In this document: positions 1 through 64,000 of the stretch, piece by piece
Position numbering within the stretch: position 1 is the first letter of the stretch
Layout: each line of letters opens with the position of its first letter
From: Granulicella sibirica
GTDB lineage: Bacteria; Acidobacteriota; Terriglobia; Terriglobales; Acidobacteriaceae
DNA: 64,000 nucleotides
NCBI RefSeq assembly: GCF_004115155.1
Contig: NZ_RDSM01000001.1
Location: forward strand, 1,240,001-1,304,000
Direction: 5' to 3'
Translations under genes and position numbers: made by a program
Notes under the pieces: generated by a model
Databases searched by the model: none
The model's input: the letters and a program-made list of their open reading frames with translations, nothing else
What the model was told of the DNA's origin: nothing

Positions 1-937
1 AGTGAATCGTCGCCTCGTCTTCCGGCACCTCGATCCGTTCGATCTTCTCCAGTTCCTTGATACGCGACTGCACCTGCTTCGCCTTCGTCGCCTGCGCCCG
101 GAAGCGGTTGATAAATGACTCCAGATGCTCGATCTGGTCCCTTTGGTTCTTATAGGCCGACATCAACTGCGCCCGCCGCTCTTCTTTTTGCTTCAGATAT
201 TTCTCGTAGTTCCCGAAATAGAAATGCGCCCGCTTGTTCCAGAGCTCGACCGTCTTCCCAACGGTGACATCGAGAAAATACCGGTCATGCGAGATCAGCA
301 CAAACGCATTCTCGTAGTTCCGCAGATAGTCCTCGAGCCAGTTCCGCGTCTCCAGATCCAGGTGGTTCGTGGGCTCATCCAGCAATAGAAGCGACGGTTT
401 CTGCAGCAGAAGTTTCGCCAGCGCGATTCGCATCTGCCAGCCGCCGGAAAACTCCTCCGTCTGTCGCAGCCAGTCTTCCTTTGAGAAGCCAAGCCCGCCG
501 AGTACCGTCCCCACCTGGTAGTCGAGCGTGTAGATATCGTTCGCATGCATCACGTCGGTGATGTACGAGTAGCGGTCCGCCGCCGCCTCGTACGCCGGAC
601 TTCCCGGTTCATGCTCGGCCAGCTTGGCCGAGAGATCCTCGGCCTCCTGCTCCATCGAGCGGATCTCATCGAAGATCGACAGGCATTCATCGAAGACCGA
701 CCGCCCCTTCAGCGCCAGACCATCCTGCGGAAGATAGCCGAGCGTCATCCCCCGCGCCCGCGTCATCGTACCAAGATCCAGTTGCTCGACGCCTGCCAGC
801 ACCTTCAGCAGCGTCGACTTGCCCGTACCGTTCCCGCCCACCAGGCCGGTTCGTTCATCCGGCGTAATCAGCCAGTTCACATCTTCATAAAGCAGTTTTT
901 GGCCGAAGCGTTTCCCGGCGCCTGAAAGTTGCAGCAT
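1..937 (-). CDS. ABC-F family ATP-binding protein (3' end beyond window)
   Basis: Only the first 312 codons lie in the window; the gene runs leftward off position 1. It starts with ATG at 937. The first ATPase domain is complete: Walker A GGNGTGKST at residues 34-42, signature FSGGWQ near 163-168, Walker B LLLLDEP at 183-189 and the ABC-F hallmark DEPTNHLD just after. From about residue 235 comes a charged, helical linker (YEKYLKQKEERRAQ and onward), which in this family connects two ATPase domains and reaches into the ribosomal P/E region. No membrane segment is seen. ABC-F proteins of this type (Uup, YbiT, EttA relatives) act on ribosomes rather than as transporters. The exact subfamily cannot be fixed without the second domain. 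Confidence 0.93.
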   Translation of the reverse strand, partial: MLQLSGAGKRFGQKLLYEDVNWLITPDERTGLVGGNGTGKSTLLKVLAGVEQLDLGTMTRARGMTLGYLPQDGLALKGRSVFDECLSIFDEIRSMEQEAEDLSAKLAEHEPGSPAYEAAADRYSYITDVMHANDIYTLDYQVGTVLGGLGFSKEDWLRQTEEFSGGWQMRIALAKLLLQKPSLLLLDEPTNHLDLETRNWLEDYLRNYENAFVLISHDRYFLDVTVGKTVELWNKRAHFYFGNYEKYLKQKEERRAQLMSAYKNQRDQIEHLESFINRFRAQATKAKQVQSRIKELEKIERIEVPEDEATIH

Positions 938-1061
938 GGACCCATTTTCGCATCCCAAGCCGTCGTTCCCGCTGCTTCAACCCGCGCCCGGAAGCATCCG
1001 CGTGGCAAACAGTAGCCAAGACACGCCCCAAGCCCCTCTGCTAAGGTCATGAGGAGGGCCG

Positions 1062-1397
1062 ATGGCCATACAGAACGAGCTATTTCCGGAGCCCGAGCCG
1101 GTCGTCATGCATTCTGCATCCGGCGCCGCCGCAGACACCGGCCCCGGCGCGCCCGTATGGCTTCAACGCCTCTCGCTCTTCATCCTTGTGCTCTTCTGCA
1201 TCTACCTCGGCGTCCTCGTCGCCGTTCTCCCCTGGTGGACGCGCGTCTGGGATCACAACATGTTCCTCGCCGCTCGACCACGCCTCGCCGGCGTCCTTCA
1301 TAACGGAGCGGTCCGTGGCATCATCTCGGGAGTCGGCCTTCTGGATATCTGGATCGGCATCTCCGAGGCGATCCACTACCGCGACTATCGAGACTAA
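1062..1397 (+). CDS. Small membrane protein of unknown function
   Basis: A 111-residue protein starting at ATG 1062 behind a good Shine-Dalgarno (GAGGAGG, 1051-1057). It has an acidic, soluble N-terminus of about 30 residues. One strongly hydrophobic stretch follows at about residues 37-57 (LSLFILVLFCIYLGVLVAVLP), with a second weaker hydrophobic patch at about 84-100. I do not recognise a named family. It sits 20 bases before the LOG-family gene and may be cotranscribed with it. Overlapping frames are also open here because the DNA is G+C-rich; this frame is chosen for the ribosome binding site and the membrane segment. Confidence 0.7.
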   Translation: MAIQNELFPEPEPVVMHSASGAAADTGPGAPVWLQRLSLFILVLFCIYLGVLVAVLPWWTRVWDHNMFLAARPRLAGVLHNGAVRGIISGVGLLDIWIGISEAIHYRDYRD

Positions 1398-1416
1398 GAT
1401 CCCTCTCCGGAGCCCC

Positions 1417-2391
1417 ATGTCGAAGGAAATCCCCCCGCCCGACCCCCTCGCCCGCGCACCCCTCGCCTACGAGAACTCCGAGTTCATCGACTCCCCCGAC
1501 GGCCGTCTTCTCCGCATCGTGGCCGAGTACCAGGAACCCCTCGTCCGCTTCCGCCGCGAGCGCATCCAGGACACCGTCGTCTTCTTCGGCTCCGCCCGCT
1601 TCCGCGCCCTTGACGTCGCCAACAAGGAGCTGCAACTCCTCGAAAACACCGGCTCCAGCACCCCGGCCCCCGAGCACGAGCAGCCTGCCACCCCGCAGGA
1701 GATCGAAGCCGGCGAAGCCTCCGGGCAAAAGCTCCGCCTCGCCGAGGCCGCCGTCGAAATGGCCTCCTACTACGAGGACGCCCGCCGCCTCGCCTTCATG
1801 GTCGCCACCTGGGCTCACACTGTCCCTGGCCCCCGCCACCGCTTCGTCGTCACCTCCGGCGGCGGCCCGGGCATTATGGAAGCCGCGAACCGCGGAGCCT
1901 ACGAGGCCGGAGCCAAGACCATCGGCCTCAACATCAAGCTCCCCTTCGAGCAGCTCCCCAACCCCTACATCACCCCATCGCTCAACTTCGAATTCCACTA
2001 CTTCTTCATGAGGAAGTACTTCTTCGCCTACCTGGCGAAGGCCCTGGTCGTCTTCCCCGGTGGCTTCGGTACTCTCGACGAGATGTTCGAGCTCCTCACC
2101 CTCGCCCAGACCCACAAGCTCGCCAAGAAGATGACCATCGTGATCTACGGCTCGAGCTACTGGAAGAACGTCCTCAACCTCGACCTCCTCGCCGAAAAGG
2201 GAGCCATCGCCTTCAAGGACCGCGACCTCTTCCAGTTCGCCGATACCCCCGAAGAAGCCTTCGCGATGCTCAAAGAGGGCCTAAGCGCCCACATCGAACT
2301 CCCGGGGGAAGAGGAACCCGGAAAGGTTCCCTCCGAGCCCGCCCCGTCTGTTCAGGAACTCCTCGGTCCCGACATCGCCCCCACCCGCTAA
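1417..2391 (+). CDS. LOG-family (TIGR00730) nucleotide phosphoribohydrolase-like protein
   Basis: A 324-residue protein of the Rossmann-fold LOG family, once annotated as lysine decarboxylase. The two diagnostic motifs are intact: GGGPGIMEAANRG near residues 148-160 and PGGFGTLDE at residues 214-222. Members hydrolyse nucleoside 5'-monophosphates at the N-glycosidic bond (cytokinin-activating or general nucleotide turnover), acting in the cytosol. The ATG at 1417 was preferred over upstream in-frame starts because CGGAG precedes it and the longer frame runs through the previous gene. An Ala/Glu-rich insertion at about residues 75-110 and a Pro/Glu-rich tail enlarge it relative to the short plant-type LOGs. 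The substrate is not predictable. Confidence 0.88.
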   Translation: MSKEIPPPDPLARAPLAYENSEFIDSPDGRLLRIVAEYQEPLVRFRRERIQDTVVFFGSARFRALDVANKELQLLENTGSSTPAPEHEQPATPQEIEAGEASGQKLRLAEAAVEMASYYEDARRLAFMVATWAHTVPGPRHRFVVTSGGGPGIMEAANRGAYEAGAKTIGLNIKLPFEQLPNPYITPSLNFEFHYFFMRKYFFAYLAKALVVFPGGFGTLDEMFELLTLAQTHKLAKKMTIVIYGSSYWKNVLNLDLLAEKGAIAFKDRDLFQFADTPEEAFAMLKEGLSAHIELPGEEEPGKVPSEPAPSVQELLGPDIAPTR

Positions 2392-2428
2392 ACTCATCCT
2401 GCCCGAATCACCCCTACAGCCCGGGTGC

Positions 2429-2467
2429 CCCATCCTCACCGGCAGCACCATCGCCGGTAAGGGTGGG
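2429..2467. repeat. Palindromic intergenic repeat, copy 1
   Basis: Downstream of the LOG gene, 15-base arms at 2429-2443 and 2453-2467 pair with two mismatches (one of them G-U) around a 9-base loop. The left arm is preceded by GGTGC, giving GGTGCCCCATCC. A second copy with the same ends lies at 34585-34626. No T-run follows, so this reads as an interspersed palindrome rather than a standard terminator, though it could end transcripts. Confidence 0.6.
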
Positions 2468-2528
2468 AACTTAAACTGCACAACCGCAAGCCGTCGCCCT
2501 GGCCCTTGCCCTTGCCTCTCTGGTTGTC

Positions 2529-2543
2529 ATTCCCGTAGGGAAT
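2529..2543. repeat. Short palindrome in a low-complexity intergenic tract
   Basis: A perfect inverted repeat, ATTCCC-GTA-GGGAAT, lies inside a 190-base gene-free stretch (2392-2582). The stretch also holds pyrimidine-rich repetition (CCTGGCCCTTGCCCTTGCC, 2498-2516). From memory, very similar strings recur between genes in Terriglobia genomes; that recollection is not checked here. No ORF is evident. Confidence 0.45.
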
Positions 2544-2582
2544 CTGCCATCTGCCTTTGCTTTCGCAAGGACGCTGAGACGC

Positions 2583-3125
2583 TCAATACTTCGATATGCC
2601 GAGCGTGATGATTTGGGATGGAATCGAAGAGTGGTCATACCGACTATCCTCTGCCGTGTCTGGATACCGGCTGTAGATGGCGGTCACGATGCGATGCCCT
2701 TCCTCCATCGTGACCAGCGGGAGCACACAGTCGTTTCCGCTATAAACACCCTGCGGAAAGACAGGGCCATTCTCGCCGGAGGAGTGGCCCTCGCGCCACG
2801 CAAGGTCAGGAGCCTGCGTGCGCCAGCGATTAAGCGGATGGTACTCGTTCTGGGTGTAGCCATGGCTGATGATGTCGCGCTCAGTAACCGTGAAGGTCAC
2901 ATCGGTCCCGCGTTGTGCGCGCGTCACATCTGCGAAGGCCGCGAAGATGAATATCCCAGCCGTGCCAGCCGCGAAAAGAGGAGAATGCCCTGCCATGCCG
3001 ATGGGGATCGCCAGCAGGATCATCCAGAACAAGGCGCGCAGAAACAAGTGCGTCCGCGTGTGCCGCTGCGTGACGCGATATTCTAGCCGGTCGGCCAGAT
3101 CGCGAATTTCAAGTTTCGCAGCCAC
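2583..3125 (-). CDS. Membrane protein of unknown function
   Basis: A 180-residue protein read from a GTG at 3125. After a charged N-terminus (about 25 residues) come two closely spaced hydrophobic segments at about 27-45 and 50-68, the usual helical hairpin of small PH-like/YcxB-type membrane proteins. A soluble, probably beta-rich C-terminal half follows (DVTFTVTERDIISHGYTQ and onward). I cannot assign a family with confidence. A possible -10 box, TAAACT, lies on the minus strand at 3139-3134, 8 bases before the GTG. A purine-rich AAAGGGAG lies just upstream of that box, rather far from the start. It is divergent from the PHP gene. Confidence 0.7.
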   Translation of the reverse strand: MAAKLEIRDLADRLEYRVTQRHTRTHLFLRALFWMILLAIPIGMAGHSPLFAAGTAGIFIFAAFADVTRAQRGTDVTFTVTERDIISHGYTQNEYHPLNRWRTQAPDLAWREGHSSGENGPVFPQGVYSGNDCVLPLVTMEEGHRIVTAIYSRYPDTAEDSRYDHSSIPSQIITLGISKY

Positions 3126-3269
3126 CGGTACACAGTTTAGCTCCCTTTCTGACGCACCACACTCATCACTAAATTTGAAGCACCATTGTTGGTGCAGTCA
3201 CATACGCTTCATCAGAAATCCGGATACTACCCCTGAAACCAGAGGCAAAACTCAAGGGGGCAGAGACCG

Positions 3270-4466
3270 ATGAGCCAGTCCACCATTTCTTACCTTTGGC
3301 GTGAACCAAAGGCAGCCAGCCCCTTCGCCACAGGTGTCTCGCTTCACAGCCATACCAGCCAGTCCAAGGAGACCCTCGACTTTATCGCCGAGCTCTCCAC
3401 CGACTGGAAGCCCCTCCAGCCCATCCTCCGCTGGCTCGAGGACCGTTGCGCCCGCGTTTCCGGTGTCCGTCCCGACTACGCCCGCAGCTACTGGACTCCA
3501 CCCCTGACCCCGCGCCTCGCCTTCGACCTCGAACGTGAGCAGATCGAGCAGAAGCTCGGCCTCCCCGCCCTTGTCAGCCTCACCGACCACGACGACATCT
3601 CCGCTCCCTTGCTTCTCCGCGCCGTCCCCAGCGCCCGTCACATTCCCGTTTCGGTCGAGTGGACTGTTCCCTTCGCCAACCCGCAGGCCGGAACCACCTG
3701 CTTCCATCTCGGCATCCACAACCTCCCCAGCGCCACTGGCGTCGAGTGGATGGAGCGCCTGCAGGCCTTCACCGCCATCCCGGTCACCGAGCGGCCCGCC
3801 CGCCTTCTCGGCGAATTTCTTGCCGAGCTCCACGAAACTCCAGGCGTCCTCATCGTCTTCAACCACCCGCTCTGGGATCTCTACCGCATCGGCAAAGAGA
3901 AGCACCGCTTCCTCGTCAACGACTTCCTCGCCCTCCACGGCCAGTTCTGTCACGCTCTCGAGCTCAACGGCCTGCGCAACTGGGACGAGAACCGCGAAGT
4001 CTCCGACCTCGGCCAGCGCTGGAACCAGCTCGTCATCAGCGGTGGCGACCGCCACGGCATCGAGCCGAACGCGAACCTGAACCTCACCCACGCCTTCAAC
4101 TTCGCCGAGTTCGTTCACGAGGTCCGCGTCCTCCGCCAGAGCCATGTGCTCTTCATGCCGCAGTATGCCCAGCCCTGGAAGCACCGCATCCTGCAGTCGA
4201 CGCTCGACGCCGTGCGCAATCATCCTCACTTCCCCGAAGGCTCCCGCACCTGGGATGAGCGCGTCTTCCACCCCAACGCCGACGGCGAGATGCGCCCCCT
4301 CTCCACAATGTGGCCCGACGGACACGCTCCGCGTTACCTCAGCGTTATCCTGGTCGCCGTTCGCCTGCTCGGCTCCGGACCCGTCTCCGAAACCCTCCGC
4401 ATGGCCTGGAACGACCGCCAAAATACCGGAGACCTCAAGCCGAGCCTCGCTCCCCGCCAGGCCTGA
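3270..4466 (+). CDS. PHP-domain metal-dependent phosphoesterase-like protein
   Basis: A 398-residue soluble protein. The metal-ligand pattern of the PHP superfamily is visible in order: HSH at residues 26-28, TDHDD around 105-109, FNHPLWD around 197-203 and GGDRHG at 258-263. PHP domains are trinuclear-metal phosphoesterases (histidinol phosphatase, polymerase and nucleotide phosphatase relatives). The remainder does not resemble histidinol phosphatase HisK or DNA polymerase PHP, so the substrate is unknown. The start at 3270 has a Shine-Dalgarno, AAGGGGGC. A perfect hairpin lies 40 bases after the stop. The start of the glycosyltransferase gene is 185 bases downstream on the same strand, but it seems to have its own promoter. 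Confidence 0.75.
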   Translation: MSQSTISYLWREPKAASPFATGVSLHSHTSQSKETLDFIAELSTDWKPLQPILRWLEDRCARVSGVRPDYARSYWTPPLTPRLAFDLEREQIEQKLGLPALVSLTDHDDISAPLLLRAVPSARHIPVSVEWTVPFANPQAGTTCFHLGIHNLPSATGVEWMERLQAFTAIPVTERPARLLGEFLAELHETPGVLIVFNHPLWDLYRIGKEKHRFLVNDFLALHGQFCHALELNGLRNWDENREVSDLGQRWNQLVISGGDRHGIEPNANLNLTHAFNFAEFVHEVRVLRQSHVLFMPQYAQPWKHRILQSTLDAVRNHPHFPEGSRTWDERVFHPNADGEMRPLSTMWPDGHAPRYLSVILVAVRLLGSGPVSETLRMAWNDRQNTGDLKPSLAPRQA

Positions 4467-4505
4467 GTCTTCTTCAATAGCAAATGGCTTTCCGTCTTGC
4501 CTAAG

Positions 4506-4525
4506 GGCACGGCTTCCGCCGTGCC
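4506..4525. repeat. Perfect GC hairpin downstream of the PHP gene
   Basis: Arms GGCACGG (4506-4512) and CCGTGCC (4519-4525) are perfectly complementary around a CTTCCG loop. There is no T-run, so it may be a repeat element or a factor-dependent terminator. The remaining gene-free stretch to 4651 contains no convincing ORF. Confidence 0.5.
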
Positions 4526-4639
4526 ACAAGAGCCTCTTCGGCTGCACGACTCTAGACGCCTGAGTTACGCCTTTGCCTTCTGCGCTGAGCCGCCTGACAA
4601 GCCTCTCAGCCAACCGCTGCCAACAACCCGAAAGAGCGA

Positions 4640-4651
4640 TACGCTAGACCC
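4640..4651 (+). promoter_or_regulatory. Candidate leaderless promoter of the GT4 gene
   Basis: A TANNNT-type -10 box, TACGCT, occupies 4640-4645 and is followed by only six bases (AGACCC) before the ATG at 4652. There is no Shine-Dalgarno. CTGCCA at 4617-4622 matches TTGACA at four of six positions with a 17-base spacer. The same geometry occurs at 17355 and 31255. Confidence 0.4.
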
Positions 4652-5857
4652 ATGCGCCCGCCTCGCGTCGCCTTCTTTCCCGACTCATTCCACGAGGTCA
4701 ACGGCGTCGCGCACACCAGCCGCAACTTCCTCGCCTTCGCCGAGCGCCGCGACCTTCCATTCCTCTGCGTCCGTGCCGGTGGAACCGCGCCCCGTTCTAC
4801 GCCGCTCGAGATCACCGGAAACCTGCAAACTCTCGAACTCCCCCGCTCCGGTGCCTCCATCCAGATGGAGAAGGACTTAGATTTCGACCCGCTCTTCTGG
4901 CGTCATGCCGGATTGATCCACCGGGCTCTCCGCGCCTTCCAGCCGGACGTCATTCACATCACCGGACCAAGCGAGCTCGGCATCTTCGGTGCCTACTTCG
5001 CCTGGAAGCTCGGCATCCCGCTCGCCGCCTCCTGGCATACCAACGTCCACGAGTACGCCGCACGTCGCCTCGCCTGGCTTACCGCGCACCTCGGCCACGA
5101 TGCCGGGGGAAACCTGGATCGCGGCATCGAACATGGCGCTCTCAGCGCCACACTGTGGTTCTACAGCCTCGCAAAGGTCCTCTTCGCCCCCAACGGCGAA
5201 CTATGCGAGATGCTCGAAACCGCCACGCACCGCCCCTGCCACCTTATGCAGCGCGGCGTCGATACCCAGCTCTTCTCCCCCGTCCACCGCACCCGGCCCG
5301 TCGACGAAAGACCAAGCGCCCCATTCACCCTCGGGTTCGTCGGCCGCCTCTCGGTCGAAAAGAACGTCGCTCTCCTCCCCCGGATCGCCCGCAAGCTAGC
5401 AGCCACCAGCCCCCGCCCGATTCGCTTCCTCATCGTCGGCCAGGGAGCCGAGCAGGAGGCCCTCGCACGGGAGCTCCCCGGGGCCAAGTTCGCCGGAGTC
5501 CTCCGCGGCCACGCCCTCGCCGAGGCCTACGCCAACATGGATCTCCTCGTCTTCCCGTCCCACACCGACACCTTCGGCAACGTCGTTCTCGAAGCCCTCG
5601 CCTCCGGCGTCCCTGCCATCGTCACCCCCGACGGCGGCCCCAAGTACATCATTCAGGAGGGCAAAACCGGCCACATCGTGGCTGATGAACAGTTCTCCGG
5701 GGCGATCGAAGGCCTCATCGAGAACCCGATCCGCTTGGCTCGGATGCGCCTCGCCTCCCGCGCGTACGCCCAGACATGCACGTGGGACGCTGTCTTCGAC
5801 CGCATCTACGAGGCGTACAAGACTCTCCCGGCACCCATTTCCGCCGACCACTCGTGA
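4652..5857 (+). CDS. GT4 glycosyltransferase
   Basis: A 401-residue GT-B fold enzyme. The N-terminal half opens with PRVAFFPDSFHEVNGVAHTSRN, a pattern typical of SQD2/MgtA-like lipid or phosphatidylinositol glycosyltransferases (donor-independent acceptor domain). It continues with DVIHITGPSELGIFG and SWHTNVHEYA. The C-terminal donor domain has FVGRLSVEKNV and the EX7E-type region SHTDTFGNVVLEALASGVPA. It transfers a sugar from an NDP or GDP donor, in the cytoplasm at the membrane face. The acceptor is unknown; diacylglycerol or mannolipid is the family's usual range. The ATG at 4652 lacks a ribosome binding site and probably starts a leaderless mRNA. Confidence 0.85.
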   Translation: MRPPRVAFFPDSFHEVNGVAHTSRNFLAFAERRDLPFLCVRAGGTAPRSTPLEITGNLQTLELPRSGASIQMEKDLDFDPLFWRHAGLIHRALRAFQPDVIHITGPSELGIFGAYFAWKLGIPLAASWHTNVHEYAARRLAWLTAHLGHDAGGNLDRGIEHGALSATLWFYSLAKVLFAPNGELCEMLETATHRPCHLMQRGVDTQLFSPVHRTRPVDERPSAPFTLGFVGRLSVEKNVALLPRIARKLAATSPRPIRFLIVGQGAEQEALARELPGAKFAGVLRGHALAEAYANMDLLVFPSHTDTFGNVVLEALASGVPAIVTPDGGPKYIIQEGKTGHIVADEQFSGAIEGLIENPIRLARMRLASRAYAQTCTWDAVFDRIYEAYKTLPAPISADHS

Positions 5858-5873
5858 TGGGCCTATCTCATTT

Positions 5874-5972
5874 GTATTGAAGACTTTAGGGAAACCGATC
5901 CCTTTATTTTCAATACTTTAGCAGACGCAGAGGCTCGAAGTCAGAAGCTAAAGCTTTTATTTTGAATACTTT
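5874..5972. repeat. A/T-rich palindromic repeat with a second partial copy
   Basis: Between two convergent genes, GTATTGAA (5874-5881) pairs with TTCAATAC (5909-5916), and inside it AGGGA (5888-5892) pairs with TCCCT (5899-5903), making one long imperfect hairpin. A 17-base piece of its right side (5903-5919) recurs at 5956-5972 with a single mismatch. The tract contrasts sharply with the G+C-rich genes on both sides and may serve as a bidirectional terminator. Confidence 0.55.
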
Positions 5973-6006
5973 GCGACTTTTACCCAGAGTGGGGAGTACC
6001 CTTGCT

Positions 6007-7254
6007 TCAGCGAATCTCCCCCACAAAAACCCCGTCCGCCTCCAAATCAATATCTTCAACCGTAGCCGGATGCGGCTGCTCCGGTTGCGACCGCAGCAGC
6101 GTCCGCAAATAACTCTTTCGCACGCCAACTGTCTTTAGCTCGTCGCCTACCGCAACCTTCGTCGCATGTCCCGAGAGATTGCATGCCACAAGCACCGGCG
6201 CACTCAACCCTTTCGCCCGCACCACCCAAACCAGCACATCCTGGCTGTCCTGGTTCAGGTACGTCGCCTGCCCGTCTCTTAAGGACACGTTCGCATGATG
6301 CATCTCCGTCAGCGCCCGGTACCACTCGATCATGGCCTTATCCCGCGCCTCGGCCGTCTGATCCTCGTGCGCCGCGTACTCGCTCGCCGGAATCCACAGC
6401 CGCATCTCCTCCGCCGAGAACTCCCTCTTCACTGGCGCGACAACTTCGGCACCCTTGCTGGCAAACGGCTCGGCCGCCACCATCGCCGCATCTCCCTCCA
6501 ACAGCAGCAGCGCCGCCATCACCTTGGCCGTCTCAGCGCGGGTATCGGCAGCTACGAGCAGAGGCAAACGCCCCGCAAGCCCGCCGTCCGCACCAGCCAA
6601 CTGCTGCCTCACGGCGGCAGTCTGCCCCGCCTGCAACGCCGCATCTACCCGCCGAACCACGAGTTGGGAATCCGGCCCATCCACCCCGTCCGCGATTAAG
6701 ACGCGTGTTCCCAGAGATCCCGACACTACCGCCCGCAGCCGCTTAACCACCCCCGGAACATCACTTCCCGCCGGAGCCCCATCCCCCCGCACCGCAAACC
6801 CCGCCACTCCCCGCGTCAGCCAGAACCGCATCCGTGCCGTCAGATCCTGCTCACCCGCCCCGGAAAAAGCCCCCGCCACTGGCATCTCCAGCACGAGCCG
6901 CATCTTCCTGCGCCCGATCTCTTCGATCACCGCGTCAGCATCCTCAACCGATCCGTAAGCGGCATCAACCGGCGAAGGCCCAGCCGTCCCAAGCGCTCCG
7001 AGAACAACCGCGTCACACCCCGCCCCCTCCAGCGCTTCAAGCCGAGCCGCGACGGTCTTCAGCGTCACCGCCGTCCCACCCGCAGGCCGCAACCCCACCC
7101 GGCAAAACACCCCCCGAGACCACCACGTCTGCGCCGACATTCCCGACCCAGCCCAATTCTTATGTGCCAGCGTCTGCGTTCGTCCGAAACCAGCTGAAGC
7201 AAGGAGGAGGAATCCAACACCCCAAGCCGCCAGGCGTGCAGGAAAGCTCAGCAA
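6007..7254 (-). CDS. Secreted GH13-like protein without catalytic residues
   Basis: A 415-residue protein starting at TTG 7254, chosen because it supplies a signal peptide (WGVGFLLLASAGFG) and lies across the DUF7009 stop. The layout matches alpha-amylase family proteins: WWSRGVFCRVGLRP opens the barrel, TVAARLEALEGAGCDAVVL resembles the first helix and strand, and the C-terminus has the MIEWYRALTEMHH and VLVACNLSGHATKV features of GH13 C-domains. The four catalytic regions are degenerate. MRLVLEMPVAG replaces DxVxNH, GFAVRGDG replaces GFRxDAxxH (no nucleophile Asp in register) and VLIADGVDG lacks the acid Glu. It is probably a binding or structural pseudoenzyme in the periplasm or at the surface. 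It is the third gene of the fdhD operon. Confidence 0.7.
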   Translation of the reverse strand: MLSFPARLAAWGVGFLLLASAGFGRTQTLAHKNWAGSGMSAQTWWSRGVFCRVGLRPAGGTAVTLKTVAARLEALEGAGCDAVVLGALGTAGPSPVDAAYGSVEDADAVIEEIGRRKMRLVLEMPVAGAFSGAGEQDLTARMRFWLTRGVAGFAVRGDGAPAGSDVPGVVKRLRAVVSGSLGTRVLIADGVDGPDSQLVVRRVDAALQAGQTAAVRQQLAGADGGLAGRLPLLVAADTRAETAKVMAALLLLEGDAAMVAAEPFASKGAEVVAPVKREFSAEEMRLWIPASEYAAHEDQTAEARDKAMIEWYRALTEMHHANVSLRDGQATYLNQDSQDVLVWVVRAKGLSAPVLVACNLSGHATKVAVGDELKTVGVRKSYLRTLLRSQPEQPHPATVEDIDLEADGVFVGEIR

Positions 7255-7631
7255 GCCGCAGCCTCATTCGGGTTCTGAAACGTGTCCGTGTTATCGGCGT
7301 CGCTCCCATCTATGCAGGCAAAGTCTTTCTCGAGGATCAGTTCAAGGCTAGTCGAAGCGTCGAGCGCCAGGCTGTCGTAGATCCCGACCTCGCTCTCATC
7401 GGTCCAACGCATCACACTCGCCGTCGGGACCACTACCGCGACGTTCCCCGGAGCATACCGGACCGCGATCTTTCTGGCGCCACGCTCATGCTCGAGCGAA
7501 TAGGTAAACGACTCACCCGCCACGGGTGTGAACTGCACCGTATCCTCAATGCGCCCGCTCTCGACCAGCCGATCCATCTCCGACCGCGAGATGCGCAAAC
7601 GCAACGAATTTCCTTTGATCCGCAACTTCAT
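7248..7631 (-). CDS. DUF7009 family protein
   Basis: A 127-residue protein opening with MKLRIKGNSLRLRISRSEMDRL, which I recognise as the start of the DUF7009 family. It is mostly beta strand, with no signal or membrane segment. Its ATG overlaps the fdhD stop in an ATGA, with GGAG five bases upstream. Its own stop overlaps the TTG start of the next gene. Constant pairing with FdhD suggests a role in sulfur transfer to, or maturation of, a molybdenum enzyme; this is inference from context only. The last 15 residues (DADNTDTFQNPNEAAAC) look unstructured. Confidence 0.75.
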   Translation of the reverse strand: MKLRIKGNSLRLRISRSEMDRLVESGRIEDTVQFTPVAGESFTYSLEHERGARKIAVRYAPGNVAVVVPTASVMRWTDESEVGIYDSLALDASTSLELILEKDFACIDGSDADNTDTFQNPNEAAAC

Positions 7632-8593
7632 CGTGACTCCTGCTCTTCCTGAACACCCAAAATGCGCTCCGCCCCGTGATAGACGTTCAGATGATGCCCA
7701 CGTAGAAATCCCACAAGCGTAATGTCGAACTGCCGCGCCACCTGCACCGCGAGGCTCGACGGAGCGCCGACCGCCGCAACCGCCGGTATACCGGCCATCA
7801 ATGCCTTCTGCATCAGCTCAAAGCTAGCCCGTCCCGACAGCAGCAGAAGCCTGTCCCGCAGCGGCGTCCGGTCTGCCAGGAACTCGAAGCCAAGCAGCTT
7901 ATCCACTGCATTGTGCCGCCCGACGTCCTCACGCACGAGGTGTAGTTCACCCGCCGCATCGAACAGCCCGGCACCATGAATACCGCCCGTCTTATCGAAG
8001 ACGCTCTGCGCCTCACGCAGTTTGTCCGGCAGTCCATAGAGAACACTGGCGGCGATGCGGAACCGATTCCCGACGCGTGGAGGACAGACCGTCTGCAGCG
8101 CAAGCAGCGAAGCCTTCCCGCACACTCCGCAGCTTGACGTCGTATAGAAGTTCCTCTGCAGATTCGCCAGGCTCACCTCAACGCCGGCAGCCAACTCCAC
8201 ACGGACGATGTTGTTCAGTGGCTGATAGGCCAGCGCCGAATCCTGTCGCGCTTCGCTGACTGAGTCGGCATACGGAGTCGCATACCAGACCCGGTCGATA
8301 TCATCGGCGTCCCGCACCACCCCTTCCGTCATCAGGAAGCCCGCCGCCAATTCGAAGTCATAGCCAGGCGTTCGCATCGTTACCGAGATCGACTTGACCT
8401 GCCGGGCGTCGGCTGGCCCATAGGCAAGCTGAATTTCCAGCGGCTCCTCCGCCGCCAGCAGATCACGCACGTCATGCCCGCTGCTGCCCACAAGCTGCGT
8501 GATCGTCGTCTCCACCAGCGAGCGCGTCCCGGACACCCTTCCAACCGGCTCTTCTCCAACAATCGTGCTATTAGCAAGGCTACTCATACGCAT
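7628..8593 (-). CDS. fdhD: Formate dehydrogenase accessory sulfurtransferase FdhD
   Basis: A 321-residue FdhD. The conserved TSSCGVCGKAS motif carries the two cysteines (155 and 158), one of which passes sulfur from IscS to the bis-MGD molybdenum cofactor of formate dehydrogenase and related enzymes. EAxxxxDKTGGIHGAG and REDVGRHNAVDKLLG near residues 204-242 are also family signatures. The start is ATG 8593; a second ATG two codons in is equally possible. No molybdenum enzyme of the formate dehydrogenase type lies in the window, so its client is elsewhere. First gene of a three-gene coupled operon. Confidence 0.95.
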   Translation of the reverse strand: MRMSSLANSTIVGEEPVGRVSGTRSLVETTITQLVGSSGHDVRDLLAAEEPLEIQLAYGPADARQVKSISVTMRTPGYDFELAAGFLMTEGVVRDADDIDRVWYATPYADSVSEARQDSALAYQPLNNIVRVELAAGVEVSLANLQRNFYTTSSCGVCGKASLLALQTVCPPRVGNRFRIAASVLYGLPDKLREAQSVFDKTGGIHGAGLFDAAGELHLVREDVGRHNAVDKLLGFEFLADRTPLRDRLLLLSGRASFELMQKALMAGIPAVAAVGAPSSLAVQVARQFDITLVGFLRGHHLNVYHGAERILGVQEEQESR

Positions 8594-8664
8594 TCTGATT
8601 CCGCCTCTACAGAATACGATGCGCCGGCAGGTTACTCTCGGGCGGTTTGCGGCCCTCGCCGCGC

Positions 8665-9219
8665 ATGGTAGATTTCCTCATGGAATCAAGGGAGTCAGGT
8701 GGTTTGCAGCGAAAGGTGGACGAGCACCACATGGCCGCGCTCATCCGCTTCACCGCACGCACCCTCGACACTCCATCTCCCGTACCCTTCGGCGCCCTGA
8801 TCGTCGACACCGCCACAGGCAAGCCGCTCATTCGTGCCGTCAACGCCGTCCGCGCCGAAAATGACCCAAGCAGCCACGCCGAGGTTCGCACCGTCCGCAA
8901 GGCCTGCCGCAAGATCAAGTCGCCCTCGCTCAAGGGCTACACCATGTACACCACGTGCGAGCCCTGCCCCATGTGCATGGCGAACGCCCTCTGGGCCGGA
9001 CTCGACCGCGTCGTCTACGCCGCCACCATCGAAGACGCGAGCCAACACTGCCGCCAGATTTACATCCCATCGCGCGAAGTCGTCCGCCGCAGCGACATGT
9101 CCTGCGAGATAGACGGCCCCATTCTCCGCGACGAGGCCTACGCGCTCTTCACCCACCCCAACATGCTCGCAGCCTTCGCCACTTGGAACCCAAAAGACGG
9201 GAACTCAAAGTCCGCATGA
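8665..9219 (+). CDS. Nucleoside/guanine-type deaminase (CDA fold)
   Basis: A 184-residue zinc deaminase of the cytidine/guanine/tRNA-adenosine deaminase group. Zinc ligands and proton shuttle are intact: HAE at residues 71-73 and PCPMC at 100-104. The length and the FGALIVD strand fit guanine deaminase or cytosine deaminase-like members better than tRNA-specific TadA, and the catabolic neighbours agree. The start is uncertain: ATG 8665 or 8680 are possible, and TTG 8647 has a TACTCT box 8 bases upstream. Its stop overlaps the start of the FAD oxidase (ATGA, 9216-9219), so the two are translationally coupled. Confidence 0.85.
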   Translation: MVDFLMESRESGGLQRKVDEHHMAALIRFTARTLDTPSPVPFGALIVDTATGKPLIRAVNAVRAENDPSSHAEVRTVRKACRKIKSPSLKGYTMYTTCEPCPMCMANALWAGLDRVVYAATIEDASQHCRQIYIPSREVVRRSDMSCEIDGPILRDEAYALFTHPNMLAAFATWNPKDGNSKSA

Positions 9220-10595
9220 CCGAAGCCGATCACGCCGCTGTAGCCGCCGCTCTTGCTGGAACAGACGCGCCCGACCGCGTCATCACCAATCCCCAGACCG
9301 TCCAGCGCCTCTCGCGGGATTTCTACTGGTATTCTCCCATCCTCAAGGCCCTGCTCGATGACAAGGTGGCCGAGGTCGTCGTCCAGCCCATCTCAACCGA
9401 CGAGATCCTCCGCGTCCTCGCCACCTGCTACGGGCGCCGCATCCCCGTCACTCCGCGCGGAGCCGGCACCGGCAACTACGGCCAGGCCATCCCCCTCAAG
9501 GGCGGAGTCGTCCTCGACCTCTCCCGCATGGATACCATCGAATCCATCACCTCCGAGGGTGTAGCCATCGTGGGCCCCGGAGTCCGCCTAGGCGTCCTCG
9601 AAACCACCGCCCGCGTCCAGGGCTGGGAGTTGCGCTGCTACCCAAGCACGGTCGCCAAAGCAAGCGTAGGCGGCTTCCTCGGCGGAGGCTCCGGAGGAAT
9701 CGGCTCCATCAGCCACGGCGGCTTGCGCGACTTCGGCACCGTCCGCGCCCTCGAAGTCATCACCATGGAGCCTCAACCCCGCATCCTCTTCCTCGAAGGC
9801 GAAGCGGTCCACGAGGTCCTCCACGCCTGGGGCACGAACGGCGTCATCACAAAGATTTGGCTCGCCCTCACCCCAGCTGTCGAATGGGCCCAGTGCGCCA
9901 TCGCATTCCCCACCTTCGAAGCAGCCTTCACCTTCAGCGAGCAAATCGCCGCTGATGACAGATGGACTAAGCGCCTCGTCACCACATTCGAGTGGCCCAT
10001 CCCTTCCACCTTCGCCCCTATCAAGAGCGTCACCCGCGAAGGCAAAGCCCTTATTTTCATAATGATCGCCGCCAGCGAGCTAGCCGACCTCGAAGCCACG
10101 GCAACGGCAGCCGGAGGCGAGATCACCCATGCCGCCCCCTACACTGGCCTCCGCACCATTCCACTCCTCTCCGACTACACCTGGAACCACACAACCCTCT
10201 GGGCCATGAAGCATGATCCAGCATTCACCTACCTGCAATGCGGCTTCAGCCCAACCGAAGCCCGCTCCCAGTTCGCCCAGCTCAAAGCCAAGTTCGGCGT
10301 CGAGATCCTCTTCCACATCGAATGGATGAAAATCGGCACCGGCGCCGTCATCCCCGGATCCATCCCCCTCGTCCGCTACACCACCGAAGCCCGCCTCAAC
10401 GAGATGATCGACTTCTGCCGCTCGATCGGCGTCAGCGTAGCCAACCCTCATAGCAATAACGTCGAGGGCGGAGGCCGATACCGTCCCGACAACATTCAGC
10501 TCCTCACCAAGTACCGCTACGACCCCCGCGGCCTCATGAACCCCGGTAAGATGGTCACCTTCCAGCCAGCCCCGGAAATGAGCCCCAAGGAGTAA
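9216..10595 (+). CDS. FAD-linked oxidase (PCMH-type FAD-binding domain)
   Basis: A 459-residue flavoprotein of the GlcD / vanillyl-alcohol oxidase superfamily. The PCMH FAD-binding signature is clear at about residues 75-100 (PVTPRGAGTGNYGQ, then GGVVLDLSRM), followed by GGFLGGGSGGIGSISHG. A C-terminal substrate domain ends with YDPRGLMNPGKM, the usual end of FAD-linked oxidase C-terminal domains. It oxidises a hydroxy acid or related compound; the substrate is unknown. No signal peptide is visible. It is coupled to the deaminase upstream and is seven bases from the creatininase gene. Confidence 0.85.
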   Translation: MTEADHAAVAAALAGTDAPDRVITNPQTVQRLSRDFYWYSPILKALLDDKVAEVVVQPISTDEILRVLATCYGRRIPVTPRGAGTGNYGQAIPLKGGVVLDLSRMDTIESITSEGVAIVGPGVRLGVLETTARVQGWELRCYPSTVAKASVGGFLGGGSGGIGSISHGGLRDFGTVRALEVITMEPQPRILFLEGEAVHEVLHAWGTNGVITKIWLALTPAVEWAQCAIAFPTFEAAFTFSEQIAADDRWTKRLVTTFEWPIPSTFAPIKSVTREGKALIFIMIAASELADLEATATAAGGEITHAAPYTGLRTIPLLSDYTWNHTTLWAMKHDPAFTYLQCGFSPTEARSQFAQLKAKFGVEILFHIEWMKIGTGAVIPGSIPLVRYTTEARLNEMIDFCRSIGVSVANPHSNNVEGGGRYRPDNIQLLTKYRYDPRGLMNPGKMVTFQPAPEMSPKE

Positions 10596-10601
10596 GCACC
10601 C

Positions 10602-11396
10602 ATGCAGACCTGGATCCCTCCCGCCCGCCAATTCGCCTACCTGACCTGGAAGCAGGTCGAGGCAATCCCCAGGGACGAAGCCCTCCTCATTCTCCCCACC
10701 GCCGCCATCGAACAGCACGGGCACCACCTGCCGCTCGCCACCGACACCCTCATCAATAATCTCCTCCTCGGCAAAGCTCTCGCCAAGCTCCCCGCCGAAG
10801 CCCACGTCTACGCTCTCCCGCCCGTCTGCTACGGCAAGAGCAACGAGCACCTCGGCTTCCCCGGAACCCTCTCCGTCTCCGCCGCCACCTTCATGGCCGT
10901 GCTCCGCGACCTCGGCGCCAGCGTCGCCGCCTCCGGCTTCCGCCGCCTCTGCCTCTACAACACCCACGGCGGCAACTCCTCCCTCGTCGACGTCATGGCC
11001 CGCGACCTCCGCGCCGAGTTCAACCTCCGCACCTTCTGCCTCTTCGGATCCGCCGGAGCCCTCTTCACCGGCATCGCCCCCCAGGAAAAGGCATACGGGT
11101 TCCACGCCGGCGAGATTGAAACAGCGTTCCTCCTCGCCGCCACCCCAGACCTCGTCCACCCCGACAAATACACGTCCAACTACATCGCGGACCTCGCGGA
11201 CCCCGACCTTCTGCTTCCCGAAAACGCTTCCGCCACCTTCTCCTGGCTTACCCGCGACATTGCCCCCAGCGGCGTCATGGGAGACCCCCGCCCCGCCACC
11301 GCCGAAAACGGCGAAAAGTGGATCGAAGAAGCCGCGACGAAAATCGCCGCAGCCCTCCAGGCCATGCTCGCATTCAAGGAGTTAGTCCCCGCATGA
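10602..11396 (+). CDS. Creatininase-family amidohydrolase
   Basis: A 264-residue member of the creatinine amidohydrolase family. Metal ligands are visible: E37 and H39 in AAIEQHGHHLPL, D48 in LATDT, and a downstream NTHGGNSSLVD. The family opens cyclic amides (creatinine) or the formamide of FAPy in flavin and deazaflavin pathways. The metal site is intact but the substrate is open. The ATG follows AAGGAG by 9 bases. Its stop overlaps the CocE start (ATGA). Together with deaminase, acetamidase and RidA neighbours it supports breakdown of a nitrogenous ring or amide. Confidence 0.87.
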   Translation: MQTWIPPARQFAYLTWKQVEAIPRDEALLILPTAAIEQHGHHLPLATDTLINNLLLGKALAKLPAEAHVYALPPVCYGKSNEHLGFPGTLSVSAATFMAVLRDLGASVAASGFRRLCLYNTHGGNSSLVDVMARDLRAEFNLRTFCLFGSAGALFTGIAPQEKAYGFHAGEIETAFLLAATPDLVHPDKYTSNYIADLADPDLLLPENASATFSWLTRDIAPSGVMGDPRPATAENGEKWIEEAATKIAAALQAMLAFKELVPA

Positions 11397-13063
11397 GCAC
11401 GCCCAAACTCATCGACTGCGGAGCCGGCGTCACCCTCGAACGCGGCGTCCCCATCCGCATGTCCGACGGCATCACCCTCATTGCGGACCACTACTACCCA
11501 CCCACCCCCGGCCCGAACCCGACGCTCCTCATGCGCCAGCCCTACGGACGCGACATCGCCTCGACGGTCGTCTACGCCCACCCCGTCTGGTTCGCCCGTC
11601 ACGGCTACAACGTGGTCATCCAGGACGTCCGCGGACGCGGCGACTCCGAAGGCCACTTCTACCCCTTCCGCCACGAGCGCAAGGACGGCGCCGAAACCAT
11701 CGCCGCCTTGCGCGACCGCACCGAATCGAACGGCAAGTTCGGCATGTACGGCTTCTCTTACCAGGGCATGACCCAGCTCCTTGCTGCCGCCGAAGCCCCC
11801 GAAGGCCTACTCTGCATCGCCCCCGCCCAGACCGCCCACGACCTCTACCACGGCTGGTTCTACAGTGGCGGTGCCCTCCGGCTCGCCTCGTCCTTAGGCT
11901 GGGGCCTCCAGATGCTCAAGGCCGACGCCCGCCGACGCAACCATCGCGAAGACAGCGACCGCCTCGAACAAGCCTGGGCCAACCTCCCCGCCCAGTACCT
12001 CGCCACCCCCTACGCCGCCCACCCTGCAATTCAGGACGAAGACCTCCCCACCTACGTTCGCGACTGGTTCAAACACGACACCCCCGGCGAGTACTGGTCC
12101 GCCATGGACGTCAGCCGCTCCATCGACATCGTCAACCTGAACATCCCCGCCCTCCATCTCTCCGGCTGGTACGACACCTACCTCAAGGGCAGTATCGACG
12201 GCTTCCGCGCCATGCACCACCACGCCAACCAGTACCTCGTAGCCGGCCCCTGGGTCCACATCCCATGGGGCAACCGCATCGGCCCCGCCGACCTGGGCCC
12301 CGAAGCCAACCTCGACACCGATGCCCTCCTCCTCCTCTGGTTCAATCACTGGCTCAAAGACACGAACGAATTCGCCCACGAACCCCGCGTCCGCCACTTC
12401 GCCCTCAACGAAAACCGCTGGCACGCCGCCGAATCCTGGCCCACCCCCACTCAAACCCTCTACCTCCACAGCGAAGGCCGCGCCAACTCCAGCAAAGGCG
12501 ACGGCACCCTAACCTCCATCGCCCCGTCCATCCCCGAAGCCCCGGACCTCTTCAACTACGACCCCGAAGTCCCCGTTATGGCCCCCGGCGGCCCAACAAA
12601 CACCTCCGGCCCCACCAACCAGGCCGCCGCGGAACTAGGCAATAACCTCCTCACCTACACGACACATCCCCTCGAATATGCCGTCCGCATCTTCGGCACC
12701 CCCCAGGTCACCCTCCACGCATCCACCTCCGCCCCCACCTCCGACCTCGTAGCCAAACTCATCTGCGTAAAACCAAACGGCGACGCCACCTTCCTCTGCA
12801 TAGGCATCCTACGCAGCCGCCACACCCCCGACATCCCTCACCTCTGGGCCTTCGACCTCGACCCCACCTCCTGCCTCTTCGCCACCGGCGACCGCATCCG
12901 CCTCGAAATCGCCAGCTCTGCCTACCCCCTCTTCGACCGCAATCCCAACAACCACACCCCACCCCGCCTCGCCGACTCATGGAACTGGCAGCGCTCCACC
13001 CAGACCCTCTTCCACGATCCCGCCCGCCCCTCCGCCCTCCACCTCCCAGTGATCCCCGCATGA
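11393..13063 (+). CDS. CocE/NonD-type alpha/beta hydrolase (X-Pro dipeptidyl-peptidase fold)
   Basis: A 556-residue hydrolase. The N-terminal alpha/beta domain has the RMSDGITLIADHYYP opening, VVIQDVRGRGDSEG and the nucleophile elbow GFSYQG with Ser122. After a helical cap, the C-terminal part (about residue 370 on) is a jelly-roll beta domain (YAVRIFGTPQVTLHAS, DRIRLEIASSAYPLFDRN), as in cocaine esterase and glutaryl acylases. It hydrolyses an ester or amide. There is no signal peptide, so it is cytosolic. Coupled by ATGA overlaps to both neighbours. Confidence 0.87.
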   Translation: MSTPKLIDCGAGVTLERGVPIRMSDGITLIADHYYPPTPGPNPTLLMRQPYGRDIASTVVYAHPVWFARHGYNVVIQDVRGRGDSEGHFYPFRHERKDGAETIAALRDRTESNGKFGMYGFSYQGMTQLLAAAEAPEGLLCIAPAQTAHDLYHGWFYSGGALRLASSLGWGLQMLKADARRRNHREDSDRLEQAWANLPAQYLATPYAAHPAIQDEDLPTYVRDWFKHDTPGEYWSAMDVSRSIDIVNLNIPALHLSGWYDTYLKGSIDGFRAMHHHANQYLVAGPWVHIPWGNRIGPADLGPEANLDTDALLLLWFNHWLKDTNEFAHEPRVRHFALNENRWHAAESWPTPTQTLYLHSEGRANSSKGDGTLTSIAPSIPEAPDLFNYDPEVPVMAPGGPTNTSGPTNQAAAELGNNLLTYTTHPLEYAVRIFGTPQVTLHASTSAPTSDLVAKLICVKPNGDATFLCIGILRSRHTPDIPHLWAFDLDPTSCLFATGDRIRLEIASSAYPLFDRNPNNHTPPRLADSWNWQRSTQTLFHDPARPSALHLPVIPA

Positions 13064-13833
13064 CCAAACCCGACCGCATCCCAGCCATCCTCCTCGACAG
13101 AGTCACCAAGCGTTACGCCGAAGCCCCACCCGTCCTCGAAAACCTCTCCACGACGATCAAGCCCGGCGAGTTCGTCAGCATCATCGGCCCCTCCGGCTGC
13201 GGCAAATCCACCCTCCTCAAGCTCGTCTCCGGCCTCAGCCCCACTACCTCCGGCTCCATCGCCGTCGACGGCATGACCCCCGCCAAGGCCCGCGAGATCG
13301 TCTCCTTCATCTTCCAGGACCCCACCCTCCTCCCCTGGCGCACAGTCACCCGCAACATCGAACTCGGCCTCGAACTCGAAGGCGTCGCCCGCGAACGCCG
13401 CCAGGCCACCGTCGCCGGTCTCCTCACCCTCGTCGGCCTCGAGCACGTCGCGAAATCCTATCCCCGCCAGCTCTCAGGCGGCATGAAGATGCGCGTCTCC
13501 ATCGCCCGCGCCCTCGCCAGCAACCCCAAGGTCCTGCTCCTCGACGAGCCCTTCGCCGCCCTCGACGAGATGACCCGCGACCGCATGAACGAGGAGCTCA
13601 TCCGCCTGTACCTTGAGCGCGCGTGGACCGTTTTGTTTGTCACCCACTCGGTCGCCGAAGCCGTCTTTCTCTCCAGCCGTATCCTTGTCCTCGCCCCGCA
13701 CCCAGGACGCCTCGCCCACGACATCCCGATCGACTTGCCCTTCCCCCGTACTCCCGAACTCCGCCGCTCCGAGCTCTTCGACCGCGTCGTAGCCCAGGTT
13801 TCTCGAACGCTCCGGGAGGTTGAGGCGTCATGA
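13060..13833 (+). CDS. ABC transporter ATP-binding protein (SsuB/TauB type)
   Basis: A 257-residue ATPase: Walker A GPSGCGKST at 43-51, Q-loop FIFQDPTLLPW, signature LSGGMKMRVSIARA, Walker B VLLLDEPF and the switch His in VTHSVAEA. The sequence is of the nitrate/sulfonate/taurine/pyrimidine-precursor class. It energises uptake through the permease encoded next, and the lipoprotein at 18840 is the probable receptor. ATGA overlaps on both sides place it in the catabolic operon, so the imported compound is probably what those enzymes degrade. Confidence 0.92.
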   Translation: MTKPDRIPAILLDRVTKRYAEAPPVLENLSTTIKPGEFVSIIGPSGCGKSTLLKLVSGLSPTTSGSIAVDGMTPAKAREIVSFIFQDPTLLPWRTVTRNIELGLELEGVARERRQATVAGLLTLVGLEHVAKSYPRQLSGGMKMRVSIARALASNPKVLLLDEPFAALDEMTRDRMNEELIRLYLERAWTVLFVTHSVAEAVFLSSRILVLAPHPGRLAHDIPIDLPFPRTPELRRSELFDRVVAQVSRTLREVEAS

Positions 13834-14621
13834 AACGCACCGGCACTGCCCTCGCTTCCGCCCTTGGCCTCTTCGCCGCACTCCTTCTCCTCTGGCTTGC
13901 CGTCATTCGTATCTTCGCGATCCAGACGTATATCCTGCCCACGCCGCTCCAGGTAGCCAAGGCGGGAGCCGAGCGCTTTCCGTCGCTCCTTACCTCGCTC
14001 AGCATTACCGCCGAAGCTGCCGCCGGAGGCCTGCTCGCCGCCATCCTCGTCGGGGTTCTCGTCTCCCTGCTCTTCGCGCAGTCCCGTTGGGTCCGCCGGA
14101 TGTTCTATCCCTACACGATCCTTCTCCAGACGGTTCCCATCATCGCCATCGCGCCGCTCATCATCATGTGGGTCGGCCACAGCGTCTTCTCCGTCGGCCT
14201 GATCGCCTTCATCATCTGCCTCGCGCCCATTATCGCGAACACCACCCAGGGCCTCATCTCGGTCGATCGCAATATGGTCGACCTATTCCTCATGAGTAAG
14301 GCCTCCCGCGCCCAAATCCTCCTCAAGCTTCGCCTGCCCCACGCCATGCCATCCCTCTTCTCCGGTATCCGCATCTCAAGTGGTATCGCCGTCATCGGGG
14401 CCCTCACCGGAGAACTCTTTGCCGGATCGGCTCGTGTCGGCGTCGGGGGTATCGGATACGCCATCCAATACGCCAGTTCCCAGCTCGAAACGGACTACCT
14501 CTTCGCCCTCGTTGCCGCAGCCACTTTCCTTGGCTTCACCTTTTTCTTCACCGTCATGTTCCTCGAGTGGTATTTCCTGCACCAATGGCACGAGTCCGCA
14601 CGAACTGCCGACGCCGAATAA
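13830..14621 (+). CDS. ABC transporter permease (SsuC/TauC type)
   Basis: A 263-residue inner-membrane protein with about six hydrophobic helices. The EAA-type cytoplasmic loop, which docks the ATPase, is visible around LFLMSKASRAQILLKLRLPHAMPSLFSGIR. The N-terminal helix is at about residues 8-30 and the last at about 228-248. It belongs to the BPD_transp_1 family of nitrate/sulfonate/NMT1-type importers. Its start overlaps the ATPase stop. The binding-protein gene is not adjacent but about 4 kb downstream on the same strand. Confidence 0.92.
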   Translation: MKRTGTALASALGLFAALLLLWLAVIRIFAIQTYILPTPLQVAKAGAERFPSLLTSLSITAEAAAGGLLAAILVGVLVSLLFAQSRWVRRMFYPYTILLQTVPIIAIAPLIIMWVGHSVFSVGLIAFIICLAPIIANTTQGLISVDRNMVDLFLMSKASRAQILLKLRLPHAMPSLFSGIRISSGIAVIGALTGELFAGSARVGVGGIGYAIQYASSQLETDYLFALVAAATFLGFTFFFTVMFLEWYFLHQWHESARTADAE

Positions 14622-14654
14622 CCCAGGCCCCTCAAGAGAAAGAACGACCACGAC

Positions 14655-15476
14655 ATGCTACGACTCGAAACGGAAACCGGTTTCTGGCTGATCACCCACC
14701 CCGACCACGCCCACCTCGCCGCCGCCTTCGCCACGCACTGGGGTAACGACCTCTTCCTCCCCCCGAGTCCCCGCTCCAACGTCCTTCACGGCATTGAGGT
14801 ACACGACGACGGCTGGATTGCCCGCGACGCTCGTCCGCAGGTTACTCGGGCCGGCAAACCATCCGCCTTCTCGAGCGACCTCGTCGGCAAGTACTCGGCC
14901 TTCGAAGAGATCGACCTCGCCGACTACCTCGCCGTTCGTGAATCCGCCGTCCAACAGGTTGAGGCCGTCGATCCGTACGCAGCGCTTCTCGTGTCCATGC
15001 ATACGTACAACCTATTGACTGCGCGCGCCGACCGCTCGACCATCGCACCCGAGCACCTTCCACTTCTAGACGCCTTCCTCGAACGCCAGAAGCAGCGCCA
15101 GCAAGCCCTTCGCAAGGGCATTTGCGCCGATCCGCAGTTCCTACCAGCCGACGTCACCGACGAGGCCTTCCTCAACAACTTCCGCCTGCTCCAGGCCACC
15201 GACAATCTCTCCCTGCTAAGCAGTGTTGACTACTCGCAGCCAGCCACGCTGCTCCACCCGCTTCCGGCAATCGGAGACACCGAGCGCGAGATCAGGGTAA
15301 CCCCGATTGGCCCAAGACAATTCCGGCTCGATCCGTATCCCTTCGATTCCTCAAGCCTCACCTTCCCGTTACCCGCCCGTCACGTATCCGGCCATACCTT
15401 CGCAGGCGCCGATCAACTCACGGCCCTGTATCAGAGCGCTCCGGTCGAGCAACTCGAGGTTGCCGTCACAGCCTGA
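14655..15476 (+). CDS. DUF3891 family protein
   Basis: A 273-residue protein recognisable as DUF3891 from its opening (WLITHPDHAHLAAAFATHWG) and the HDDGWIARD motif at about residue 54. These His/Asp clusters suggest a metal site of HD-domain character, but no activity is established for the family. It is soluble and without signal. It lies 33 bases after the permease gene on the same strand and is the last gene of the operon before a convergent gene. A metal hydrolase acting in the same pathway is a reasonable guess. Confidence 0.8.
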   Translation: MLRLETETGFWLITHPDHAHLAAAFATHWGNDLFLPPSPRSNVLHGIEVHDDGWIARDARPQVTRAGKPSAFSSDLVGKYSAFEEIDLADYLAVRESAVQQVEAVDPYAALLVSMHTYNLLTARADRSTIAPEHLPLLDAFLERQKQRQQALRKGICADPQFLPADVTDEAFLNNFRLLQATDNLSLLSSVDYSQPATLLHPLPAIGDTEREIRVTPIGPRQFRLDPYPFDSSSLTFPLPARHVSGHTFAGADQLTALYQSAPVEQLEVAVTA

Positions 15477-15482
15477 AAGCTC

Positions 15483-15863
15483 TTAGGAAAGCAACGAAAC
15501 GTGCGCCGCGACGATTCTCCAGCCTTCCGGAAGCCGAACCCAGACCTGGCTCTGCCGTCCCCGCACTGTCTTCGCCGGTGTCTCTCGCGAGAACTCCAGC
15601 GTGACGCTTCCGAAGTCTGTGCCAAACGTTACGATGTCCAGCCGGGTCACCGTCCGCGCCAGCCCCGCGGCCGGCCTCGCCTTCCGAAAGGCCTCAATCT
15701 CATCCATTCCGTAGAGATTCTCTCCGGCGCCAAACCGCATCGCGAACTCCGAATCCCAGAACATCCGCGTGAGCGTTGCGACATCGTTCTCCATCAGGGC
15801 CTTTTCATACGCTGGGTATAGCGACGTGAGTTCCGCAAGCATGTCGGGATCGTTGATCGTCAA
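15483..15863 (-). CDS. AtzH/HpxZ-like protein (DUF3225, SnoaL-like fold)
   Basis: A 126-residue NTF2/SnoaL-like protein. The run NDVATLTRMFWDSEFAMRFGAGEN, then LYGMDEIEAFRKARPAAG, and the end WVRLPEGWRIVAAHVSLLS match HpxZ of oxalurate catabolism and AtzH of the triuret/biuret pathway. The start is a TTG at 15863, overlapping the acetamidase stop (TTGA), with GAGGAGG 5 bases upstream. The family's conserved INxPD opening begins right after it, which argues against the long upstream frame. AtzH-type enzymes hydrolyse 1,3-dicarboxyurea, so a urea- or allophanate-type intermediate is plausible here. Confidence 0.83.
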   Translation of the reverse strand: MTINDPDMLAELTSLYPAYEKALMENDVATLTRMFWDSEFAMRFGAGENLYGMDEIEAFRKARPAAGLARTVTRLDIVTFGTDFGSVTLEFSRETPAKTVRGRQSQVWVRLPEGWRIVAAHVSLLS

Positions 15864-16801
15864 AACAACCTCCTCTCCGGCAGAACACTCTTCGCGATCG
15901 CCGCGCTCACCGTCACCATCGGCCGGTTCACGACCTGGCTCAACCTCAGTTTCATCGCGACGCTGCACAGCAGGTAAGCCTGCACCGGCTCGAAGCCCCA
16001 GCGATCGACCAGAAGATCCACCAACCGGCTCGTTGCCGTCTGGGCTGTCGTCAGTGCTTCGATCCCCGACTCGACCACGATCCACTCCGGCCCATCCTCA
16101 CCCCGCCGCGCCGCCGACTCGACCATCGGTCCAGCCAGATGTCTCTGTTTGTGCAGCCCAAGGCGTAGCGTTACGTCCGCCGGGCACTCCATTCCATTGA
16201 TGCAGACCTCTCCATCTCCCTGCGCCGCATGAGCGTCACCGGCTGAAAAGAGCCCACCCTCGACCATCACGGGGAGATACAGCGTGGCGCCGGCGCTCAA
16301 CTCCCGAACATCCATGTTCCCGCCAAACGCCCCCGGAGGCCGTGTCCGGAATGCCCCCATCTCCGCCTGAGCCAGACCCATCACCCCGCAGAACGGCCGC
16401 AGCGGAACGACGGCAGGAGCAAGCGAGGTCGAGACATCCCCATCGAGCTTCCACTCGAAGAAGTACGGCTCGGTGAACCGCCCATCGAGAAACCCAAGTC
16501 CGGCTATCACGCTCGACCACGCCCATCCCTTGTGCGCGACCTCGAGCACATCCACCTGCAGCACATCCCCCGGCTGCGCTCCCTCGATGGCGATCGGCCC
16601 CGTCAGCGCATGAATCTTCATCCGGTCGATCGCCAGAAAGTCGGCCAGCGTGAATCCGGGCCTCACCTGTGCCCCGCTTGAATCCACGCACTCCATGTGG
16701 ACCACATCCCCCGGCGCGATCATAAGCCGGGGAGCGAGGTCCCGGTTCCACACCGAATGCGTCGGCTGAGCCCCGAGGGTGTGTTCTCTGGCCGAGCTCA
16801 A
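15860..16801 (-). CDS. Acetamidase/formamidase family protein
   Basis: A 313-residue FmdA/AmdA-type amidase, recognised by APRLMIAPGDVVHMEC near the N-terminus, GPIAIEGAQPGDVLQVDVL, PPGAFGGNMDVREL and LFSAGDAHAAQGDGEV. The family hydrolyses short amides (formamide, acetamide) to ammonia and acid. Translation most likely begins at a TTG (16801) that overlaps the ridA stop in a TTGA. The nearest alternatives would add an unrelated Arg-rich leader read out of frame through ridA. It overlaps the next gene the same way. Confidence 0.88.
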   Translation of the reverse strand: MSSAREHTLGAQPTHSVWNRDLAPRLMIAPGDVVHMECVDSSGAQVRPGFTLADFLAIDRMKIHALTGPIAIEGAQPGDVLQVDVLEVAHKGWAWSSVIAGLGFLDGRFTEPYFFEWKLDGDVSTSLAPAVVPLRPFCGVMGLAQAEMGAFRTRPPGAFGGNMDVRELSAGATLYLPVMVEGGLFSAGDAHAAQGDGEVCINGMECPADVTLRLGLHKQRHLAGPMVESAARRGEDGPEWIVVESGIEALTTAQTATSRLVDLLVDRWGFEPVQAYLLCSVAMKLRLSQVVNRPMVTVSAAIAKSVLPERRLF

Positions 16802-17250
16802 ATCGCAACCACCATCTGCACCTCGACCAGCGCATTCCTCGGCAGCGCGCTCACCCCGATCGCCGCTCGCACATGCCGTCCTGCGTCCCCGAATACCTCG
16901 ACCAGCAAGTCGGAGGCCCCATTGATGATCTTCGGAGGATCGGGGAAGCCAGGCACCGCGTTCACATACCCGTTCACGCTGACGACTTCCTTCACAAGGT
17001 CGAGCGATCCCAGGTGTCGCCGGAGTACCGCGAGATGTTGCAGCGTACACGCCCTCGCCGCACCATAGCCGTCCTCGATCGTACGATCCGCTCCGGCTGT
17101 CCCGGCGATCAGACCGCTTTCATCCTTCGAAATAACCCCGGACAGGTAAACAAGGCTTCCCACTGTCTTCGCCGGAATGTAATTTCCGCCCGCAGCCGGA
17201 AGCTCCGGCAGTACTAATCCCGCGTCCAAAATCGCTTTCTCTGCGCTCAT
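16798..17250 (-). CDS. RidA family protein
   Basis: A 150-residue YjgF/YER057c/UK114 protein with an SGVISKDESG loop near residue 37 and the C-terminal VRAAIGVSALPRNALVEVQMV. The Arg of VRAAIG is the residue that binds the carboxylate in imine deaminases of the family. RidA proteins hydrolyse reactive imines/enamines; relatives in pyrimidine and biuret pathways act as amidohydrolase partners. It is the first gene of a three-gene minus-strand operon (ridA - acetamidase - AtzH-like). The ATG is 17250. A palindrome that may be an operator lies 15 bases upstream. Confidence 0.9.
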   Translation of the reverse strand: MSAEKAILDAGLVLPELPAAGGNYIPAKTVGSLVYLSGVISKDESGLIAGTAGADRTIEDGYGAARACTLQHLAVLRRHLGSLDLVKEVVSVNGYVNAVPGFPDPPKIINGASDLLVEVFGDAGRHVRAAIGVSALPRNALVEVQMVVAI

Positions 17251-17264
17251 TGGTCGCTACTGTA

Positions 17265-17277
17265 TCACGCAGCGTGA
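17265..17277. promoter_or_regulatory. Palindrome in the ridA/cytochrome divergent promoter region
   Basis: TCACGC-A-GCGTGA is a perfect 13-base inverted repeat, 14 bases upstream of the ridA ATG, in the 116-base gap between divergent transcripts. Position and symmetry fit a repressor site. The regulator is unknown. Confidence 0.35.
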
Positions 17278-17354
17278 GACGGGAAACGTCGATCAAATTC
17301 GCCCACGGCATTGTGGGTCCGGCGATTTCCCCACCCAACCGTCCTGAACCCCGT

Positions 17355-17366
17355 TACCATTCAGCC
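17355..17366 (+). promoter_or_regulatory. Candidate leaderless -10 box of the cytochrome fusion gene
   Basis: TACCAT at 17355-17360 is followed by six bases (TCAGCC) and the ATG at 17367, with no Shine-Dalgarno. This is the same geometry as upstream of the GT4 and PLP-lyase genes. No good -35 match was found. Confidence 0.3.
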
Positions 17367-18299
17367 ATGGTGCGCCATGTTGAAAGAAGGGCCGTGCTCC
17401 TTGTCGTTGCTTTCGTTCTGATTGCTGCTGCAACTTTGTCGAAAGGTGTTCAGGCCACGCAGGTTCCCGGGGAGCCGCGCACGCACCTGAAGCTCCACAC
17501 CACACGGCAGTCTCCCACCGACCTCGAAATCTCGGGCATCCCCCATACCCCGCATGGCTACCTGACTTACGCCGAACTCGAAAGTTTGCCGCAGATCTCG
17601 GCCACCCTGGTCAACAACACGGAATTCCCCGGTCAGACTACTCACGTCACCGGCATCTCACTTGAAGCGCTCATCGAAGCGCTGGAAGCGCCGCCGTCCT
17701 TGGACCTGGTCATCGCGCTCTGCACCGACGGCTACCACACCCACTTTCCGTCGAACTCCATCCGGTCCCATCATCCCATCCTTGTCCTCGTGGTCGATGG
17801 TCAGACATCCATGAGCTGGGCAAAGAGCACACACAAGTCGGATCCCGGCCCGTACCTGATCGTGTACGACCAATTCGTTCCTGATTTCAAGGTTCTTGCA
17901 CACGAAGACGAGCCCCAGATCCCGATCAACATTACCGCACTGCATTTCACCTCCGCCGCCCAGACCTTCAAGGCGATCACCCCGCCTGAGGGCACTCTGC
18001 CGGACTCACCCGTCCAGCAAGGGTTTGCTATCGCCAAACAGAACTGCCTTCGCTGCCACGCAATGGGCACCACGGGCGGCCAGAAATCAAACGTCACATG
18101 GAGCACTATCAGTTCCCTGGCGAAAGCCCGGCCGGACATCGTCGGCAGCTACGTTGTGAACCCCAAGTCCGTCATCCCGGACGCGTCGATGCCGGGTTGG
18201 CCAGAATACGATGCGCCGACGATCGCCGCGCTCGTTGCCTATTTCCAGTCCTTACCCAAGGTTCCACCAAGTTCTCCCAGGAGAGTCACCCGCGAATGA
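17367..18299 (+). CDS. Exported protein: molybdopterin-oxidoreductase-like domain plus C-terminal cytochrome c
   Basis: A 310-residue protein with a signal peptide (VLLVVAFVLIAAATLSKGVQA). The middle, about 40-200, resembles the small secreted 'oxidoreductase, molybdopterin-binding' domain (GYLTYAELESLPQ, THVTGISLEALIEAL, CTDGYHTHFPSNSI, HHPILVLVVDG). This assignment is tentative. The C-terminal about 85 residues form a class I cytochrome c with CLRCH at 227-231 and a likely axial Met in DASMPGWPEYD. It probably acts as a periplasmic redox protein. Its stop overlaps the start of the DUF2165 membrane protein (ATGA), suggesting a functional pair. Confidence 0.68.
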   Translation: MVRHVERRAVLLVVAFVLIAAATLSKGVQATQVPGEPRTHLKLHTTRQSPTDLEISGIPHTPHGYLTYAELESLPQISATLVNNTEFPGQTTHVTGISLEALIEALEAPPSLDLVIALCTDGYHTHFPSNSIRSHHPILVLVVDGQTSMSWAKSTHKSDPGPYLIVYDQFVPDFKVLAHEDEPQIPINITALHFTSAAQTFKAITPPEGTLPDSPVQQGFAIAKQNCLRCHAMGTTGGQKSNVTWSTISSLAKARPDIVGSYVVNPKSVIPDASMPGWPEYDAPTIAALVAYFQSLPKVPPSSPRRVTRE

Positions 18300-18784
18300 T
18301 TGTCCGCCTCTCCAAGTGTGCCCTTCTGCTTGCCGTCGCCTTTTTCTTCACCCTCGTGGTCTTCAATAACACCACCGACTACAACTCCAATTACCAGTTC
18401 GTCCACCACGTCTTGAGCATGGACACCACCTTCCCCGGCAACCACGGCATGTGGCGTTCGCTGCCGTACCCCGGTCTCCAGACCACTTTCTACGCCGGCA
18501 TCATCTCGTGGGAGACCGTTATCGGTGCGCTCTCCTGGTGGGGCGCCATCCGCCTTCTGCGCAACTTGCAATCCCCCTCTGCTGTCTTCCAACAGGCAAA
18601 GTCCATCTCGATCGCCGGTCTCACGCTTGGCTGCCTTCTCTGGTTCGTTGCCTTCATCAGCGTCGGCGGCGAGTGGTTCCTCATGTGGCAATCGAAGACC
18701 TGGAACGGCCAGGATGCGGCCTTTCGCATGTTCACGGTTCTCTCCCTGATCCTGATCTACACGTCCGCTCCCGAACACGAGTAA
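18296..18784 (+). CDS. DUF2165 family small membrane protein
   Basis: A 162-residue integral membrane protein with about four hydrophobic segments (near residues 7-25, 65-85, 105-125 and 142-157). The family's WRSLPYP, GEWFLMWQSKTWNGQD pattern is visible. The DUF2165 family has no established function. The ATG at 18296 overlaps the cytochrome stop. Being coupled to a periplasmic cytochrome c, it could anchor it or pass electrons at the membrane, but no haem or quinone ligands can be claimed. Confidence 0.8.
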   Translation: MIVRLSKCALLLAVAFFFTLVVFNNTTDYNSNYQFVHHVLSMDTTFPGNHGMWRSLPYPGLQTTFYAGIISWETVIGALSWWGAIRLLRNLQSPSAVFQQAKSISIAGLTLGCLLWFVAFISVGGEWFLMWQSKTWNGQDAAFRMFTVLSLILIYTSAPEHE

Positions 18785-18839
18785 CCCGCGCAAAATGCTA
18801 CCCTCCAGTAAAGAACCCAAACAGGTCACGGAGTCCATC

Positions 18840-19811
18840 ATGCTGTCCGGCAAACTTCTCCCAGGCGCCCTCGTCGGCCTTCTTCTGCTCACAACTGGTT
18901 GTAAGTCCAAGTCCGCCTCGACCGGATACTTCCCCGTCACACTCCAGACTGACTGGTACCCGCAGCCGGAGATGGGCGGCTTCTACGAGGCGCAGCTCCA
19001 GGGGCTCTACAAGTCGGAAAATCTCGATGTCACGATCGCCCCCGGCGGTCCCTACGTCGTCACCGAGCAGCAGGTTTCGACCGGCGCCGCGCAGTTCGGC
19101 ATGGGCACATCCGACCAGGTGCTCGTAGGCGTCTCGCGCGGTCTGCCTCTGGTCGCGGTCGCCGCCACCATGCAGCAGGACCCGCAGGGCGTCATGGTCC
19201 ACGATGCATCACTGGTCCACACCTTCGCCGACCTCGAAGGGCACACCATCGCGGTCAAGCCCGGCTCCATCTGGTTTCAATATCTGCTCCACCGCTACAG
19301 CCTGAAGAGTGTGCGTGAGATTCCCGCCACCTTCTCGGTCGCGAACTTCCTCCAAGATCCCGAGTACATCCAGCAGGCCTTCGTCACCTCGGAACCCTTC
19401 TTCGCCCATAAGGCCGGCGCCCAGGTCCGCACGCTCCTCGTCAACTCAACCGGATACCAGCCCTACCGGGTCATCTTCACCTCGCGCAAGTTTCTTGCGG
19501 ACCATCCCGAGGTCGTGCAGAAGTTCGTTCGGGCCTCGCTGAAGGGCTGGCGGAACTATCTGGACAGCCCAAGTCTTGCGAACCTGACCCTGAGCAAATT
19601 GAATCCCGCTCTCAGTCCCGACTGGATGCGCTTCAGCGTCGACACCCTCAAAGAGGGCCACTTCATCGACGGACCGGACACCCCGGACTCTCATCTTGGC
19701 CACTTTACCGCCGAGCGCTGGACCACCACCTACAAGCAGCTCGAAGAGCTCAAGGTCACCGCGCACCCCATCGACCCGGCGACTGCCTATTCGCTGCAAT
19801 TCGCACCCTAA
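18840..19811 (+). CDS. ABC transporter substrate-binding lipoprotein (NMT1/THI5-like)
   Basis: A 323-residue lipoprotein with a lipobox (LTTGC, Cys21) after an 18-residue hydrophobic signal. The ATG at 18840 has GGAG seven bases upstream; the longer frame lacks this. TDWYPQPEMGGFYEAQLQGLYKSENLDV and GAAQFGMGTSDQVLVG are typical of the NMT1/THI5 fold, which binds pyrimidine precursors, riboflavin-like rings, sulfonates or aromatic amides. It is probably the receptor for the permease and ATPase at 13060-14621. It ends in a CTAA shared with the convergent TetR gene. Confidence 0.87.
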   Translation: MLSGKLLPGALVGLLLLTTGCKSKSASTGYFPVTLQTDWYPQPEMGGFYEAQLQGLYKSENLDVTIAPGGPYVVTEQQVSTGAAQFGMGTSDQVLVGVSRGLPLVAVAATMQQDPQGVMVHDASLVHTFADLEGHTIAVKPGSIWFQYLLHRYSLKSVREIPATFSVANFLQDPEYIQQAFVTSEPFFAHKAGAQVRTLLVNSTGYQPYRVIFTSRKFLADHPEVVQKFVRASLKGWRNYLDSPSLANLTLSKLNPALSPDWMRFSVDTLKEGHFIDGPDTPDSHLGHFTAERWTTTYKQLEELKVTAHPIDPATAYSLQFAP

Positions 19812-20383
19812 ACGGCGTCCGTCGCGACCGCGCCGCCGATCGCCTGCAGGATCTCCTGCGAGAGCGCGGGGTCATTGGAAGCACGCGCCAGCACAACCGC
19901 TCCAACCATACTCGCGTAAGCCGTAATGGCTTTCTTGCGGCGGCTTTCCTTCGTCCTCGCGGAGACGACTTTCCCAAGCAGGTCGAAGGTCTTGCGGAGC
20001 CCCGCTGTCACGGCGTTCCGTACCGACTCCGGCTGCCGTCCCACCTCGCTTCCCACCGCAGCCACAAGGCATCCCGAACCGGGCAGGCTACAGTGATGCC
20101 TCGACACAAAATAATCCATCAGCGAGCCTAACGGGTTCTCGGGAGAGTCCTCGAAGATCTTTTCCCAGCGTGCCCGCGAGTCATCCATCGCGCGCTCCGA
20201 GGCGAGGGCCACAAGCTCTTCCTTCGACGCGAAGTGCCCGTAGAACCCCCCGTGCGTGAGCCCCACCTCCTTCATCAGCTCCGCCACCCCGATCCCGTCG
20301 AACCCGCGCTCGCGGAAGCGCTGCGCCGCTGACGCGAGGATTTTCTCCCGGTGCTCCGCCATTGTTTCCTTGCTCACCTTCAT
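19808..20383 (-). CDS. TetR/AcrR family transcriptional repressor
   Basis: A 191-residue TetR protein with an N-terminal helix-turn-helix (RFRERGFDGIGVAELMKEVGLTHGGFYGHFASKEEL, about residues 22-57). It has a ligand domain of the type that begins RHHCSLPGSGCLVAAVGSE. The ATG at 20383 follows GGGAGG by 7 bases. It is divergent from the TolC-HlyD-MFS efflux genes and very likely represses them in response to an exported toxic compound. An inverted repeat that could be its operator lies in the A/T-rich gap. Confidence 0.9.
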   Translation of the reverse strand: MKVSKETMAEHREKILASAAQRFRERGFDGIGVAELMKEVGLTHGGFYGHFASKEELVALASERAMDDSRARWEKIFEDSPENPLGSLMDYFVSRHHCSLPGSGCLVAAVGSEVGRQPESVRNAVTAGLRKTFDLLGKVVSARTKESRRKKAITAYASMVGAVVLARASNDPALSQEILQAIGGAVATDAV

Positions 20384-20448
20384 GATCCCCACCCTCCCAA
20401 ATAATTTCCGCAAACGTAAAGCTATTTTCGCTCTTTTAGATGATGCCT

Positions 20449-20484
20449 GTCATGATTTTGAATCCTAATTATGACACCCATAAT
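20449..20484. promoter_or_regulatory. Candidate TetR operator, overlapping inverted repeats
   Basis: In the A/T-rich gap between the TetR gene and the efflux genes, 9-base arms at 20449-20457 and 20467-20475 (GTCATGATT / AATTATGAC) pair with one mismatch around a 9-base spacer. A second repeat, ATTATG-ACACC-CATAAT, overlaps at 20468-20484. TetR sites are usually such palindromes. Confidence 0.45.
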
Positions 20485-20550
20485 CATAAATACCGTTGCC
20501 GCCCCCCATCGAAACGTGAGGGCAGGCCCGAAGGAGGTTTCGGAAAGCTC

Positions 20551-22044
20551 ATGGAAACCCGCACACCACACCGCATTCTGCTCGCAGCCGCTCTACTCGC
20601 CCCGCTCGCTGCCGGCGCCCAGAATCTCTCCCCATCGCTCGAGAACGGGACGACAGGCTCCATCGCCACGCCGCGTCCGATCAACCCCGCCGCAGCCACC
20701 ACAAACCCAAGCGCCCGCGCCACCCAGTCGCTGAATCCTTATCTCGGCAGCGTTCCCGACGGCAAGCTCGTCCCCGGGGTCCTCAGCCTCTCGCTCGACG
20801 ACGCGATCGACCACGGCCTCAAGTTCAACCTCGGGCTGATTGACTCGCAGCAAGCAGACGCCACTGTGCGGGCGCAACGCGAACGCGCCCTCGCAACGCT
20901 GCTCCCGCAGATCTCCGCCCGCGCCCAGCAGACCTACACCCAACTCAGCTACACGGAGCTCGGACTGAAACTCCCGGCTGCCGCCGGCTTCCAGCTTCCC
21001 CCGACGAGCGGAGGCTTCGGTTACTCGGACGCCCGCGTCCGAGCCTCGTCGCCCATCGTCAACATGGAACTGATCGCCCGCTACAAGGCGCAGAAGGCGC
21101 TCGAAGCAGCCTCCGTCCTCAGCACGAAGGACTCCCGCGATGTCGTCGTCTTCGCCGTTGGAGCAGCATATTTTCAGGTAGTCGCCAGCCAGGCCCGTCT
21201 TTCGACAGCGCAATCGACTCTCGCCTCCGCGCAGGAGCTCGAGCGTCAGGTAGCCAACCAGTTCAAGGCCGAGCTCTCCCCCGAGATCGATACCCTTCGC
21301 GCCCAAGTCGAGCTCCGCACCGCAGAGCAGCGCGTCACGGACGCCGCCAACGACCTCGAAAAAGACAAGCTCACCCTGGACCGCATCACCGGCATCTCGC
21401 TCGACCAGGCATGGACCCCAAGCCACACCTACGACTACTCGCCGCTCCCCGACCCGGGCGTCGACGCGGCCCTGGCCCCGAATACCCGCCCTGACGTCGC
21501 CAGCTTGAAGGAGACCGTAGCCGCCGCCCAGCTCAGCGTCAAAGCCGAGCACGCCCAGCGCCTCCCCGTCCTGTCGTTCGAGGGCAACTACGGCGGAGGT
21601 GGAGTGAACCCCGCGAACTTCAACCGCGTGTATGAAGCGAGCGCCCGTCTCGACGTCCCCATCTTCACCAGCGGCCGCATCCGCTCCGACATCCACCAGG
21701 CCGAGGCCAACCTTACCCAGCGCCGCGCCGAGTACCAGGACCTCCAGGGCCGCGTTGCCTACGACGTTCGCGTGGCCATGCTCGACGCCAAGGCCTCTGA
21801 AGCAGGAGTCAAGGTAGCCGAGGCCAACAAGGCTCTCGCCCAGCGCGCCCTCACCCAGTCCCAGGATCGCTTCGACAACGGCGTCACCAACTACCTTGAA
21901 GTCGTCCAGGCGCAGGAGTCGCTCGAAGCCGCTAACGAGAACTACATCGCGAGCCTCTTCTCCTTCAACGTCGCCAAAATCTCCCTCGCCCGCGCCCTCG
22001 GCTCCTCCGAGACCCGCATCCCCACCTTTTTCGCCACTCGATAA
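20551..22044 (+). CDS. TolC-family outer membrane efflux protein
   Basis: A 497-residue protein beginning at ATG 20551 (AAGGAGG upstream) with a signal peptide ending near AGAQ. Two outer membrane efflux repeats are visible: LSLDDAIDHGLKFNLGL and QARLSTAQSTLASAQELERQVANQF in the first half, VSLKET to YDVRVAMLDAKASEAGVKVAEANKALAQRAL in the second. Long coiled helices and TolC-like strands fit a trimeric channel across the outer membrane. The next two genes supply the adaptor and pump, so this is the exit duct of an EmrAB-type tripartite system. Confidence 0.9.
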   Translation: METRTPHRILLAAALLAPLAAGAQNLSPSLENGTTGSIATPRPINPAAATTNPSARATQSLNPYLGSVPDGKLVPGVLSLSLDDAIDHGLKFNLGLIDSQQADATVRAQRERALATLLPQISARAQQTYTQLSYTELGLKLPAAAGFQLPPTSGGFGYSDARVRASSPIVNMELIARYKAQKALEAASVLSTKDSRDVVVFAVGAAYFQVVASQARLSTAQSTLASAQELERQVANQFKAELSPEIDTLRAQVELRTAEQRVTDAANDLEKDKLTLDRITGISLDQAWTPSHTYDYSPLPDPGVDAALAPNTRPDVASLKETVAAAQLSVKAEHAQRLPVLSFEGNYGGGGVNPANFNRVYEASARLDVPIFTSGRIRSDIHQAEANLTQRRAEYQDLQGRVAYDVRVAMLDAKASEAGVKVAEANKALAQRALTQSQDRFDNGVTNYLEVVQAQESLEAANENYIASLFSFNVAKISLARALGSSETRIPTFFATR

Positions 22045-22070
22045 CACCACACGCCCTCAGGAGGCATGTC

Positions 22071-23309
22071 ATGTCCGGAACCACAGAAGTCAAAGAGACG
22101 AGCGCCCCCGCCGCCTCTCAAACCGAAGCCACGCCAAAGAAATCATCCGCCACCAAACGCCTCATCGCTGGAGCAATCCTTCTCGTAGCCGTCATCGCCG
22201 GCCTCATCTACTGGCTGCACGCACGCCACTTTGAAACGACCGACGACGCCGCCATCGACGGCCACTTCGCCTCGCTGAGCACACGCATCGCCGGCACCGT
22301 CACCTACGTCAACCCCGACGTCGAGAACAATCACACTGTCGCCGCCGGAACCCTGCTCCTCGCACTCGACCCCCGCGACTACGAGGCCGAACTCGAGCAC
22401 GCCAAGGCGAACCTCGAGACCAAGGAAGCCGAAGCGAACGTAGCCCGCATCGGCGTCCCCATCGCCGACGCCACCGCCTACAGCAACCTCCAACTCGCCC
22501 AGGCCGCGAAGCAGGAGGCCGTTGAAGATGTGGGCTCCGCTCAGGCGGAACTCCTCACCGCCCAGCACCGCGTACAGCTTGACCAGGCCATCGCCTCCCG
22601 CGCCGAGCGCGACCGGGTGCGCTATCAAACCCTCGTCGACAAACGCGAGATCTCGCGCTCCTTCTTCGACGCCCGAGAGACCGAGGCCGCCTCGACCATG
22701 CAGACCCTCGAAGCCGACCAGGCTGCCGTCACCGCCGCACAGCAGAAGATCGCCCAGCGCCGCGCCCTCGTCCAGGAGCGCGACGCCCAGATCGCGGGAG
22801 CCCGCACTGCACCGCAGCGCGCCGCCGACGCTCGCGCCCAGTCCTCCTCCGCCAAGGGAGAGCTCGACCAGGCCCGCGCCGACGTCCACACCGCCGAGCT
22901 CAACCTCAGCTACACCAAGGTCTACGCTCCGGTCTCCGGCATCGTCGGCCATAAGACCGTCGAGCTCGGCCACCGCGTCCAGCCCGGCCAGACGCTGCTC
23001 ACCGTTGTCCCAACCGACGACATTTGGATCACCGCCAACTACAAGGAGACGCAGCTTCGCCTCATGCACCCCGGCCAGGCCGTCACCATCCACGTCGACA
23101 CCTTCGACCGTGACTACAACGCCACCATCGAAGATATGGCCGCCGCCTCTGGCCCGCTCTTCAGCCTCTTTCCCCCGGAGAACGCCAGCGGCAACTACGT
23201 GAAGATCGTTCAGCGCTTCCCGGTTCGCATTCGCCTCGACAGAGACCAGGACCCCGCACACCAGCTACGCCCCGGCATGTCCGCCGAAGCCTCAGTGAAG
23301 GTTCGATAG
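22071..23309 (+). CDS. HlyD/EmrA-type membrane fusion protein
   Basis: A 412-residue adaptor. One N-terminal membrane helix at about 26-46 (LIAGAILLVAVIAGLIYWL) is followed by the periplasmic part: an FETTDDAAIDGHFASLSTRIAGTV biotinyl-lipoyl half, a long coiled coil (about 105-265, rich in Ala, Glu and Gln) and the second lipoyl half (YTKVYAPVSGIVGHKTVELGHRVQPGQTLLTVVP). This is the EmrA pattern of MFS-linked adaptors. A strong AGGAGG lies just upstream. It joins the MFS pump to the TolC-type channel. Confidence 0.93.
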   Translation: MSGTTEVKETSAPAASQTEATPKKSSATKRLIAGAILLVAVIAGLIYWLHARHFETTDDAAIDGHFASLSTRIAGTVTYVNPDVENNHTVAAGTLLLALDPRDYEAELEHAKANLETKEAEANVARIGVPIADATAYSNLQLAQAAKQEAVEDVGSAQAELLTAQHRVQLDQAIASRAERDRVRYQTLVDKREISRSFFDARETEAASTMQTLEADQAAVTAAQQKIAQRRALVQERDAQIAGARTAPQRAADARAQSSSAKGELDQARADVHTAELNLSYTKVYAPVSGIVGHKTVELGHRVQPGQTLLTVVPTDDIWITANYKETQLRLMHPGQAVTIHVDTFDRDYNATIEDMAAASGPLFSLFPPENASGNYVKIVQRFPVRIRLDRDQDPAHQLRPGMSAEASVKVR

Positions 23310-23337
23310 AGCAACGTCCGCACCTAAGGAAAGACCC

Positions 23338-24948
23338 ATGGCCACCGCAACCATCATCCCGGCACAGGCACCCTCAAAACCCGCCATCAACCCCTGGTTC
23401 ATCGCGGTCACGGTCACCATCGCCGCCTTCATGGAGCTGCTCGACACCTCCATCGCGAACGTCGCCCTCCCCTACATCGGAGGGGGCCTCGGCCGCAGCT
23501 ACGACGAGGTCACGTGGATCCTGACTACGTACCTCGTCGCCAACGCGGTCGTCCTCCCCATGACTGCATGGCTGAGCCGCCTGCTCGGACGCAAGACCTA
23601 CTACCTCCTCTGCGTGATCCTTTTCACCATCTCGTCCCTCTGCTGCGGACTCGCCCCGTCGCTCGGTCTGATGCTCATCTTCCGCGTCGTGCAAGGCGTA
23701 GGAGGCGGCGGCCTAGCCCCCGTCGCCCAGGCTATCCTCGTCGACACCTTTCCCCCGGCAAGACGCGCCGCCGCGTTCGCCCTCTTCACCGTTGTCATCG
23801 TCACCGCACCCGCCATCGGCCCGGTCCTTGGTGGCTGGATCACCGACAACTACTCCTGGCGCTGGATCTTCTTCATCAACGTCCCCGTCGGCCTTATCTC
23901 GCTCTACCTCTCGAATAAGCTCATCCACGACCCCGAAGTCTTCACCACCGAACGCCTCACCGCTAAGGCTGAAGGCCGCATGTCCGTCGACGCCACCGGC
24001 ATCGTTCTCATCACCCTCGCCTCCGGAGCCCTCGAAGTCGCGCTCGACCGCGGCCAGATCGAGGATTGGTTCGCAAGCGACTTCATCGTCACCATGATCA
24101 CGATTGCCGTCGTTGGTTGGATCGGCACGGTCCTATGGGAGCTCTGGGTCAAGGAACCCATCATCGACTTCCGCCTGCTCACCAATCGCAACTTCGCCAT
24201 CGCAAGCATTCTCTTTTTCGTCTTCGGCATCGGCCTCTTCGGGACGACCACGCTCATCCCGCAGATGCTGCAATCGCTCTACGGCTACCGCGCCATCGAC
24301 GCCGGTCTGATCCTCGGACCCGGAGCGCTGGTCATCACACTCCTGGCGCCCGTCTCAGCACAGTTTCTGCAGCGCGGATTAGTCTCGGCGAAGACGCTGG
24401 TCTTCTTCAGCCTCTCTTTCATCGCGCTCTCCATGTTCGTCTACAGCGACATGAACCTCGCGACGAACGGCGGCCACTATGTCTGGACACGAGCGCTGCA
24501 GGGTGTCGGCTACGGTCTCTTTCTCGTTCCGGTCAACATCATCGCGTACTCCAGCCTGCGTCCCGATCAGAACAACAAGGCCTCGAGCCTCACCAATCTC
24601 TTCCGCAACTGGGGCGGAAGCTTCGGTATCGCGTTCATCACGACGACTGTCGAACGCCGCGAGAATCTGCACCAGCTCAACCTCGGCGCGCACCTCGGAG
24701 CCAGCTCCCAAACGCTCCAGCAGACCACGCAGGGCGCGCTCAACCGCCTCATGGAACACGGCCTCACGAGTGCTGACGCCATCCCCGCTTCGCTTGGCCT
24801 TGTCTACCAGCAGCTTGTTCGGCAAAGCACCTTCCTCGCCTTCATGGACTGCTTCCGCGTCATCGGGTGGCTCACCCTCACAATGATCCCGCTCGTATTC
24901 CTCATTCGTAAGTTCCGCGCAGGGGGCGAAGCGCCAGCAGGACACTAA
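23338..24948 (+). CDS. DHA2-family (EmrB/QacA) MFS drug exporter
   Basis: A 536-residue transporter with about 14 hydrophobic segments. MFS motif features are visible: DEVTWILTTYLVANAVVLPMTAWLSRLLGRK early, GVGGGGLAPVAQAIL, and FALFTVVIVTAPAIGPVLGGWITDNYSWRWIFFINVP (motif C). These are typical of the 14-helix proton antiporter family. It exports hydrophobic drugs or related molecules across the inner membrane, handing them to the HlyD/TolC partners encoded upstream. AAGGAAAG precedes the ATG. Confidence 0.93.
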   Translation: MATATIIPAQAPSKPAINPWFIAVTVTIAAFMELLDTSIANVALPYIGGGLGRSYDEVTWILTTYLVANAVVLPMTAWLSRLLGRKTYYLLCVILFTISSLCCGLAPSLGLMLIFRVVQGVGGGGLAPVAQAILVDTFPPARRAAAFALFTVVIVTAPAIGPVLGGWITDNYSWRWIFFINVPVGLISLYLSNKLIHDPEVFTTERLTAKAEGRMSVDATGIVLITLASGALEVALDRGQIEDWFASDFIVTMITIAVVGWIGTVLWELWVKEPIIDFRLLTNRNFAIASILFFVFGIGLFGTTTLIPQMLQSLYGYRAIDAGLILGPGALVITLLAPVSAQFLQRGLVSAKTLVFFSLSFIALSMFVYSDMNLATNGGHYVWTRALQGVGYGLFLVPVNIIAYSSLRPDQNNKASSLTNLFRNWGGSFGIAFITTTVERRENLHQLNLGAHLGASSQTLQQTTQGALNRLMEHGLTSADAIPASLGLVYQQLVRQSTFLAFMDCFRVIGWLTLTMIPLVFLIRKFRAGGEAPAGH

Positions 24949-24996
24949 CCCGTCCCAAATCGGCAAGCTCGGCGATTCGCCTTCGTGTCTTCTGGT

Positions 24997-25050
24997 GCGG
25001 AGGCGAAGCTGCGTTTGCCTCCGCTCTTGATCCCACGAGGGAACAAGAGC
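24997..25050. repeat. Two adjoining hairpins between the two efflux operons
   Basis: GCGGAGGC (24997-25004) pairs perfectly with GCCTCCGC (25017-25024). Directly after, a 12-base arm at 25023-25034 pairs with 25039-25050 with one mismatch and a 4-base loop. No T-run follows. They lie in a 294-base gap (24949-25242) without a convincing gene; TTGACA at 25056-25061 is the only clear promoter-like hexamer, and no well-placed -10 was found. Confidence 0.5.
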
Positions 25051-25242
25051 GAAACTTGACACAGGAACACTTAATCCCACGGGTTTCTCAGAAAGCGAAC
25101 GCTTCAAAGACCAGCACGTTCGTCGCTCACCTATCGGTTCTGCCGATGAATAAAGCGGGAAATAACTATGAACTACTTGCGAAAGTCGGTGTCTACTTAA
25201 AAAGGGCGGACATGCCCCTCAAAGAGGCGAACGAATCATCCT

Positions 25243-28200
25243 ATGTGGATCGTAAAAATCGCGCTCACGCGCCCTTACACCTTTATCGTGCTCGCGATCC
25301 TTATCTTGATCGCCGCGCCGGTCGTGATCCTCAATACCCCGACCGACATCTTCCCGAACATCAATATACCGGTCGTCTCGATCGCCTGGCAGTACACGGG
25401 TTTGAACCCTGAAGAACTCGAAGGCCGCCTCACCACGCCTTACGAGAAGGCCCTGACTGTCCTGGTCGACAACATTCAGCACATCGAGTCGACCACGGTC
25501 GCTGGGCAAGTGGTCATCAAGGTCTACCTGCAGCCCGGTGCCAGCCTTGACACGGCTAACTCCCAGGTCTCCGCGGCCTCCGAGTTTCAGCTGCGCCAGC
25601 TGCCTCCCGGCCTCCTTCCCCCGCAGATCATCAACTTCTCCGCGTCAAGCGTCCCGATTCTCCAGCTCGGCCTCTCCGGTGACGGCCTCTCCGAACAGCA
25701 ACTGAACGATCTTGGTCTCAACTTTGTCCGTCCCACGCTGGTCACGATCCCCGGCGCCGTCATCCCGAACGTCTATGGCGGCAAGCAGCGCTCGATCATG
25801 ATCAACCTCGATCCGCAGCAGCTCCAGGCCAAAGGTCTCGCTCCGCAGGACGTCCTCAACGCCCTCGCCGCCCAGAACGTCGTGCAGCCCGGAGGCACCG
25901 CGAAGATCGGCTCGGCCGAGTACGACATTCACCTCAACTCCTCGCCCTTTACTCTCGAAGGCTTGAGCAACCTCCCCGTCCGCCAGTCGCCGAACGGCGT
26001 CATCGTTTACCTGCACGACGTCGCAAACGTCAGCGACGGAAGCATCCCGCAGACAAACATCGTCCGCCAAGACGGTCACCGCGGCGTGCTCGTCACGGTC
26101 CTCAAGTCCGGAACCGCCTCGACCCTTACCGTCGTCCAGCAGATTCTCGGCGTCATTCCGCAGATCAAGCTCACGTTGCCTCCCGCGCTCAAGATCACCC
26201 CCATCGGCAACCAGGCGATCTTCGTGCGCGGCTCGGTCCAGGGCGTTATTCGCGAGGCGATCATCGCCGCCGTGCTTACCGGCCTCATGATCCTGCTGTT
26301 CCTTGGTAGCTGGCGCTCGACGATCATCATCGCGGTCTCGATTCCCCTGTCAATCCTGTCGTCGGTCATCGTTCTCGGCCTGCTCGGACAGACCATCAAC
26401 ATCATGACCCTCAGCGGTCTCGCCTTGGCCGTCGGTATCCTCGTCGACGACGCCACCGTCACTATCGAGAACATCGAGCGTTATCTCGAGGAGGGAGCCG
26501 AGCTGCACGAAGGCATCCTCGAAGGCGCCGCCCAGATCGCCACCCCAGCCCTCGTCTCGACGCTCTGTATCTGCATCGTCTTCCTGCCGATGTTCTTCCT
26601 CTCCGGCGTGGCCCGGTACCTCTTCGTGCCGTTGGCCGAATCGGTCGTCTTCGCCATGATCGCCTCGTACATCCTCTCCCGCACGCTTGTGCCGACGATG
26701 GCGATGTACCTCCTCAAGAAGCACGACCACCACGCCGTTCCCTCGAACAACATCCTCGCCCGCTTTCAGCGCGGCTTCGAGCGTCTCTTCGAGCGCGTCC
26801 GCGCCGGCTACCAGGATTTACTTGGCCGTTTGCTCGAAGCCCGCAAGGTCTTTGTTCCCGTCTTCCTCCTCCTCTGCCTTTCCGCCTTCATCCTTATCCC
26901 CTTCCTCGGGCAGAACTTCTTCCCGGCGACTGATAACGGATCGTTCATCCTGCACGTCCGCGTGAAGAGCGGAACTCGTATCGAGGAGACGGCCAAGGTC
27001 TGCGACGAAGTCGAGAACGCCATCCGCGAGGTTGTACCCCCAGCCGAGATGGACACTGTCCTCGACAACATCGGTCTTCCCTACTCCACCCTGAACTTCC
27101 AGCACGCCACCTCGGGCCTCATCGGAGCCGGTGACGCCGACATCATGGTCTCGCTCAAGGAAGACCACGGCCCGACCGCGAACTACGTCCGCACCCTGCG
27201 CTCGAAGCTCCCCGGCCTCTTCCCCGGAACGACCTTCTACTTCCTCCCTTCCGACATCGTGACGCAGATCCTCAACTTCGGCCTGCCCTCCCCGATCGAT
27301 GTGCAGATCGAAGGTGCCGACATCGCCGGAAACCGCGTCGTCCTCAACAAGATCCTTGAGCAGCTTCGGCAGGTTCCCGGACTCGTCGATCTCCGCGTGC
27401 AGCAGCCGAATGACTACCCCGTCCTGAACCTCGCCGTCGACCGCACCAAGGCGTCGCAGGGTGGATACACCGAGAAGGACATCGGCACCTCGGTCCTCAA
27501 CATCCTCGGCGGCAGCACCCAGCTCAACCCACAGTTCTTCCTCAACCAGAAGAACGGTGTCGTCTACAATATCGTCGCCCAGACCCCCCAGTACCAGATC
27601 TCCTCGATGAGCGACCTGCAGAACATCCCAATCGCCTCCGTGTCGGCCAAGAAGCCTGAAATTCTCGCTGACGTCGCCAACGTCACCCGCGAGTCCGAGA
27701 TGGAAGTCGTCTCCCACTACAACATCCACCGCACGCTCGATATCTACGGCAACGCGCAGGATCGTGATTTGGGAAGAGTCGCTTCGCAGATCGACAAGAT
27801 CGTCAAGGCGAACACGAAAGACCTTCCGCGCGGCAGCTTCATCCATGTCCGTGGACAGATCGACACCATGCGCGCCTCGTATATCGGTCTTCTCTCCGGT
27901 CTCGCCTTCGCCATCGTCCTCGTCTACCTGCTCATCGTCGTCAACTTCCAGAGCTGGCTCGACCCCTTCATCATCATCACCGCGCTGCCTGCAGCCCTTG
28001 CCGGCATTGTGCTCTTCCTCTTCACCACGCACACAACGCTCAGCGTTCCAGCCCTCATGGGAGCCATCATGTGCATGGGCGTCGCGACCGCCAACTCCAT
28101 CCTCGTCGTCTCCTTCGCCAAGGAGCGCTTTGAAGAGCACGGCGACGGCGTCATGGCCGCACTCGAGTCCGGAGCTACCCGCTTCCGTCCCGTCATGATG

Positions 28201-28425
28201 ACCGCGCTCGCCATGATCATCGGCATGATCCCCATGGCTCTCGGCGCCGGTGAAGGTGGAGAGCAGAACGCGCCCCTCGGCCGCGCCGTCATCGGCGGTC
28301 TCAGCGCCGCGACGGTCGCAACCCTCATCTTTGTTCCAGCGGTCTTCGGCCTGCTTCACGGCCGGGGCAAGGCAAAAGCCAACGCCGAGCAGACCACACC
28401 CAAAACCGTAAGCGCTGGAGCCTGA
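25243..28425 (+). CDS. RND efflux pump, inner membrane component
   Basis: A 1060-residue HAE1/AcrB-type transporter. It starts MWIVKIALTRPYTFIVLAIL with helix 1, then a large periplasmic loop, and helix 4 carries the proton-relay acidic pair in VGILVDDATVTIENIERY. A second set of helices (AFILIPFLGQNFFPATDNGSF, then the C-terminal GVATANSILVVSF group) shows the internal duplication. It is a proton-driven exporter of drugs or other amphiphiles, trimeric, working with the adaptor and lipoprotein encoded downstream. The sequence is closer to the acidobacterial/MdtBC-like type lacking extra domains; the substrate is unknown. Confidence 0.95.
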   Translation: MWIVKIALTRPYTFIVLAILILIAAPVVILNTPTDIFPNINIPVVSIAWQYTGLNPEELEGRLTTPYEKALTVLVDNIQHIESTTVAGQVVIKVYLQPGASLDTANSQVSAASEFQLRQLPPGLLPPQIINFSASSVPILQLGLSGDGLSEQQLNDLGLNFVRPTLVTIPGAVIPNVYGGKQRSIMINLDPQQLQAKGLAPQDVLNALAAQNVVQPGGTAKIGSAEYDIHLNSSPFTLEGLSNLPVRQSPNGVIVYLHDVANVSDGSIPQTNIVRQDGHRGVLVTVLKSGTASTLTVVQQILGVIPQIKLTLPPALKITPIGNQAIFVRGSVQGVIREAIIAAVLTGLMILLFLGSWRSTIIIAVSIPLSILSSVIVLGLLGQTINIMTLSGLALAVGILVDDATVTIENIERYLEEGAELHEGILEGAAQIATPALVSTLCICIVFLPMFFLSGVARYLFVPLAESVVFAMIASYILSRTLVPTMAMYLLKKHDHHAVPSNNILARFQRGFERLFERVRAGYQDLLGRLLEARKVFVPVFLLLCLSAFILIPFLGQNFFPATDNGSFILHVRVKSGTRIEETAKVCDEVENAIREVVPPAEMDTVLDNIGLPYSTLNFQHATSGLIGAGDADIMVSLKEDHGPTANYVRTLRSKLPGLFPGTTFYFLPSDIVTQILNFGLPSPIDVQIEGADIAGNRVVLNKILEQLRQVPGLVDLRVQQPNDYPVLNLAVDRTKASQGGYTEKDIGTSVLNILGGSTQLNPQFFLNQKNGVVYNIVAQTPQYQISSMSDLQNIPIASVSAKKPEILADVANVTRESEMEVVSHYNIHRTLDIYGNAQDRDLGRVASQIDKIVKANTKDLPRGSFIHVRGQIDTMRASYIGLLSGLAFAIVLVYLLIVVNFQSWLDPFIIITALPAALAGIVLFLFTTHTTLSVPALMGAIMCMGVATANSILVVSFAKERFEEHGDGVMAALESGATRFRPVMMTALAMIIGMIPMALGAGEGGEQNAPLGRAVIGGLSAATVATLIFVPAVFGLLHGRGKAKANAEQTTPKTVSAGA

Positions 28426-28468
28426 TTCGATGGCCACTCACATCAACGAACGAACCTCCGGAGACGCC

Positions 28469-29734
28469 ATGAGCACCGATGCAGTCCTTGAATCACCAAA
28501 ACAGGAAAACGCACGCCAGACACACCTCGACAACGATCGTCTCGACGTAAACGCCCCGCACAAGACCGAAGGCCCCCACGTGGACCCACCGAAGCACGGG
28601 CTGCCCAAGTCCGTCTGGATCGCCCTCGTCGTCATCGCGATCGTCGTCGCCGCCGTCGTCTTCTTCGGGATTGCCTCCCGTTCCTCCGATGAGAAGAAGC
28701 TCGCGACCGTTACCCACGACGCGTCTGTTCCGATCGTCAATGCAACCCATCCGTCCGTAGCCCGCCTTGCCCCTGAGATATCCCTTCCCGGCAACGCCCA
28801 GGCCTACGTGGACACCCCGATCTACGCTCGCACCGACGGCTACCTGAAGTCCTGGTACTTCGACATCGGCGCCCACGTCAAAAAGGGCCAGCTTCTCGCC
28901 GTCATTGAAACCCCCGAACTCGATCAACAGCTCCAGGTTGCGCAAGCGCAGCTCAAGAGCAGCCAAGCCAACCTCAACCTCGCCAACATAACCTCCGAGC
29001 GCTACCAGAACCTGCTGAAGACCAACTCGATCTCCAAGCAGGAGACCGACCAGGCCGTCAGCGATGCTTCTGCCAAGGAAGCCGCTGTCGACGCCTCGAG
29101 CGCAGCCGTGCGCCGCCTGCAACAGCTTCAATCCTTCGAACGCGTCTACGCTCCCTTCGACGGCATCGTCACTGTCCGGAATACTGATGTCGGCCAACTC
29201 ATCCAGGGCGGTTCCTCGCCGACGCCGCTGTTCCACGTTGCCGCAATCGGCCAGATCCGCGTCTTTGTCCCCGTCCCCGAAGCCTACTCCGGCGCGGTAC
29301 GTGACGGCGGCAACGCTACCCTCACCCTCGACGAATATCCGGGCCGCTCCTTTACCGGCGTCATTGCCCGCAACTCGAGCGCAATCGATCCTGCCACTCG
29401 CACCCTCAACGTCGAAGTCGATGTTCAGAATGCCAAGGCCGAGATTCTTCCTGGCGCCTATGTCTTCGTTCACTTCAAGGTGCCGGACCAAGGGGAGAGC
29501 CTCACCCTTCCTTCGAACGCGCTCATCTTCCGCTCCGCCGGTCTGCAGGTCGCCGTCGTCCGTGATGGACGCGTCAAGCTCGTGCCCGTCACTCTTGCAC
29601 GCGATGCCGGTGCCTTTGTCGAGATATCCTCAGGGTTGACCAGTTCGGATCTCGTCGTCCTTGATCCATCCGACTCCCTCACCAGCGGCCAGCAGGTGGA
29701 TGCCAAACAAGTATCGTTCACGGTGACAAAATAA
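28469..29734 (+). CDS. RND efflux periplasmic adaptor (MFP)
   Basis: The chosen start is ATG 28469, because CGGAG lies six bases ahead; an in-frame ATG at 28430 would add 13 residues. The 421-residue product has a membrane helix at about 50-70 (VWIALVVIAIVVAAVVFFGI). An adaptor body follows: SLPGNAQAYVDTPIYARTDGYLKSWYFDIG lipoyl part, an alpha-hairpin of about 65 residues, VYAPFDGIVTVRNTDVGQL, then beta-barrel and proximal domains. The soluble N-terminus (His/Pro-rich) is longer than in AcrA. It links the RND pump to the NodT-type channel. Confidence 0.92.
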   Translation: MSTDAVLESPKQENARQTHLDNDRLDVNAPHKTEGPHVDPPKHGLPKSVWIALVVIAIVVAAVVFFGIASRSSDEKKLATVTHDASVPIVNATHPSVARLAPEISLPGNAQAYVDTPIYARTDGYLKSWYFDIGAHVKKGQLLAVIETPELDQQLQVAQAQLKSSQANLNLANITSERYQNLLKTNSISKQETDQAVSDASAKEAAVDASSAAVRRLQQLQSFERVYAPFDGIVTVRNTDVGQLIQGGSSPTPLFHVAAIGQIRVFVPVPEAYSGAVRDGGNATLTLDEYPGRSFTGVIARNSSAIDPATRTLNVEVDVQNAKAEILPGAYVFVHFKVPDQGESLTLPSNALIFRSAGLQVAVVRDGRVKLVPVTLARDAGAFVEISSGLTSSDLVVLDPSDSLTSGQQVDAKQVSFTVTK

Positions 29735-31185
29735 TGCGGTATCGAACGTCTGTAACAAGTGCAGTTGCACTCAGCTCAGCGATCCTCCTTCTCAGCGGTT
29801 GCATGGTCGGTCCGAAGTACGTCAAGCCTGCGGTTCCCATGGCCCAGGCTCCCGACGCCTACAAGGAGACCGACCCCAACTGGAAGCCCGCAAGTCCCTC
29901 CGACACCGCTCTCAAAGGCGACTGGTGGCTCATGTTCAACGAGCCGGTCCTCAATGATCTCGAAGTCAAGGTTGCGGCCTCGAACCAGAGCCTCAAAGTC
30001 GCCGAAGCCCGCTTCCGCGAAGCCCGCTCGCAGATTCGCATCAACCGTGCGAGCCTCTACCCGACCATCGGCACTGCCCCCACAGTTCAGGGGATCCACG
30101 ATGCCAACGGCCGCCCCTACTTTACCGCCCCCGTCCCGAACAACGGTCTCGCCGACCTCCAGCTTCCCATCGACTTCAGTTATGAGGTCGACCTCTGGGG
30201 CCGCATCCGCCGCACCGTGAACATCGCGAAGGAAGAGACACAGGCCAGCGCTGCCGACCTCGCCACCGCACAACTTAGCCTGCAGGCCGAGGTCGCCCTC
30301 GACTACTTCGAAATTCGTTCGGCCGACGCCCAGAAGAAGCTCCTATCGGATACCGTCAACGACTATCGCGAGGCCCTCCGCATCACCACCAATCGCTTCG
30401 AAGGTGGTGTCACCTCCGAGGCCGATGTCTACCAAGCGAAGACGCAGCTCCAGGCTGCGATCGTCCAGGAATCAGACATCATGGTCCAGCGTGCACAGTT
30501 CGAGCATGCGATCGCGGTACTGATCGGCCAGCCACCCGCCAGCTTCTCACTCGCCGAAGCCCCATTGAACACCATGCCGCCGTACATTCCCACGGGGCTT
30601 CCCTCGGAACTCCTCGAGCGTCGCCCCGACATCGCCGCCGCCGAACGCCGCACCAACGAGGCGAACGAACGAATCGGTATCGCGCGCGCCGCCTACTTCC
30701 CATCGCTCACCTTCTCCGCGGCGGCAGGCTTCGAGAGCACCGCTATCGCCAGCCTCTTCAACGCGTCCAACTACACCTACGCCCTCGGGCCCACGCTTGC
30801 GGAGACGTTCTTTGACGCTGGCCGTCGCGCAGGCGTCTCCGAGCAGGCACGCGCAAGCTTCGATGAGGCCTCCGCGAACTATCGCCAAACCTCGCTCACC
30901 GCCTACCAACAGGTCGAAGACAACCTCGCCGTCCTGCGCATCCTTCAGCAGGAGGCGGACCAGCAGCACGCCGCCACCGACGCCGCTCGCGGAGCCCAGC
31001 AGATCTTCAATAACCGCTACGTTGGAGGAGTCGACACCTACCTCCAGGTTGTCACAGCCCAAACCACCGCCCTGCTCAACGAGCGCAACGATATCGACAT
31101 CCTGCGTCGCCGCATGGACGCCAGCGTTCTGCTGGTCAAGGCTCTAGGCGGTGGATGGGACACCAACCAACTTCCCAAGTACTAA
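29734..31185 (+). CDS. NodT-family outer membrane efflux lipoprotein
   Basis: A 483-residue outer membrane factor. The signal ends in a lipobox (LLSGCMVGPKY), and the two OEP repeats are clear (LEVKVAASNQSLKVAEARFREARSQIR; SLTAYQQVEDNLAVLRILQQEADQQ). PPYIPTGLPSELLERRPDIAAAERR is a hallmark of the NodT/OprM group. The ATG shares its A with the adaptor stop (TAATG), so it is coupled. It forms the exit duct of the RND system; a strong terminator follows 17 bases after the stop. Confidence 0.94.
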   Translation: MRYRTSVTSAVALSSAILLLSGCMVGPKYVKPAVPMAQAPDAYKETDPNWKPASPSDTALKGDWWLMFNEPVLNDLEVKVAASNQSLKVAEARFREARSQIRINRASLYPTIGTAPTVQGIHDANGRPYFTAPVPNNGLADLQLPIDFSYEVDLWGRIRRTVNIAKEETQASAADLATAQLSLQAEVALDYFEIRSADAQKKLLSDTVNDYREALRITTNRFEGGVTSEADVYQAKTQLQAAIVQESDIMVQRAQFEHAIAVLIGQPPASFSLAEAPLNTMPPYIPTGLPSELLERRPDIAAAERRTNEANERIGIARAAYFPSLTFSAAAGFESTAIASLFNASNYTYALGPTLAETFFDAGRRAGVSEQARASFDEASANYRQTSLTAYQQVEDNLAVLRILQQEADQQHAATDAARGAQQIFNNRYVGGVDTYLQVVTAQTTALLNERNDIDILRRRMDASVLLVKALGGGWDTNQLPKY

Positions 31186-31201
31186 CTTGAGCCAACCATG
31201 T

Positions 31202-31235
31202 GCCCCACGCATCGACTATGCGTGGGGCTTTTCTT
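31202..31235 (+). terminator. Intrinsic terminator of the RND operon
   Basis: A perfect 11-base-pair stem (31202-31212 with 31218-31228, GCCCCACGCAT and its complement) with a five-base loop runs into TTTTCTT. This is the clearest rho-independent terminator in the window. Confidence 0.9.
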
Positions 31236-31254
31236 GTTCATGCACCCACGGCAG

Positions 31255-31266
31255 TAAACTAGCCCA
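31255..31266 (+). promoter_or_regulatory. Candidate leaderless -10 box of the PLP-lyase gene
   Basis: TAAACT at 31255-31260 sits six bases (AGCCCA) before the ATG at 31267. Only 31 bases separate the terminator T-run from the ATG and there is no Shine-Dalgarno, so the transcript most likely begins at or next to the start codon. Confidence 0.45.
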
Positions 31267-32421
31267 ATGCACTGGCGCACGAAACTCATTCAGGCCGAGC
31301 CCAAAAGCACCGACGGCTTTCGCTCCCTGACGACCCCTACTTATCGCGGCTCGACGGTCGTCTTCGACTCCCACACTCAGCTCACGGACGACTGGCACGA
31401 AGCCCAACTCGGCTACACCTACGGTCTCTACGGAACCCCCACCACCCGCGAATTGGCCGCCCGCATCGCGGACCTCGAAGGCGCCTTCCACACCTTCATC
31501 GTCAGCGGCGGTCAAGCCGCCATCGCTCTCATCTATCTCGCCTTCTGTAACGCCGGAAGTCACGTACTCCTCCCGTGGAACGCCTACGGCCCAAGCAAGG
31601 ACCTCTCCGAAGGCCTCCTCAGCCGCCTCAACATTCAGGTAGAACGCTACGACCCGCTCATCGGCTCCGGCATCTCCGCCCTCATCCGCCCGGAAACCTC
31701 CCTCATCTGGTGCGAGAGCCCCGGCTCCATCACCATGGAGATCCAGGATCTCCCCGCCATCGTCGCCGCCGCCCACGCAAGAAACGTACCCGTGGCCCTC
31801 GACAACACCTACTCCGCCGGCGTCCTTCTCGACGCGTTCTCCTTCGGCGTCGACGTCAGCATGCAGGCCCTCACCAAGTACGTTGGCGGCCATAGCGACC
31901 TCTTCCTCGGCTCCGTCTCCGCCGGCAACGAAGCCGCCTTCGAACGCCTCGGCCCAATTCATCGCCAACTCGGCATGGCCTCCTCGCCCGACGACGCAAG
32001 CCTTGCCCTACGCGGCCTGCAAACCATGGGCGTCCGCCTCGAAGCTCTCGAACGCTCCACCCTGGCCGTCGCCGAGTGGCTCACGCACCGCCTCGAAGTC
32101 GCCACGGTCCTCCATCCCGCTTTCCCCTCTTGCCCCGGCCACGATCTCTGGAAGCGAGACTTCACGGGCTCCGCCAGCATTTTTTCCATAGTCTTTCAAC
32201 CGGCATACACGCCAGCCCAGGTGAACGCCTTCGTCGACGCCCTGAGCCTCTTCAAGATCGGCTACAGTTGGGGTGGCGTCACTAGCCTCGCCCTTCCCTA
32301 CCCATCCCTCGACCGCCCCGGTAACCCCGTCCAGGGCCGCATCGTCCGCTTTAACATAGGCCTCGAACATGTTGAAGACCTCATCGAAGATCTCACCGGG
32401 GCCTTCGCTACTCTACAGTAA
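31267..32421 (+). CDS. Cystathionine beta-lyase-like PLP enzyme
   Basis: A 384-residue Cys/Met-metabolism PLP enzyme (fold type I). The lysine that carries PLP is K204 in SMQALTKYVGGHSDLFLGSV. YTYGLYGTPTTRELAARIADLEG and SGGQAAIALIYLAF form the cofactor pocket, and LIWCESPGSITMEIQDLP holds the conserved glutamate. The QLGYTYGLYGTPTT and SYSWGGVTSLA features resemble MetC-type beta-lyases, which split cystathionine to homocysteine, pyruvate and ammonia, better than MetB. A strict substrate call is not possible from sequence. It is monocistronic. Confidence 0.85.
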   Translation: MHWRTKLIQAEPKSTDGFRSLTTPTYRGSTVVFDSHTQLTDDWHEAQLGYTYGLYGTPTTRELAARIADLEGAFHTFIVSGGQAAIALIYLAFCNAGSHVLLPWNAYGPSKDLSEGLLSRLNIQVERYDPLIGSGISALIRPETSLIWCESPGSITMEIQDLPAIVAAAHARNVPVALDNTYSAGVLLDAFSFGVDVSMQALTKYVGGHSDLFLGSVSAGNEAAFERLGPIHRQLGMASSPDDASLALRGLQTMGVRLEALERSTLAVAEWLTHRLEVATVLHPAFPSCPGHDLWKRDFTGSASIFSIVFQPAYTPAQVNAFVDALSLFKIGYSWGGVTSLALPYPSLDRPGNPVQGRIVRFNIGLEHVEDLIEDLTGAFATLQ

Positions 32422-32493
32422 CTCGCGTCGCAAGTGGCATATGGCATCTTCCATCCGCTATCCTCACCACGGATACCGGAGACGCCCCAACCC

Positions 32494-34569
32494 ATGCCTG
32501 AACGCCTCGTCCTAGCCGCAGCAACTCTCCTCCTCACCACCCTCTCCGCACTCGCCCAGCAAAACCGCCCTCCCGCCACGCCCCTCATCACCCACGACCC
32601 CTACTTCTCCGTCTGGTCCAACACCGACAAGCTTACCGACTCCCCCACCCGACACTGGACCGGCCATCCCCAGCCCCTCGCCGGCCTCGTCCGCATCGAC
32701 GGCAAGCCATTCCGCATCATGGGCAGCGACCCGCGCAACATCCCCGTCATGGACCAAACCTCCATGCAGCTCACCCCCACTCACACCCGTTATACCTTTG
32801 CGGCCAGCGGCATCGAGCTCACTCTCACCTTCTTCACCCCCGCCTTCCTCGACGACCTCGACCTCCTCTCGCGTCCCGTCACCTACCTCACCTGGACCGC
32901 GCACTCTACCGACAGCACCTCCCACGAACTCTCCGTCCTCCTCGACGCCAGCCCCGACATCGCAACCAGCTACGATCACCAGCCCGTCACCTTCTCCCGC
33001 CACCGCACCGCCGCCACCGAGGTCCTCTCCGTCGGCACCCGCGATCAGGCCATTCTCAACCGCTCCGGCGATGACCTCCGCATCGACTGGGGCTACTTCC
33101 ACATCGCCATCCCCAGCGACGAGGCCAGCAAGTCCACCATCTCCACCCGACCCGCCGCCGCGTTTACCAAGGACGGCATCCTCCCCGCCGCCGACGACAT
33201 GGAGGGCGCCATCCCCACCGGCCGCTCCGCCCCCCACCTCGCCGTGGCTTTACCTTTCGGCTCGGTCGGACCCCAAGCCGTCTCTCGCCATCTCCTCGTC
33301 TCCTACACCGAGGACTACGCCATCCAGCTCATGCATCAGAACCTCCGCCCCTGGTGGCAGCGCGACAACATGCCCGTAGCCGACATGCTCGACGCCGCCG
33401 AGCGCGACTACCCCACCCTTGAAGCCCGCGGAGTCAAGTTCGACGCCGACCTAACCGCCGACCTTACCAAATCAGCCGGCGAGCACTACGCCTGGCTGTG
33501 CACCCTCGCCTACCGCCAGTCCATCGCCGCCCACAAGCTCGTCGCCGACGGCAACGGCGAGCCCATGCTCTTCGCCAAAGAAAACTTCTCCAACGGCGAC
33601 ATGGCGACCGTTGACGTCCTCTACCCCTCCGCTCCCATCTTCCTCTTCTTCAACCCCCGGCTTCTCCAGGCCCAGGTCCTTCCCGTCCTCGAGTACGCTG
33701 CCAACCCCAGCCACTGGCACTTTCCCTTCGCCCCCCACGACATGGGCCAATACCCTCTCGCCAACGGCCAGGAGTACGGCGGAGGCGAAAAAACCGAAGA
33801 AGACCAGATGCCCGTCGAGGAGTCCGGCAACCTCATCATCCTCGTCGATGCGCTCGCCCGCACCGAAGGCAACACTGCCCTCGCCGCTCGCTTCTGGCCT
33901 CTTCTCACAAAGTGGGCCGACTACCTCCGCGAAAAGGGCCTCGACCCCGAAAACCAGCTCACCACCGACGACTTCGCCGGCCACGTCGCCCACAACGCCA
34001 ACCTCTCCATCAAGGCCATCGACGCCATCGCTGCCTACGCCGACCTCGCCAGACTCCTCCACCACGAGTCCGAGTCGAAGCAGTACGCCGCCGCCGCCAA
34101 GACCATGGCCGGTAAGTGGATCGACATGGCCAAGGAGGGCGACCACTACAAGCTGGCCTTCAACAGCCCCAACACCTGGAGCCAGAAATACAACCTCGTC
34201 TGGGACAAGGTCCTCGACTACAACCTCTTCCCCAAATCCGTCCGCGATAGCGAGATCGCCTACTATAAGACAAAGCTCAATCTCTATGGCATCCCGCTCG
34301 ACAGCCGAGCCGACTACACCAAGCTCGACTGGGAGCTCTGGACCGCCACCCTCGCCGACAACAAGGCCGACTTCGACACCCTCGTCGACCCCCTCTACAA
34401 GTGGTCCAACGAAACCGTCTCCCGTGTCCCCATGACCGACTGGTACGACACCAAGACCGGCAAACAAGTAGGCTTCCAGGCCCGCAGCGTAGTAGGCGGC
34501 CTTTTCATCAAAGCCCTGAGCGACCGCCCCTTGGCCGACAAATACCGCGCCAAAGCCACCACAAAATAA
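32494..34569 (+). CDS. Secreted DUF4965/glutaminase-like (GtaA-type) protein
   Basis: A 691-residue exported protein; the ATG at 32494 gives a signal peptide ending at ALAQ. The order of blocks follows fungal glutaminase A relatives. A DUF4964-like start comes first (TPLITHDPYFSVWSNTDKL), then a DUF5127-like beta domain. A helical DUF4965/DUF1793 part follows from about residue 325, with YRQSIAAHKLV, the FPFAPHDMGQYPLANGQEYGG motif, DDFAGHVAHNANLSIKAIDAI and DWYDTKTG. Those motifs form an alpha/alpha-barrel-like catalytic domain. The family is linked to glutaminase activity in Aspergillus; the bacterial substrate is untested. It is presumably periplasmic or extracellular. Confidence 0.85.
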   Translation: MPERLVLAAATLLLTTLSALAQQNRPPATPLITHDPYFSVWSNTDKLTDSPTRHWTGHPQPLAGLVRIDGKPFRIMGSDPRNIPVMDQTSMQLTPTHTRYTFAASGIELTLTFFTPAFLDDLDLLSRPVTYLTWTAHSTDSTSHELSVLLDASPDIATSYDHQPVTFSRHRTAATEVLSVGTRDQAILNRSGDDLRIDWGYFHIAIPSDEASKSTISTRPAAAFTKDGILPAADDMEGAIPTGRSAPHLAVALPFGSVGPQAVSRHLLVSYTEDYAIQLMHQNLRPWWQRDNMPVADMLDAAERDYPTLEARGVKFDADLTADLTKSAGEHYAWLCTLAYRQSIAAHKLVADGNGEPMLFAKENFSNGDMATVDVLYPSAPIFLFFNPRLLQAQVLPVLEYAANPSHWHFPFAPHDMGQYPLANGQEYGGGEKTEEDQMPVEESGNLIILVDALARTEGNTALAARFWPLLTKWADYLREKGLDPENQLTTDDFAGHVAHNANLSIKAIDAIAAYADLARLLHHESESKQYAAAAKTMAGKWIDMAKEGDHYKLAFNSPNTWSQKYNLVWDKVLDYNLFPKSVRDSEIAYYKTKLNLYGIPLDSRADYTKLDWELWTATLADNKADFDTLVDPLYKWSNETVSRVPMTDWYDTKTGKQVGFQARSVVGGLFIKALSDRPLADKYRAKATTK

Positions 34570-34584
34570 CCATCAATCCAACTA

Positions 34585-34626
34585 GGTGCCCCACCTTCGG
34601 CTCAGCTTCACCGAGCCAAAGGCGGG
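34585..34626. repeat. Palindromic intergenic repeat, copy 2
   Basis: GGTGCCCCACCTT begins this copy. Arms at 34590-34603 and 34613-34626 pair with two mismatches around a 9-base loop. Its ends agree with the element at 2425-2467 (GGTGCCCCA on the left; AAGG-GGG on the right), while the inner stem differs with compensating changes. The rest of the gap to 34738 shows no gene. Confidence 0.6.
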
Positions 34627-34738
34627 CTGCCACCAAGTCCGGCAGGAGTAGGCCCTCCGCCCTATTGCCAACCAAGTCCCACTAGAAGAAGCTCACTTAC
34701 ACAACTTCCATTTCAAAGCCAGAGGTCAGAGCGCCGCG

Positions 34739-36814
34739 ATGCGAACCCCCACTCTTCTCCTAGCGATCCTCGTCGCATCGCTCACCGCATCCGCTCAAGG
34801 AACCATCCCCACCTTCCAACACTCCACTTACACGCTCGCCGGCCACTCCCCTACCGGGAACACCACGACCACCATCTCCACCGTAGTAGTCCCCATTACC
34901 CTGACCTTCGAGTCCAGCGAGACATCCATGATGGACGCCACCCCAGACGTCCATGCCATCCTCAAATCTCCCATCTTCACCCCGGCGACCTTCCCAACCG
35001 GTGGCAAAACCCAGTACACCGACGCCCTCCTCCGCACCACCTTCCCAAGCGCCGCGAACTACCATACCCTCTTAGCCCAACCCGAGATCAAGCCCCTCAC
35101 CGTCAACATCCCCAAAGGCTTCGGCTACATCCTCTCGTCAAAGAAAACGAACACGAAATTCGCCGTAGTCGACATCGAGTTCCTCCAGAAAGCCCTCTTC
35201 CAGCAGCTCCCCAAGCAAGACGGCAAGCTGACCATCGCCGTTACCCACAACACCACCTTCTACGCGGAAGGCGACGCCACCGTCTGCTGCTCCTGGGGAA
35301 CCCACGGCGTCAATACCGCTACCGGCAACTCCTTCGTCCTCGCCTCCTACCTCCATAACACACCGGCGGTCGTCAAGGATCAGGACCTGCAACCCCTCAC
35401 CCAGCAGCTCGCCGAGTTCCTCAACGACCCTCTCCACGATCCGCTCTTCCACGGTCCCCGAGGCACCACCGCTCCCGGTAACACCGTTCCCGGTTGGCTC
35501 CGTCCCGCATCCATGCCCTCCGGAGACGCGGGTGCCTGCGGAGGCACGAACATCGCCAGCCGCTACTTCCTCCTTGAGCCCACCAACACAAACCCCAAAA
35601 ACAACTTCCCCGCGTCGAAGCCTTTCCTCATTCAGTCATCCGGCGCTACCTGGCACCTCCAGAACGCGGCCCTGCTGCCCTGGTACACCGGCCCATCGGA
35701 TGGTCTCGGCAAAACCTTCAGCTTCCCCGACACCCAGGCTCTCACGGAACCGGCCAAACTCTGTCCCGCCCGCCGCCCTGGAGCCGGTGCAACCAAGCCA
35801 ACTGTAGCTGCCATTCCCCTCGCCGGAGCCCCGAACGGCCACAAACTCATCGGTTACTGGGCCGGATACGGCTCCGCTGGGTCCACCATCCCGCTCCGCG
35901 AGGTCTCCCCTCAGTGGGACATCATCATCGTCGCCTTCTCCACGCCGGACAAGAGCGCCCCCGAAGGTACCATGCAGTTCAAGACCCCAGCCGGCCTCGA
36001 CACCGCGCAGTTCAAAGGCGACATCGCCTACCTGAAGAGTCAGGGGAAAAAGGTCATGATCTCCCTAGGAGGCGGCGGCCAGCACTTCACCCTCGCCAAC
36101 CCGAAACGCGTCCCCAACTACGTCTCCTCGGTCACGAAGATCGTCGAAGACTACGGCTTCGACGGTATCGACATCGACTTCGAAAGCCCCTCTCTCTCTA
36201 TCGATCCCGGCGATAGCGACTTCAAACACCCCGTCACTCCCTCCATCGTCAACCTCATCGACGCCCTCCGCCAGCTCCGCGCCCACTTCGGCTCCGAATT
36301 CATGGTCAGCCTCGTTCCCGAGGGCACTCAGATCCCCTCCGGCTATCCCTCCTACGGCGGCCAGTTCGGCTCCTACCTCGCCATCACCTACGCCATCCGC
36401 GACATCCTCTCCTTCATCGACGTCCAGGACTACAACACCCCGCCCCTCGAAGGCCTCGACGGTGAAATCTACCAGCCCGGCACCGTCGACTACCACGCCG
36501 CCATGACCGAACTCCTTCTCCACGGCTTCAACGTCGGCGGCGATCCCTTACACTTCTTTCCGCCTATGCCACCGAACAAGGTAGCCGTCGGATTCCTCAC
36601 CGGCGACACCGACGCGACGACCGTCACCAGAGCCATGGATTACATCATCACCGGCAAAGCTCCAGCCGAAGCCACCTACAAGCTCCTCGCCCCCAACGGC
36701 TACCCGGGGATGATCGGAGCCATGTTCTGGACCATCGACGCCGACCGCCGCCTCAACTACGTCTTCTCGAACGCCGTAGGCCCCGAGTTGCATTCCTACC
36801 CACCAGCCCGGTGA
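34739..36814 (+). CDS. Secreted GH18 chitinase-like protein with a large extra N-terminal half
   Basis: A 691-residue exported protein with a signal peptide ending at ASAQ. The C-terminal half, from about residue 372 (HKLIGYWAGYGSAG), is a GH18 barrel. KVMISLGGGGQH is strand 3, and the catalytic DGIDIDFE occupies residues 475-482 with Glu482 the acid/base. VSLVPEG, DVQDYNTPP and MIGAMFWTIDAD complete the active-site strands. The N-terminal half (about 25-365) is a beta-rich domain with Cys pairs (VCCSWGTHG, GACGGTNIASRYF). It recurs, from memory, in acidobacterial secreted proteins but has no named function. It is likely to degrade chitin or GlcNAc-containing polymers. Confidence 0.85.
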   Translation: MRTPTLLLAILVASLTASAQGTIPTFQHSTYTLAGHSPTGNTTTTISTVVVPITLTFESSETSMMDATPDVHAILKSPIFTPATFPTGGKTQYTDALLRTTFPSAANYHTLLAQPEIKPLTVNIPKGFGYILSSKKTNTKFAVVDIEFLQKALFQQLPKQDGKLTIAVTHNTTFYAEGDATVCCSWGTHGVNTATGNSFVLASYLHNTPAVVKDQDLQPLTQQLAEFLNDPLHDPLFHGPRGTTAPGNTVPGWLRPASMPSGDAGACGGTNIASRYFLLEPTNTNPKNNFPASKPFLIQSSGATWHLQNAALLPWYTGPSDGLGKTFSFPDTQALTEPAKLCPARRPGAGATKPTVAAIPLAGAPNGHKLIGYWAGYGSAGSTIPLREVSPQWDIIIVAFSTPDKSAPEGTMQFKTPAGLDTAQFKGDIAYLKSQGKKVMISLGGGGQHFTLANPKRVPNYVSSVTKIVEDYGFDGIDIDFESPSLSIDPGDSDFKHPVTPSIVNLIDALRQLRAHFGSEFMVSLVPEGTQIPSGYPSYGGQFGSYLAITYAIRDILSFIDVQDYNTPPLEGLDGEIYQPGTVDYHAAMTELLLHGFNVGGDPLHFFPPMPPNKVAVGFLTGDTDATTVTRAMDYIITGKAPAEATYKLLAPNGYPGMIGAMFWTIDADRRLNYVFSNAVGPELHSYPPAR

Positions 36815-36956
36815 TACCGACAAGGCCGCAACACGCGACCATTTCGTCGTGAGCCACTTTGGGAGATTTACCTCGATCAATGCGTGTAGCCTGAACGAAG
36901 CAAACAACTTCATCCATTACTGACGACCGGGGGATCTCCCCAGGAGGAAGCGCAAA

Positions 36957-37994
36957 ATGCATCGTCGAGAGTTCCTCAAGACCGCGATCGCAACCACCAT
37001 CGCTTCTTCATCTCTGGTGTCCCTCGCCGAGACACCCATAGCGGCGAGCCTCAAGCCCATGGCGATCGGCCTCCTGATCAAGCCCGCCGAAAATCCCGAG
37101 CAGGTCTTCGCCCGCGTCAAGAACCTCGGCTTCACCAACTGCTTCCTCTCGCTCGACTATTACCTCGGCAAATACACCCCAACGCTGGCCAACCAGTTCC
37201 GCGGCTACCTCGACAAGTACAACCTCGTCGCCACTACCGCCGAAGTCGTCCATCCCGAGCCGCTTAAGTGGAACTTCCTCGAAGGCCCTTCAACCATCGG
37301 AGTCGTCCCGCGCGCCACCCGAGCCGCCCGCGTCGACGCCCTCAAGCAGACCTCAGACTTCGCCAGACTCGTCGGAGTCGGCAACGTCCAGACCCACTGC
37401 GGCTTCATCCCCGAGAACCCCGAAGACGCCCTCTATCCCGAGACCGTCCAGGCCATCCGCGACCTCGCCATCCATTGCGCTGGCAACGGCCAGAACTTCC
37501 TCATGGAGACCGGCCAGGAGACGCCCATCACCATGCTCCGCGTGATCCGCGACGTCAACCTGCCCAATCTCGGCGTCGGCCTCGACACGGCCAACCTCAT
37601 TCTCTACGGCAAGTCCAACCCCGTCGACGCGGTCGACATCCTCGGCCCGCACGTCCGCAGCATCCACGCCAAGGACGGCAAGTGGCCCATCGACCCCTCG
37701 AAGCTCGGCGAGGAGGTCCTTATCGGCAAGGGTGCCGTCGACTTCAGACAGGTCTTCGCCAAACTGAAGAAAGCCGGCTACACCGGACCCATTACCATCG
37801 AACGCGAGACCTCCGGTCCCCAGCAGATCGAGGACGTCAAAGCCGAGAAGCTCTACCTGGAGCACGTCCTCGCGCAGTTACAATCTCCATCGCAGGCGCA
37901 GTCGCACCTGCCGTCGCATGTTTTACGCCGTCATTCTGACCCCAGCGAAGGACCCCTGTCTTCGCAGTTCTCCACCCGAGGAGACCGAGCATGA
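36957..37994 (+). CDS. Tat-exported sugar phosphate isomerase/epimerase-like protein (TIM barrel)
   Basis: A 345-residue protein with a Tat-like start (HRREFLKTAIATTIASSSLVSLAE) and an AGGAGG before the ATG. The AP endonuclease 2 / xylose isomerase-like barrel shows metal-site features: FLMETGQETP (Glu), VGLDTANLILYG (Asp), RSIHAKDGKWP (His) and GPITIERET (Glu). It isomerises or epimerises a sugar or sugar acid in the periplasm or after export; the substrate is unknown. The last 30 or so residues (after LEHVLAQLQ) are low-complexity and are encoded by a repeat-like sequence. Its stop overlaps the next gene (ATGA). Confidence 0.87.
   Translation: MHRREFLKTAIATTIASSSLVSLAETPIAASLKPMAIGLLIKPAENPEQVFARVKNLGFTNCFLSLDYYLGKYTPTLANQFRGYLDKYNLVATTAEVVHPEPLKWNFLEGPSTIGVVPRATRAARVDALKQTSDFARLVGVGNVQTHCGFIPENPEDALYPETVQAIRDLAIHCAGNGQNFLMETGQETPITMLRVIRDVNLPNLGVGLDTANLILYGKSNPVDAVDILGPHVRSIHAKDGKWPIDPSKLGEEVLIGKGAVDFRQVFAKLKKAGYTGPITIERETSGPQQIEDVKAEKLYLEHVLAQLQSPSQAQSHLPSHVLRRHSDPSEGPLSSQFSTRGDRA
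37930..37965. repeat. Repeat-like sequence inside the 3' end of the epimerase gene
   Basis: GTCATTCTGACCCCAGCGAA and the bases after it resemble a short interspersed element that I recall from other Terriglobia genomes (GTCATTCTGAGCGAAGCG-type). Here it encodes part of the protein's unconserved C-terminal tail, just before the coupled oxidoreductase gene. The match is from memory and only one copy is seen in this window. Confidence 0.35.
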
Positions 37995-39256
37995 ATCGTC
38001 GCAACTTCCTCTCTACCGCCGGAGCCGCCTGCGGCCTCATGATCGTCAAACCGAAGACCGCCTTCGGCTACGAGGCGAACTCCGCCGTGCGTTATGCCCT
38101 CCTCGGCTGCGGCAAGCGCGGAACCTCAGTCGCCACATCGTTCGCGAAGAACACCAGCGCTCGCATCGTGGCGCTCGGCGACATCTTCCCGGACCAGCTC
38201 GCCAAAGGAAAGACCTACTTCGACGAACTCAACGCCAGCCTCGGTAAGGGCGCGATCGACCCCAAGCTCCTGTTCCGCGGACACACCGCATGCGAGCAGC
38301 TGGCCTCCTCCCCTGACGTCGACGCGATCCAGATCTCGACGCCACCCTTCTTCCACGTCCAGCACCTAGAAACAATCGTCAACGCCGGCAAGCACTCCTA
38401 TTGCGAGAAACCCGTCGGGGTCGACGTTCCCCAGACGCAGCACGCACTCGAGATCGCCAAACGCATCGGCACAAAGGTCAGCATCGACGTTGGCTTCCAG
38501 ATCCGCAGCGCCCCGCCCTTCGTCGAGATCGTCAAGCGCATCCACGATGGGCAGATTGGCAAGATCGCCTCCATCTCCGCCCATTACAACGCGCCCGCCT
38601 CGACCTACCCCGACCACTCCGGCATGTCGCCCGACGAGCGCCGTCTCCGCGAGTGGCTCTGGGACGCGAAGATTTCGGGCGACATCCTGCTCGAGCAGAA
38701 CATCCACGTCATCGACGTCTGCAACTGGGTCATGGGCACGCATCCCGTCAAGGCCGTGGCCAAACGCAGTCGCAAGGTCATCCGCCACGCTGGCGACACC
38801 TCCGATAACTACGAGGTCATCTTCACCTACCCCGGCGAGGTCGAGCTCAGCTTTTCCTCCACCCAGTTCGGTAACAACGGCTTCTTCGATGTCGCAGAGA
38901 CCATCTTCGGCACTGACGGCGTCGCCGAAGCCCCCTACTCCGGCCCCCTGCGCATCCTCGGCCAGACCCCGTGGACTTGGACCTCGGACTCTACGGCAAC
39001 GAAACCCGGTAAGTTCGCCGCAGACGGAGCGTTCACCGACAATCTCGCCCTCGCCGACACCCGCAAGGACCAGGGCTTCATCGAGAGCATCACCTCCGGC
39101 AAGCCTCACAACCAGATCGCCGCCGGTGTCGAATCTGCACTGAGCTGCATGCTCGGTCGCAAGGCCGCCGAGCTTGGCCGCGAAGTCACCTGGGACGAGC
39201 TGAGCGCCGACCGCGAAGCCTACTCGCTCGGCTTCGATCTGAGGCAATTCAATTGA
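37991..39256 (+). CDS. Tat-exported Gfo/Idh/MocA oxidoreductase
   Basis: A 421-residue NAD(P)-dependent dehydrogenase with a Tat-type leader (MNRRNFLSTAGAACGLMI). The nucleotide-binding start is YALLGCGKRGTSVATSF. The catalytic lysine motif is CEKPVGVD (in the place of EKP), followed by a C-terminal domain with SGDILLEQNIHVIDVCNWVMG. The family oxidises or reduces hydroxyls of sugars, inositols or sugar acids; exported members in this phylum accompany sugar epimerases like the one encoded upstream. Both flanking joints are overlaps, so the three genes to cutC form one transcript. Confidence 0.9.
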   Translation: MNRRNFLSTAGAACGLMIVKPKTAFGYEANSAVRYALLGCGKRGTSVATSFAKNTSARIVALGDIFPDQLAKGKTYFDELNASLGKGAIDPKLLFRGHTACEQLASSPDVDAIQISTPPFFHVQHLETIVNAGKHSYCEKPVGVDVPQTQHALEIAKRIGTKVSIDVGFQIRSAPPFVEIVKRIHDGQIGKIASISAHYNAPASTYPDHSGMSPDERRLREWLWDAKISGDILLEQNIHVIDVCNWVMGTHPVKAVAKRSRKVIRHAGDTSDNYEVIFTYPGEVELSFSSTQFGNNGFFDVAETIFGTDGVAEAPYSGPLRILGQTPWTWTSDSTATKPGKFAADGAFTDNLALADTRKDQGFIESITSGKPHNQIAAGVESALSCMLGRKAAELGREVTWDELSADREAYSLGFDLRQFN

Positions 39257-40014
39257 GCGCCGCCCTGAGTGAGTTTGCTCGCACCACTGATAAAAAATCA
39301 CTGCCGCGTGACGAGATCATCTTCGAGGTCTGCGCCGAAGACCTGGACGCCTGCCTCGCCGCCCGCGACGGAGGCGCCGACCGCATCGAGCTCTGCTCAG
39401 CCCTTAGCGAAGGCGGCCTCACTCCAAGTCACGCGCTGATTCGCGCAGCCGTGGCCCAGTCCGGCCTGCCGGTCTTCTGCATGCTGCGCCCGCGTGGCGG
39501 CAACTTCGTCTATTCAGAATCTGAATTCGAATTGATGCAGGAAGATCTCTCTCACGCCCGCGAACTTGGCACAGCGGGTTTCGTAGCAGGCATGCTCTTT
39601 GACAACGGGGCAGTCGACATCGAGCGCATGACTCAACTGGTCGAACTCGCCGCGCCACTCGAGATGACCTTCCATCGAGCGTTCGACGAGGCCGACGATC
39701 TAGAGAAGTCTCTGGAAGACGTCATCGCGACCGGCTCTAAACGACTCCTGACATCGGGGGGCGCACCAGACGTCCTCTCCGGCGCGGAACGCATCGCGAG
39801 GCTGGTCGATCAAGCAGCAGGAGGAATCGCAATCGCCGTTGGTGGTGGCCTGCGGCTCGAAAGCGCCTTGCAGGTTGCCCGGATCACCCACGCGCCGCAA
39901 TTTCACGGGTCGGTGAGACACCTGCATCAAGGCCGAATGAAAACTAAAGCATCGGACGTTCAATCGATGATCGAAGCCCTCAGAACCGGAAGGACCGCGA
40001 CGGCGAGCTTCTAA
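39253..40014 (+). CDS. cutC: CutC family protein
   Basis: A 253-residue TIM-barrel protein of the CutC family, recognised by IIFEVCAEDLDACLAARDGGADRIELCSALSEGGLTPS, FCMLRPRGGNFVYSE, MTFHRAFDE and LLTSGGAPDVLSG. CutC was described as a copper-homeostasis protein; its biochemical role remains unsettled, and next to carbohydrate genes an enzyme role on a sugar is also possible. The only standard in-frame start is TTG 39253, which overlaps the upstream stop in a TTGA and adds about 20 residues before the conserved core. The stop codon overlaps the convergent fucosidase (CTAA). Confidence 0.9.
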   Translation: MSAALSEFARTTDKKSLPRDEIIFEVCAEDLDACLAARDGGADRIELCSALSEGGLTPSHALIRAAVAQSGLPVFCMLRPRGGNFVYSESEFELMQEDLSHARELGTAGFVAGMLFDNGAVDIERMTQLVELAAPLEMTFHRAFDEADDLEKSLEDVIATGSKRLLTSGGAPDVLSGAERIARLVDQAAGGIAIAVGGGLRLESALQVARITHAPQFHGSVRHLHQGRMKTKASDVQSMIEALRTGRTATASF

Positions 40015-41687
40015 CCCTGAAGCTTCTGCAAAAGGATCTCCCCACTATCAGCCCCTTCGACGCGGCCTGAAAAACGAACTGATTCGCCAACTTCGGTGAT
40101 GTTGAGGATGATCTCGTCGTTCTTACCCTTCACCCGTTTCAGAAGATCCGGTTCTGAAACATCGTGAAGCTTGAGCACGAGATCCTTAAGGTCAGTGACC
40201 GCGCCGCTGCTGGGAACGAATCGCAGCCGATACTGCGCGGCCGCATCGATCTTGGAGGTGAGATCGAGCGAAAACGCTCCATCCTTCCAGTTCCCGGCAA
40301 GGTTCGACGCCCAGATCTTCGGAGCAGCGTTCCAGTCACTCGGCGGAGCAACGTTCGTATTGAAGGCCGCAAAGCTTCGCAGGAACGGAACCCGAGCACT
40401 CTTCACCGTGATGAGACGAAGCGCATCAACCGTGATCGGCTCAACTGGCTGAATTCGCTTATGCCCGATCGATGTCCCTTCACCGAGCGAGCGCCAAGTC
40501 CCATCCGAGCGTCCCTCGATCCGATAGGAACGAACGCGCTCACCCTTCGCTGTATCTTCCTGCAGCACGATCGTGTCGACGCGCTTCGCTGAACCAAGGC
40601 TCAAAGTCACAGTCGTTCCGCTGCCCACAGTTCGAGCGACCGGAGTCGTAAAGCGATCCCGGATCGCGAGACCAAAGGCCTTTGCCGACGCACAATCCTC
40701 ATCCGGCAGAAGGCCATGACGATCCGCTGGAATGTTGAGCAGAAGCTGCGCACCTCGACCGACAGAACGGTAGTACACGGAAAGGAGTTGATCCGGAGTT
40801 AGAACCTTCGAAGCATTCTTTGTGCTCCAGAACCAGTCAGGCCGACGGATTGAGACATCCACCTCGCTCGGCATCCATACATCGCCATCCGGATCGCTGT
40901 TGAGCGACGTCGCCGTGCCGGTCTTCGCATCCGCCCGATCGATACCATTCCAGCACGGATTCGGTGCAAATCCATTCTCGTTGCCAACCCACCGGATCGT
41001 CGCCGCCGGCCCCTGGAAAACCATCGCGTGTGGCTGATACTTCCTCAGCAAGTCGGTCACTGGAGTCGCGGTCGAGCCATCGAACCAAACCTCGACCATC
41101 TCTCCATAACGGGACAGCACCTCGGTCCACTGCTCCCGGTACATCGCGTTGTACTTAGCCTGTAGTTCTGGAGTCTTGCAGATCCCTCCAGTCTTTGCAC
41201 CGAAGTGGTCGTCACGAGGACAGACGTAAACGCCAAGCTTCAACCCATACTTGCGACAGGAAACAGAGACCTCCGCAAGCACATCACCCTTACCAGCCTT
41301 CCACGGAGTGTTCCGGATGCTGTACTCAGTGGTCTGAGTCTGCCACATGCAGAAACCGCCTTGATGCTTCGCAACGAAGACGATGTACTTCGCCCCAAAG
41401 CTTAGCGCGGTTCGAGCCCACTGATCCGTGTCGAGTTCCTTGGGATCGATTGCAGAGAGCGGCGTAGACAGATCATCCGACTCGACATCCTGCCATGTGT
41501 TCGGAGCAAAGTGAACGAACATGCCAAGCTCCAGATCCTGCCACGCGATCTGATCGCGCGATGGAAGCGCAACAGGTCCAACCCCGGCGGCGAACGCAGA
41601 TCCCGCGATGGCGGATGGCAACGCACCCCGCAGAGCAGACGCGAAGCCCACCTGCGCGAAGCGGGACAGAAGCTGTCGTCTCCTCAT
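40011..41687 (-). CDS. GH29 alpha-L-fucosidase with C-terminal carbohydrate-binding domain
   Basis: A 558-residue exported enzyme; the leader MRRRQLLSRFAQVGFASALRGALP looks Tat-type. The GH29 barrel includes LGMFVHFAPNTWQDVE, SFGAKYIVFVAKHQGGFCMW, KLGVYVCPRDDHFG and the nucleophile Asp203 in VEVWFDGS. LLNIPADRHGLLPDED ends the barrel. From about residue 345 there is a discoidin-type beta sandwich (VDTIVLQEDTAKGERVRSYRIEGRSDG), then an unassigned C-terminal segment. It releases L-fucose from glycans outside the cytoplasm. Transcribed alone, convergent with cutC. Confidence 0.9.
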   Translation of the reverse strand: MRRRQLLSRFAQVGFASALRGALPSAIAGSAFAAGVGPVALPSRDQIAWQDLELGMFVHFAPNTWQDVESDDLSTPLSAIDPKELDTDQWARTALSFGAKYIVFVAKHQGGFCMWQTQTTEYSIRNTPWKAGKGDVLAEVSVSCRKYGLKLGVYVCPRDDHFGAKTGGICKTPELQAKYNAMYREQWTEVLSRYGEMVEVWFDGSTATPVTDLLRKYQPHAMVFQGPAATIRWVGNENGFAPNPCWNGIDRADAKTGTATSLNSDPDGDVWMPSEVDVSIRRPDWFWSTKNASKVLTPDQLLSVYYRSVGRGAQLLLNIPADRHGLLPDEDCASAKAFGLAIRDRFTTPVARTVGSGTTVTLSLGSAKRVDTIVLQEDTAKGERVRSYRIEGRSDGTWRSLGEGTSIGHKRIQPVEPITVDALRLITVKSARVPFLRSFAAFNTNVAPPSDWNAAPKIWASNLAGNWKDGAFSLDLTSKIDAAAQYRLRFVPSSGAVTDLKDLVLKLHDVSEPDLLKRVKGKNDEIILNITEVGESVRFSGRVEGADSGEILLQKLQG

Positions 41688-41752
41688 CCTTGAAACCCTG
41701 GCTCAATCATGTTCGAGAGTTCTCCCTCAGAACACCATATCGCAGGGAATGC

Positions 41753-42265
41753 CTAAAGCTCTGCCGCGAGCTTAGCGAGACCGGCCTTCGAGACCTGAAC
41801 GTCGTCCTCGGACTTTCCTCCGCTGAAAGCCGCGATGACGTAACCGTTCTTGGTGTGTGCGATCACGCCACCCTCCCAGCCAAGCTCGCCGGTCATCGGC
41901 GGTCTTATTTTGCCTCCGCTGTTCTGGAGCGTATCCGCCATCTCGGCCGCCTTGGAGTAGACGACCGCAAGCAGGTTCGATCCCTTGTTGTCTGCCTTCG
42001 GCTCATCCTTATAACGTCCGACGACGAGCATCTTGGAGCTCCACGACTGGATCGTCTCGCCCTCGAAGTACGCGACAACGGCTACACCCGTGATCTTCAA
42101 CTCGTCGGCCTTGGTCTGCATCGTCGCCAGCGCCGTACTGGCGACAGCATCGAAGCCCGCCGCCTTAGCGCCCACGGCGGCAGACGCTTTGCCCTGCTGC
42201 TGCGCGTAGCCAGGCATTGATGCCGCGGAAAGAAGGATCAGTAGTGCCAGCGCACGTCGATTCAT
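41753..42265 (-). CDS. Secreted GlcG/HbpS-like protein
   Basis: A 170-residue protein with a signal peptide (ALALLILLSAASMPGYAQ) and GGAGG before the ATG. The body (AVASTALATMQTKADELKITGVAVVAYFEGETIQSWSSKM) and the closing GYVIAAFSGGKSEDDVQVSKAGLAKLA resemble the GlcG/HbpS alpha-beta fold, which binds haem or small ligands in some members. The assignment rests on general pattern, not on a ligand residue. It is divergent from the flavoprotein gene, 146 bases away. Confidence 0.65.
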   Translation of the reverse strand: MNRRALALLILLSAASMPGYAQQQGKASAAVGAKAAGFDAVASTALATMQTKADELKITGVAVVAYFEGETIQSWSSKMLVVGRYKDEPKADNKGSNLLAVVYSKAAEMADTLQNSGGKIRPPMTGELGWEGGVIAHTKNGYVIAAFSGGKSEDDVQVSKAGLAKLAAEL

Positions 42266-42411
42266 GGTGCCTCCGGATCGAAGGAATCATACATGCCTCG
42301 ATAAGAATGCGATCCTGCACGGAATCTATCCGGACTATGTGCCGGCATTTGCTACCTTATCTGCTATCCCGCTATCATGAGCGCCTGAGCCAAGCAGCAC
42401 GAGCGACCCCT

Positions 42412-43779
42412 ATGAACAAGCGTGAATTCCTGAAAGCCTCTGGCGCCCTCCTCACCACAGCCCTGCTTCCCGTCATATCATCGGGAGAACCGATGTACAG
42501 CGAGAGTCCCACCATCACCGGTAAGCGCACCAACTGGTCCGGAAACTACACCTACAGCACGGACAAGCTATTCCTGCCGGCCTCGACCGAAGAGGTGCGG
42601 CACATCGTGAAGGCAGCGCCGAAGCTGCGCACGCTTGGAACGACCCATTCCTTCAACGGCATTGCCGACAGCACGGCTGCACAGATTAGCCTCAAGGGGC
42701 TCGACTCGATGGTGCTTGACCGTGCCACCAGGACCGTCACTGTAGGCGGAGGCGTCCCTTACGGAAAGCTCGCGCCCTACATCGATAGCCGTGGATTTGC
42801 CGTCCATAATCTGGCTTCCCTACCGCACATCTCGGTCGCCGGAGCATGCTCGACCGGAACCCATGGATCGGGTATCAAGAACGGCAATCTCTCCACCGCC
42901 GTCTCAGGCCTCGAGATCGTCACGCCGGACGGCGAGATCGTGCATCTCTCACGTCAGAAAGACGGTGATGCGTTCAAGGGAGCCGTCGTCTCCATCGGCG
43001 CTCTCGGCGTCATCACGAAGGTGACGCTTGATGTCGAACCCACCTTCCAGGTCGCCCAGACCGTGTACCAGAATCTTTCCTTCGACGTGCTGAAGGATCA
43101 CTTCGACGAGATCATGGGCAGCGGGTACAGTGTTAGCCTCTTTACCGACTGGCAGAATCATCGCGCCACCCAGGTCTGGATCAAGCGTCGCATCGATTCC
43201 GGCGCGAAGCCGAACCTCGATCCCCAGTTCTTCGGCGCAACACTCGCGACGAAGAAGCTCCATCCGCTCGAGGGCCACGACGCCGAAGCCTGCACTGAGC
43301 AGATGGGCATCCCCGGCCCCTGGTACGAACGCCTGCCGCATTTCCGCATGGCTTTCACGCCAAGCAGCGGCCAGGAACTCCAGTCCGAATACTTTGTGCC
43401 GCGCGAGCACGCCTACGAGGCCATTCTCGCGGTCGAGCAGATTCGCGATCTCATTACACCGCACCTCTTCATCACCGAACTCCGCACCATCGCGGAAGAC
43501 GACCTCTGGATCAGTCCCTGCTATAAGCGTCCGTCAGCCGCCATCCACTTCACCTGGAAGCCGGAGTGGCCCGACGTCCAGAAGGTGCTGCCGCATATCG
43601 AAGAGAAGCTTGCTCCCTTCAACGCCCGGCCGCACTGGGCGAAGCTCTTCACCATGGCTCCCGACCGGCTACACCAGATGCACCCAAGGCTGGCCGACTT
43701 CCGCAAACTGACCCAGACCTACGACCCCAGGGCCAAGTTCCACAACGCTTTCATGGACACGAACGTCTTCGAGGCCTGA
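42412..43779 (+). CDS. Tat-exported alditol/sugar oxidase-type flavoprotein
   Basis: A 455-residue FAD enzyme, read from ATG 42412, which gives a Tat-like leader (MNKREFLKASGALLTT). The FAD-binding half has STEEVRHIVKAAPKLRTLGTTHSFNGIAD, where the His in THSF is the residue that carries FAD covalently in the aldonolactone/alditol oxidase family. VAGACSTGTHGSG and a C-terminal ALO domain ending YDPRAKFHNAF follow. It oxidises a polyol or aldonolactone with oxygen, outside the cytoplasm if the leader is used. No clear ribosome binding site is seen. Confidence 0.85.
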   Translation: MNKREFLKASGALLTTALLPVISSGEPMYSESPTITGKRTNWSGNYTYSTDKLFLPASTEEVRHIVKAAPKLRTLGTTHSFNGIADSTAAQISLKGLDSMVLDRATRTVTVGGGVPYGKLAPYIDSRGFAVHNLASLPHISVAGACSTGTHGSGIKNGNLSTAVSGLEIVTPDGEIVHLSRQKDGDAFKGAVVSIGALGVITKVTLDVEPTFQVAQTVYQNLSFDVLKDHFDEIMGSGYSVSLFTDWQNHRATQVWIKRRIDSGAKPNLDPQFFGATLATKKLHPLEGHDAEACTEQMGIPGPWYERLPHFRMAFTPSSGQELQSEYFVPREHAYEAILAVEQIRDLITPHLFITELRTIAEDDLWISPCYKRPSAAIHFTWKPEWPDVQKVLPHIEEKLAPFNARPHWAKLFTMAPDRLHQMHPRLADFRKLTQTYDPRAKFHNAFMDTNVFEA

Positions 43780-43792
43780 GCGACCGGCGCCT

Positions 43793-44635
43793 CTACCGGC
43801 TGCGGGAAAGCCTGTACTCTGCAATTCGCTTACCGCCAGCGTCCGTGAGAGTGATCCGGTAGTTCCCCGTCGGAACCTCAGCTGCGGGCAGAGACACCTC
43901 TACATACGTCTCAGTGTCGACCTTCTGGATGGGTAGCCCGGAGAACACCCGGACGTCTTCTCCAGCGTTATTCGCAATCCGAAGTGTGCTCTCCGTCACG
44001 GTCAACCCTGCAGGCAAAACGGCTTGCAGACGAACTGACTTAGCGACAGCCGGAATCAGGACCGCCCTGGCCGGCGCTCCTCGCAGAATTGTCGGCAGAA
44101 GAATCACCGTAAAAACCGTAGTATCTGTCGCTTTTTTTGTCTCTACGGGTGCGCTTGCGATGGAGTCCAGCCGAGCAACATTACCTTGATCGGAACCCCT
44201 TCTCGCCAGCAGGAAGCCGGTAACAAGAACGAGCAAAACGGCCGCAATGGCAGTGATCAGCCTGACCTTCGTCCACGGGAGCGGCCAGCCGGCCTGGCGT
44301 TGCTTTGAGCTCTTGAGCCCGATAGGTCTTAGCTCGCCCGTCTTACCGCCGGACGCATCGCGCGCAGCCTTCAAAGCCCGCGCAAAGCTCAGTTGCTTCT
44401 GTGCGGACGAATGCATCCGCACAAGCTGCTCGAGACGAGCCGCCGATGCCGCGTCAAGCGTCCCGTCGGCATAAGAGTCCATGATGTCGACAACACCCTC
44501 CTCAAACTGGCTGAGAGACTCTGGCTGTGTCAGCATCTCCGCGTCAAGCTCGGCAATCTTCTCCTGAGGAAGCTCCGACAGGAGATAGCTCAGGAGGAGC
44601 CTGTTGCGAGCTTCGATTTCCTTCGGTAAGATCAT
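43793..44635 (-). CDS. Membrane anti-sigma-like protein
   Basis: A 280-residue protein. The N-terminal about 90 residues are helical (NRLLLSYLLSELPQEKIAELDAEML and onward) and stand where anti-sigma domains stand, but the usual zinc-binding His/Cys pattern is missing. One membrane helix spans about 124-144 (RLITAIAAVLLVLVTGFLLA). The outer part, about 130 residues, is beta-rich (VFTVILLPTILRGAPARAVLIP, TYVEVSLPAAEVPTGNYRITLTD). It follows the sigma gene by 53 bases on the same strand, so it is probably the sigma factor's membrane-bound partner. GAAGGAAAC lies before the ATG. The function is inferred from context. Confidence 0.72.
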   Translation of the reverse strand: MILPKEIEARNRLLLSYLLSELPQEKIAELDAEMLTQPESLSQFEEGVVDIMDSYADGTLDAASAARLEQLVRMHSSAQKQLSFARALKAARDASGGKTGELRPIGLKSSKQRQAGWPLPWTKVRLITAIAAVLLVLVTGFLLARRGSDQGNVARLDSIASAPVETKKATDTTVFTVILLPTILRGAPARAVLIPAVAKSVRLQAVLPAGLTVTESTLRIANNAGEDVRVFSGLPIQKVDTETYVEVSLPAAEVPTGNYRITLTDAGGKRIAEYRLSRSR

Positions 44636-44644
44636 CCGTTTCCT

Positions 44645-44658
44645 TCACCTGTAGGTGA
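44645..44658. promoter_or_regulatory. Palindrome between the sigma and anti-sigma genes
   Basis: TCACCT-GT-AGGTGA is a perfect 14-base inverted repeat in the 53-base gap, 9 bases upstream of the anti-sigma start. It could be an operator or affect translation start. A shorter GTGA-AATA-TCAC lies alongside at 44668-44679. Confidence 0.3.
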
Positions 44659-44688
44659 GTCCGTTGGGTGAAATATCACGCCAGCTCC

Positions 44689-45288
44689 TTACCGGTCACT
44701 TGTGAGCCGCTTCGCCAGGCACTCTTCCAGGAGCTTGCGAAGTCGCAGCATCCGGTTACGCAGAGCATTGAGTGAGATGCCGCTTTCCTCCGCGAGCTGC
44801 TGACGTAGCTCAATCTTCTCGCGGGCCGTGGCGCTGTAATAGAGAAGCAGTTGCGTCTTTTGCTCCGCCGCAATCTGCTCAAGACAGTGATCAAGCGCCA
44901 GTTCTCGTTCGTCGTGCGGCGTCTCCTGCGCTGGCTGGCTGTACGTCGGATTCGCCCGCAGCAGTTCTCCGGCAATGAACTCCCGTTTTCTGAGCGCAGC
45001 GTACTCCTCTCGAAGGAGCATGCGCGCGATGCCGAGCGCGTAGTGGACAGGCTTCTCCACAGCAACGCCCTCCTCCATCCTCCTCGCGAGGCGATCAAGA
45101 CATACATCGGCAGTACGTTCCGCTTCGATGAGATGGTGTAGCTGAAAGAACCGGCAGAGCCGCCGCCGCAGGTCTTCATAGGCGATCGCGGCTTTTTCGG
45201 GATCGGGATCGAGCTGATACAGCAGGGCGTTCAACGCGCTTCGCTGCAGGTTCCATGCCGTTCGTTCGGTCGAATTATCTGGTGGCAT
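44689..45288 (-). CDS. ECF-like sigma-70 family factor
   Basis: A 199-residue protein read from ATG 45288, whose start overlaps the end of the CHAT gene by 14 bases. The N-terminal half resembles a weak region 2 (ALNALLYQLDPDPEKAAIAYEDLRRRLCRFFQLHHLIEAE, then DVCLDRLARRM). The C-terminal half is a region 4 helix-turn-helix (LDHCLEQIAAEQKTQLLLYYS, then LAEESGISLNALRNRMLRLRKLLEECL). Overall length fits ECF factors. Region 2 is divergent enough that promoter melting is not certain. Tight coupling to the caspase-like gene upstream and the membrane protein downstream suggests one signalling unit. Confidence 0.78.
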   Translation of the reverse strand: MPPDNSTERTAWNLQRSALNALLYQLDPDPEKAAIAYEDLRRRLCRFFQLHHLIEAERTADVCLDRLARRMEEGVAVEKPVHYALGIARMLLREEYAALRKREFIAGELLRANPTYSQPAQETPHDERELALDHCLEQIAAEQKTQLLLYYSATAREKIELRQQLAEESGISLNALRNRMLRLRKLLEECLAKRLTSDR

Positions 45289-48200
45289 GCAGTGTGCTTC
45301 CCGAGAGGCCTTCAAGTTGGAACGCGGCCCAATAGTATGGCGAACGATAGCGCGGGTTCTGGGCGAGGGCAAGCTGCGCACGCCTCAAGGAAACACTCGG
45401 CGGGAGGTGGCGACGCAGTAGATTTGTATAAAAGTCTTGGACCAGTTCACTCGAAGCGTCGTCTTCGACGCTCCAGAGTGAGCCGATCGCGCTGCGAGCC
45501 CCCGCATACAAAAATGCGTTAGCGAGGCTAGCGATTCCTTCGCCCGGAACATTCCTTCCCTCAGCCGTCTGGCATCCGCTCAGGAAAACCATCTCCGGCA
45601 CGCCGTGAAGTTGATAGATCTGGTTGAGCCACAGCATGCCGTCTTCATGGCGTCCCTTCGCGTCGACCATGGTGAACGCAATGCCCGTGAAGGTTGGCGA
45701 AGCACCGAGCAGAGCATGCACCGCGAGATGCATGATCTGGTAGTCGCTCCATTCCGTCGCCAGCATCAGCTTCGCGGACGCGTCCGATCCCAGATGCAAA
45801 TCAGCGTTGGAGGCCCCGGAGAGCCTTCCGATGAAGGCCGCCTCGGTGCTGCTGGCCGACAGACGGTCGAGCCGCGGCAAGGCAGGTGAAGAGATCTGGC
45901 TGACCTGGGTGAGTCCCGGGTGAGACTTCAGCAGACGCTCGTCGCTCTCCGAGTACAGAGGATCGGCGAAGACGACAACACGCCGAGGAGCGGCGCGATC
46001 GGCCTTCTGCTGTGCGCTCTCACGTCTCAGGAGTTGAAGCAAGAGGGACGACGAGGGCTCCTCGACAACGTCAGCGTGCTCAATCAATGCGGCGTTCGTC
46101 GACGGATCGGTCAGCGCTGGGAACGGCAGGCTCGCCAGTTTGCCGTCAGGTATAACGTAGAGCAGTTTCTGCTGCCGGCCTGCAAGCGGTCTGAGCAGTG
46201 TCGTCCCAAGCTGAAGCAGAAGCGCGCTCGTCTGATCGTCGACGCGGTGAATTCGGCTTACGCGCGCTTCCATGTCTTCACCGGCCACCAGCTCCTGCCT
46301 GCTCAGAATGGCTTGGTTGAGCGCCTCCACCCTCCTCTCGATCTCACGCCGCGGCGGCAGACGCACCACGCGAAACCGATCCCCTGTGACATACCAGCAG
46401 ACGCTCTCGGTGTCGCCAAGCCAGAACTCAAGCAGAGATGCCTTCTGCGACCCCATCGACCGTTGTACCTGCGCGACCGTCGCGAGCGTCGCCACACCAT
46501 GGGAACCTGCCTTGCGATCAAGGCTTTCCAGTGCATCGCATTGCGCGACCAGCGATTGAATCTGCTGCCTCGTCTGCACGATGCGATAGCTTGCGTTGTC
46601 ACTCGTCAGATAAAGATCAGGCAGACGATGATAGGCGGCGGATAGACGCTGCTCACATGCTACCGTCTGCCCACTTGCTCCATTGCCTGAAGAAGCCGGC
46701 CCGGAACCAACTTCTGCCTGGTCCGTAAGACTACGTGCCCGCGCCATCTCCACAATCTCAAACGCTCGTGCTGCATAGCCTCGGCCTGGGCGTGCCTGGT
46801 CGAGCCTGAGCATAAGCTGAATCGACAGCTTATAGACCCTCTGTTGATCAGCGAAGTAAGAGGTGCGAAGCTCTCGCCCGGGCACCATGCTTCGCGTTCG
46901 CTCGATCAGCGACAGAGCCTCACTGGACTCACGTTCCGCCAATTCGAGCTTTCCAAGATCTACATCGATGCGCGCCATTCGCGAAATGGCATACGCCGCC
47001 TGCGTCCGTTCGTTTGCTTCGGTAAAAATGGACTCAGCGCCGCTATACGCTTCCCTTGCGGCAGCCCTGTGCCCAAACGAAAACTCGAGATCCGCGAGAT
47101 CCAGCGCAGCCGCAGCTTCCCCTTCGATGAAGCCGATCGAGGTCGCCTGCGCCATGGCTTCCCTTGCCTGCCGCGTTGCTTCCCCCGCTTGCCCCTCCGC
47201 ACCAAGGGTACGCGCCAAGCCGGCCTTTAGAAGCACCGCCTCACGCAGGAGGCCCGCTTCTAACGCGACGGAGAGCGCCGAAGTATAGGACGCATGGGAA
47301 GCCTTAAGTTTTCCTTGCGAACGTTCCAGATCGGCCATCTCGGAGGTCGACTCGAGCAGAGCTGCCGAGTCGCTTGCATCGTGCGCGGTCTTGATCGCAT
47401 GTTCGTAGGCTTCCTCTGCCGCATCTGCTTTACCAGCGTCCTTATAGAAACGTCCAAGGCCGCGCCAGACCCCTGCTTCGACCGCCGGGTAAGGGGCCTG
47501 TTGAAGAACACCCAGCGCCTGCTGATAGCTCGCAAATGATTGGCCTAACTCCCCGCGAGCGGAGTGAATCGAGCCCAAGGCTTCCAGCGTGAAGATGCGA
47601 CCATAGTCATCGTGGAGTTGTTCCGCTGTAGCAAGCGCCTGTTCAGCGGTCGTGAGCGCATTCGAGCTGTCACCACTCTCCAGGTAGACATACGCCAAGT
47701 TGCCAAGCAGCACACCCTCCCAATAGCGATCATGCAACGCTCGATAGATGTCCAGTGCTTGCGTCGAGTGCTTGATTGCGGATGGATAGTCGGCCAGATA
47801 GTAGTCCGTCGAGCCAAGCGTCTTGACAGCAAGCGCCTGAGTCGCAAGGATCGAGTGATCCGTCAGACTGCTCGTCTCAGCCGAGGGGCTCAGCGCCACA
47901 GCTTTAGCGGCAGTTTCATGGGCCTCGAGGTACTGGTTCAAGCGAAACAGCATGAGCCGGGATTCTTCGGTGAGGATCCTCTGCTCAAGCAAAACATCTC
48001 CCAGGGCACGGGCCGTTAGGAGTGCCGATTCGAACTCCTCACGCGCACGCGGCCATTTCTTAGCGTTCTTGCCCCGCCGGAGAAACTCCGCGTCGTAAAA
48101 GATACCCTCGGCTTCAGCTTTGCGCCGAGCGTCGTTTGCGCTCAGGGGCTCCGCTTCGACTAGGAGGCGGCCTTCCGACTCCTCGTCATTGTGATACGAC

Positions 48201-48628
48201 TCGATGGTGACGCAATACTCCACAACCTCGCCAGTGGCGGGCGCCAGAGTGGATACGATTGCGGCGCCCAGACCGGCGTCATTCGTTCGAATCGGCCCCT
48301 TGATCCCGCGACCAGGAAGCGTCAGCTTCTGAAAGTGCTCTCCCTGCACAAGCGAAAGCCGAAGGGGTCTATTGGGAACGACCTTGATGACGAAATCACG
48401 ATGCCCATGAGGAGCGATCTTGACCGCTTGATCTGCATTAATGCCAATCGATAGCGGTGCGGGGACTTGAGCAGACAAACGAGCCACCGGGAGGCACGGC
48501 AGGCATCCGAAAGCTACTACGAGCACCAACCCAGACCGCGCTAACCAGGTGCTGTTATACCTTCTTCGTGTCGAATGAGTCGCAACGTCATTTTTCGTTC
48601 GACTCAATAGACTTGCGAGGTAGCCCAT
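45275..48628 (-). CDS. Exported TPR-CHAT (caspase-like) protein
   Basis: A 1117-residue protein. An N-terminal hydrophobic segment at about 32-50 (GLVLVVAFGCLPCLPVARLSAQ) looks like a signal peptide with a long positive leader. A beta-rich region follows to about 160. Tetratricopeptide repeats fill about 165-620, many with the Y/L-x2-G-x-Y/A pattern (DYYLADYPSAIKHSTQALDIYR and others). The CHAT protease domain lies in about 720-1110. The catalytic dyad is intact: His971 in MHLAVHALL and Cys1019 in FLSGCQTAEG, with the following GEGIASLANAFLYAGA. CHAT proteins are caspase/separase-type proteases. The next gene, a sigma factor, overlaps its end, suggesting proteolytic control of signalling. Confidence 0.9.
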   Translation of the reverse strand: MGYLASLLSRTKNDVATHSTRRRYNSTWLARSGLVLVVAFGCLPCLPVARLSAQVPAPLSIGINADQAVKIAPHGHRDFVIKVVPNRPLRLSLVQGEHFQKLTLPGRGIKGPIRTNDAGLGAAIVSTLAPATGEVVEYCVTIESYHNDEESEGRLLVEAEPLSANDARRKAEAEGIFYDAEFLRRGKNAKKWPRAREEFESALLTARALGDVLLEQRILTEESRLMLFRLNQYLEAHETAAKAVALSPSAETSSLTDHSILATQALAVKTLGSTDYYLADYPSAIKHSTQALDIYRALHDRYWEGVLLGNLAYVYLESGDSSNALTTAEQALATAEQLHDDYGRIFTLEALGSIHSARGELGQSFASYQQALGVLQQAPYPAVEAGVWRGLGRFYKDAGKADAAEEAYEHAIKTAHDASDSAALLESTSEMADLERSQGKLKASHASYTSALSVALEAGLLREAVLLKAGLARTLGAEGQAGEATRQAREAMAQATSIGFIEGEAAAALDLADLEFSFGHRAAAREAYSGAESIFTEANERTQAAYAISRMARIDVDLGKLELAERESSEALSLIERTRSMVPGRELRTSYFADQQRVYKLSIQLMLRLDQARPGRGYAARAFEIVEMARARSLTDQAEVGSGPASSGNGASGQTVACEQRLSAAYHRLPDLYLTSDNASYRIVQTRQQIQSLVAQCDALESLDRKAGSHGVATLATVAQVQRSMGSQKASLLEFWLGDTESVCWYVTGDRFRVVRLPPRREIERRVEALNQAILSRQELVAGEDMEARVSRIHRVDDQTSALLLQLGTTLLRPLAGRQQKLLYVIPDGKLASLPFPALTDPSTNAALIEHADVVEEPSSSLLLQLLRRESAQQKADRAAPRRVVVFADPLYSESDERLLKSHPGLTQVSQISSPALPRLDRLSASSTEAAFIGRLSGASNADLHLGSDASAKLMLATEWSDYQIMHLAVHALLGASPTFTGIAFTMVDAKGRHEDGMLWLNQIYQLHGVPEMVFLSGCQTAEGRNVPGEGIASLANAFLYAGARSAIGSLWSVEDDASSELVQDFYTNLLRRHLPPSVSLRRAQLALAQNPRYRSPYYWAAFQLEGLSGSTLHATR

Positions 48629-48632
48629 CTTT

Positions 48633-48872
48633 TTATCCCGGTCTTAGCCCAATCCTTCGCCGATGTGCACCGACGCATCCATCTTGGTCGATGAGGATCC
48701 AGAAATCAACTTCGATCTGAGCAGTCACTGCACCACTGCGGACCGTTAGGGGTACGCTGGTAACCTTCGAGATGCCGCCAAGGGTGACTCTGTTTATGGG
48801 GAACATGACTCGCCAAGGGAATTCCCATTCCAACAGGGCGGACGCCTCCGCACAATACACCTTATGAGTCAT
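48633..48872 (-). CDS. Small hypothetical protein upstream of the CHAT gene
   Basis: A 79-residue ORF whose stop lies only four bases before the CHAT start codon, as in a coupled operon. Its C-terminal part (SGAVTAQIEVDFWILIDQDG, residues 46-65) reads like two beta strands with an acidic turn. No signal peptide or membrane helix is seen, and no clear ribosome binding site precedes the ATG. I recognise no family. It could be a real small partner or a remnant of a longer gene; the tidy spacing is the best argument for the former. Confidence 0.45.
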   Translation of the reverse strand: MTHKVYCAEASALLEWEFPWRVMFPINRVTLGGISKVTSVPLTVRSGAVTAQIEVDFWILIDQDGCVGAHRRRIGLRPG

Positions 48873-49026
48873 GCCAGCGGATGAGTCAACGCTCGCGTTA
48901 CGATCTCACCGGTCGTACAGCGCGGAATTTGCAATGATGAACTCGAGGGGCGAATCCGAATCAGCCTAAGCGCCCAAGAGACAGCTGGCGCTGTCGCATC
49001 TGGAGGACCTAGGCAGTTTTGACTAA

Positions 49027-49054
49027 CTTATACGACCGTCCTTATACAACCGTC
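49027..49054 (-). promoter_or_regulatory. Tandem 14-bp direct repeat upstream of the CHAT operon
   Basis: CTTATACGACCGTC (49027-49040) is followed immediately by CTTATACAACCGTC (49041-49054), 13 of 14 identical. Read on the operon's strand each unit contains TATAAG, a good -10-like string, and GACGGT. It lies in the 220-base gene-free gap (48873-49092), 155 bases before the 79-residue ORF. It may be a promoter or activator site; no convincing -35 partner was found. Confidence 0.4.
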
Positions 49055-49092
49055 GAAGGTGTCTAATCCGCCATTAGCGCCATAAGAGCGAC

Positions 49093-51747
49093 TCATTTCG
49101 GTTGCGCCTGAGTCTCCGCTGCCGGTTTCTCAGGCTCGGTCCCAGACTTCGCCGGAGTGTCGAGCGGCTTCTGCGCGGCAGCAGGATCGACTGCCTGTGA
49201 CTCCGGAGAGGCAACCGGATCGGCAGCAGCCGCAGCGGGAGGAGGTGAAGTAGGGGCGGGAGCTGGCGCTGGCTTCTCCATCGGAGTGGGCAGAAGTACA
49301 CTTGCCACACTCTCAGGATCATCGCGCAGCTTCAGGTAGACCGTCGTTCCGTCGGCAGGCATCGGCACTTTGAAACTGGTTTCAGCGAAGCCTGTTGGAA
49401 CTTTCGTTTGATTCGCGAAATCCTTTGCCGCACCAAAAGCCTGCACGAGGAATAGATTGCTACCCTCCGCCGTGCAGGAGGAGTCGCCGGCTGTCGCGCA
49501 CTGGATCGCGGTAATTTGCGGCGTGCGAACGAGCATTCCGAGCGGCGTCCAATCTCCCGTCGTGCCATCCGCCGCTACAGGCCGCATCTGCAGTTTGCCG
49601 AAGGCCGACTGGCCGAATGCTTTCAGCGGATCGAGCGTCGCAATAGCTGTGTGTTCGTCCTGAAGCATTAAGTCGTTGGTTGCGAGCGAAAGACTCGTAT
49701 GGACAGATCCATCGGCCGTCGCTACTTCAATGGTCTGCGTGCGCGGGAATGCGTCCTTCGTCTGCACGACAAGCGTCAGCTTCCCGTTGAGCGGAATGTC
49801 ATTCTTAGCCCCGAGCGTGACGGGAAGAGAGCCTTCCTGTTTCGCGGGAGTGTCGTTGAACGAGAGCAGTTGAAGCCCCGGCCTCGCCGCTTCGGTGGAG
49901 ATCTTGGCGGTCATGGTGCGGCCGTCCTTCAACTTCACCAATGCGTCAGAGCCATCGTCAGGCGAGACTCCCGATTTTGCATCGAGATGCACCGTCGTGC
50001 CGTCATTGCCGTCATTAGCGGGCGTGAACGTCTGCTCGCCAATTTGCACCGAGACCACATCTTTGAGGCCCTGGCCCCTGAGGACAGCAGCATGATCCCC
50101 TTTGTGGATCTTGAGGCCATCGACGTGAATGTCACCGGTATAGGCGGTGAGTGGAACATCGCTCTTCGCACTCTCGCCGTATTGCTGAATGGCTAGGGAG
50201 TAACCACCTGGTTGCCCCTTCTTGAGCGACACGGCAAGATCAAGGGTGTCCTTGTTGTCTTTGTCTCCTGAGGCTGGCTTGAAGGCGACGTCGACGTCTT
50301 TGTCCTTGTTATTCGTCAAGGCAATACTCTGTACGCATGCCGTTCCATCGGCTTTTAAGGCAATGTGGCTATCCTGCCCCGCGAGAAGTTGCGTGTCGCT
50401 GACGATCTTCCAGCCTTTCCCGGCGACCTGCTGCATGGTAAGTGTCGGTCCATCGAAGGGATCGAATCCCCAATAACCATGAACGGTTCCGGTGATGGTC
50501 AGGTCACCGCTGCTTCCGGTCTTTCCGGCAGGCTTTGCGTCCGCGCCCTGGGGCTTGGCATCAGGTTTAGCGTCGCCGAGCGGGGTTCGCTGCTGATCTT
50601 TCGCTACGATCAGGCCCCCCTCAAACGCCTCCGGCGTCAGCGGAAGATCGGTTGGGGCCTCGGTCCGATTCAGGCGGAGAACTAGGTCATGAGCAAAGCT
50701 TGTCGAGAACACCAGCGGTGCGCCCTCAAGCATCAGGGCCATTTTCGGCTGCAACAGGCATGCGACTTGGTTGGGATCGTGTGCGTGCAGGGGAGGAAGC
50801 TTGGCCTTCTGGATAGCAGGCAGCCCGACCACAATGACCGACTCCGGCTTATGGAAGGAAGGAGGTGCGTTCAACTTCAGGTTTAGGGTCGAACCCTGCG
50901 GAAAGCTAATCCCAGGAATGTACTGGTACTGCGCCGTCCGCATGAGGCTGACCAGGTGAACCAGATCGACCACCGCCCCGACATAGGCAGAGTAGAGACC
51001 AGCACCTGCGGTCTGGGTATAGGAAGCCGCGTTGATGAAGTCTGACGATGGCCCCGTAGAAAGCGCTTCGGCGATGCCCTGTCCATGCCCGTCGTCCAGC
51101 AGGACTGGAGCGCTCGACTGAGTCAGGCAGTTTACCTGCTGTTCTATCGGCTGCTTGAAGCAATCGGCGTTCGGCTTTAGCGCAAGCGTCGCCGCCAGCT
51201 TAGCCGACCGGTCCTGAATTGCCTTCTGGTCGTTCGTCGGAACGGTCTTCATCGCCGTCAAGTAGCGCTCGATGCGCTGCTGTTCGAATGACGCCTCGTT
51301 CAAATCCGCATCGGCCCGGATAAAGAGACCAGGCTTCCCCTTGACGGCGGAGCGAAGAGTGCCGAAATCGCCGCCAGTCTCCGGAGCAATAAAAATAACG
51401 GCCTGCTCCGCCTCGCCTGGAACGGTTACCGTAGTCCCCTCTGCTGTCTTCTTGTCCCAGGTCTCGATCTTGGTAAACCAATTGTCTGGAGGCTCATTCG
51501 TTGTGCCCCGCAGAAAAGCCACGATAAGCAAAAGGTGGTTGGCTTGGGTGGATGGCAGGTCCGCTTTCACCCAAATCTTGTCGCCCGCCTGAAGGTTCGG
51601 AACCTCGGCGATCGGGAGCGTTACACTCCCGCGCGTCACACGAACGTCGATCTTGGGGCCGACGAGGTCAAACCGTGCGTTGTCGGCGTGAAGAACTGCC
51701 GTACTGAAGGCGGCAACGAGGCAGGCAGCTACTTTCGAGAACTTCAT
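49093..51747 (-). CDS. Large secreted protein of unknown function
   Basis: An 884-residue protein with a signal peptide (MKFSKVAACLVAAFSTAVLHA). It is mostly beta structure with few cysteines. Around residues 540-560 the pattern HKGDHAAVLRGQGLKDVVSVQIGEQTF resembles IPT/TIG-like immunoglobulin folds. Lys/Asp-rich linkers separate blocks (GDAKPDAKPQGADAKPAGK). The last 65 residues are a Pro/Ala/Glu-rich, probably disordered tail. I know no characterised homologue. Its orientation matches the CHAT-sigma genes downstream, 220 bases from the next ORF, so a shared role is possible but not shown. A TCTAAT box lies five bases before the ATG and no Shine-Dalgarno is seen. Confidence 0.8.
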   Translation of the reverse strand: MKFSKVAACLVAAFSTAVLHADNARFDLVGPKIDVRVTRGSVTLPIAEVPNLQAGDKIWVKADLPSTQANHLLLIVAFLRGTTNEPPDNWFTKIETWDKKTAEGTTVTVPGEAEQAVIFIAPETGGDFGTLRSAVKGKPGLFIRADADLNEASFEQQRIERYLTAMKTVPTNDQKAIQDRSAKLAATLALKPNADCFKQPIEQQVNCLTQSSAPVLLDDGHGQGIAEALSTGPSSDFINAASYTQTAGAGLYSAYVGAVVDLVHLVSLMRTAQYQYIPGISFPQGSTLNLKLNAPPSFHKPESVIVVGLPAIQKAKLPPLHAHDPNQVACLLQPKMALMLEGAPLVFSTSFAHDLVLRLNRTEAPTDLPLTPEAFEGGLIVAKDQQRTPLGDAKPDAKPQGADAKPAGKTGSSGDLTITGTVHGYWGFDPFDGPTLTMQQVAGKGWKIVSDTQLLAGQDSHIALKADGTACVQSIALTNNKDKDVDVAFKPASGDKDNKDTLDLAVSLKKGQPGGYSLAIQQYGESAKSDVPLTAYTGDIHVDGLKIHKGDHAAVLRGQGLKDVVSVQIGEQTFTPANDGNDGTTVHLDAKSGVSPDDGSDALVKLKDGRTMTAKISTEAARPGLQLLSFNDTPAKQEGSLPVTLGAKNDIPLNGKLTLVVQTKDAFPRTQTIEVATADGSVHTSLSLATNDLMLQDEHTAIATLDPLKAFGQSAFGKLQMRPVAADGTTGDWTPLGMLVRTPQITAIQCATAGDSSCTAEGSNLFLVQAFGAAKDFANQTKVPTGFAETSFKVPMPADGTTVYLKLRDDPESVASVLLPTPMEKPAPAPAPTSPPPAAAAADPVASPESQAVDPAAAQKPLDTPAKSGTEPEKPAAETQAQPK

Positions 51748-52168
51748 TCGAGATTAGACGCGGTGCGCATCGAACGCGGTTGTGAAGCGTCTCTATAAAT
51801 CAAGCTACGCGCGTGCGAGCGCCACACTTTCGGTGCGCGCATCCCGTAAACCGAAGTAAGTAATAGCTAAGAAGTTGTATTCCTGGCAATTCCGTCTTCG
51901 GCTAAGGTCGTTTGTATCAAGTAATTAGAGCGCTGCTCTGTACTCATACGACGATTCACCGCCTAGCTTGTCCTCATTTTCTGAGTAAAGACTCTTACAA
52001 GAGGAACGCAAAACGCACCTCGTTGAGAGATCTCGAGCACTTCCACGATGATGGGCAGAGCTGCGATTGCTTGTCTGTGAACACGACAGGGTTCTGCCCT
52101 CTTGGGTCTCCCATCCGATGGATTGAAAACTGATTCGGGCCCCCATTTTCTGTAAGCGGAGCAAGGAT
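51748..52168. other. Gene-free stretch
   Basis: This 421-base gap between divergent genes is less G+C-rich than its left neighbours. I see no ORF with coding character, no tRNA shape and no strong repeat. It presumably holds the promoters of the secreted-protein gene (minus) and the acyltransferase (plus). Confidence 0.5.
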
Positions 52169-53317
52169 ATGCTCACCATTTCGAGGCGCACACCCCACTC
52201 GTCCGGCTACCTCCCTACCCTGGATGGATGGAGAGCACTTTCCATTCTGGCAGTCATCCTCTTTCACGATTCTCTTCATACCTTTGGACCTCTGAGCACT
52301 CGTTGGTTCTATGAGTACGGGTCTTATGGGGTCGACGTATTCTTCGCCATTAGCGGTTTCTTGATCTGCTCGCGTCTGCTTGACGAGGAGCGCGTGACAG
52401 GCTCGATCGATCTCAGGCGGTTCTACGCTCGAAGAGCCCTGCGCATCTTGCCGCCTGCGGTAGCTTACCTGCTCGTTCTCGCAGTGCTTTCGAGAAAGCT
52501 CGATTTAAGGGTAGGTTCCGGGGAATGGTTGGAATCTCTTCTCTTCGCCAGAAACTACGGTCATCTGTTCGTTCACCGAGTTGGCTGGTATACGGGTCAA
52601 TTCTGGTCGCTCGCCCTTGAGGAGCAGTTCTACTTCATCTTTCCCGCCATCCTTGTATTCGCCGCTCTGCGGAATCGTATTCAGGTCTTGACCGCCCTGA
52701 TTTTAGGAGTTTTCATCCACAGGGCCTTGATACTTCGTAGTCACACCTGGAATCACGTTCGCTTCCATACTGACGTGCGGGTCGACGCGATTCTGGTCGC
52801 GGCTCTCTTCGCTGTTCTAGCCGCTGATCCTCTCCAAAGAATGGTCATCAGCAGGTGGTTACGTTTCTGGCCTCTGCTAGTGGTCGCAGTGGTATGCATC
52901 ATCCCTCTTGGACAGGGCAAGAATTGGCAGATTACTCTGTTGACCCTGCTGACGCCCTGCGTGGTTCTTGGGTCCACTTTGAACAGCGAGGGAGTTTTTG
53001 GCAGATTCTTGGAATGGGCACCGCTTCGCTACCTTGGCCGGATCTCTTACAGCCTCTATCTCTGGCAACAGCTCTTTTTTACACACCATTTCGAACCTGA
53101 CTGTCCCACAAGCAGAGGGAGCTTCGGTAGACGAATCCTGCTTATGGCAATCTGTGCGATCGGTAGCTACTATTTGATCGAAAAGCCATTCGCAAGATTC
53201 AGCCGTCGGCTAGTGCCGTCGGCAACGCCAGATCGAGAAGAGGATTCTAAAGCCTTTCGATTAGTTGAGAGCGACAAGTCAATTCCAAGCTATGGCGAGG
53301 GCGTTCTGAGCGAATAA
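52169..53317 (+). CDS. Acyltransferase 3 family membrane protein (OafA-like)
   Basis: A 382-residue integral membrane O-acyltransferase. The family start is clear: GYLPTLDGWRALSILAVILFHDS carries the conserved His, then YGVDVFFAISGFLI and RRFYARRALRILPP. Some ten hydrophobic helices follow, with ALEEQFYFIFPA and the late SYSLYLWQQLFF. It transfers an acetyl or similar group to a surface sugar, lipid or peptide in the inner membrane. AAGGAT lies before the ATG. Codons end in A/T far more often than in most of the window, suggesting acquisition by transfer. No glycan genes adjoin it. Confidence 0.9.
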   Translation: MLTISRRTPHSSGYLPTLDGWRALSILAVILFHDSLHTFGPLSTRWFYEYGSYGVDVFFAISGFLICSRLLDEERVTGSIDLRRFYARRALRILPPAVAYLLVLAVLSRKLDLRVGSGEWLESLLFARNYGHLFVHRVGWYTGQFWSLALEEQFYFIFPAILVFAALRNRIQVLTALILGVFIHRALILRSHTWNHVRFHTDVRVDAILVAALFAVLAADPLQRMVISRWLRFWPLLVVAVVCIIPLGQGKNWQITLLTLLTPCVVLGSTLNSEGVFGRFLEWAPLRYLGRISYSLYLWQQLFFTHHFEPDCPTSRGSFGRRILLMAICAIGSYYLIEKPFARFSRRLVPSATPDREEDSKAFRLVESDKSIPSYGEGVLSE

Positions 53318-53477
53318 AGCCCCTAAACTCCGGTCAAGACAACCTCCTGGAAACTGCTGAGTTGCTCCCGAGATACCATCACGGACAAATCCTCGACGTG
53401 GGTCTTCTTGAGAGCGGCGCCCAGCCCTCTGTGTGGAGCCTATACAGAAGTAGGACAACAGTGATAGGCTCATCCGC

Positions 53478-53747
53478 ATGATTTCACAAGGTTTTCAAGA
53501 CATCGTCATCGAGCCGATCAAGAAGCAGAACGACACGGCCACCAAGTACAAGCTTTATGTCTTTGGAGATCCGGCTTCAGCGAATCTGTGGACTACCCCG
53601 GGGGTTTACGACACGCCAGAGCAAGCAGTTGAGACCTTCAAACCTAAGCTTCGTTCGGAATTGAAACAACGAATTCTGAGAACTCTCTTGGATGGGCGCG
53701 ATATCGCCTTCAGTCTTCAGAAAGCGTTTGACCTCTCAGATATCTAG
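53478..53747 (+). CDS. Small hypothetical protein
   Basis: An 89-residue soluble protein, rich in Lys, Asp and Thr. The sequence has regular character (KYKLYVFGDPASANLWTTPGVYDTPEQAVETF, then an amphipathic helix LRSELKQRILRTLL), so it is likely to be real. I recognise no family. TAGGCT at 53465-53470 sits seven bases before the ATG, with no Shine-Dalgarno, again suggesting a leaderless message. Composition is A/T-richer than average, like the acyltransferase gene before it. Confidence 0.6.
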   Translation: MISQGFQDIVIEPIKKQNDTATKYKLYVFGDPASANLWTTPGVYDTPEQAVETFKPKLRSELKQRILRTLLDGRDIAFSLQKAFDLSDI

Positions 53748-53937
53748 AGTTCAGGCGTCGGCGGAGTAGAAAATTCTTGACCCTTTGCCTAGTGGCCAGT
53801 CTGTTTGTGCCATGTGCCATCCGGCCGTGGCTCTGTGCGAATCGGGGTTTGTAAGGATCTGGTGCTGTCTCGTTCTTTCTGATCGCAACGGATTTGTCGG
53901 CGGTGCTACCACTTGCCTTTCCACTAACGCCGTCGTT

Positions 53938-55455
53938 TTAGAGGTCAGCCTTCGGTTGCAACGGCAAATAGATCGTGAACACAGAGCCGCTTCCTGCCTG
54001 ACTGGTTACTCCGATTTTTCCGCCATGCGCCTCCAAGATCGCCTTGGAGATCGCAAGCCCCATCCCGGTTCCCTGCACGCGGTGTCGCTGGCTCTGCCCG
54101 CGATAAAACTTGTCGAAGATCATCTCCAGTTCCATTCCTTCGATCCCCACGCCTCGATCTGCCACGCTGATCCATGCGTTGCCGCCCTCGGCACCCCCCG
54201 AGATGAAGATCGCAGAACCGGCTGGCGAATACTTTACAGCATTCTCGATCAGGTGAATTAGCACCTTCGTCATCAGCTCCAGGTCCACTCCTACCTTGCG
54301 CATGGTATCGGACAGCCGAATCTCCACTTGCCGGTCTTCTATGGATCCGCTAAAAGCGAGCAGCGCCGCATCAATCAACTCGCGTGCGTCGTGTTCCTGG
54401 AGGTTCAGCCGAATCTCTCTCGCATCCAGGCGCGCCATTTCCGTCGCCTGCGTAATCAGATGATTCAACCGATCACTTTCCTCGTTTATGACAGTCAGCA
54501 GTTCCATGCGTGCCACCTCCCGCAAGTTATGCTGCGACAGAAGAGTAGTCACGGAGACCTTGATCGACGTCAGCGGCGTCCTCAAGTCGTGTGTAACCGA
54601 ATCGAGGAGTGCGGCCCGAAGTCGCTCGCTCTCTTGCGCCGCATCTGCTCGCGCGAGCTTTTCGACCGCAGTCGCGCTTGTGATCGCGATCGCGATCAGA
54701 CTGCTCATCGCCTCAAGCGTCTCGCGCGAAGGAAGATTACCCTCCACCTTGATCGAGCCGATCGGCCTGACCCCTACCAGCAGGGAAAGGGTTGCCCACT
54801 CCAACTCCGGTGAGGCATCTAGCTGCTTCGGGAGTCCCGACCCGATCCCGCTGGACAACTGGCCGTTACGCGCCACGCAGAAAGTGTTCGCCGAAAAAAC
54901 TGCTTGGCGCAAAACATCGAGGCTCTCAGCCGATGTCACAGGCTCAGAAAAGTACACACGATCCCCGTCCAACAAGTAAAGAGCCGCAGCCCGGGACCGA
55001 AACGCACTGACGATATCGTGCGGAATGGCATTGAGAAGCTTGTGGGTGCTCTCAGTCGATAGCAGCCTCTGGCCGAAGTCATACAAGAGCTCCAGCTCGC
55101 GACGTCTCTGATTGGCTGCATCTGCCTCCGTTCGGATCCGATTCGACAGGTTGCTCCCGATTAGAGCAGTCGCCAGAAATGCCATGAGCGCTATCCAGTT
55201 CTGGCTGTCGGCGATCACGAATGTCCCGATGGGTGGGAGAAAAAAATAGTTGAAGCAAACCGCCGAAACAAAGGAAGCAGTCAGCGCATAGCGAAAGCCC
55301 CACGTCGAGGCCAGGAGCAAAATATAAAGAAGCAAAGTCAACGCAACCGTCGTCGGGTTCAGATCCGGCAGATGGGTATACGCACCCAAAATACTAGCGA
55401 GCAGCAATACCGCCGCGCACCATCGCATCGTCTCTCGCGTTACTCTTGAGGTCAC
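53938..55455 (-). CDS. KdpD C-terminal half: sensor histidine kinase
   Basis: A 505-residue membrane kinase if read from GTG 55455; ATG 55428 is the alternative. It holds the part of KdpD that lies after the USP domain. A DUF4118-type helical bundle comes first (about residues 12-105, with FNYFFLPPIGTFVIAD), then a GAF-like region. The kinase core follows: phosphorylated His289 in DSVTHDLRTPLTSIKV, N box IHLIENAVKYSP, G boxes ADRGVGIEG and GTGMGLAISKAILEAHGGKIG. It senses potassium limitation or ionic stress and phosphorylates KdpE. It is encoded divergently from the KdpD ATPase/USP half, with only about 16 bases between their starts. Confidence 0.9.
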   Translation of the reverse strand: MTSRVTRETMRWCAAVLLLASILGAYTHLPDLNPTTVALTLLLYILLLASTWGFRYALTASFVSAVCFNYFFLPPIGTFVIADSQNWIALMAFLATALIGSNLSNRIRTEADAANQRRRELELLYDFGQRLLSTESTHKLLNAIPHDIVSAFRSRAAALYLLDGDRVYFSEPVTSAESLDVLRQAVFSANTFCVARNGQLSSGIGSGLPKQLDASPELEWATLSLLVGVRPIGSIKVEGNLPSRETLEAMSSLIAIAITSATAVEKLARADAAQESERLRAALLDSVTHDLRTPLTSIKVSVTTLLSQHNLREVARMELLTVINEESDRLNHLITQATEMARLDAREIRLNLQEHDARELIDAALLAFSGSIEDRQVEIRLSDTMRKVGVDLELMTKVLIHLIENAVKYSPAGSAIFISGGAEGGNAWISVADRGVGIEGMELEMIFDKFYRGQSQRHRVQGTGMGLAISKAILEAHGGKIGVTSQAGSGSVFTIYLPLQPKADL

Positions 55456-55471
55456 AAGATCGATTGTACCG

Positions 55472-56617
55472 ATGCCAGGTAAACCCACATTCTCGTCAAG
55501 AAGCCCTGAGCAGTGGCTCGAATATCTGGCCGCGTCCGAGAATCCTCGCGGACGTCTCAAGATATTCCTCGGCTATGCACCTGGAGTAGGCAAGACCTTC
55601 TCCATGCTCTCCGAGGCTATCCGCCGCTCTTCTCGCGGCGAGAACGTGCTCATTGGAGTCGTTGAAACTCATGGCCGCGTCAACACTGCGGAGCTCGTCG
55701 CCCACCTACCCATCGTGCCCCGTCGCGAGCTAGAGTATCGCGGTACGCTATTCGCCGAGATGGATCTTGACGCTATTCTAGACCGCAAACCCGCCGTCGT
55801 CCTTATCGACGAACTTGCCCACACGAACATCGAGGGCAGCCGCCACCTTAAGCGCTATGAAGATGTTATGGACCTGCTAGAGGCCAAGATCGACGTCCTG
55901 ACCACAGTCAACATCCAGCACATCGAAAGCCTCATCCCACGGATCCAGAGCCTGACAGGCATCACCGTACGTGAATCCATCCCGGACTGGGTGCTCGAAC
56001 GAGCCGACGAGATCGTCCTCGCAGACGTCACTCCCGAAGCCCTTGAAACCCGCATGAAGCGGGGGGACGTCTATCCGGAAGAGCGTGTCGAGCGGGCTCT
56101 TGCTCACTTCTTCCGAAGGGGTAACCTCATCGCATTGCGTGAGATGGCATTGCGCCAAGTGACCCGCGCTGTCGACCGCAATCTCGACGCCTACGTCACT
56201 CGTAAACGCCTTGGTGGCGAGTGGTGCGTCAAGGAGAAAGTTGCCGTCTGTATCAGCTCCAGTCCCCACGCGCGGCAGCTTATCGCGCGTGGAGCGCGGG
56301 TAGCCGAGGGTCTTGGCGCTGAACTCTTTGTCATCCACGTCCATCAGGGCAAAGAGGTTACTGAAGACCGCATGCGCTCCTTTGACGGAAACATCCGCTT
56401 TGCACGAAACCTCGGGGCCGAGATCATCGAACTGCGCGACACAAGTGTCGCGCGGGCTACTGCAGCCTTTGTCACAGAGCGCCGTATTACTCAGGTCATC
56501 TTCGGCCGCTCAGCCGTCAATGGTCTTAAGAAATATCTCTATTACCTCGCGATCCAGCGCTTCATGGCCGGAGCTCCCCACGCCGACCTTCACATCATCA
56601 CGCAGGAGCAGGCATGA
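55472..56617 (+). CDS. kdpD: KdpD N-terminal half: KdpD ATPase and USP domains
   Basis: A 381-residue soluble protein equal to the cytoplasmic front part of KdpD. Walker A is at residues 34-42 (GYAPGVGKT), and Walker B-like LIDELAHTN falls near 112-120. The rest of the KdpD sensor domain runs to about residue 245 (ALREMALRQVTRAVD). A universal stress protein-like domain follows (EKVAVCISSSPHARQLIARGARVAEGLGAELFVIHV). It stops before any membrane segment. Stand-alone N-terminal KdpD proteins are known in some bacteria. It overlaps kdpE by ATGA, while the kinase half is divergent. Confidence 0.92.
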   Translation: MPGKPTFSSRSPEQWLEYLAASENPRGRLKIFLGYAPGVGKTFSMLSEAIRRSSRGENVLIGVVETHGRVNTAELVAHLPIVPRRELEYRGTLFAEMDLDAILDRKPAVVLIDELAHTNIEGSRHLKRYEDVMDLLEAKIDVLTTVNIQHIESLIPRIQSLTGITVRESIPDWVLERADEIVLADVTPEALETRMKRGDVYPEERVERALAHFFRRGNLIALREMALRQVTRAVDRNLDAYVTRKRLGGEWCVKEKVAVCISSSPHARQLIARGARVAEGLGAELFVIHVHQGKEVTEDRMRSFDGNIRFARNLGAEIIELRDTSVARATAAFVTERRITQVIFGRSAVNGLKKYLYYLAIQRFMAGAPHADLHIITQEQA

Positions 56618-57360
56618 CGTCTCGCCGCATCCTCGTCGTCGATGACGAGCCTCAGATCGCACGTGTGCTCCGTGCATCGCTCGAAAGCAGCGGCTACGAA
56701 GTCGCCATCGCATCCGATGGCGAGCAGGCAATCGAGCGCTTCCACACCTTCGAGCCTCAGCTCGTCATCACCGACCTCGCCATGCCGTTCATGGACGGGC
56801 TGGCACTGACTCGTGCCATCCGCAAGCTCGGTGACATCCCCATCATCGTCCTCTCGGTCCGCAACTCAGAGCCTATGAAAATCCAGGCGCTCGACGAAGG
56901 AGCGGACGACTACATCACCAAGCCCTTCGGGATTCAGGAATTACTGGCGCGTGTCCGCTCCCGCCTGCGCCGTCCCACTACCGACCTTGGCGCCCGCCAG
57001 ATATCTTCCGGCGACTTTTTCATCGACATCGATCGCCACCATGTCACCTTTCGCGGAAGAGATCTTCATCTCACCCCCAAAGAATTCGACCTGCTTGTTT
57101 TCTTTGCGCGCCATCCCGGCCGAGTGCTCACTCACAAGATCCTCCTGCATGCGATTTGGGGCAGCCCGGGGGACGGCAATCCCGAGTATCTCCGAGTCCT
57201 CATCGCTCAGCTCCGGAAGAAGATTGAAGCGGCACCCGAAGTTGCGAATCAGAAGCTCGAGCCGCGTTACGTTCGCAACGAGCCCTGGATCGGCTACCGC
57301 TTTACACCTGACGGCAACCCTGACGGAGACCCTGACCCAACCGCACTTACGCATTCTTAA
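56614..57360 (+). CDS. kdpE: Response regulator KdpE
   Basis: A 248-residue OmpR-family regulator. The receiver has the acidic pair near residues 10-11, phospho-acceptor Asp54 (VITDLAMPFMDG) and the Lys in YITKPFG. The C-terminal winged helix has LHLTPKEFDLLVFFARHPGRVLTHKILLHAIWG and LRVLIAQLRKKIE. It activates the kdp operon under low potassium. The start overlaps the kdpD N-half stop (56614-56617). The tail beyond the winged helix (GNPDGDPDPTALTHS) is short and unstructured. Confidence 0.95.
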   Translation: MTSRRILVVDDEPQIARVLRASLESSGYEVAIASDGEQAIERFHTFEPQLVITDLAMPFMDGLALTRAIRKLGDIPIIVLSVRNSEPMKIQALDEGADDYITKPFGIQELLARVRSRLRRPTTDLGARQISSGDFFIDIDRHHVTFRGRDLHLTPKEFDLLVFFARHPGRVLTHKILLHAIWGSPGDGNPEYLRVLIAQLRKKIEAAPEVANQKLEPRYVRNEPWIGYRFTPDGNPDGDPDPTALTHS

Positions 57361-57422
57361 CTCCGCTTCTATGGATCCTTAACGTCCTTCAGCGTTCTAC
57401 TCATGGCTGGAGTAGTCAGGTA

Positions 57423-58874
57423 ATGCTGAGTAGAAAGTTCGCGGTAGTCTCCCTCTGTATCTCCTTCGCGGCCCGGAGCTCCTCTCTTTACGCACAATCT
57501 ACATCCCCGGATGCTCAGGCAGACAAGGCTCCCTCCACATCGGATGTAGAGGGCAATCGCACTCTTCTTTTGCGACTTGCTGACACTTATCGCATGGATT
57601 GGCATCCTGCTGAACTCGCAGGTCCCGATCCTGTTCGCCGTGGCTACCCAGCACCTCTCGACTCTCCACCATTTCCATCCAGCGACTACTCTGTCGGCGG
57701 CACACCCGTCATCGGCGCGCCCGACACCCAAACCTACCCGCTCATGCAAGCCATCAACGGCAACCAGAGCCGCGTCAAGGTATACGGCTGGCTCAATGGC
57801 GGCTTCAACGCATCCACTTCCAACAAGGGCACCGGGGCAAATGCCCCCGCTTCCTACTACGTCAATCCCAACCGCATGACTGGCGATCAACAGGTGCTTT
57901 ACGTCGAGCGCCTCCCCAACTCTGTCCAAACAGAACACCTTGATTGGGGTTTTCGCTTCGCTCAGCTTTATGGTCAGGACTACCGCTACACAACCGCCAA
58001 AGGTTACCTGTCTGACCAACTTCTCGTTCATAACCGCCAGAATGGTTACGATCCTGTCATGTTTTACTTTGACCTCTATGTGCCCCACATAGCCGAGGGT
58101 ATGAACATCCGAGTCGGCCGCTATATCTCGCTGCCTGATATCGAAGCTCAGCTCGCTCCTAACAACTACACCTACTCGCACTCTCTGCTATACACGGTTG
58201 ACCCGTACACCCAAACTGGTATCGTCGCGAGCATCAAGCTCTCAAACCACTGGCTCTTACAAGCTGGCTTCTCGGGCGGAGACGATGTTGCTCCCTGGAC
58301 CAAGGATGCGACTCCAACCGGTACCGCATGCGTCGATTACACATGGCACAAAGGTGGCGACGCTCTCTACACCTGCGCTAACTCCTTTAACAAAGGCAAG
58401 TACGCCTACAACAGTCTCCAGGGTTACTACGAAACCTGGTATCACAAGATCAATGCCAAGTGGCACACCGATACCGAGTTCTGGTACATGTACGAGCGAG
58501 ACGTTCCTAACATCGCCGGTAACGTCACTAAGCCCATCGCTCCAGAGGTCGGCGCAAACGGAGCCTTTTGCCACCCCGGCCAGCACCTCTGCTACGCACC
58601 CGAATATGCAATCACAAACTACGTCGAAAGGGAGATCAATACTCACAACTACCTCTCCTTCCGGGCAGACTACCTCGACGATATAAGGGGGCAACGGACC
58701 GGCTACCAGACCCGATACTCCGAGCACCTGATCAGCTATGGCCACTGGGTCGGATCGACCATCCTCTTACGCCCGGAGGTCCGCCTAGAACATAGCTACC
58801 AGGCTGCCGCCTATGACCTCGGCACCAAGAAGACTCAGTTCGTGATAGCCGCGGACCTTATCTACCACTTCTAA
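57423..58874 (+). CDS. BBP2-type outer membrane beta-barrel porin
   Basis: A 483-residue outer membrane protein with a signal peptide (VVSLCISFAARSSSLYAQ). The pattern YVERLPNSVQTEHLDWGFRFAQLYGQDYRYTTAKGY, GMNIRVGRYISLPDIEAQLAPNNYTYSHSLLYTVDPYTQTG and WLLQAGFSGGDDVAPW fits the putative beta-barrel porin-2 family (PF07642). It ends in Phe, as porins do. It lies between kdpE and kdpF on the same strand. From context it likely provides outer-membrane passage for potassium or another small solute when Kdp is induced, an inference from position. Confidence 0.85.
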   Translation: MLSRKFAVVSLCISFAARSSSLYAQSTSPDAQADKAPSTSDVEGNRTLLLRLADTYRMDWHPAELAGPDPVRRGYPAPLDSPPFPSSDYSVGGTPVIGAPDTQTYPLMQAINGNQSRVKVYGWLNGGFNASTSNKGTGANAPASYYVNPNRMTGDQQVLYVERLPNSVQTEHLDWGFRFAQLYGQDYRYTTAKGYLSDQLLVHNRQNGYDPVMFYFDLYVPHIAEGMNIRVGRYISLPDIEAQLAPNNYTYSHSLLYTVDPYTQTGIVASIKLSNHWLLQAGFSGGDDVAPWTKDATPTGTACVDYTWHKGGDALYTCANSFNKGKYAYNSLQGYYETWYHKINAKWHTDTEFWYMYERDVPNIAGNVTKPIAPEVGANGAFCHPGQHLCYAPEYAITNYVEREINTHNYLSFRADYLDDIRGQRTGYQTRYSEHLISYGHWVGSTILLRPEVRLEHSYQAAAYDLGTKKTQFVIAADLIYHF

Positions 58875-58900
58875 GACCAGACCTTATCCGGGACTCCACC

Positions 58901-59014
58901 ATGTCCGACCTCCTTAGCATCGCTGGAACCATCGCTCTCTTTCTCATCTCGATCCTCTACCTTCGCGGCTGCGATCTCCTCACCCGCAGCAGAAAGCCTC
59001 TCCCAAATGCTTGA
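58901..59014 (+). CDS. Small membrane protein preceding kdpF
   Basis: A 37-residue ORF: one membrane helix (residues 5-22) followed by RGCDLLTRSR and a short tail. It starts at ATG 58901, 26 bases after the porin stop. Its end overlaps the kdpF start by eight bases (59007-59014), which indicates coupling. From memory, similar small proteins with an ...YVRGCDRL... end sit beside kdpF in other bacteria. It may be a Kdp accessory subunit, comparable to KdpF itself. Confidence 0.65.
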   Translation: MSDLLSIAGTIALFLISILYLRGCDLLTRSRKPLPNA

Positions 59015-59093
59015 AAACATCCTCATCCTCGCGCTCTGTTTCGCACTGCTCGCGTACCTCGTCTACGCAATGCTGCGTCCGGAGAAGTTCTAG
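59007..59093 (+). CDS. kdpF: KdpF small subunit
   Basis: A 28-residue protein: one hydrophobic helix (NILILALCFALLAYLVYAML) followed by LRPEKF, the usual KdpF ending. KdpF stabilises the KdpFABC complex in the inner membrane. The ATG lies inside the end of the preceding small ORF, and the kdpA GTG is two bases after the stop. Confidence 0.9.
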   Translation: MLENILILALCFALLAYLVYAMLRPEKF

Positions 59094-59095
59094 TC

Positions 59096-60874
59096 GTGAC
59101 GACCAACGGTTGGCTCCAAATCATAGTATTATTCGCTTCTGTCCTCGTGCTCGCACGCCCCCTTGGCATCTATATGGTCTGCGTGTATGAACGAAGAAAC
59201 ACGCCTTTCGACCTCATCCTTGGGCCTTGCGAACGCATCCTCTACAAGTTGACCGGCGTCCGGCCCGACGAAGAGATGAGTTGGAGTCAGTATGCCCTTG
59301 CCATGCTCCTTTTTTCAGCTACAACCATGCTGTTGACATATGGGGTCGAGCGCGCACAACGCTGGCTTCCCTTCAACCCGCAGCATCTTCCAGGGGTTGC
59401 TCCTGGCCTCGCTTGGAACACCGCTGTCTCCTTCACGACCAACACCAACTGGCAAAGTTACGTACCTGAATCAACAATGAGCTACCTCACCCAGATGCTG
59501 GGTCTGGCGACGCATAATTTCTGGTCCGCAGCGGTCGGGATGGCCCTTGCTATCGCATTCATCCGCGGCATTGCGCGCCGGGAGAGGACAACGCTTGGTA
59601 ACTTCTGGGTCGACATGACTCGTTCGATCCTCTATGTTCTGCTTCCACTTTGTCTTGTCTATGCAACCTTGCTCGTCTCGCAAGGTGTCGTCCAGAATTT
59701 GCGGCCTTACGACACTGCCACTCTCGTCGAAAAACAGGATGTAAGCACACCGGGCACCAATGGCGCGGCATCCACAGTTCAGACCGTCTCCGTGCAGAAC
59801 ATCGCCCAAGGTCCCGTCGCCTCTCAGGAGGCTATCAAGATGCTCGGAACGAACGGTGGAGGCTTCTTCAATGCCAACAGCGCTCACCCGTTTGAAAATC
59901 CCACTCCGTTTACCAACTTCCTACAAATGCTGTCCATCTTTCTTATACCGGCGGGGCTTACCTTCACCCTCGGACGCATGGTCGGTTCGCCGCGTCACGG
60001 CTGGGCCATTCTCGCTGCAATGAGCATGTTCTTCTTCGTTGGTGTACTTGCCGCATACCATGCCGAATCTCGCTCCAACCCTCTGTTCCATCATGTCTCT
60101 CAGGTTTCGACCGGTACGCAACCTGGCGGCAACATGGAAGGCAAAGAAGTCCGCTTCGGAATAGCCAACTCAGCCCTCTTCGCCACCATAACCACCGATG
60201 CGAGCTGTGGCGCCGTCAATTCCATGCATGACAGCTTCACCCCCATCGGCGGCATGGTGCCCATGGTTAATATCCTGCTTGGCGAGATCGTCTTCGGTGG
60301 CGTTGGTGCGGGCATGTACGGCATGCTCATATTTGTCCTGCTCGCTGTCTTTATTGCAGGTCTAATGGTCGGTCGGACCCCCGAGTACCTCGGCAAGAAA
60401 ATTGAAGCCGCCGACATTCAACTTGCGATGCTTTACCTTCTCATCTTCCCCCTGCTCATCCTGGGCTTCTCTGCGGTTTCAGTGCTCGCGCCCACCTTTG
60501 GGACCTCAAGCCTCGCAAACCAGGGTCCACACGGGTTGTCTGAGATTCTCTACGCCTTCGCAAGCGCCGTGGGCAATAACGGAAGTGCCTTCGCAGGACT
60601 CAACGCCAATACCAACTGGTACAACTACACGCTCGGCTTCAGCATGTTTGCCGGCCGTTTCCTCATGATCATTCCCATGCTTGCCATCGCCGGCAACCTC
60701 GCGAGGAAGAAGATCGTTCCCGTATCGCAAGGCACCTTCCCGGTTACTACACCGCTGTTTGTCGTCCTGCTCTGCTCCGTCATCCTCATCGTCGGCGCGC
60801 TCACTTTCTTTCCGGTTGTCGCGCTCGGTCCTATCCTCGAGCATCTCCAGATGCACGCCGGCAACACCTACTAA
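59096..60874 (+). CDS. kdpA: Potassium-transporting ATPase subunit A
   Basis: A 592-residue channel-like subunit, with a GTG start. The four pore segments of the superfamily can be seen in order: TTNTNWQSYVPE, GTNGGGFFNANSAHPFENPTPF, SCGAVNSMHDSFTPIGGM and SAVGNNGSAFAGLNANTNWYN, holding the selectivity-filter glycines. Membrane helices are distributed as expected (about ten). It binds potassium on the outside with high affinity and guides it to KdpB. Confidence 0.97.
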   Translation: MTTNGWLQIIVLFASVLVLARPLGIYMVCVYERRNTPFDLILGPCERILYKLTGVRPDEEMSWSQYALAMLLFSATTMLLTYGVERAQRWLPFNPQHLPGVAPGLAWNTAVSFTTNTNWQSYVPESTMSYLTQMLGLATHNFWSAAVGMALAIAFIRGIARRERTTLGNFWVDMTRSILYVLLPLCLVYATLLVSQGVVQNLRPYDTATLVEKQDVSTPGTNGAASTVQTVSVQNIAQGPVASQEAIKMLGTNGGGFFNANSAHPFENPTPFTNFLQMLSIFLIPAGLTFTLGRMVGSPRHGWAILAAMSMFFFVGVLAAYHAESRSNPLFHHVSQVSTGTQPGGNMEGKEVRFGIANSALFATITTDASCGAVNSMHDSFTPIGGMVPMVNILLGEIVFGGVGAGMYGMLIFVLLAVFIAGLMVGRTPEYLGKKIEAADIQLAMLYLLIFPLLILGFSAVSVLAPTFGTSSLANQGPHGLSEILYAFASAVGNNGSAFAGLNANTNWYNYTLGFSMFAGRFLMIIPMLAIAGNLARKKIVPVSQGTFPVTTPLFVVLLCSVILIVGALTFFPVVALGPILEHLQMHAGNTY

Positions 60875-60892
60875 TTCAGAAGAAAGTACATC

Positions 60893-62932
60893 ATGGCGAA
60901 ACAGACCGCTCTCTTTCAACCCCTGATCCTCAGCCGCGCTTCCATCGAGGCCCTGCGCAAACTTGACCCACGTAGCATGGCGAGGAACCCGGTCATGTTC
61001 ATTGTTGAGGTCGGCAGTGTCCTCACCACAGTCTTGCTTGTTGTTAGCTTCAGGCACCACAGGGACTTCGGCTTCAATCTACAGATCACACTGTGGCTCT
61101 GGTTTACCGTGCTCTTCGCAAACTTCGCCGAGGCTATGGCGGAGGGCCGCGGCAAGGCACAGGCGGATAGCCTCCGCAAAGCCAAGAGCGAGACGGTTGC
61201 ACGTCGTCTTCGTAAAGACTCGAATGACGGAGCTATCGAAGAGGTGCCAAGCTCGCAACTGCGCGTCGACGACGTCGTTGTCGTCGCGGTCAACGAGATG
61301 ATTCCAGGAGATGGCGAGGTCATCTTCGGGGTTGCCTCGGTTGATGAGTCCGCCATCACCGGCGAGTCCGCGCCTGTCATCCGTGAGGCCGGTGGCGATC
61401 GCTCCGCTGTCACGGGTGGTACGCGCGTTCTCTCCGACCTCATCCGTATCCGTATCACATCGAATCCCGGAGAGACATTCATCGATCGCATGATCGCTCT
61501 CGTAGAGGGTGCCGAGCGTCAGAAGACGCCCAACGAGATCGCTCTCAATATTCTCCTTGCTGGTCTTACCATCATTTTTCTCCTTGCCGTCGTCACTCTC
61601 CAACCCTTTGCCGTCTACGCGGGTGCGCCGCAAACTATCTTTGTGCTCGTGTCGCTGCTCGTCTGCCTCATCCCCACGACCATCGGCGGCCTGCTCTCGG
61701 CCATCGGCATCGCCGGTATGGATCGCCTTGTCCAGCACAACGTTCTCGCTATGTCGGGCAGGGCAGTCGAGGCGGCGGGCGACGTTAACACTTTGCTGCT
61801 CGATAAGACTGGGACCATCACCATCGGCAACCGTGAGGCCTGTGCCTTCCTGCCCGCACCCGGAGTCAGTGCCGATCAACTCGCTGACGCAGCCCAACTC
61901 TCCTCTCTTCCCGACGAGACGCCTGAAGGCCGGTCTATCGTAGTCCTCGCCAAAGAGAAATTTGGCCTGCGCGGGCGCGAGTTCAATCTCAAGAACGCTA
62001 CCTTTATCCCGTTCAGCGCTGTTACCCGCATGTCGGGCGTCAATCTCGACGAACGCATCGTCCGCAAGGGCGCGGCAGACGCGATTGAAACGTATCTCGT
62101 CGACCTCGGCTCCAGCCTTCCACGGGAGGTCCGCCACAATGTAGAAGCAGTCGCGCGCTCTGGTGGCACTCCGCTCGTCGTTGCTGAGGGTGATCGCGCC
62201 ATGGGTGTGGTCCATCTTAAGGACATCGTCAAGGGCGGTATGAAGGAGCGCTTCAACGAACTCCGCCGTATGGGCATCCGCACGGTGATGATCACCGGCG
62301 ATAATCCTCTTACCGCCGCAGCCATCGCGCGCGAAGCAGGCGTCGACGACTTCCTCGCAGAAGCCAAACCAAAAGACAAAATGGACCTGATCCGCCGCGA
62401 ACAGGCTGAGGGCAAGCTTGTAGCCATGACCGGAGACGGCACCAACGATGCGCCCGCACTTGCTCAGGCGGACGTAGGCGTCGCCATGAACTCCGGGACC
62501 CAGGCAGCCAAAGAAGCCGGCAATATGGTCGATCTGGACTCTAACCCGACCAAGCTCATCGAGATCGTCGCCATCGGCAAGCAACTCCTGATGACCCGCG
62601 GCGCACTCACCACTTTCTCGATCGCAAATGATGTCGCCAAGTACTTCGCCATCATCCCGGCGATGTTCGCGGGAGTCTTTCCGGTCCTGCAGGTGCTCAA
62701 CATCATGCACCTTCACACTCCGCAATCGGCCGTGCTCTCAGCCGTCATCTTCAATGCGCTCGTCATCGTCGCGCTTATCCCGCTTGCTCTGCGCGGCGTG
62801 AGTTATCGAGCGCTCTCGGCTGAGTCGCTGCTTCAGCGCAATCTCCTCATATACGGACTGGGCGGAATCATCGTTCCGTTTTTCGGCATCAAGCTCATTG
62901 ACCTCTTGATCACCGGCATCCACCTCGCATAA
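60893..62932 (+). CDS. kdpB: Potassium-transporting P-type ATPase subunit B
   Basis: A 679-residue P-type ATPase. The phosphorylated aspartate is Asp304 in [11 protein letters not shown]. The actuator TGE loop is in [11 protein letters not shown], and the nucleotide domain has [45 protein letters not shown] marks the hinge. It hydrolyses ATP to drive uptake through KdpA. The ATG follows AGAAGAAAG by eight bases. The kdpC start lies 26 bases on. Confidence 0.97.
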
Positions 62933-62958
62933 TGGAACATTTATCAGGGAGCAAGCCC

Positions 62959-63519
62959 ATGAAGCGTACCCTCGCTACCGCCATCGCCTACACGGTCATT
63001 ACCGCTCTTTTTCTCGGGATCGCCTATCCCTTCACGATCCTGGGTATAGGCCAAGCTCTCTTCCGCGATAAGGCCAACGGCCAACTCATCATCAGCAATG
63101 GGCACCTCATAGGATCCCGCATTCTCGGCCAGCCTTTCACGGGACCGAACTACTTTCACTCCCGACCGTCCGCAGCCGGAATCGGCTACGATGCCCAAGC
63201 CTCCTCCGGCTCGAACTTAGGCCCGACTAACAAAACCCTCGTCGACCGCATCAATAGATCGGTGGCGAACGAGCAGACTGGCCAGCCCGTCCCTATTGAC
63301 CTCGTCACGGCCTCCGCGTCCGGACTCGACCCTGACATCACTCCCGATGCCGCACTCTATCAGGGTCCGCGCATAGCCCAAGCTCGCCACCTCTCCAAGT
63401 CGGAGGTAAACCGCCTCATCCAATCCCACATCACGCCGCGCCAGTTCGGCCTTCTTGGCGAACCGCGGATCAATGTTCTTGAACTCAACCTCGCTCTAGA
63501 CCAGATCAGTCAAAACTAG
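62959..63519 (+). CDS. kdpC: Potassium-transporting ATPase subunit C
   Basis: A 186-residue subunit. The ATG at 62959 is preferred, since AGGGAG lies eight bases upstream; an in-frame ATG at 62932, overlapping the kdpB stop, would add nine residues. One N-terminal helix (AYTVITALFLGIAYPFTILGI) is followed by the periplasmic domain with FTGPNYFHSRPSAAG, GYDAQASSGSNLGPTN and VNRLIQSHITPRQFGLLGEPRINVLELNLAL. It couples KdpA and KdpB. No terminator is clear in the following 160 bases. Confidence 0.96.
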   Translation: MKRTLATAIAYTVITALFLGIAYPFTILGIGQALFRDKANGQLIISNGHLIGSRILGQPFTGPNYFHSRPSAAGIGYDAQASSGSNLGPTNKTLVDRINRSVANEQTGQPVPIDLVTASASGLDPDITPDAALYQGPRIAQARHLSKSEVNRLIQSHITPRQFGLLGEPRINVLELNLALDQISQN

Positions 63520-63679
63520 GTGCACAACAGCTAGGATGCCGGTTGCCGAGACGCTAGCGTACTCCCGACAGGCATCTTCTCTGGAAAGTTGCTCGAAGCG
63601 CGAACTGCAATACTGGTGATGAGCCTGCGGCTGTGATCCTCCCGGCCCAGACTAGTTGACATTCGGTCGCCTGGCGCGT

Positions 63680-64000
63680 TCAGAATGATCTGCTGGCCGC
63701 GACTAAATTCTGCCACCCGTTCTTGCTCATCTTCAGCCGTTGTCCACGGTTTAGAAGCACCGATGCCTCGTTGCGGCCCTCTCGCGCTACTTCGCAGACA
63801 TAGTCCATATTCACAATTGTCGAGCGGTGGATTCTCACAAACCGGGCAGGATCGAGAGTATTCTCCAACTGCTTCACCGTCTCCCGCAGCATGAACGTCT
63901 TCGTCCCAACGTGAAGGCACGAGTAGTAGTCCGCGGCCTCGATCCATTCGATCTCCTGGATGTTGACGACCACGTCTTTCGCTCCGTTCGGCACCAGCAG
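63680..64000 (-). CDS. LytTR-type DNA-binding regulator (5' end beyond window)
   Basis: The final 106 codons of a gene that enters from beyond position 64000. They form a LytTR domain: VVNIQEIEWIEAADYYSCLHVGTKTFMLRETVKQLENTL and FVRIHRSTIVNMDYVCEVAREGRNEASVLLNRGQRLKMSKNGW. Such domains usually end a two-component response regulator (LytR/AlgR type) with an upstream receiver. The GTG near 63994 is not a likely real start, because LytTR output domains seldom stand alone and the frame stays open to the window edge. It is convergent with kdpC. Confidence 0.9.
   Translation of the reverse strand: MLVPNGAKDVVVNIQEIEWIEAADYYSCLHVGTKTFMLRETVKQLENTLDPARFVRIHRSTIVNMDYVCEVAREGRNEASVLLNRGQRLKMSKNGWQNLVAASRSF

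Follow-up and report, generated by a model that had tools for sequence, protein, structure and literature searches.

The three genes of the locus

The window, that is, the whole stretch of 64,000 nucleotides from Granulicella sibirica that was analysed, contains three neighbouring genes that together span positions 43793-48628 and are all located on the minus strand. The host is a soil bacterium. The features referred to below are the following:

43793..44635, minus strand: membrane protein, anti-sigma-like, 280 aa (hydropathy, profiles, AlphaFold model)
44081..44083, minus strand: codon of Arg185, which would be P1 in the proposed cleavage by CHAT (position counted from the start of the gene, 44635, and read in the sequence)
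44689..45288, minus strand: ECF-type sigma factor, 199 aa from the ATG (family alignment, TIGR02989, profile)
45275..48628, minus strand: TPR-CHAT protease, apparently exported, 1117 aa (Pfam, dyad, hydropathy)

The layout put forward in the preliminary description, with a CHAT protein, an overlapping sigma factor gene and a single-pass membrane protein, was confirmed. The span of 43793..48872 given there includes, at its end, a 79-aa ORF (48636-48872) beyond the CHAT gene. This small upstream ORF had no relative among the loci fetched by then, and it was left out of the cassette on that account.

In the CHAT protein, Pfam detects TPRs and a CHAT domain (PF12770) at residues 804-1107 (E 7.2e-54; 183.6 bits, the cut-off being 24), and His971 and Cys1019 are found exactly at the positions claimed for the dyad, which is intact in 54 of 54 cassette CHATs. 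Another residue of the CHAT protein, Glu929, is invariant. The protein is a putative cysteine peptidase, kin of animal caspases. Its N-terminal part has no Pfam match and appears beta-rich by eye. Of four cassette-type CHATs whose N-termini were compared with PDZ families, three gave matches, all below the cut-off. Hydropathy, the sole criterion for export, identifies a hydrophobic stretch at residues 33-51. Among the 47 unfused cassette CHATs that were left after removal of the five fused ones and of two ORFs no longer than 700 aa, 40 have a strongly hydrophobic N-terminal stretch; the same measure picked out none of the 77 sigmas and 2 of 47 internal stretches. The cassette CHAT apparently is an exported protein.

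The sigma ORF opens at a GTG (45381), but the start that agrees with the family alignment is an ATG at 45288; counted from this ATG, the overlap with the CHAT gene that had been noted earlier is of 14 nt and covers the CHAT stop codon (45275-45277). For the single sigma sequence Pfam rendered no sigma domain, and NCBIfam TIGR02989 matched at 2.2e-8, below its curated cut-off. The profile built from 12 family sequences matches solved ECF sigmas, including RpoE (E 3.3e-6 over positions 43-182), and it is through these matches that kinship to ECF regions 2 and 4 was found. A special kinship with CASP-sigma was considered and discarded, since the CASP-sigma model matches 8 of the 12 members (best 5.6e-5) and TIGR02989 all 12 (best 7.8e-13). 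No two-box promoter pattern above that of shuffled sequences was detected upstream of 85 cassettes.

The membrane protein has, as described earlier, one span (residues 126-144, by hydropathy) and a beta-rich outer domain: its AlphaFold model consists of five N-terminal helices, a helix at 121-149 and an outer beta-sandwich at 174-279. A Foldseek search with this model gave one match with E of 0.001 or lower (azurin, TM 0.24 by query), and its best 50 rows are mostly beta-sandwich proteins, with no nearer kin among the matches listed. Its N-terminal part may be an anti-sigma-like domain of the kind found in RslA and other class I anti-sigmas: zf-HC2 is matched by 30 of 61 family members (best 7.5e-7; 0.032, below the cut-off, for the window protein), and the top PDB profile match of the family is 3hug_B (RslA; E 0.012). 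It differs from those proteins in that the window member contains no Cys and in that RskA_C is matched by just 2 of the 61. The membrane protein is likely to restrain the sigma factor, as a putative anti-sigma.

Linkage across genomes

A search for co-occurrence across Acidobacteriota, called for in the preliminary description, found the genes to be common neighbours. Sigmas of this type number 77, in 33 of 297 Acidobacteriota genomes belonging to scattered families. The membrane gene adjoins the sigma gene in 74 of the 77 loci, and a CHAT gene lies within 4 kb in 54, distributed in 29 of the 33 genomes, the remaining 23 sigmas having no CHAT within that distance. Chance, estimated from CHAT density, would give 2.3 of 77, and none of 20 control ECF loci, 14 of them from cassette genomes, has a CHAT nearby, so that the linkage is beyond chance. 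The sample may nevertheless lean toward CHAT linkage, because 8 of the 12 sigmas used for the profile lay near a full CHAT gene. Three of the controls (L229-L231; L numbers denote loci) form a sister group and possess an anti-sigma-like gene without CHAT. A second scan, with genomes partly shared with the first, placed a CHAT no more than 4 kb away in 53 of 70 loci, including one from Verrucomicrobiota. The genomes contain at least 367 CHAT matches (33 genomes; export was examined in the cassette CHATs only), and where a genome has a single CHAT match, this is the cassette CHAT in three of five cases.

On the sigma tree, which includes 82 of 87 sigmas (L035 and ORFs longer than 300 aa were excluded), gene order has been rearranged often and linkage has been retained. 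Comparison shows a conserved cassette made up of a putative CHAT protease, an ECF sigma and a one-span anti-sigma-like protein. Sigma and CHAT distances correlate overall (r 0.44) but show no significant correlation within one genome (25 pairs). In 14 of the 77 loci a C11 peptidase without signal peptide appears as a fourth gene. Other peptidases found near CHAT-less loci, namely C14 (L102), C11 (L134), S8 (L122), S41 (L073), HtrA (L098) and S10/S46 (L080), were regarded as leads only for a replacement protease, since kinases are also found near such loci (L086, L094, L095, L128).

The conserved arginine and the fused forms

Arg185 is the single outstanding conserved residue of the outer domain and is mostly followed by a small residue. 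It lies 41 residues past the membrane span, in a loop (180-189) placed by the AlphaFold model between the first two strands, where the confidence is the lowest within the outer beta-domain. Over a pooled set the Arg is present in 83 of 85 CHAT-containing loci vs 10 of 15 CHAT-less ones (p 0.0007, a value that ignores phylogeny). This table covers 106 of 138 distinct loci, after exclusion of 14 fused forms, 12 loci that gave no beta match and 6 whose antis are shorter than 215 aa. For L131 the left flank was accepted by hand as sufficient, because the adjoining stretch, L103, is contiguous. Removing the truncated L196 as well as L098 leaves 83 of 84 vs 10 of 14 (p 0.0013). Four loci (L086, L098, L113, L115) lack an outer domain of the beta type, the Arg column being met there by alignment chance, and were removed before a held-out test in which, with the column masked, an Arg was found at most two residues off in 30 of 31 rows with CHAT vs 4 of 9 CHAT-less or unknown rows (p 0.001). 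A loose alignment-free Arg pattern occurs in 7 of the 9 held-out CHAT-less or unknown rows, and roughly two thirds of shuffled sequences contain it as well. The distance from span to Arg in beta-type antis has a 5-95% range of 23-94. On the tree, the independent events linking Arg and CHAT amount to two pairs for and none against, too few for a test.

The residue after the Arg is G, S, D, A or N in 95 of 97 cases, vs 35% after other Arg residues, and Arg at P1 has been listed for several clan CD families, including separase and clostripain (PMC4357240). The CHAT-linked Arg fits cleavage of the outer domain, and Arg185 is proposed as the CHAT cut site in the membrane protein. Since 10 of the 15 CHAT-less beta-type antis keep it, the Arg may instead have a structural role or be used by a different protease; in three of the ten a CHAT is found 5-6 kb off. 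Nor need a CHAT require an Arg, given that Csx29 cleaves Csx30 at 427-429 with no residue described there as essential (PMC10028731).

In 5 of the 77 loci an anti-sigma-like domain, a span, TPRs and CHAT are joined in one protein, and the second scan found fused anti-sigma-CHAT proteins in 10 of its 70 loci, which have one or more in common with those five. On the CHAT tree the fused forms have a single origin. Their CHAT is located beyond a membrane span, and TPRs replace the beta-sandwich. Such chains suggest that CHAT acts outside the cytoplasm and, together with the signal-like N-termini described above, speak against a cytoplasmic CHAT, one of the findings that the preliminary description had named as fatal to its proposal. 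The topology of the fused proteins is uncertain, as weak extra hydrophobic stretches occur in the TPR or CHAT part of three of the five. Of 15 fused-type proteins, a set that includes the split form L113, 13 have an R-G or R-S pair 36-45 residues past the span and one has it at 68 residues.

A proposed model of sigma release and its relation to known systems

We consider it somewhat probable that the cassette is a transmembrane sigma-release module in which CHAT cleaves the outer domain on the C-terminal side of Arg185. In the resting state the sigma factor would be bound by the N-terminal domain of the membrane protein. A cue sensed at the N-terminal and TPR parts of the CHAT protein would activate the periplasmic CHAT domain, which would then make this cut, and the remaining stump could become the substrate of an intramembrane (M50-type) protease. 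The freed sigma would raise the expression of its target genes, perhaps with its own operon among them. CHAT in the fused forms would sever the tether that holds it. Five M50 peptidase matches were found in this genome, and M50 was also matched in 14 of 14 control genomes.

It can also be the case, albeit with a rather low probability, that the sigma/anti-sigma pair is the sensor and controls the production of CHAT, whose periplasmic targets would be different ones, such as envelope proteins or invaders, the Arg being structural. Many ECF sigmas control their own expression (PMC10028731), 31 of the 54 linked loci have CHAT 5' and on the same strand, and 10 of the 15 CHAT-less antis retain the Arg. 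The fused proteins, however, tie the protease physically to the likely inhibitor; they contain an R-G, and TPRs replace the beta-sandwich in them. Less probable still is that the outer-domain Arg acts as a pseudosubstrate in the CHAT active site, so that release of sigma and of protease would be coupled; the gingipain prodomain likewise puts an Arg in the S1 pocket (PMC4357240) and the Arg goes with CHAT, but the small residue that follows it fits a cut at least as well. That the genes are mere neighbours with no functional connection, kept together by common descent or because regulatory genes tend to cluster, is very improbable in spite of the many paralogues per genome (up to 9 in G421) and the non-significant within-genome correlations, in view of the excess of linkage over chance and controls, the rearrangements that preserve it and the fusions.

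Sigma release by CHAT cleavage would have a close counterpart in the Csx29/Csx30/CASP-sigma set of type III-E CRISPR (Craspase), which also comprises a TPR-CHAT protease, an ECF-sigma inhibitor and a sigma, and in which the inhibitor is cut in a small flexible loop (PMC10028731). Craspase is RNA-triggered and works in a complex with Cas7-11, whereas in the window cassette the CHAT has a signal-like N-terminus and its partner is a membrane protein. A search of window positions 34000-58000 for direct repeat families of at least 22 bases, as in a CRISPR array, found none, and the NCBIfam models for Csx29 (12.3 of 300 bits) and CASP-sigma (17.3 of 100 bits) both scored far below their cut-offs. 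A protease, an anti-sigma that is cut and an ECF sigma also make up CalpL/CalpT/CalpS of type III CRISPR (PMC11417357); CalpL, however, is a Lon-type protease switched on by cA4. No description of an exported, CRISPR-free form was found among the papers of the open-licence library searched.

More tentatively, and with doubt prevailing, the cassettes could represent an Acidobacteriota-wide class in which exported CHATs free ECF sigmas by cutting anti-sigmas after one Arg. The one-chain versions would cut themselves, and roughly one locus in five would add a cytosolic clostripain-like fourth member; the whole would amount to a caspase-type cascade in two compartments, perhaps similar to the stock from which the CRISPR CHAT/sigma modules were drawn. 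If true, some of the numerous Acidobacteriota CHAT proteins would acquire a substrate and a signalling role, protease-gated sigma release would reach beyond serine enzymes to caspase-like ones that work outside the cytoplasm, and Craspase would have a non-CRISPR counterpart. The single conserved Arg makes the model testable by one point mutation.

The earlier view of this route as unlike the DegS/RseP pair was overstated, as it would follow site-1-protease logic and CRISPR already offers a TPR-CHAT protease with a sigma inhibitor as its substrate (PMC10028731). In the DegS/RseP-RseA-RpoE system of E. coli, too, a membrane anti-sigma is cut by a site-1 and then by a site-2 protease (PMC8103513). 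DegS is an HtrA-family serine protease, whereas the window enzyme is a cysteine CHAT encoded beside the sigma. No HtrA site-1 partner was found at the window locus, where the neighbour is CHAT; the HtrA-like gene mentioned above lies near a locus that is devoid of CHAT.

Three genes of the window and their products

The cassette consists of three genes on the minus strand of the window:

45275-48628, minus strand: TPR-CHAT protein with a signal-like N-terminus, as judged by hydropathy
44689-45288, minus strand: ECF-type sigma factor; counted from its ATG, the gene overlaps the CHAT gene end by 14 nt
43793-44635, minus strand: membrane protein with one span

Both the overlap of the CHAT gene with the sigma start and the His971/Cys1019 dyad, reported in a preliminary description, were confirmed as described. 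The single-pass protein with a beta-rich outer domain proposed there is borne out by the AlphaFold model, with five confident helices (residues 7-97), one membrane helix (121-149) and eight outer strands (174-279). The CHAT domain (183.6 bits, Pfam) is preceded by TPRs and is one of six CHAT matches in this 6.14-Mb genome. The PADLOC model BovA matched residues 1007-1068, part of this domain, at 2.3e-5, and on account of this partial match a defence role of the window CHAT lineage is possible. Two genes upstream were also recorded: a 79-aa ORF (48636-48872, minus strand) directly adjoining the CHAT gene, with no relative among the loci fetched by then, and an 884-aa protein (49093-51747, minus strand) without a Pfam match.

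The window sigma, searched as a single sequence, gave no Pfam sigma domain and matched NCBIfam TIGR02989 at 2.2e-8, under the cut-off of the model; a 12-row profile of its family matched solved ECF sigmas. Four Cys, arranged as two CxxxC pairs around region 4, are kept in 83, 69, 72 and 65 of 87 sigma rows, two of them in the window sigma, and may form a metal or redox site. For the membrane protein, the anti-sigma domain zf-HC2 matched 30 of 61 family members (best 7.5e-7; 0.032 only for the window protein). The best PDB profile match, at E 0.012, was 3hug_B, RslA, the anti-sigma of SigL, whose entry is labelled a probable conserved membrane protein; weak CopC matches fell on the outer domain, and Foldseek rendered only general beta-sandwich likeness. 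A simple hydropathy threshold detected a span in 66 of 74 such proteins.

Linkage and rearrangement of the cassette

Relatives of the window sigma were found by single-sequence search in 10 of 150 genomes of the host's own family. A profile search of 297 genomes of the phylum yielded 77 matches in 33 genomes and 16 families (counted by hand), at E≤2.1e-23 and at least 85 bits, separated by a gap from the next score of 67 bits. The surroundings of all 77, window included, were examined. The three genes, which the preliminary description had placed in one operon, are neighbours at most of these loci: an anti-sigma-like gene adjoins 74 of the 77 sigmas (≤300 bp, same strand), and a CHAT gene lies within 300 bp of 35, 1.5 kb of 48, 4 kb of 54 and 6.1 kb of 57, in a family whose profile seeds lean to CHAT-linked sigmas (8 of 12 had a full CHAT gene nearby). 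The 33 genomes together hold at least 367 CHAT matches in 183 Mb; at this density, 2.3 of the 77 would be expected to have a CHAT gene within 4 kb by chance. None was found in stretches of up to 20 kb at 20 control loci of other ECF sigmas, of which 14 come from cassette genomes. The sigma and CHAT pair is present in 29 of the 33 genomes, the exceptions being G150, G204, G256 and G116, in the last of which the sigma sits close to the end of a contig. Of the five genomes that have just one CHAT match, three (G383, G095, G365) have it in the cassette. A second scan, of named records, gave 70 related loci, of which, going by record title, 69 belong to Acidobacteriota groups and the remaining one to Chthoniobacterales. 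In 53 of them CHAT lies within 4 kb, and 67 have the membrane gene; the 149 loci pooled from both scans, which share some genomes, comprise 138 distinct ones. Protein kinase genes lie directly upstream of the sigma in CHAT-less loci L095, L128 and L094, and the anti-sigma-like proteins of L095 (200 aa) and L128 (177 aa) are short, without most of the outer domain.

The dyad is kept in 54 of 54 cassette CHATs. A strongly hydrophobic stretch was detected by hydropathy within the first 70 residues of 40 of the 47 unfused ones longer than 700 aa, a signal given by none of the 77 sigmas and, when internal stretches of these CHATs were scored for comparison, by 2 of 47; some of the seven without it seem to have over-long ORF starts.

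Among the 54 linked loci, the CHAT gene precedes the sigma (5', same strand) in 31 and follows it (3') in 12; five have the fused form, and in six CHAT is on the other strand. Mapped on a quick 82-sigma tree, these arrangements together with 'none' required 31 changes vs 40.3 when shuffled; supported branches alone force seven 'up', three 'down' and three 'opposite' changes, many forks being weak. Five of 13 3' CHATs form a separate clade, and the other eight are scattered among 5' CHATs (quick tree). The fused protein (~1,160-1,255 aa), in which a C-terminal CHAT shares one chain with TPRs, a membrane span and an anti-sigma-like domain, occurs in 5 of the 77 loci (L109, L110, L117, L119, L133), all with the His/Cys dyad, and in 10 of the 70; it has a single origin on the CHAT tree (62 rows; support 100/99). 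Provided that the anti-sigma-like domain lies in the cytoplasm and that there is no second span, its CHAT would be outside; further weak hydrophobic stretches are found beyond the span in L110, L117 and L119.

A conserved arginine and the proposed release of sigma

Arg185 is the standout column of the outer domain: all 65 filled rows have it, four of them without true homology in this region. Among 106 distinct beta-type anti-sigma-like proteins, it is found in 83 of the 85 that have CHAT at 4 kb or less (the exceptions being L124, with Lys, and L196, truncated), in 10 of 15 without, three of these ten (L074, L084, L139) having CHAT 5-6 kb off, and in 4 of the 6 whose flanks are too short to judge. 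The association with CHAT (Fisher p 0.0007; 0.0013 minus two doubtful rows) ignores kinship among loci, and phylogenetically independent pairs were two for and none against, so that phylogeny is its weak point. By eye, three CHAT-less sister loci comprise one without Arg, one with R-P and one with R-A.

As a guard against alignment artefacts, the Arg column was masked, the profile rebuilt and 40 rows outside it aligned. Arg fell in the exact column in 25 of 31 rows with CHAT and within two residues in 30, in 1 of 4 without CHAT and in 3 of 5 of unknown state (30 of 31 vs 4 of 9, p 0.001). The Arg is followed by G, S, D, A or N in 95 of 97 cases, compared with 35% for other Arg. A looser, alignment-free Arg pattern occurred in 83 of 85, compared with 55.6 in shuffled sequences, an excess that other charged residues do not reach; the pattern also occurred in 7 of the 9 held-out rows without or of unknown CHAT. 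In fused-type proteins, TPRs replace the sandwich, and P....R-G or R-S follows the span in 14 of 15 (split form L113 included), 36-45 residues past it in 13 of the 14. Unfused TPR-type proteins with CHAT keep the motif in 4 of 5, L113 counted again; among those without or of unknown CHAT, it is present in L209 and L173, the latter being a cut ORF that matches CHAT weakly, and absent from L098 and L184.

In the AlphaFold model, Arg185 lies in a loop (180-189) that joins strands one and two and has the lowest confidence of any block in the beta-domain (pLDDT 76). PMC10028731 describes cleavage of Csx30 by Csx29 within a small, flexible loop in which no residue is essential, and the loop position of Arg185 would therefore fit a cut site. 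PMC4357240 describes clan CD peptidases, which have a His/Cys dyad, as generally strict at P1 and gives Arg as the P1 residue of clostripain, separase, paracaspase and others; by analogy, an Arg preference of the cassette CHAT is plausible, not given.

Anatomy, linkage, dyad, fusion and the conserved loop Arg are established by comparison, and the best reading of the cassette is a site-1-protease system for sigma release, for which we infer sigma binding, the CHAT cut, its cue and the later steps. The N-terminal domain of the membrane protein would hold sigma, CHAT would cut the outer domain after Arg185, and intramembrane cleavage would come next and free sigma. The cassette would thus work like Csx29/Csx30/CASP-sigma and like DegS/RseA, yet it is a member of neither. 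A search of open-licence literature rendered no published account of it, and within that literature only PMC10028731 contained both 'CHAT domain' and 'ECF'.

C11 peptidase as a fourth gene

A clostripain-like C11 peptidase gene lies near CHAT or the sigma/anti-sigma-like pair in 14 of the 77 loci, in 11 of the 70 (at least two of them among the 14) and in 0 of 20 control loci (14/77 vs 0/20 alone, p 0.067); 14 of the 20 distinct C11 genes of the 33 genomes, by hand count, are within cassettes. No signal-like N-terminus was found in the 24 C11 proteins examined. In G256, a genome without any CHAT match, C11 adjoins the pair. Several C11 proteins (L083, L107, L125, L126, L177 and others) end, by eye, in short repeats arranged in tandem, with a KNPP-like motif close to the C-terminus. 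The window cassette is without C11, which is present in its own-genome paralogue on contig C5 (L023), where a 193-aa protein without a Pfam match is encoded between the CHAT and C11 genes (9651-10232 of that locus).
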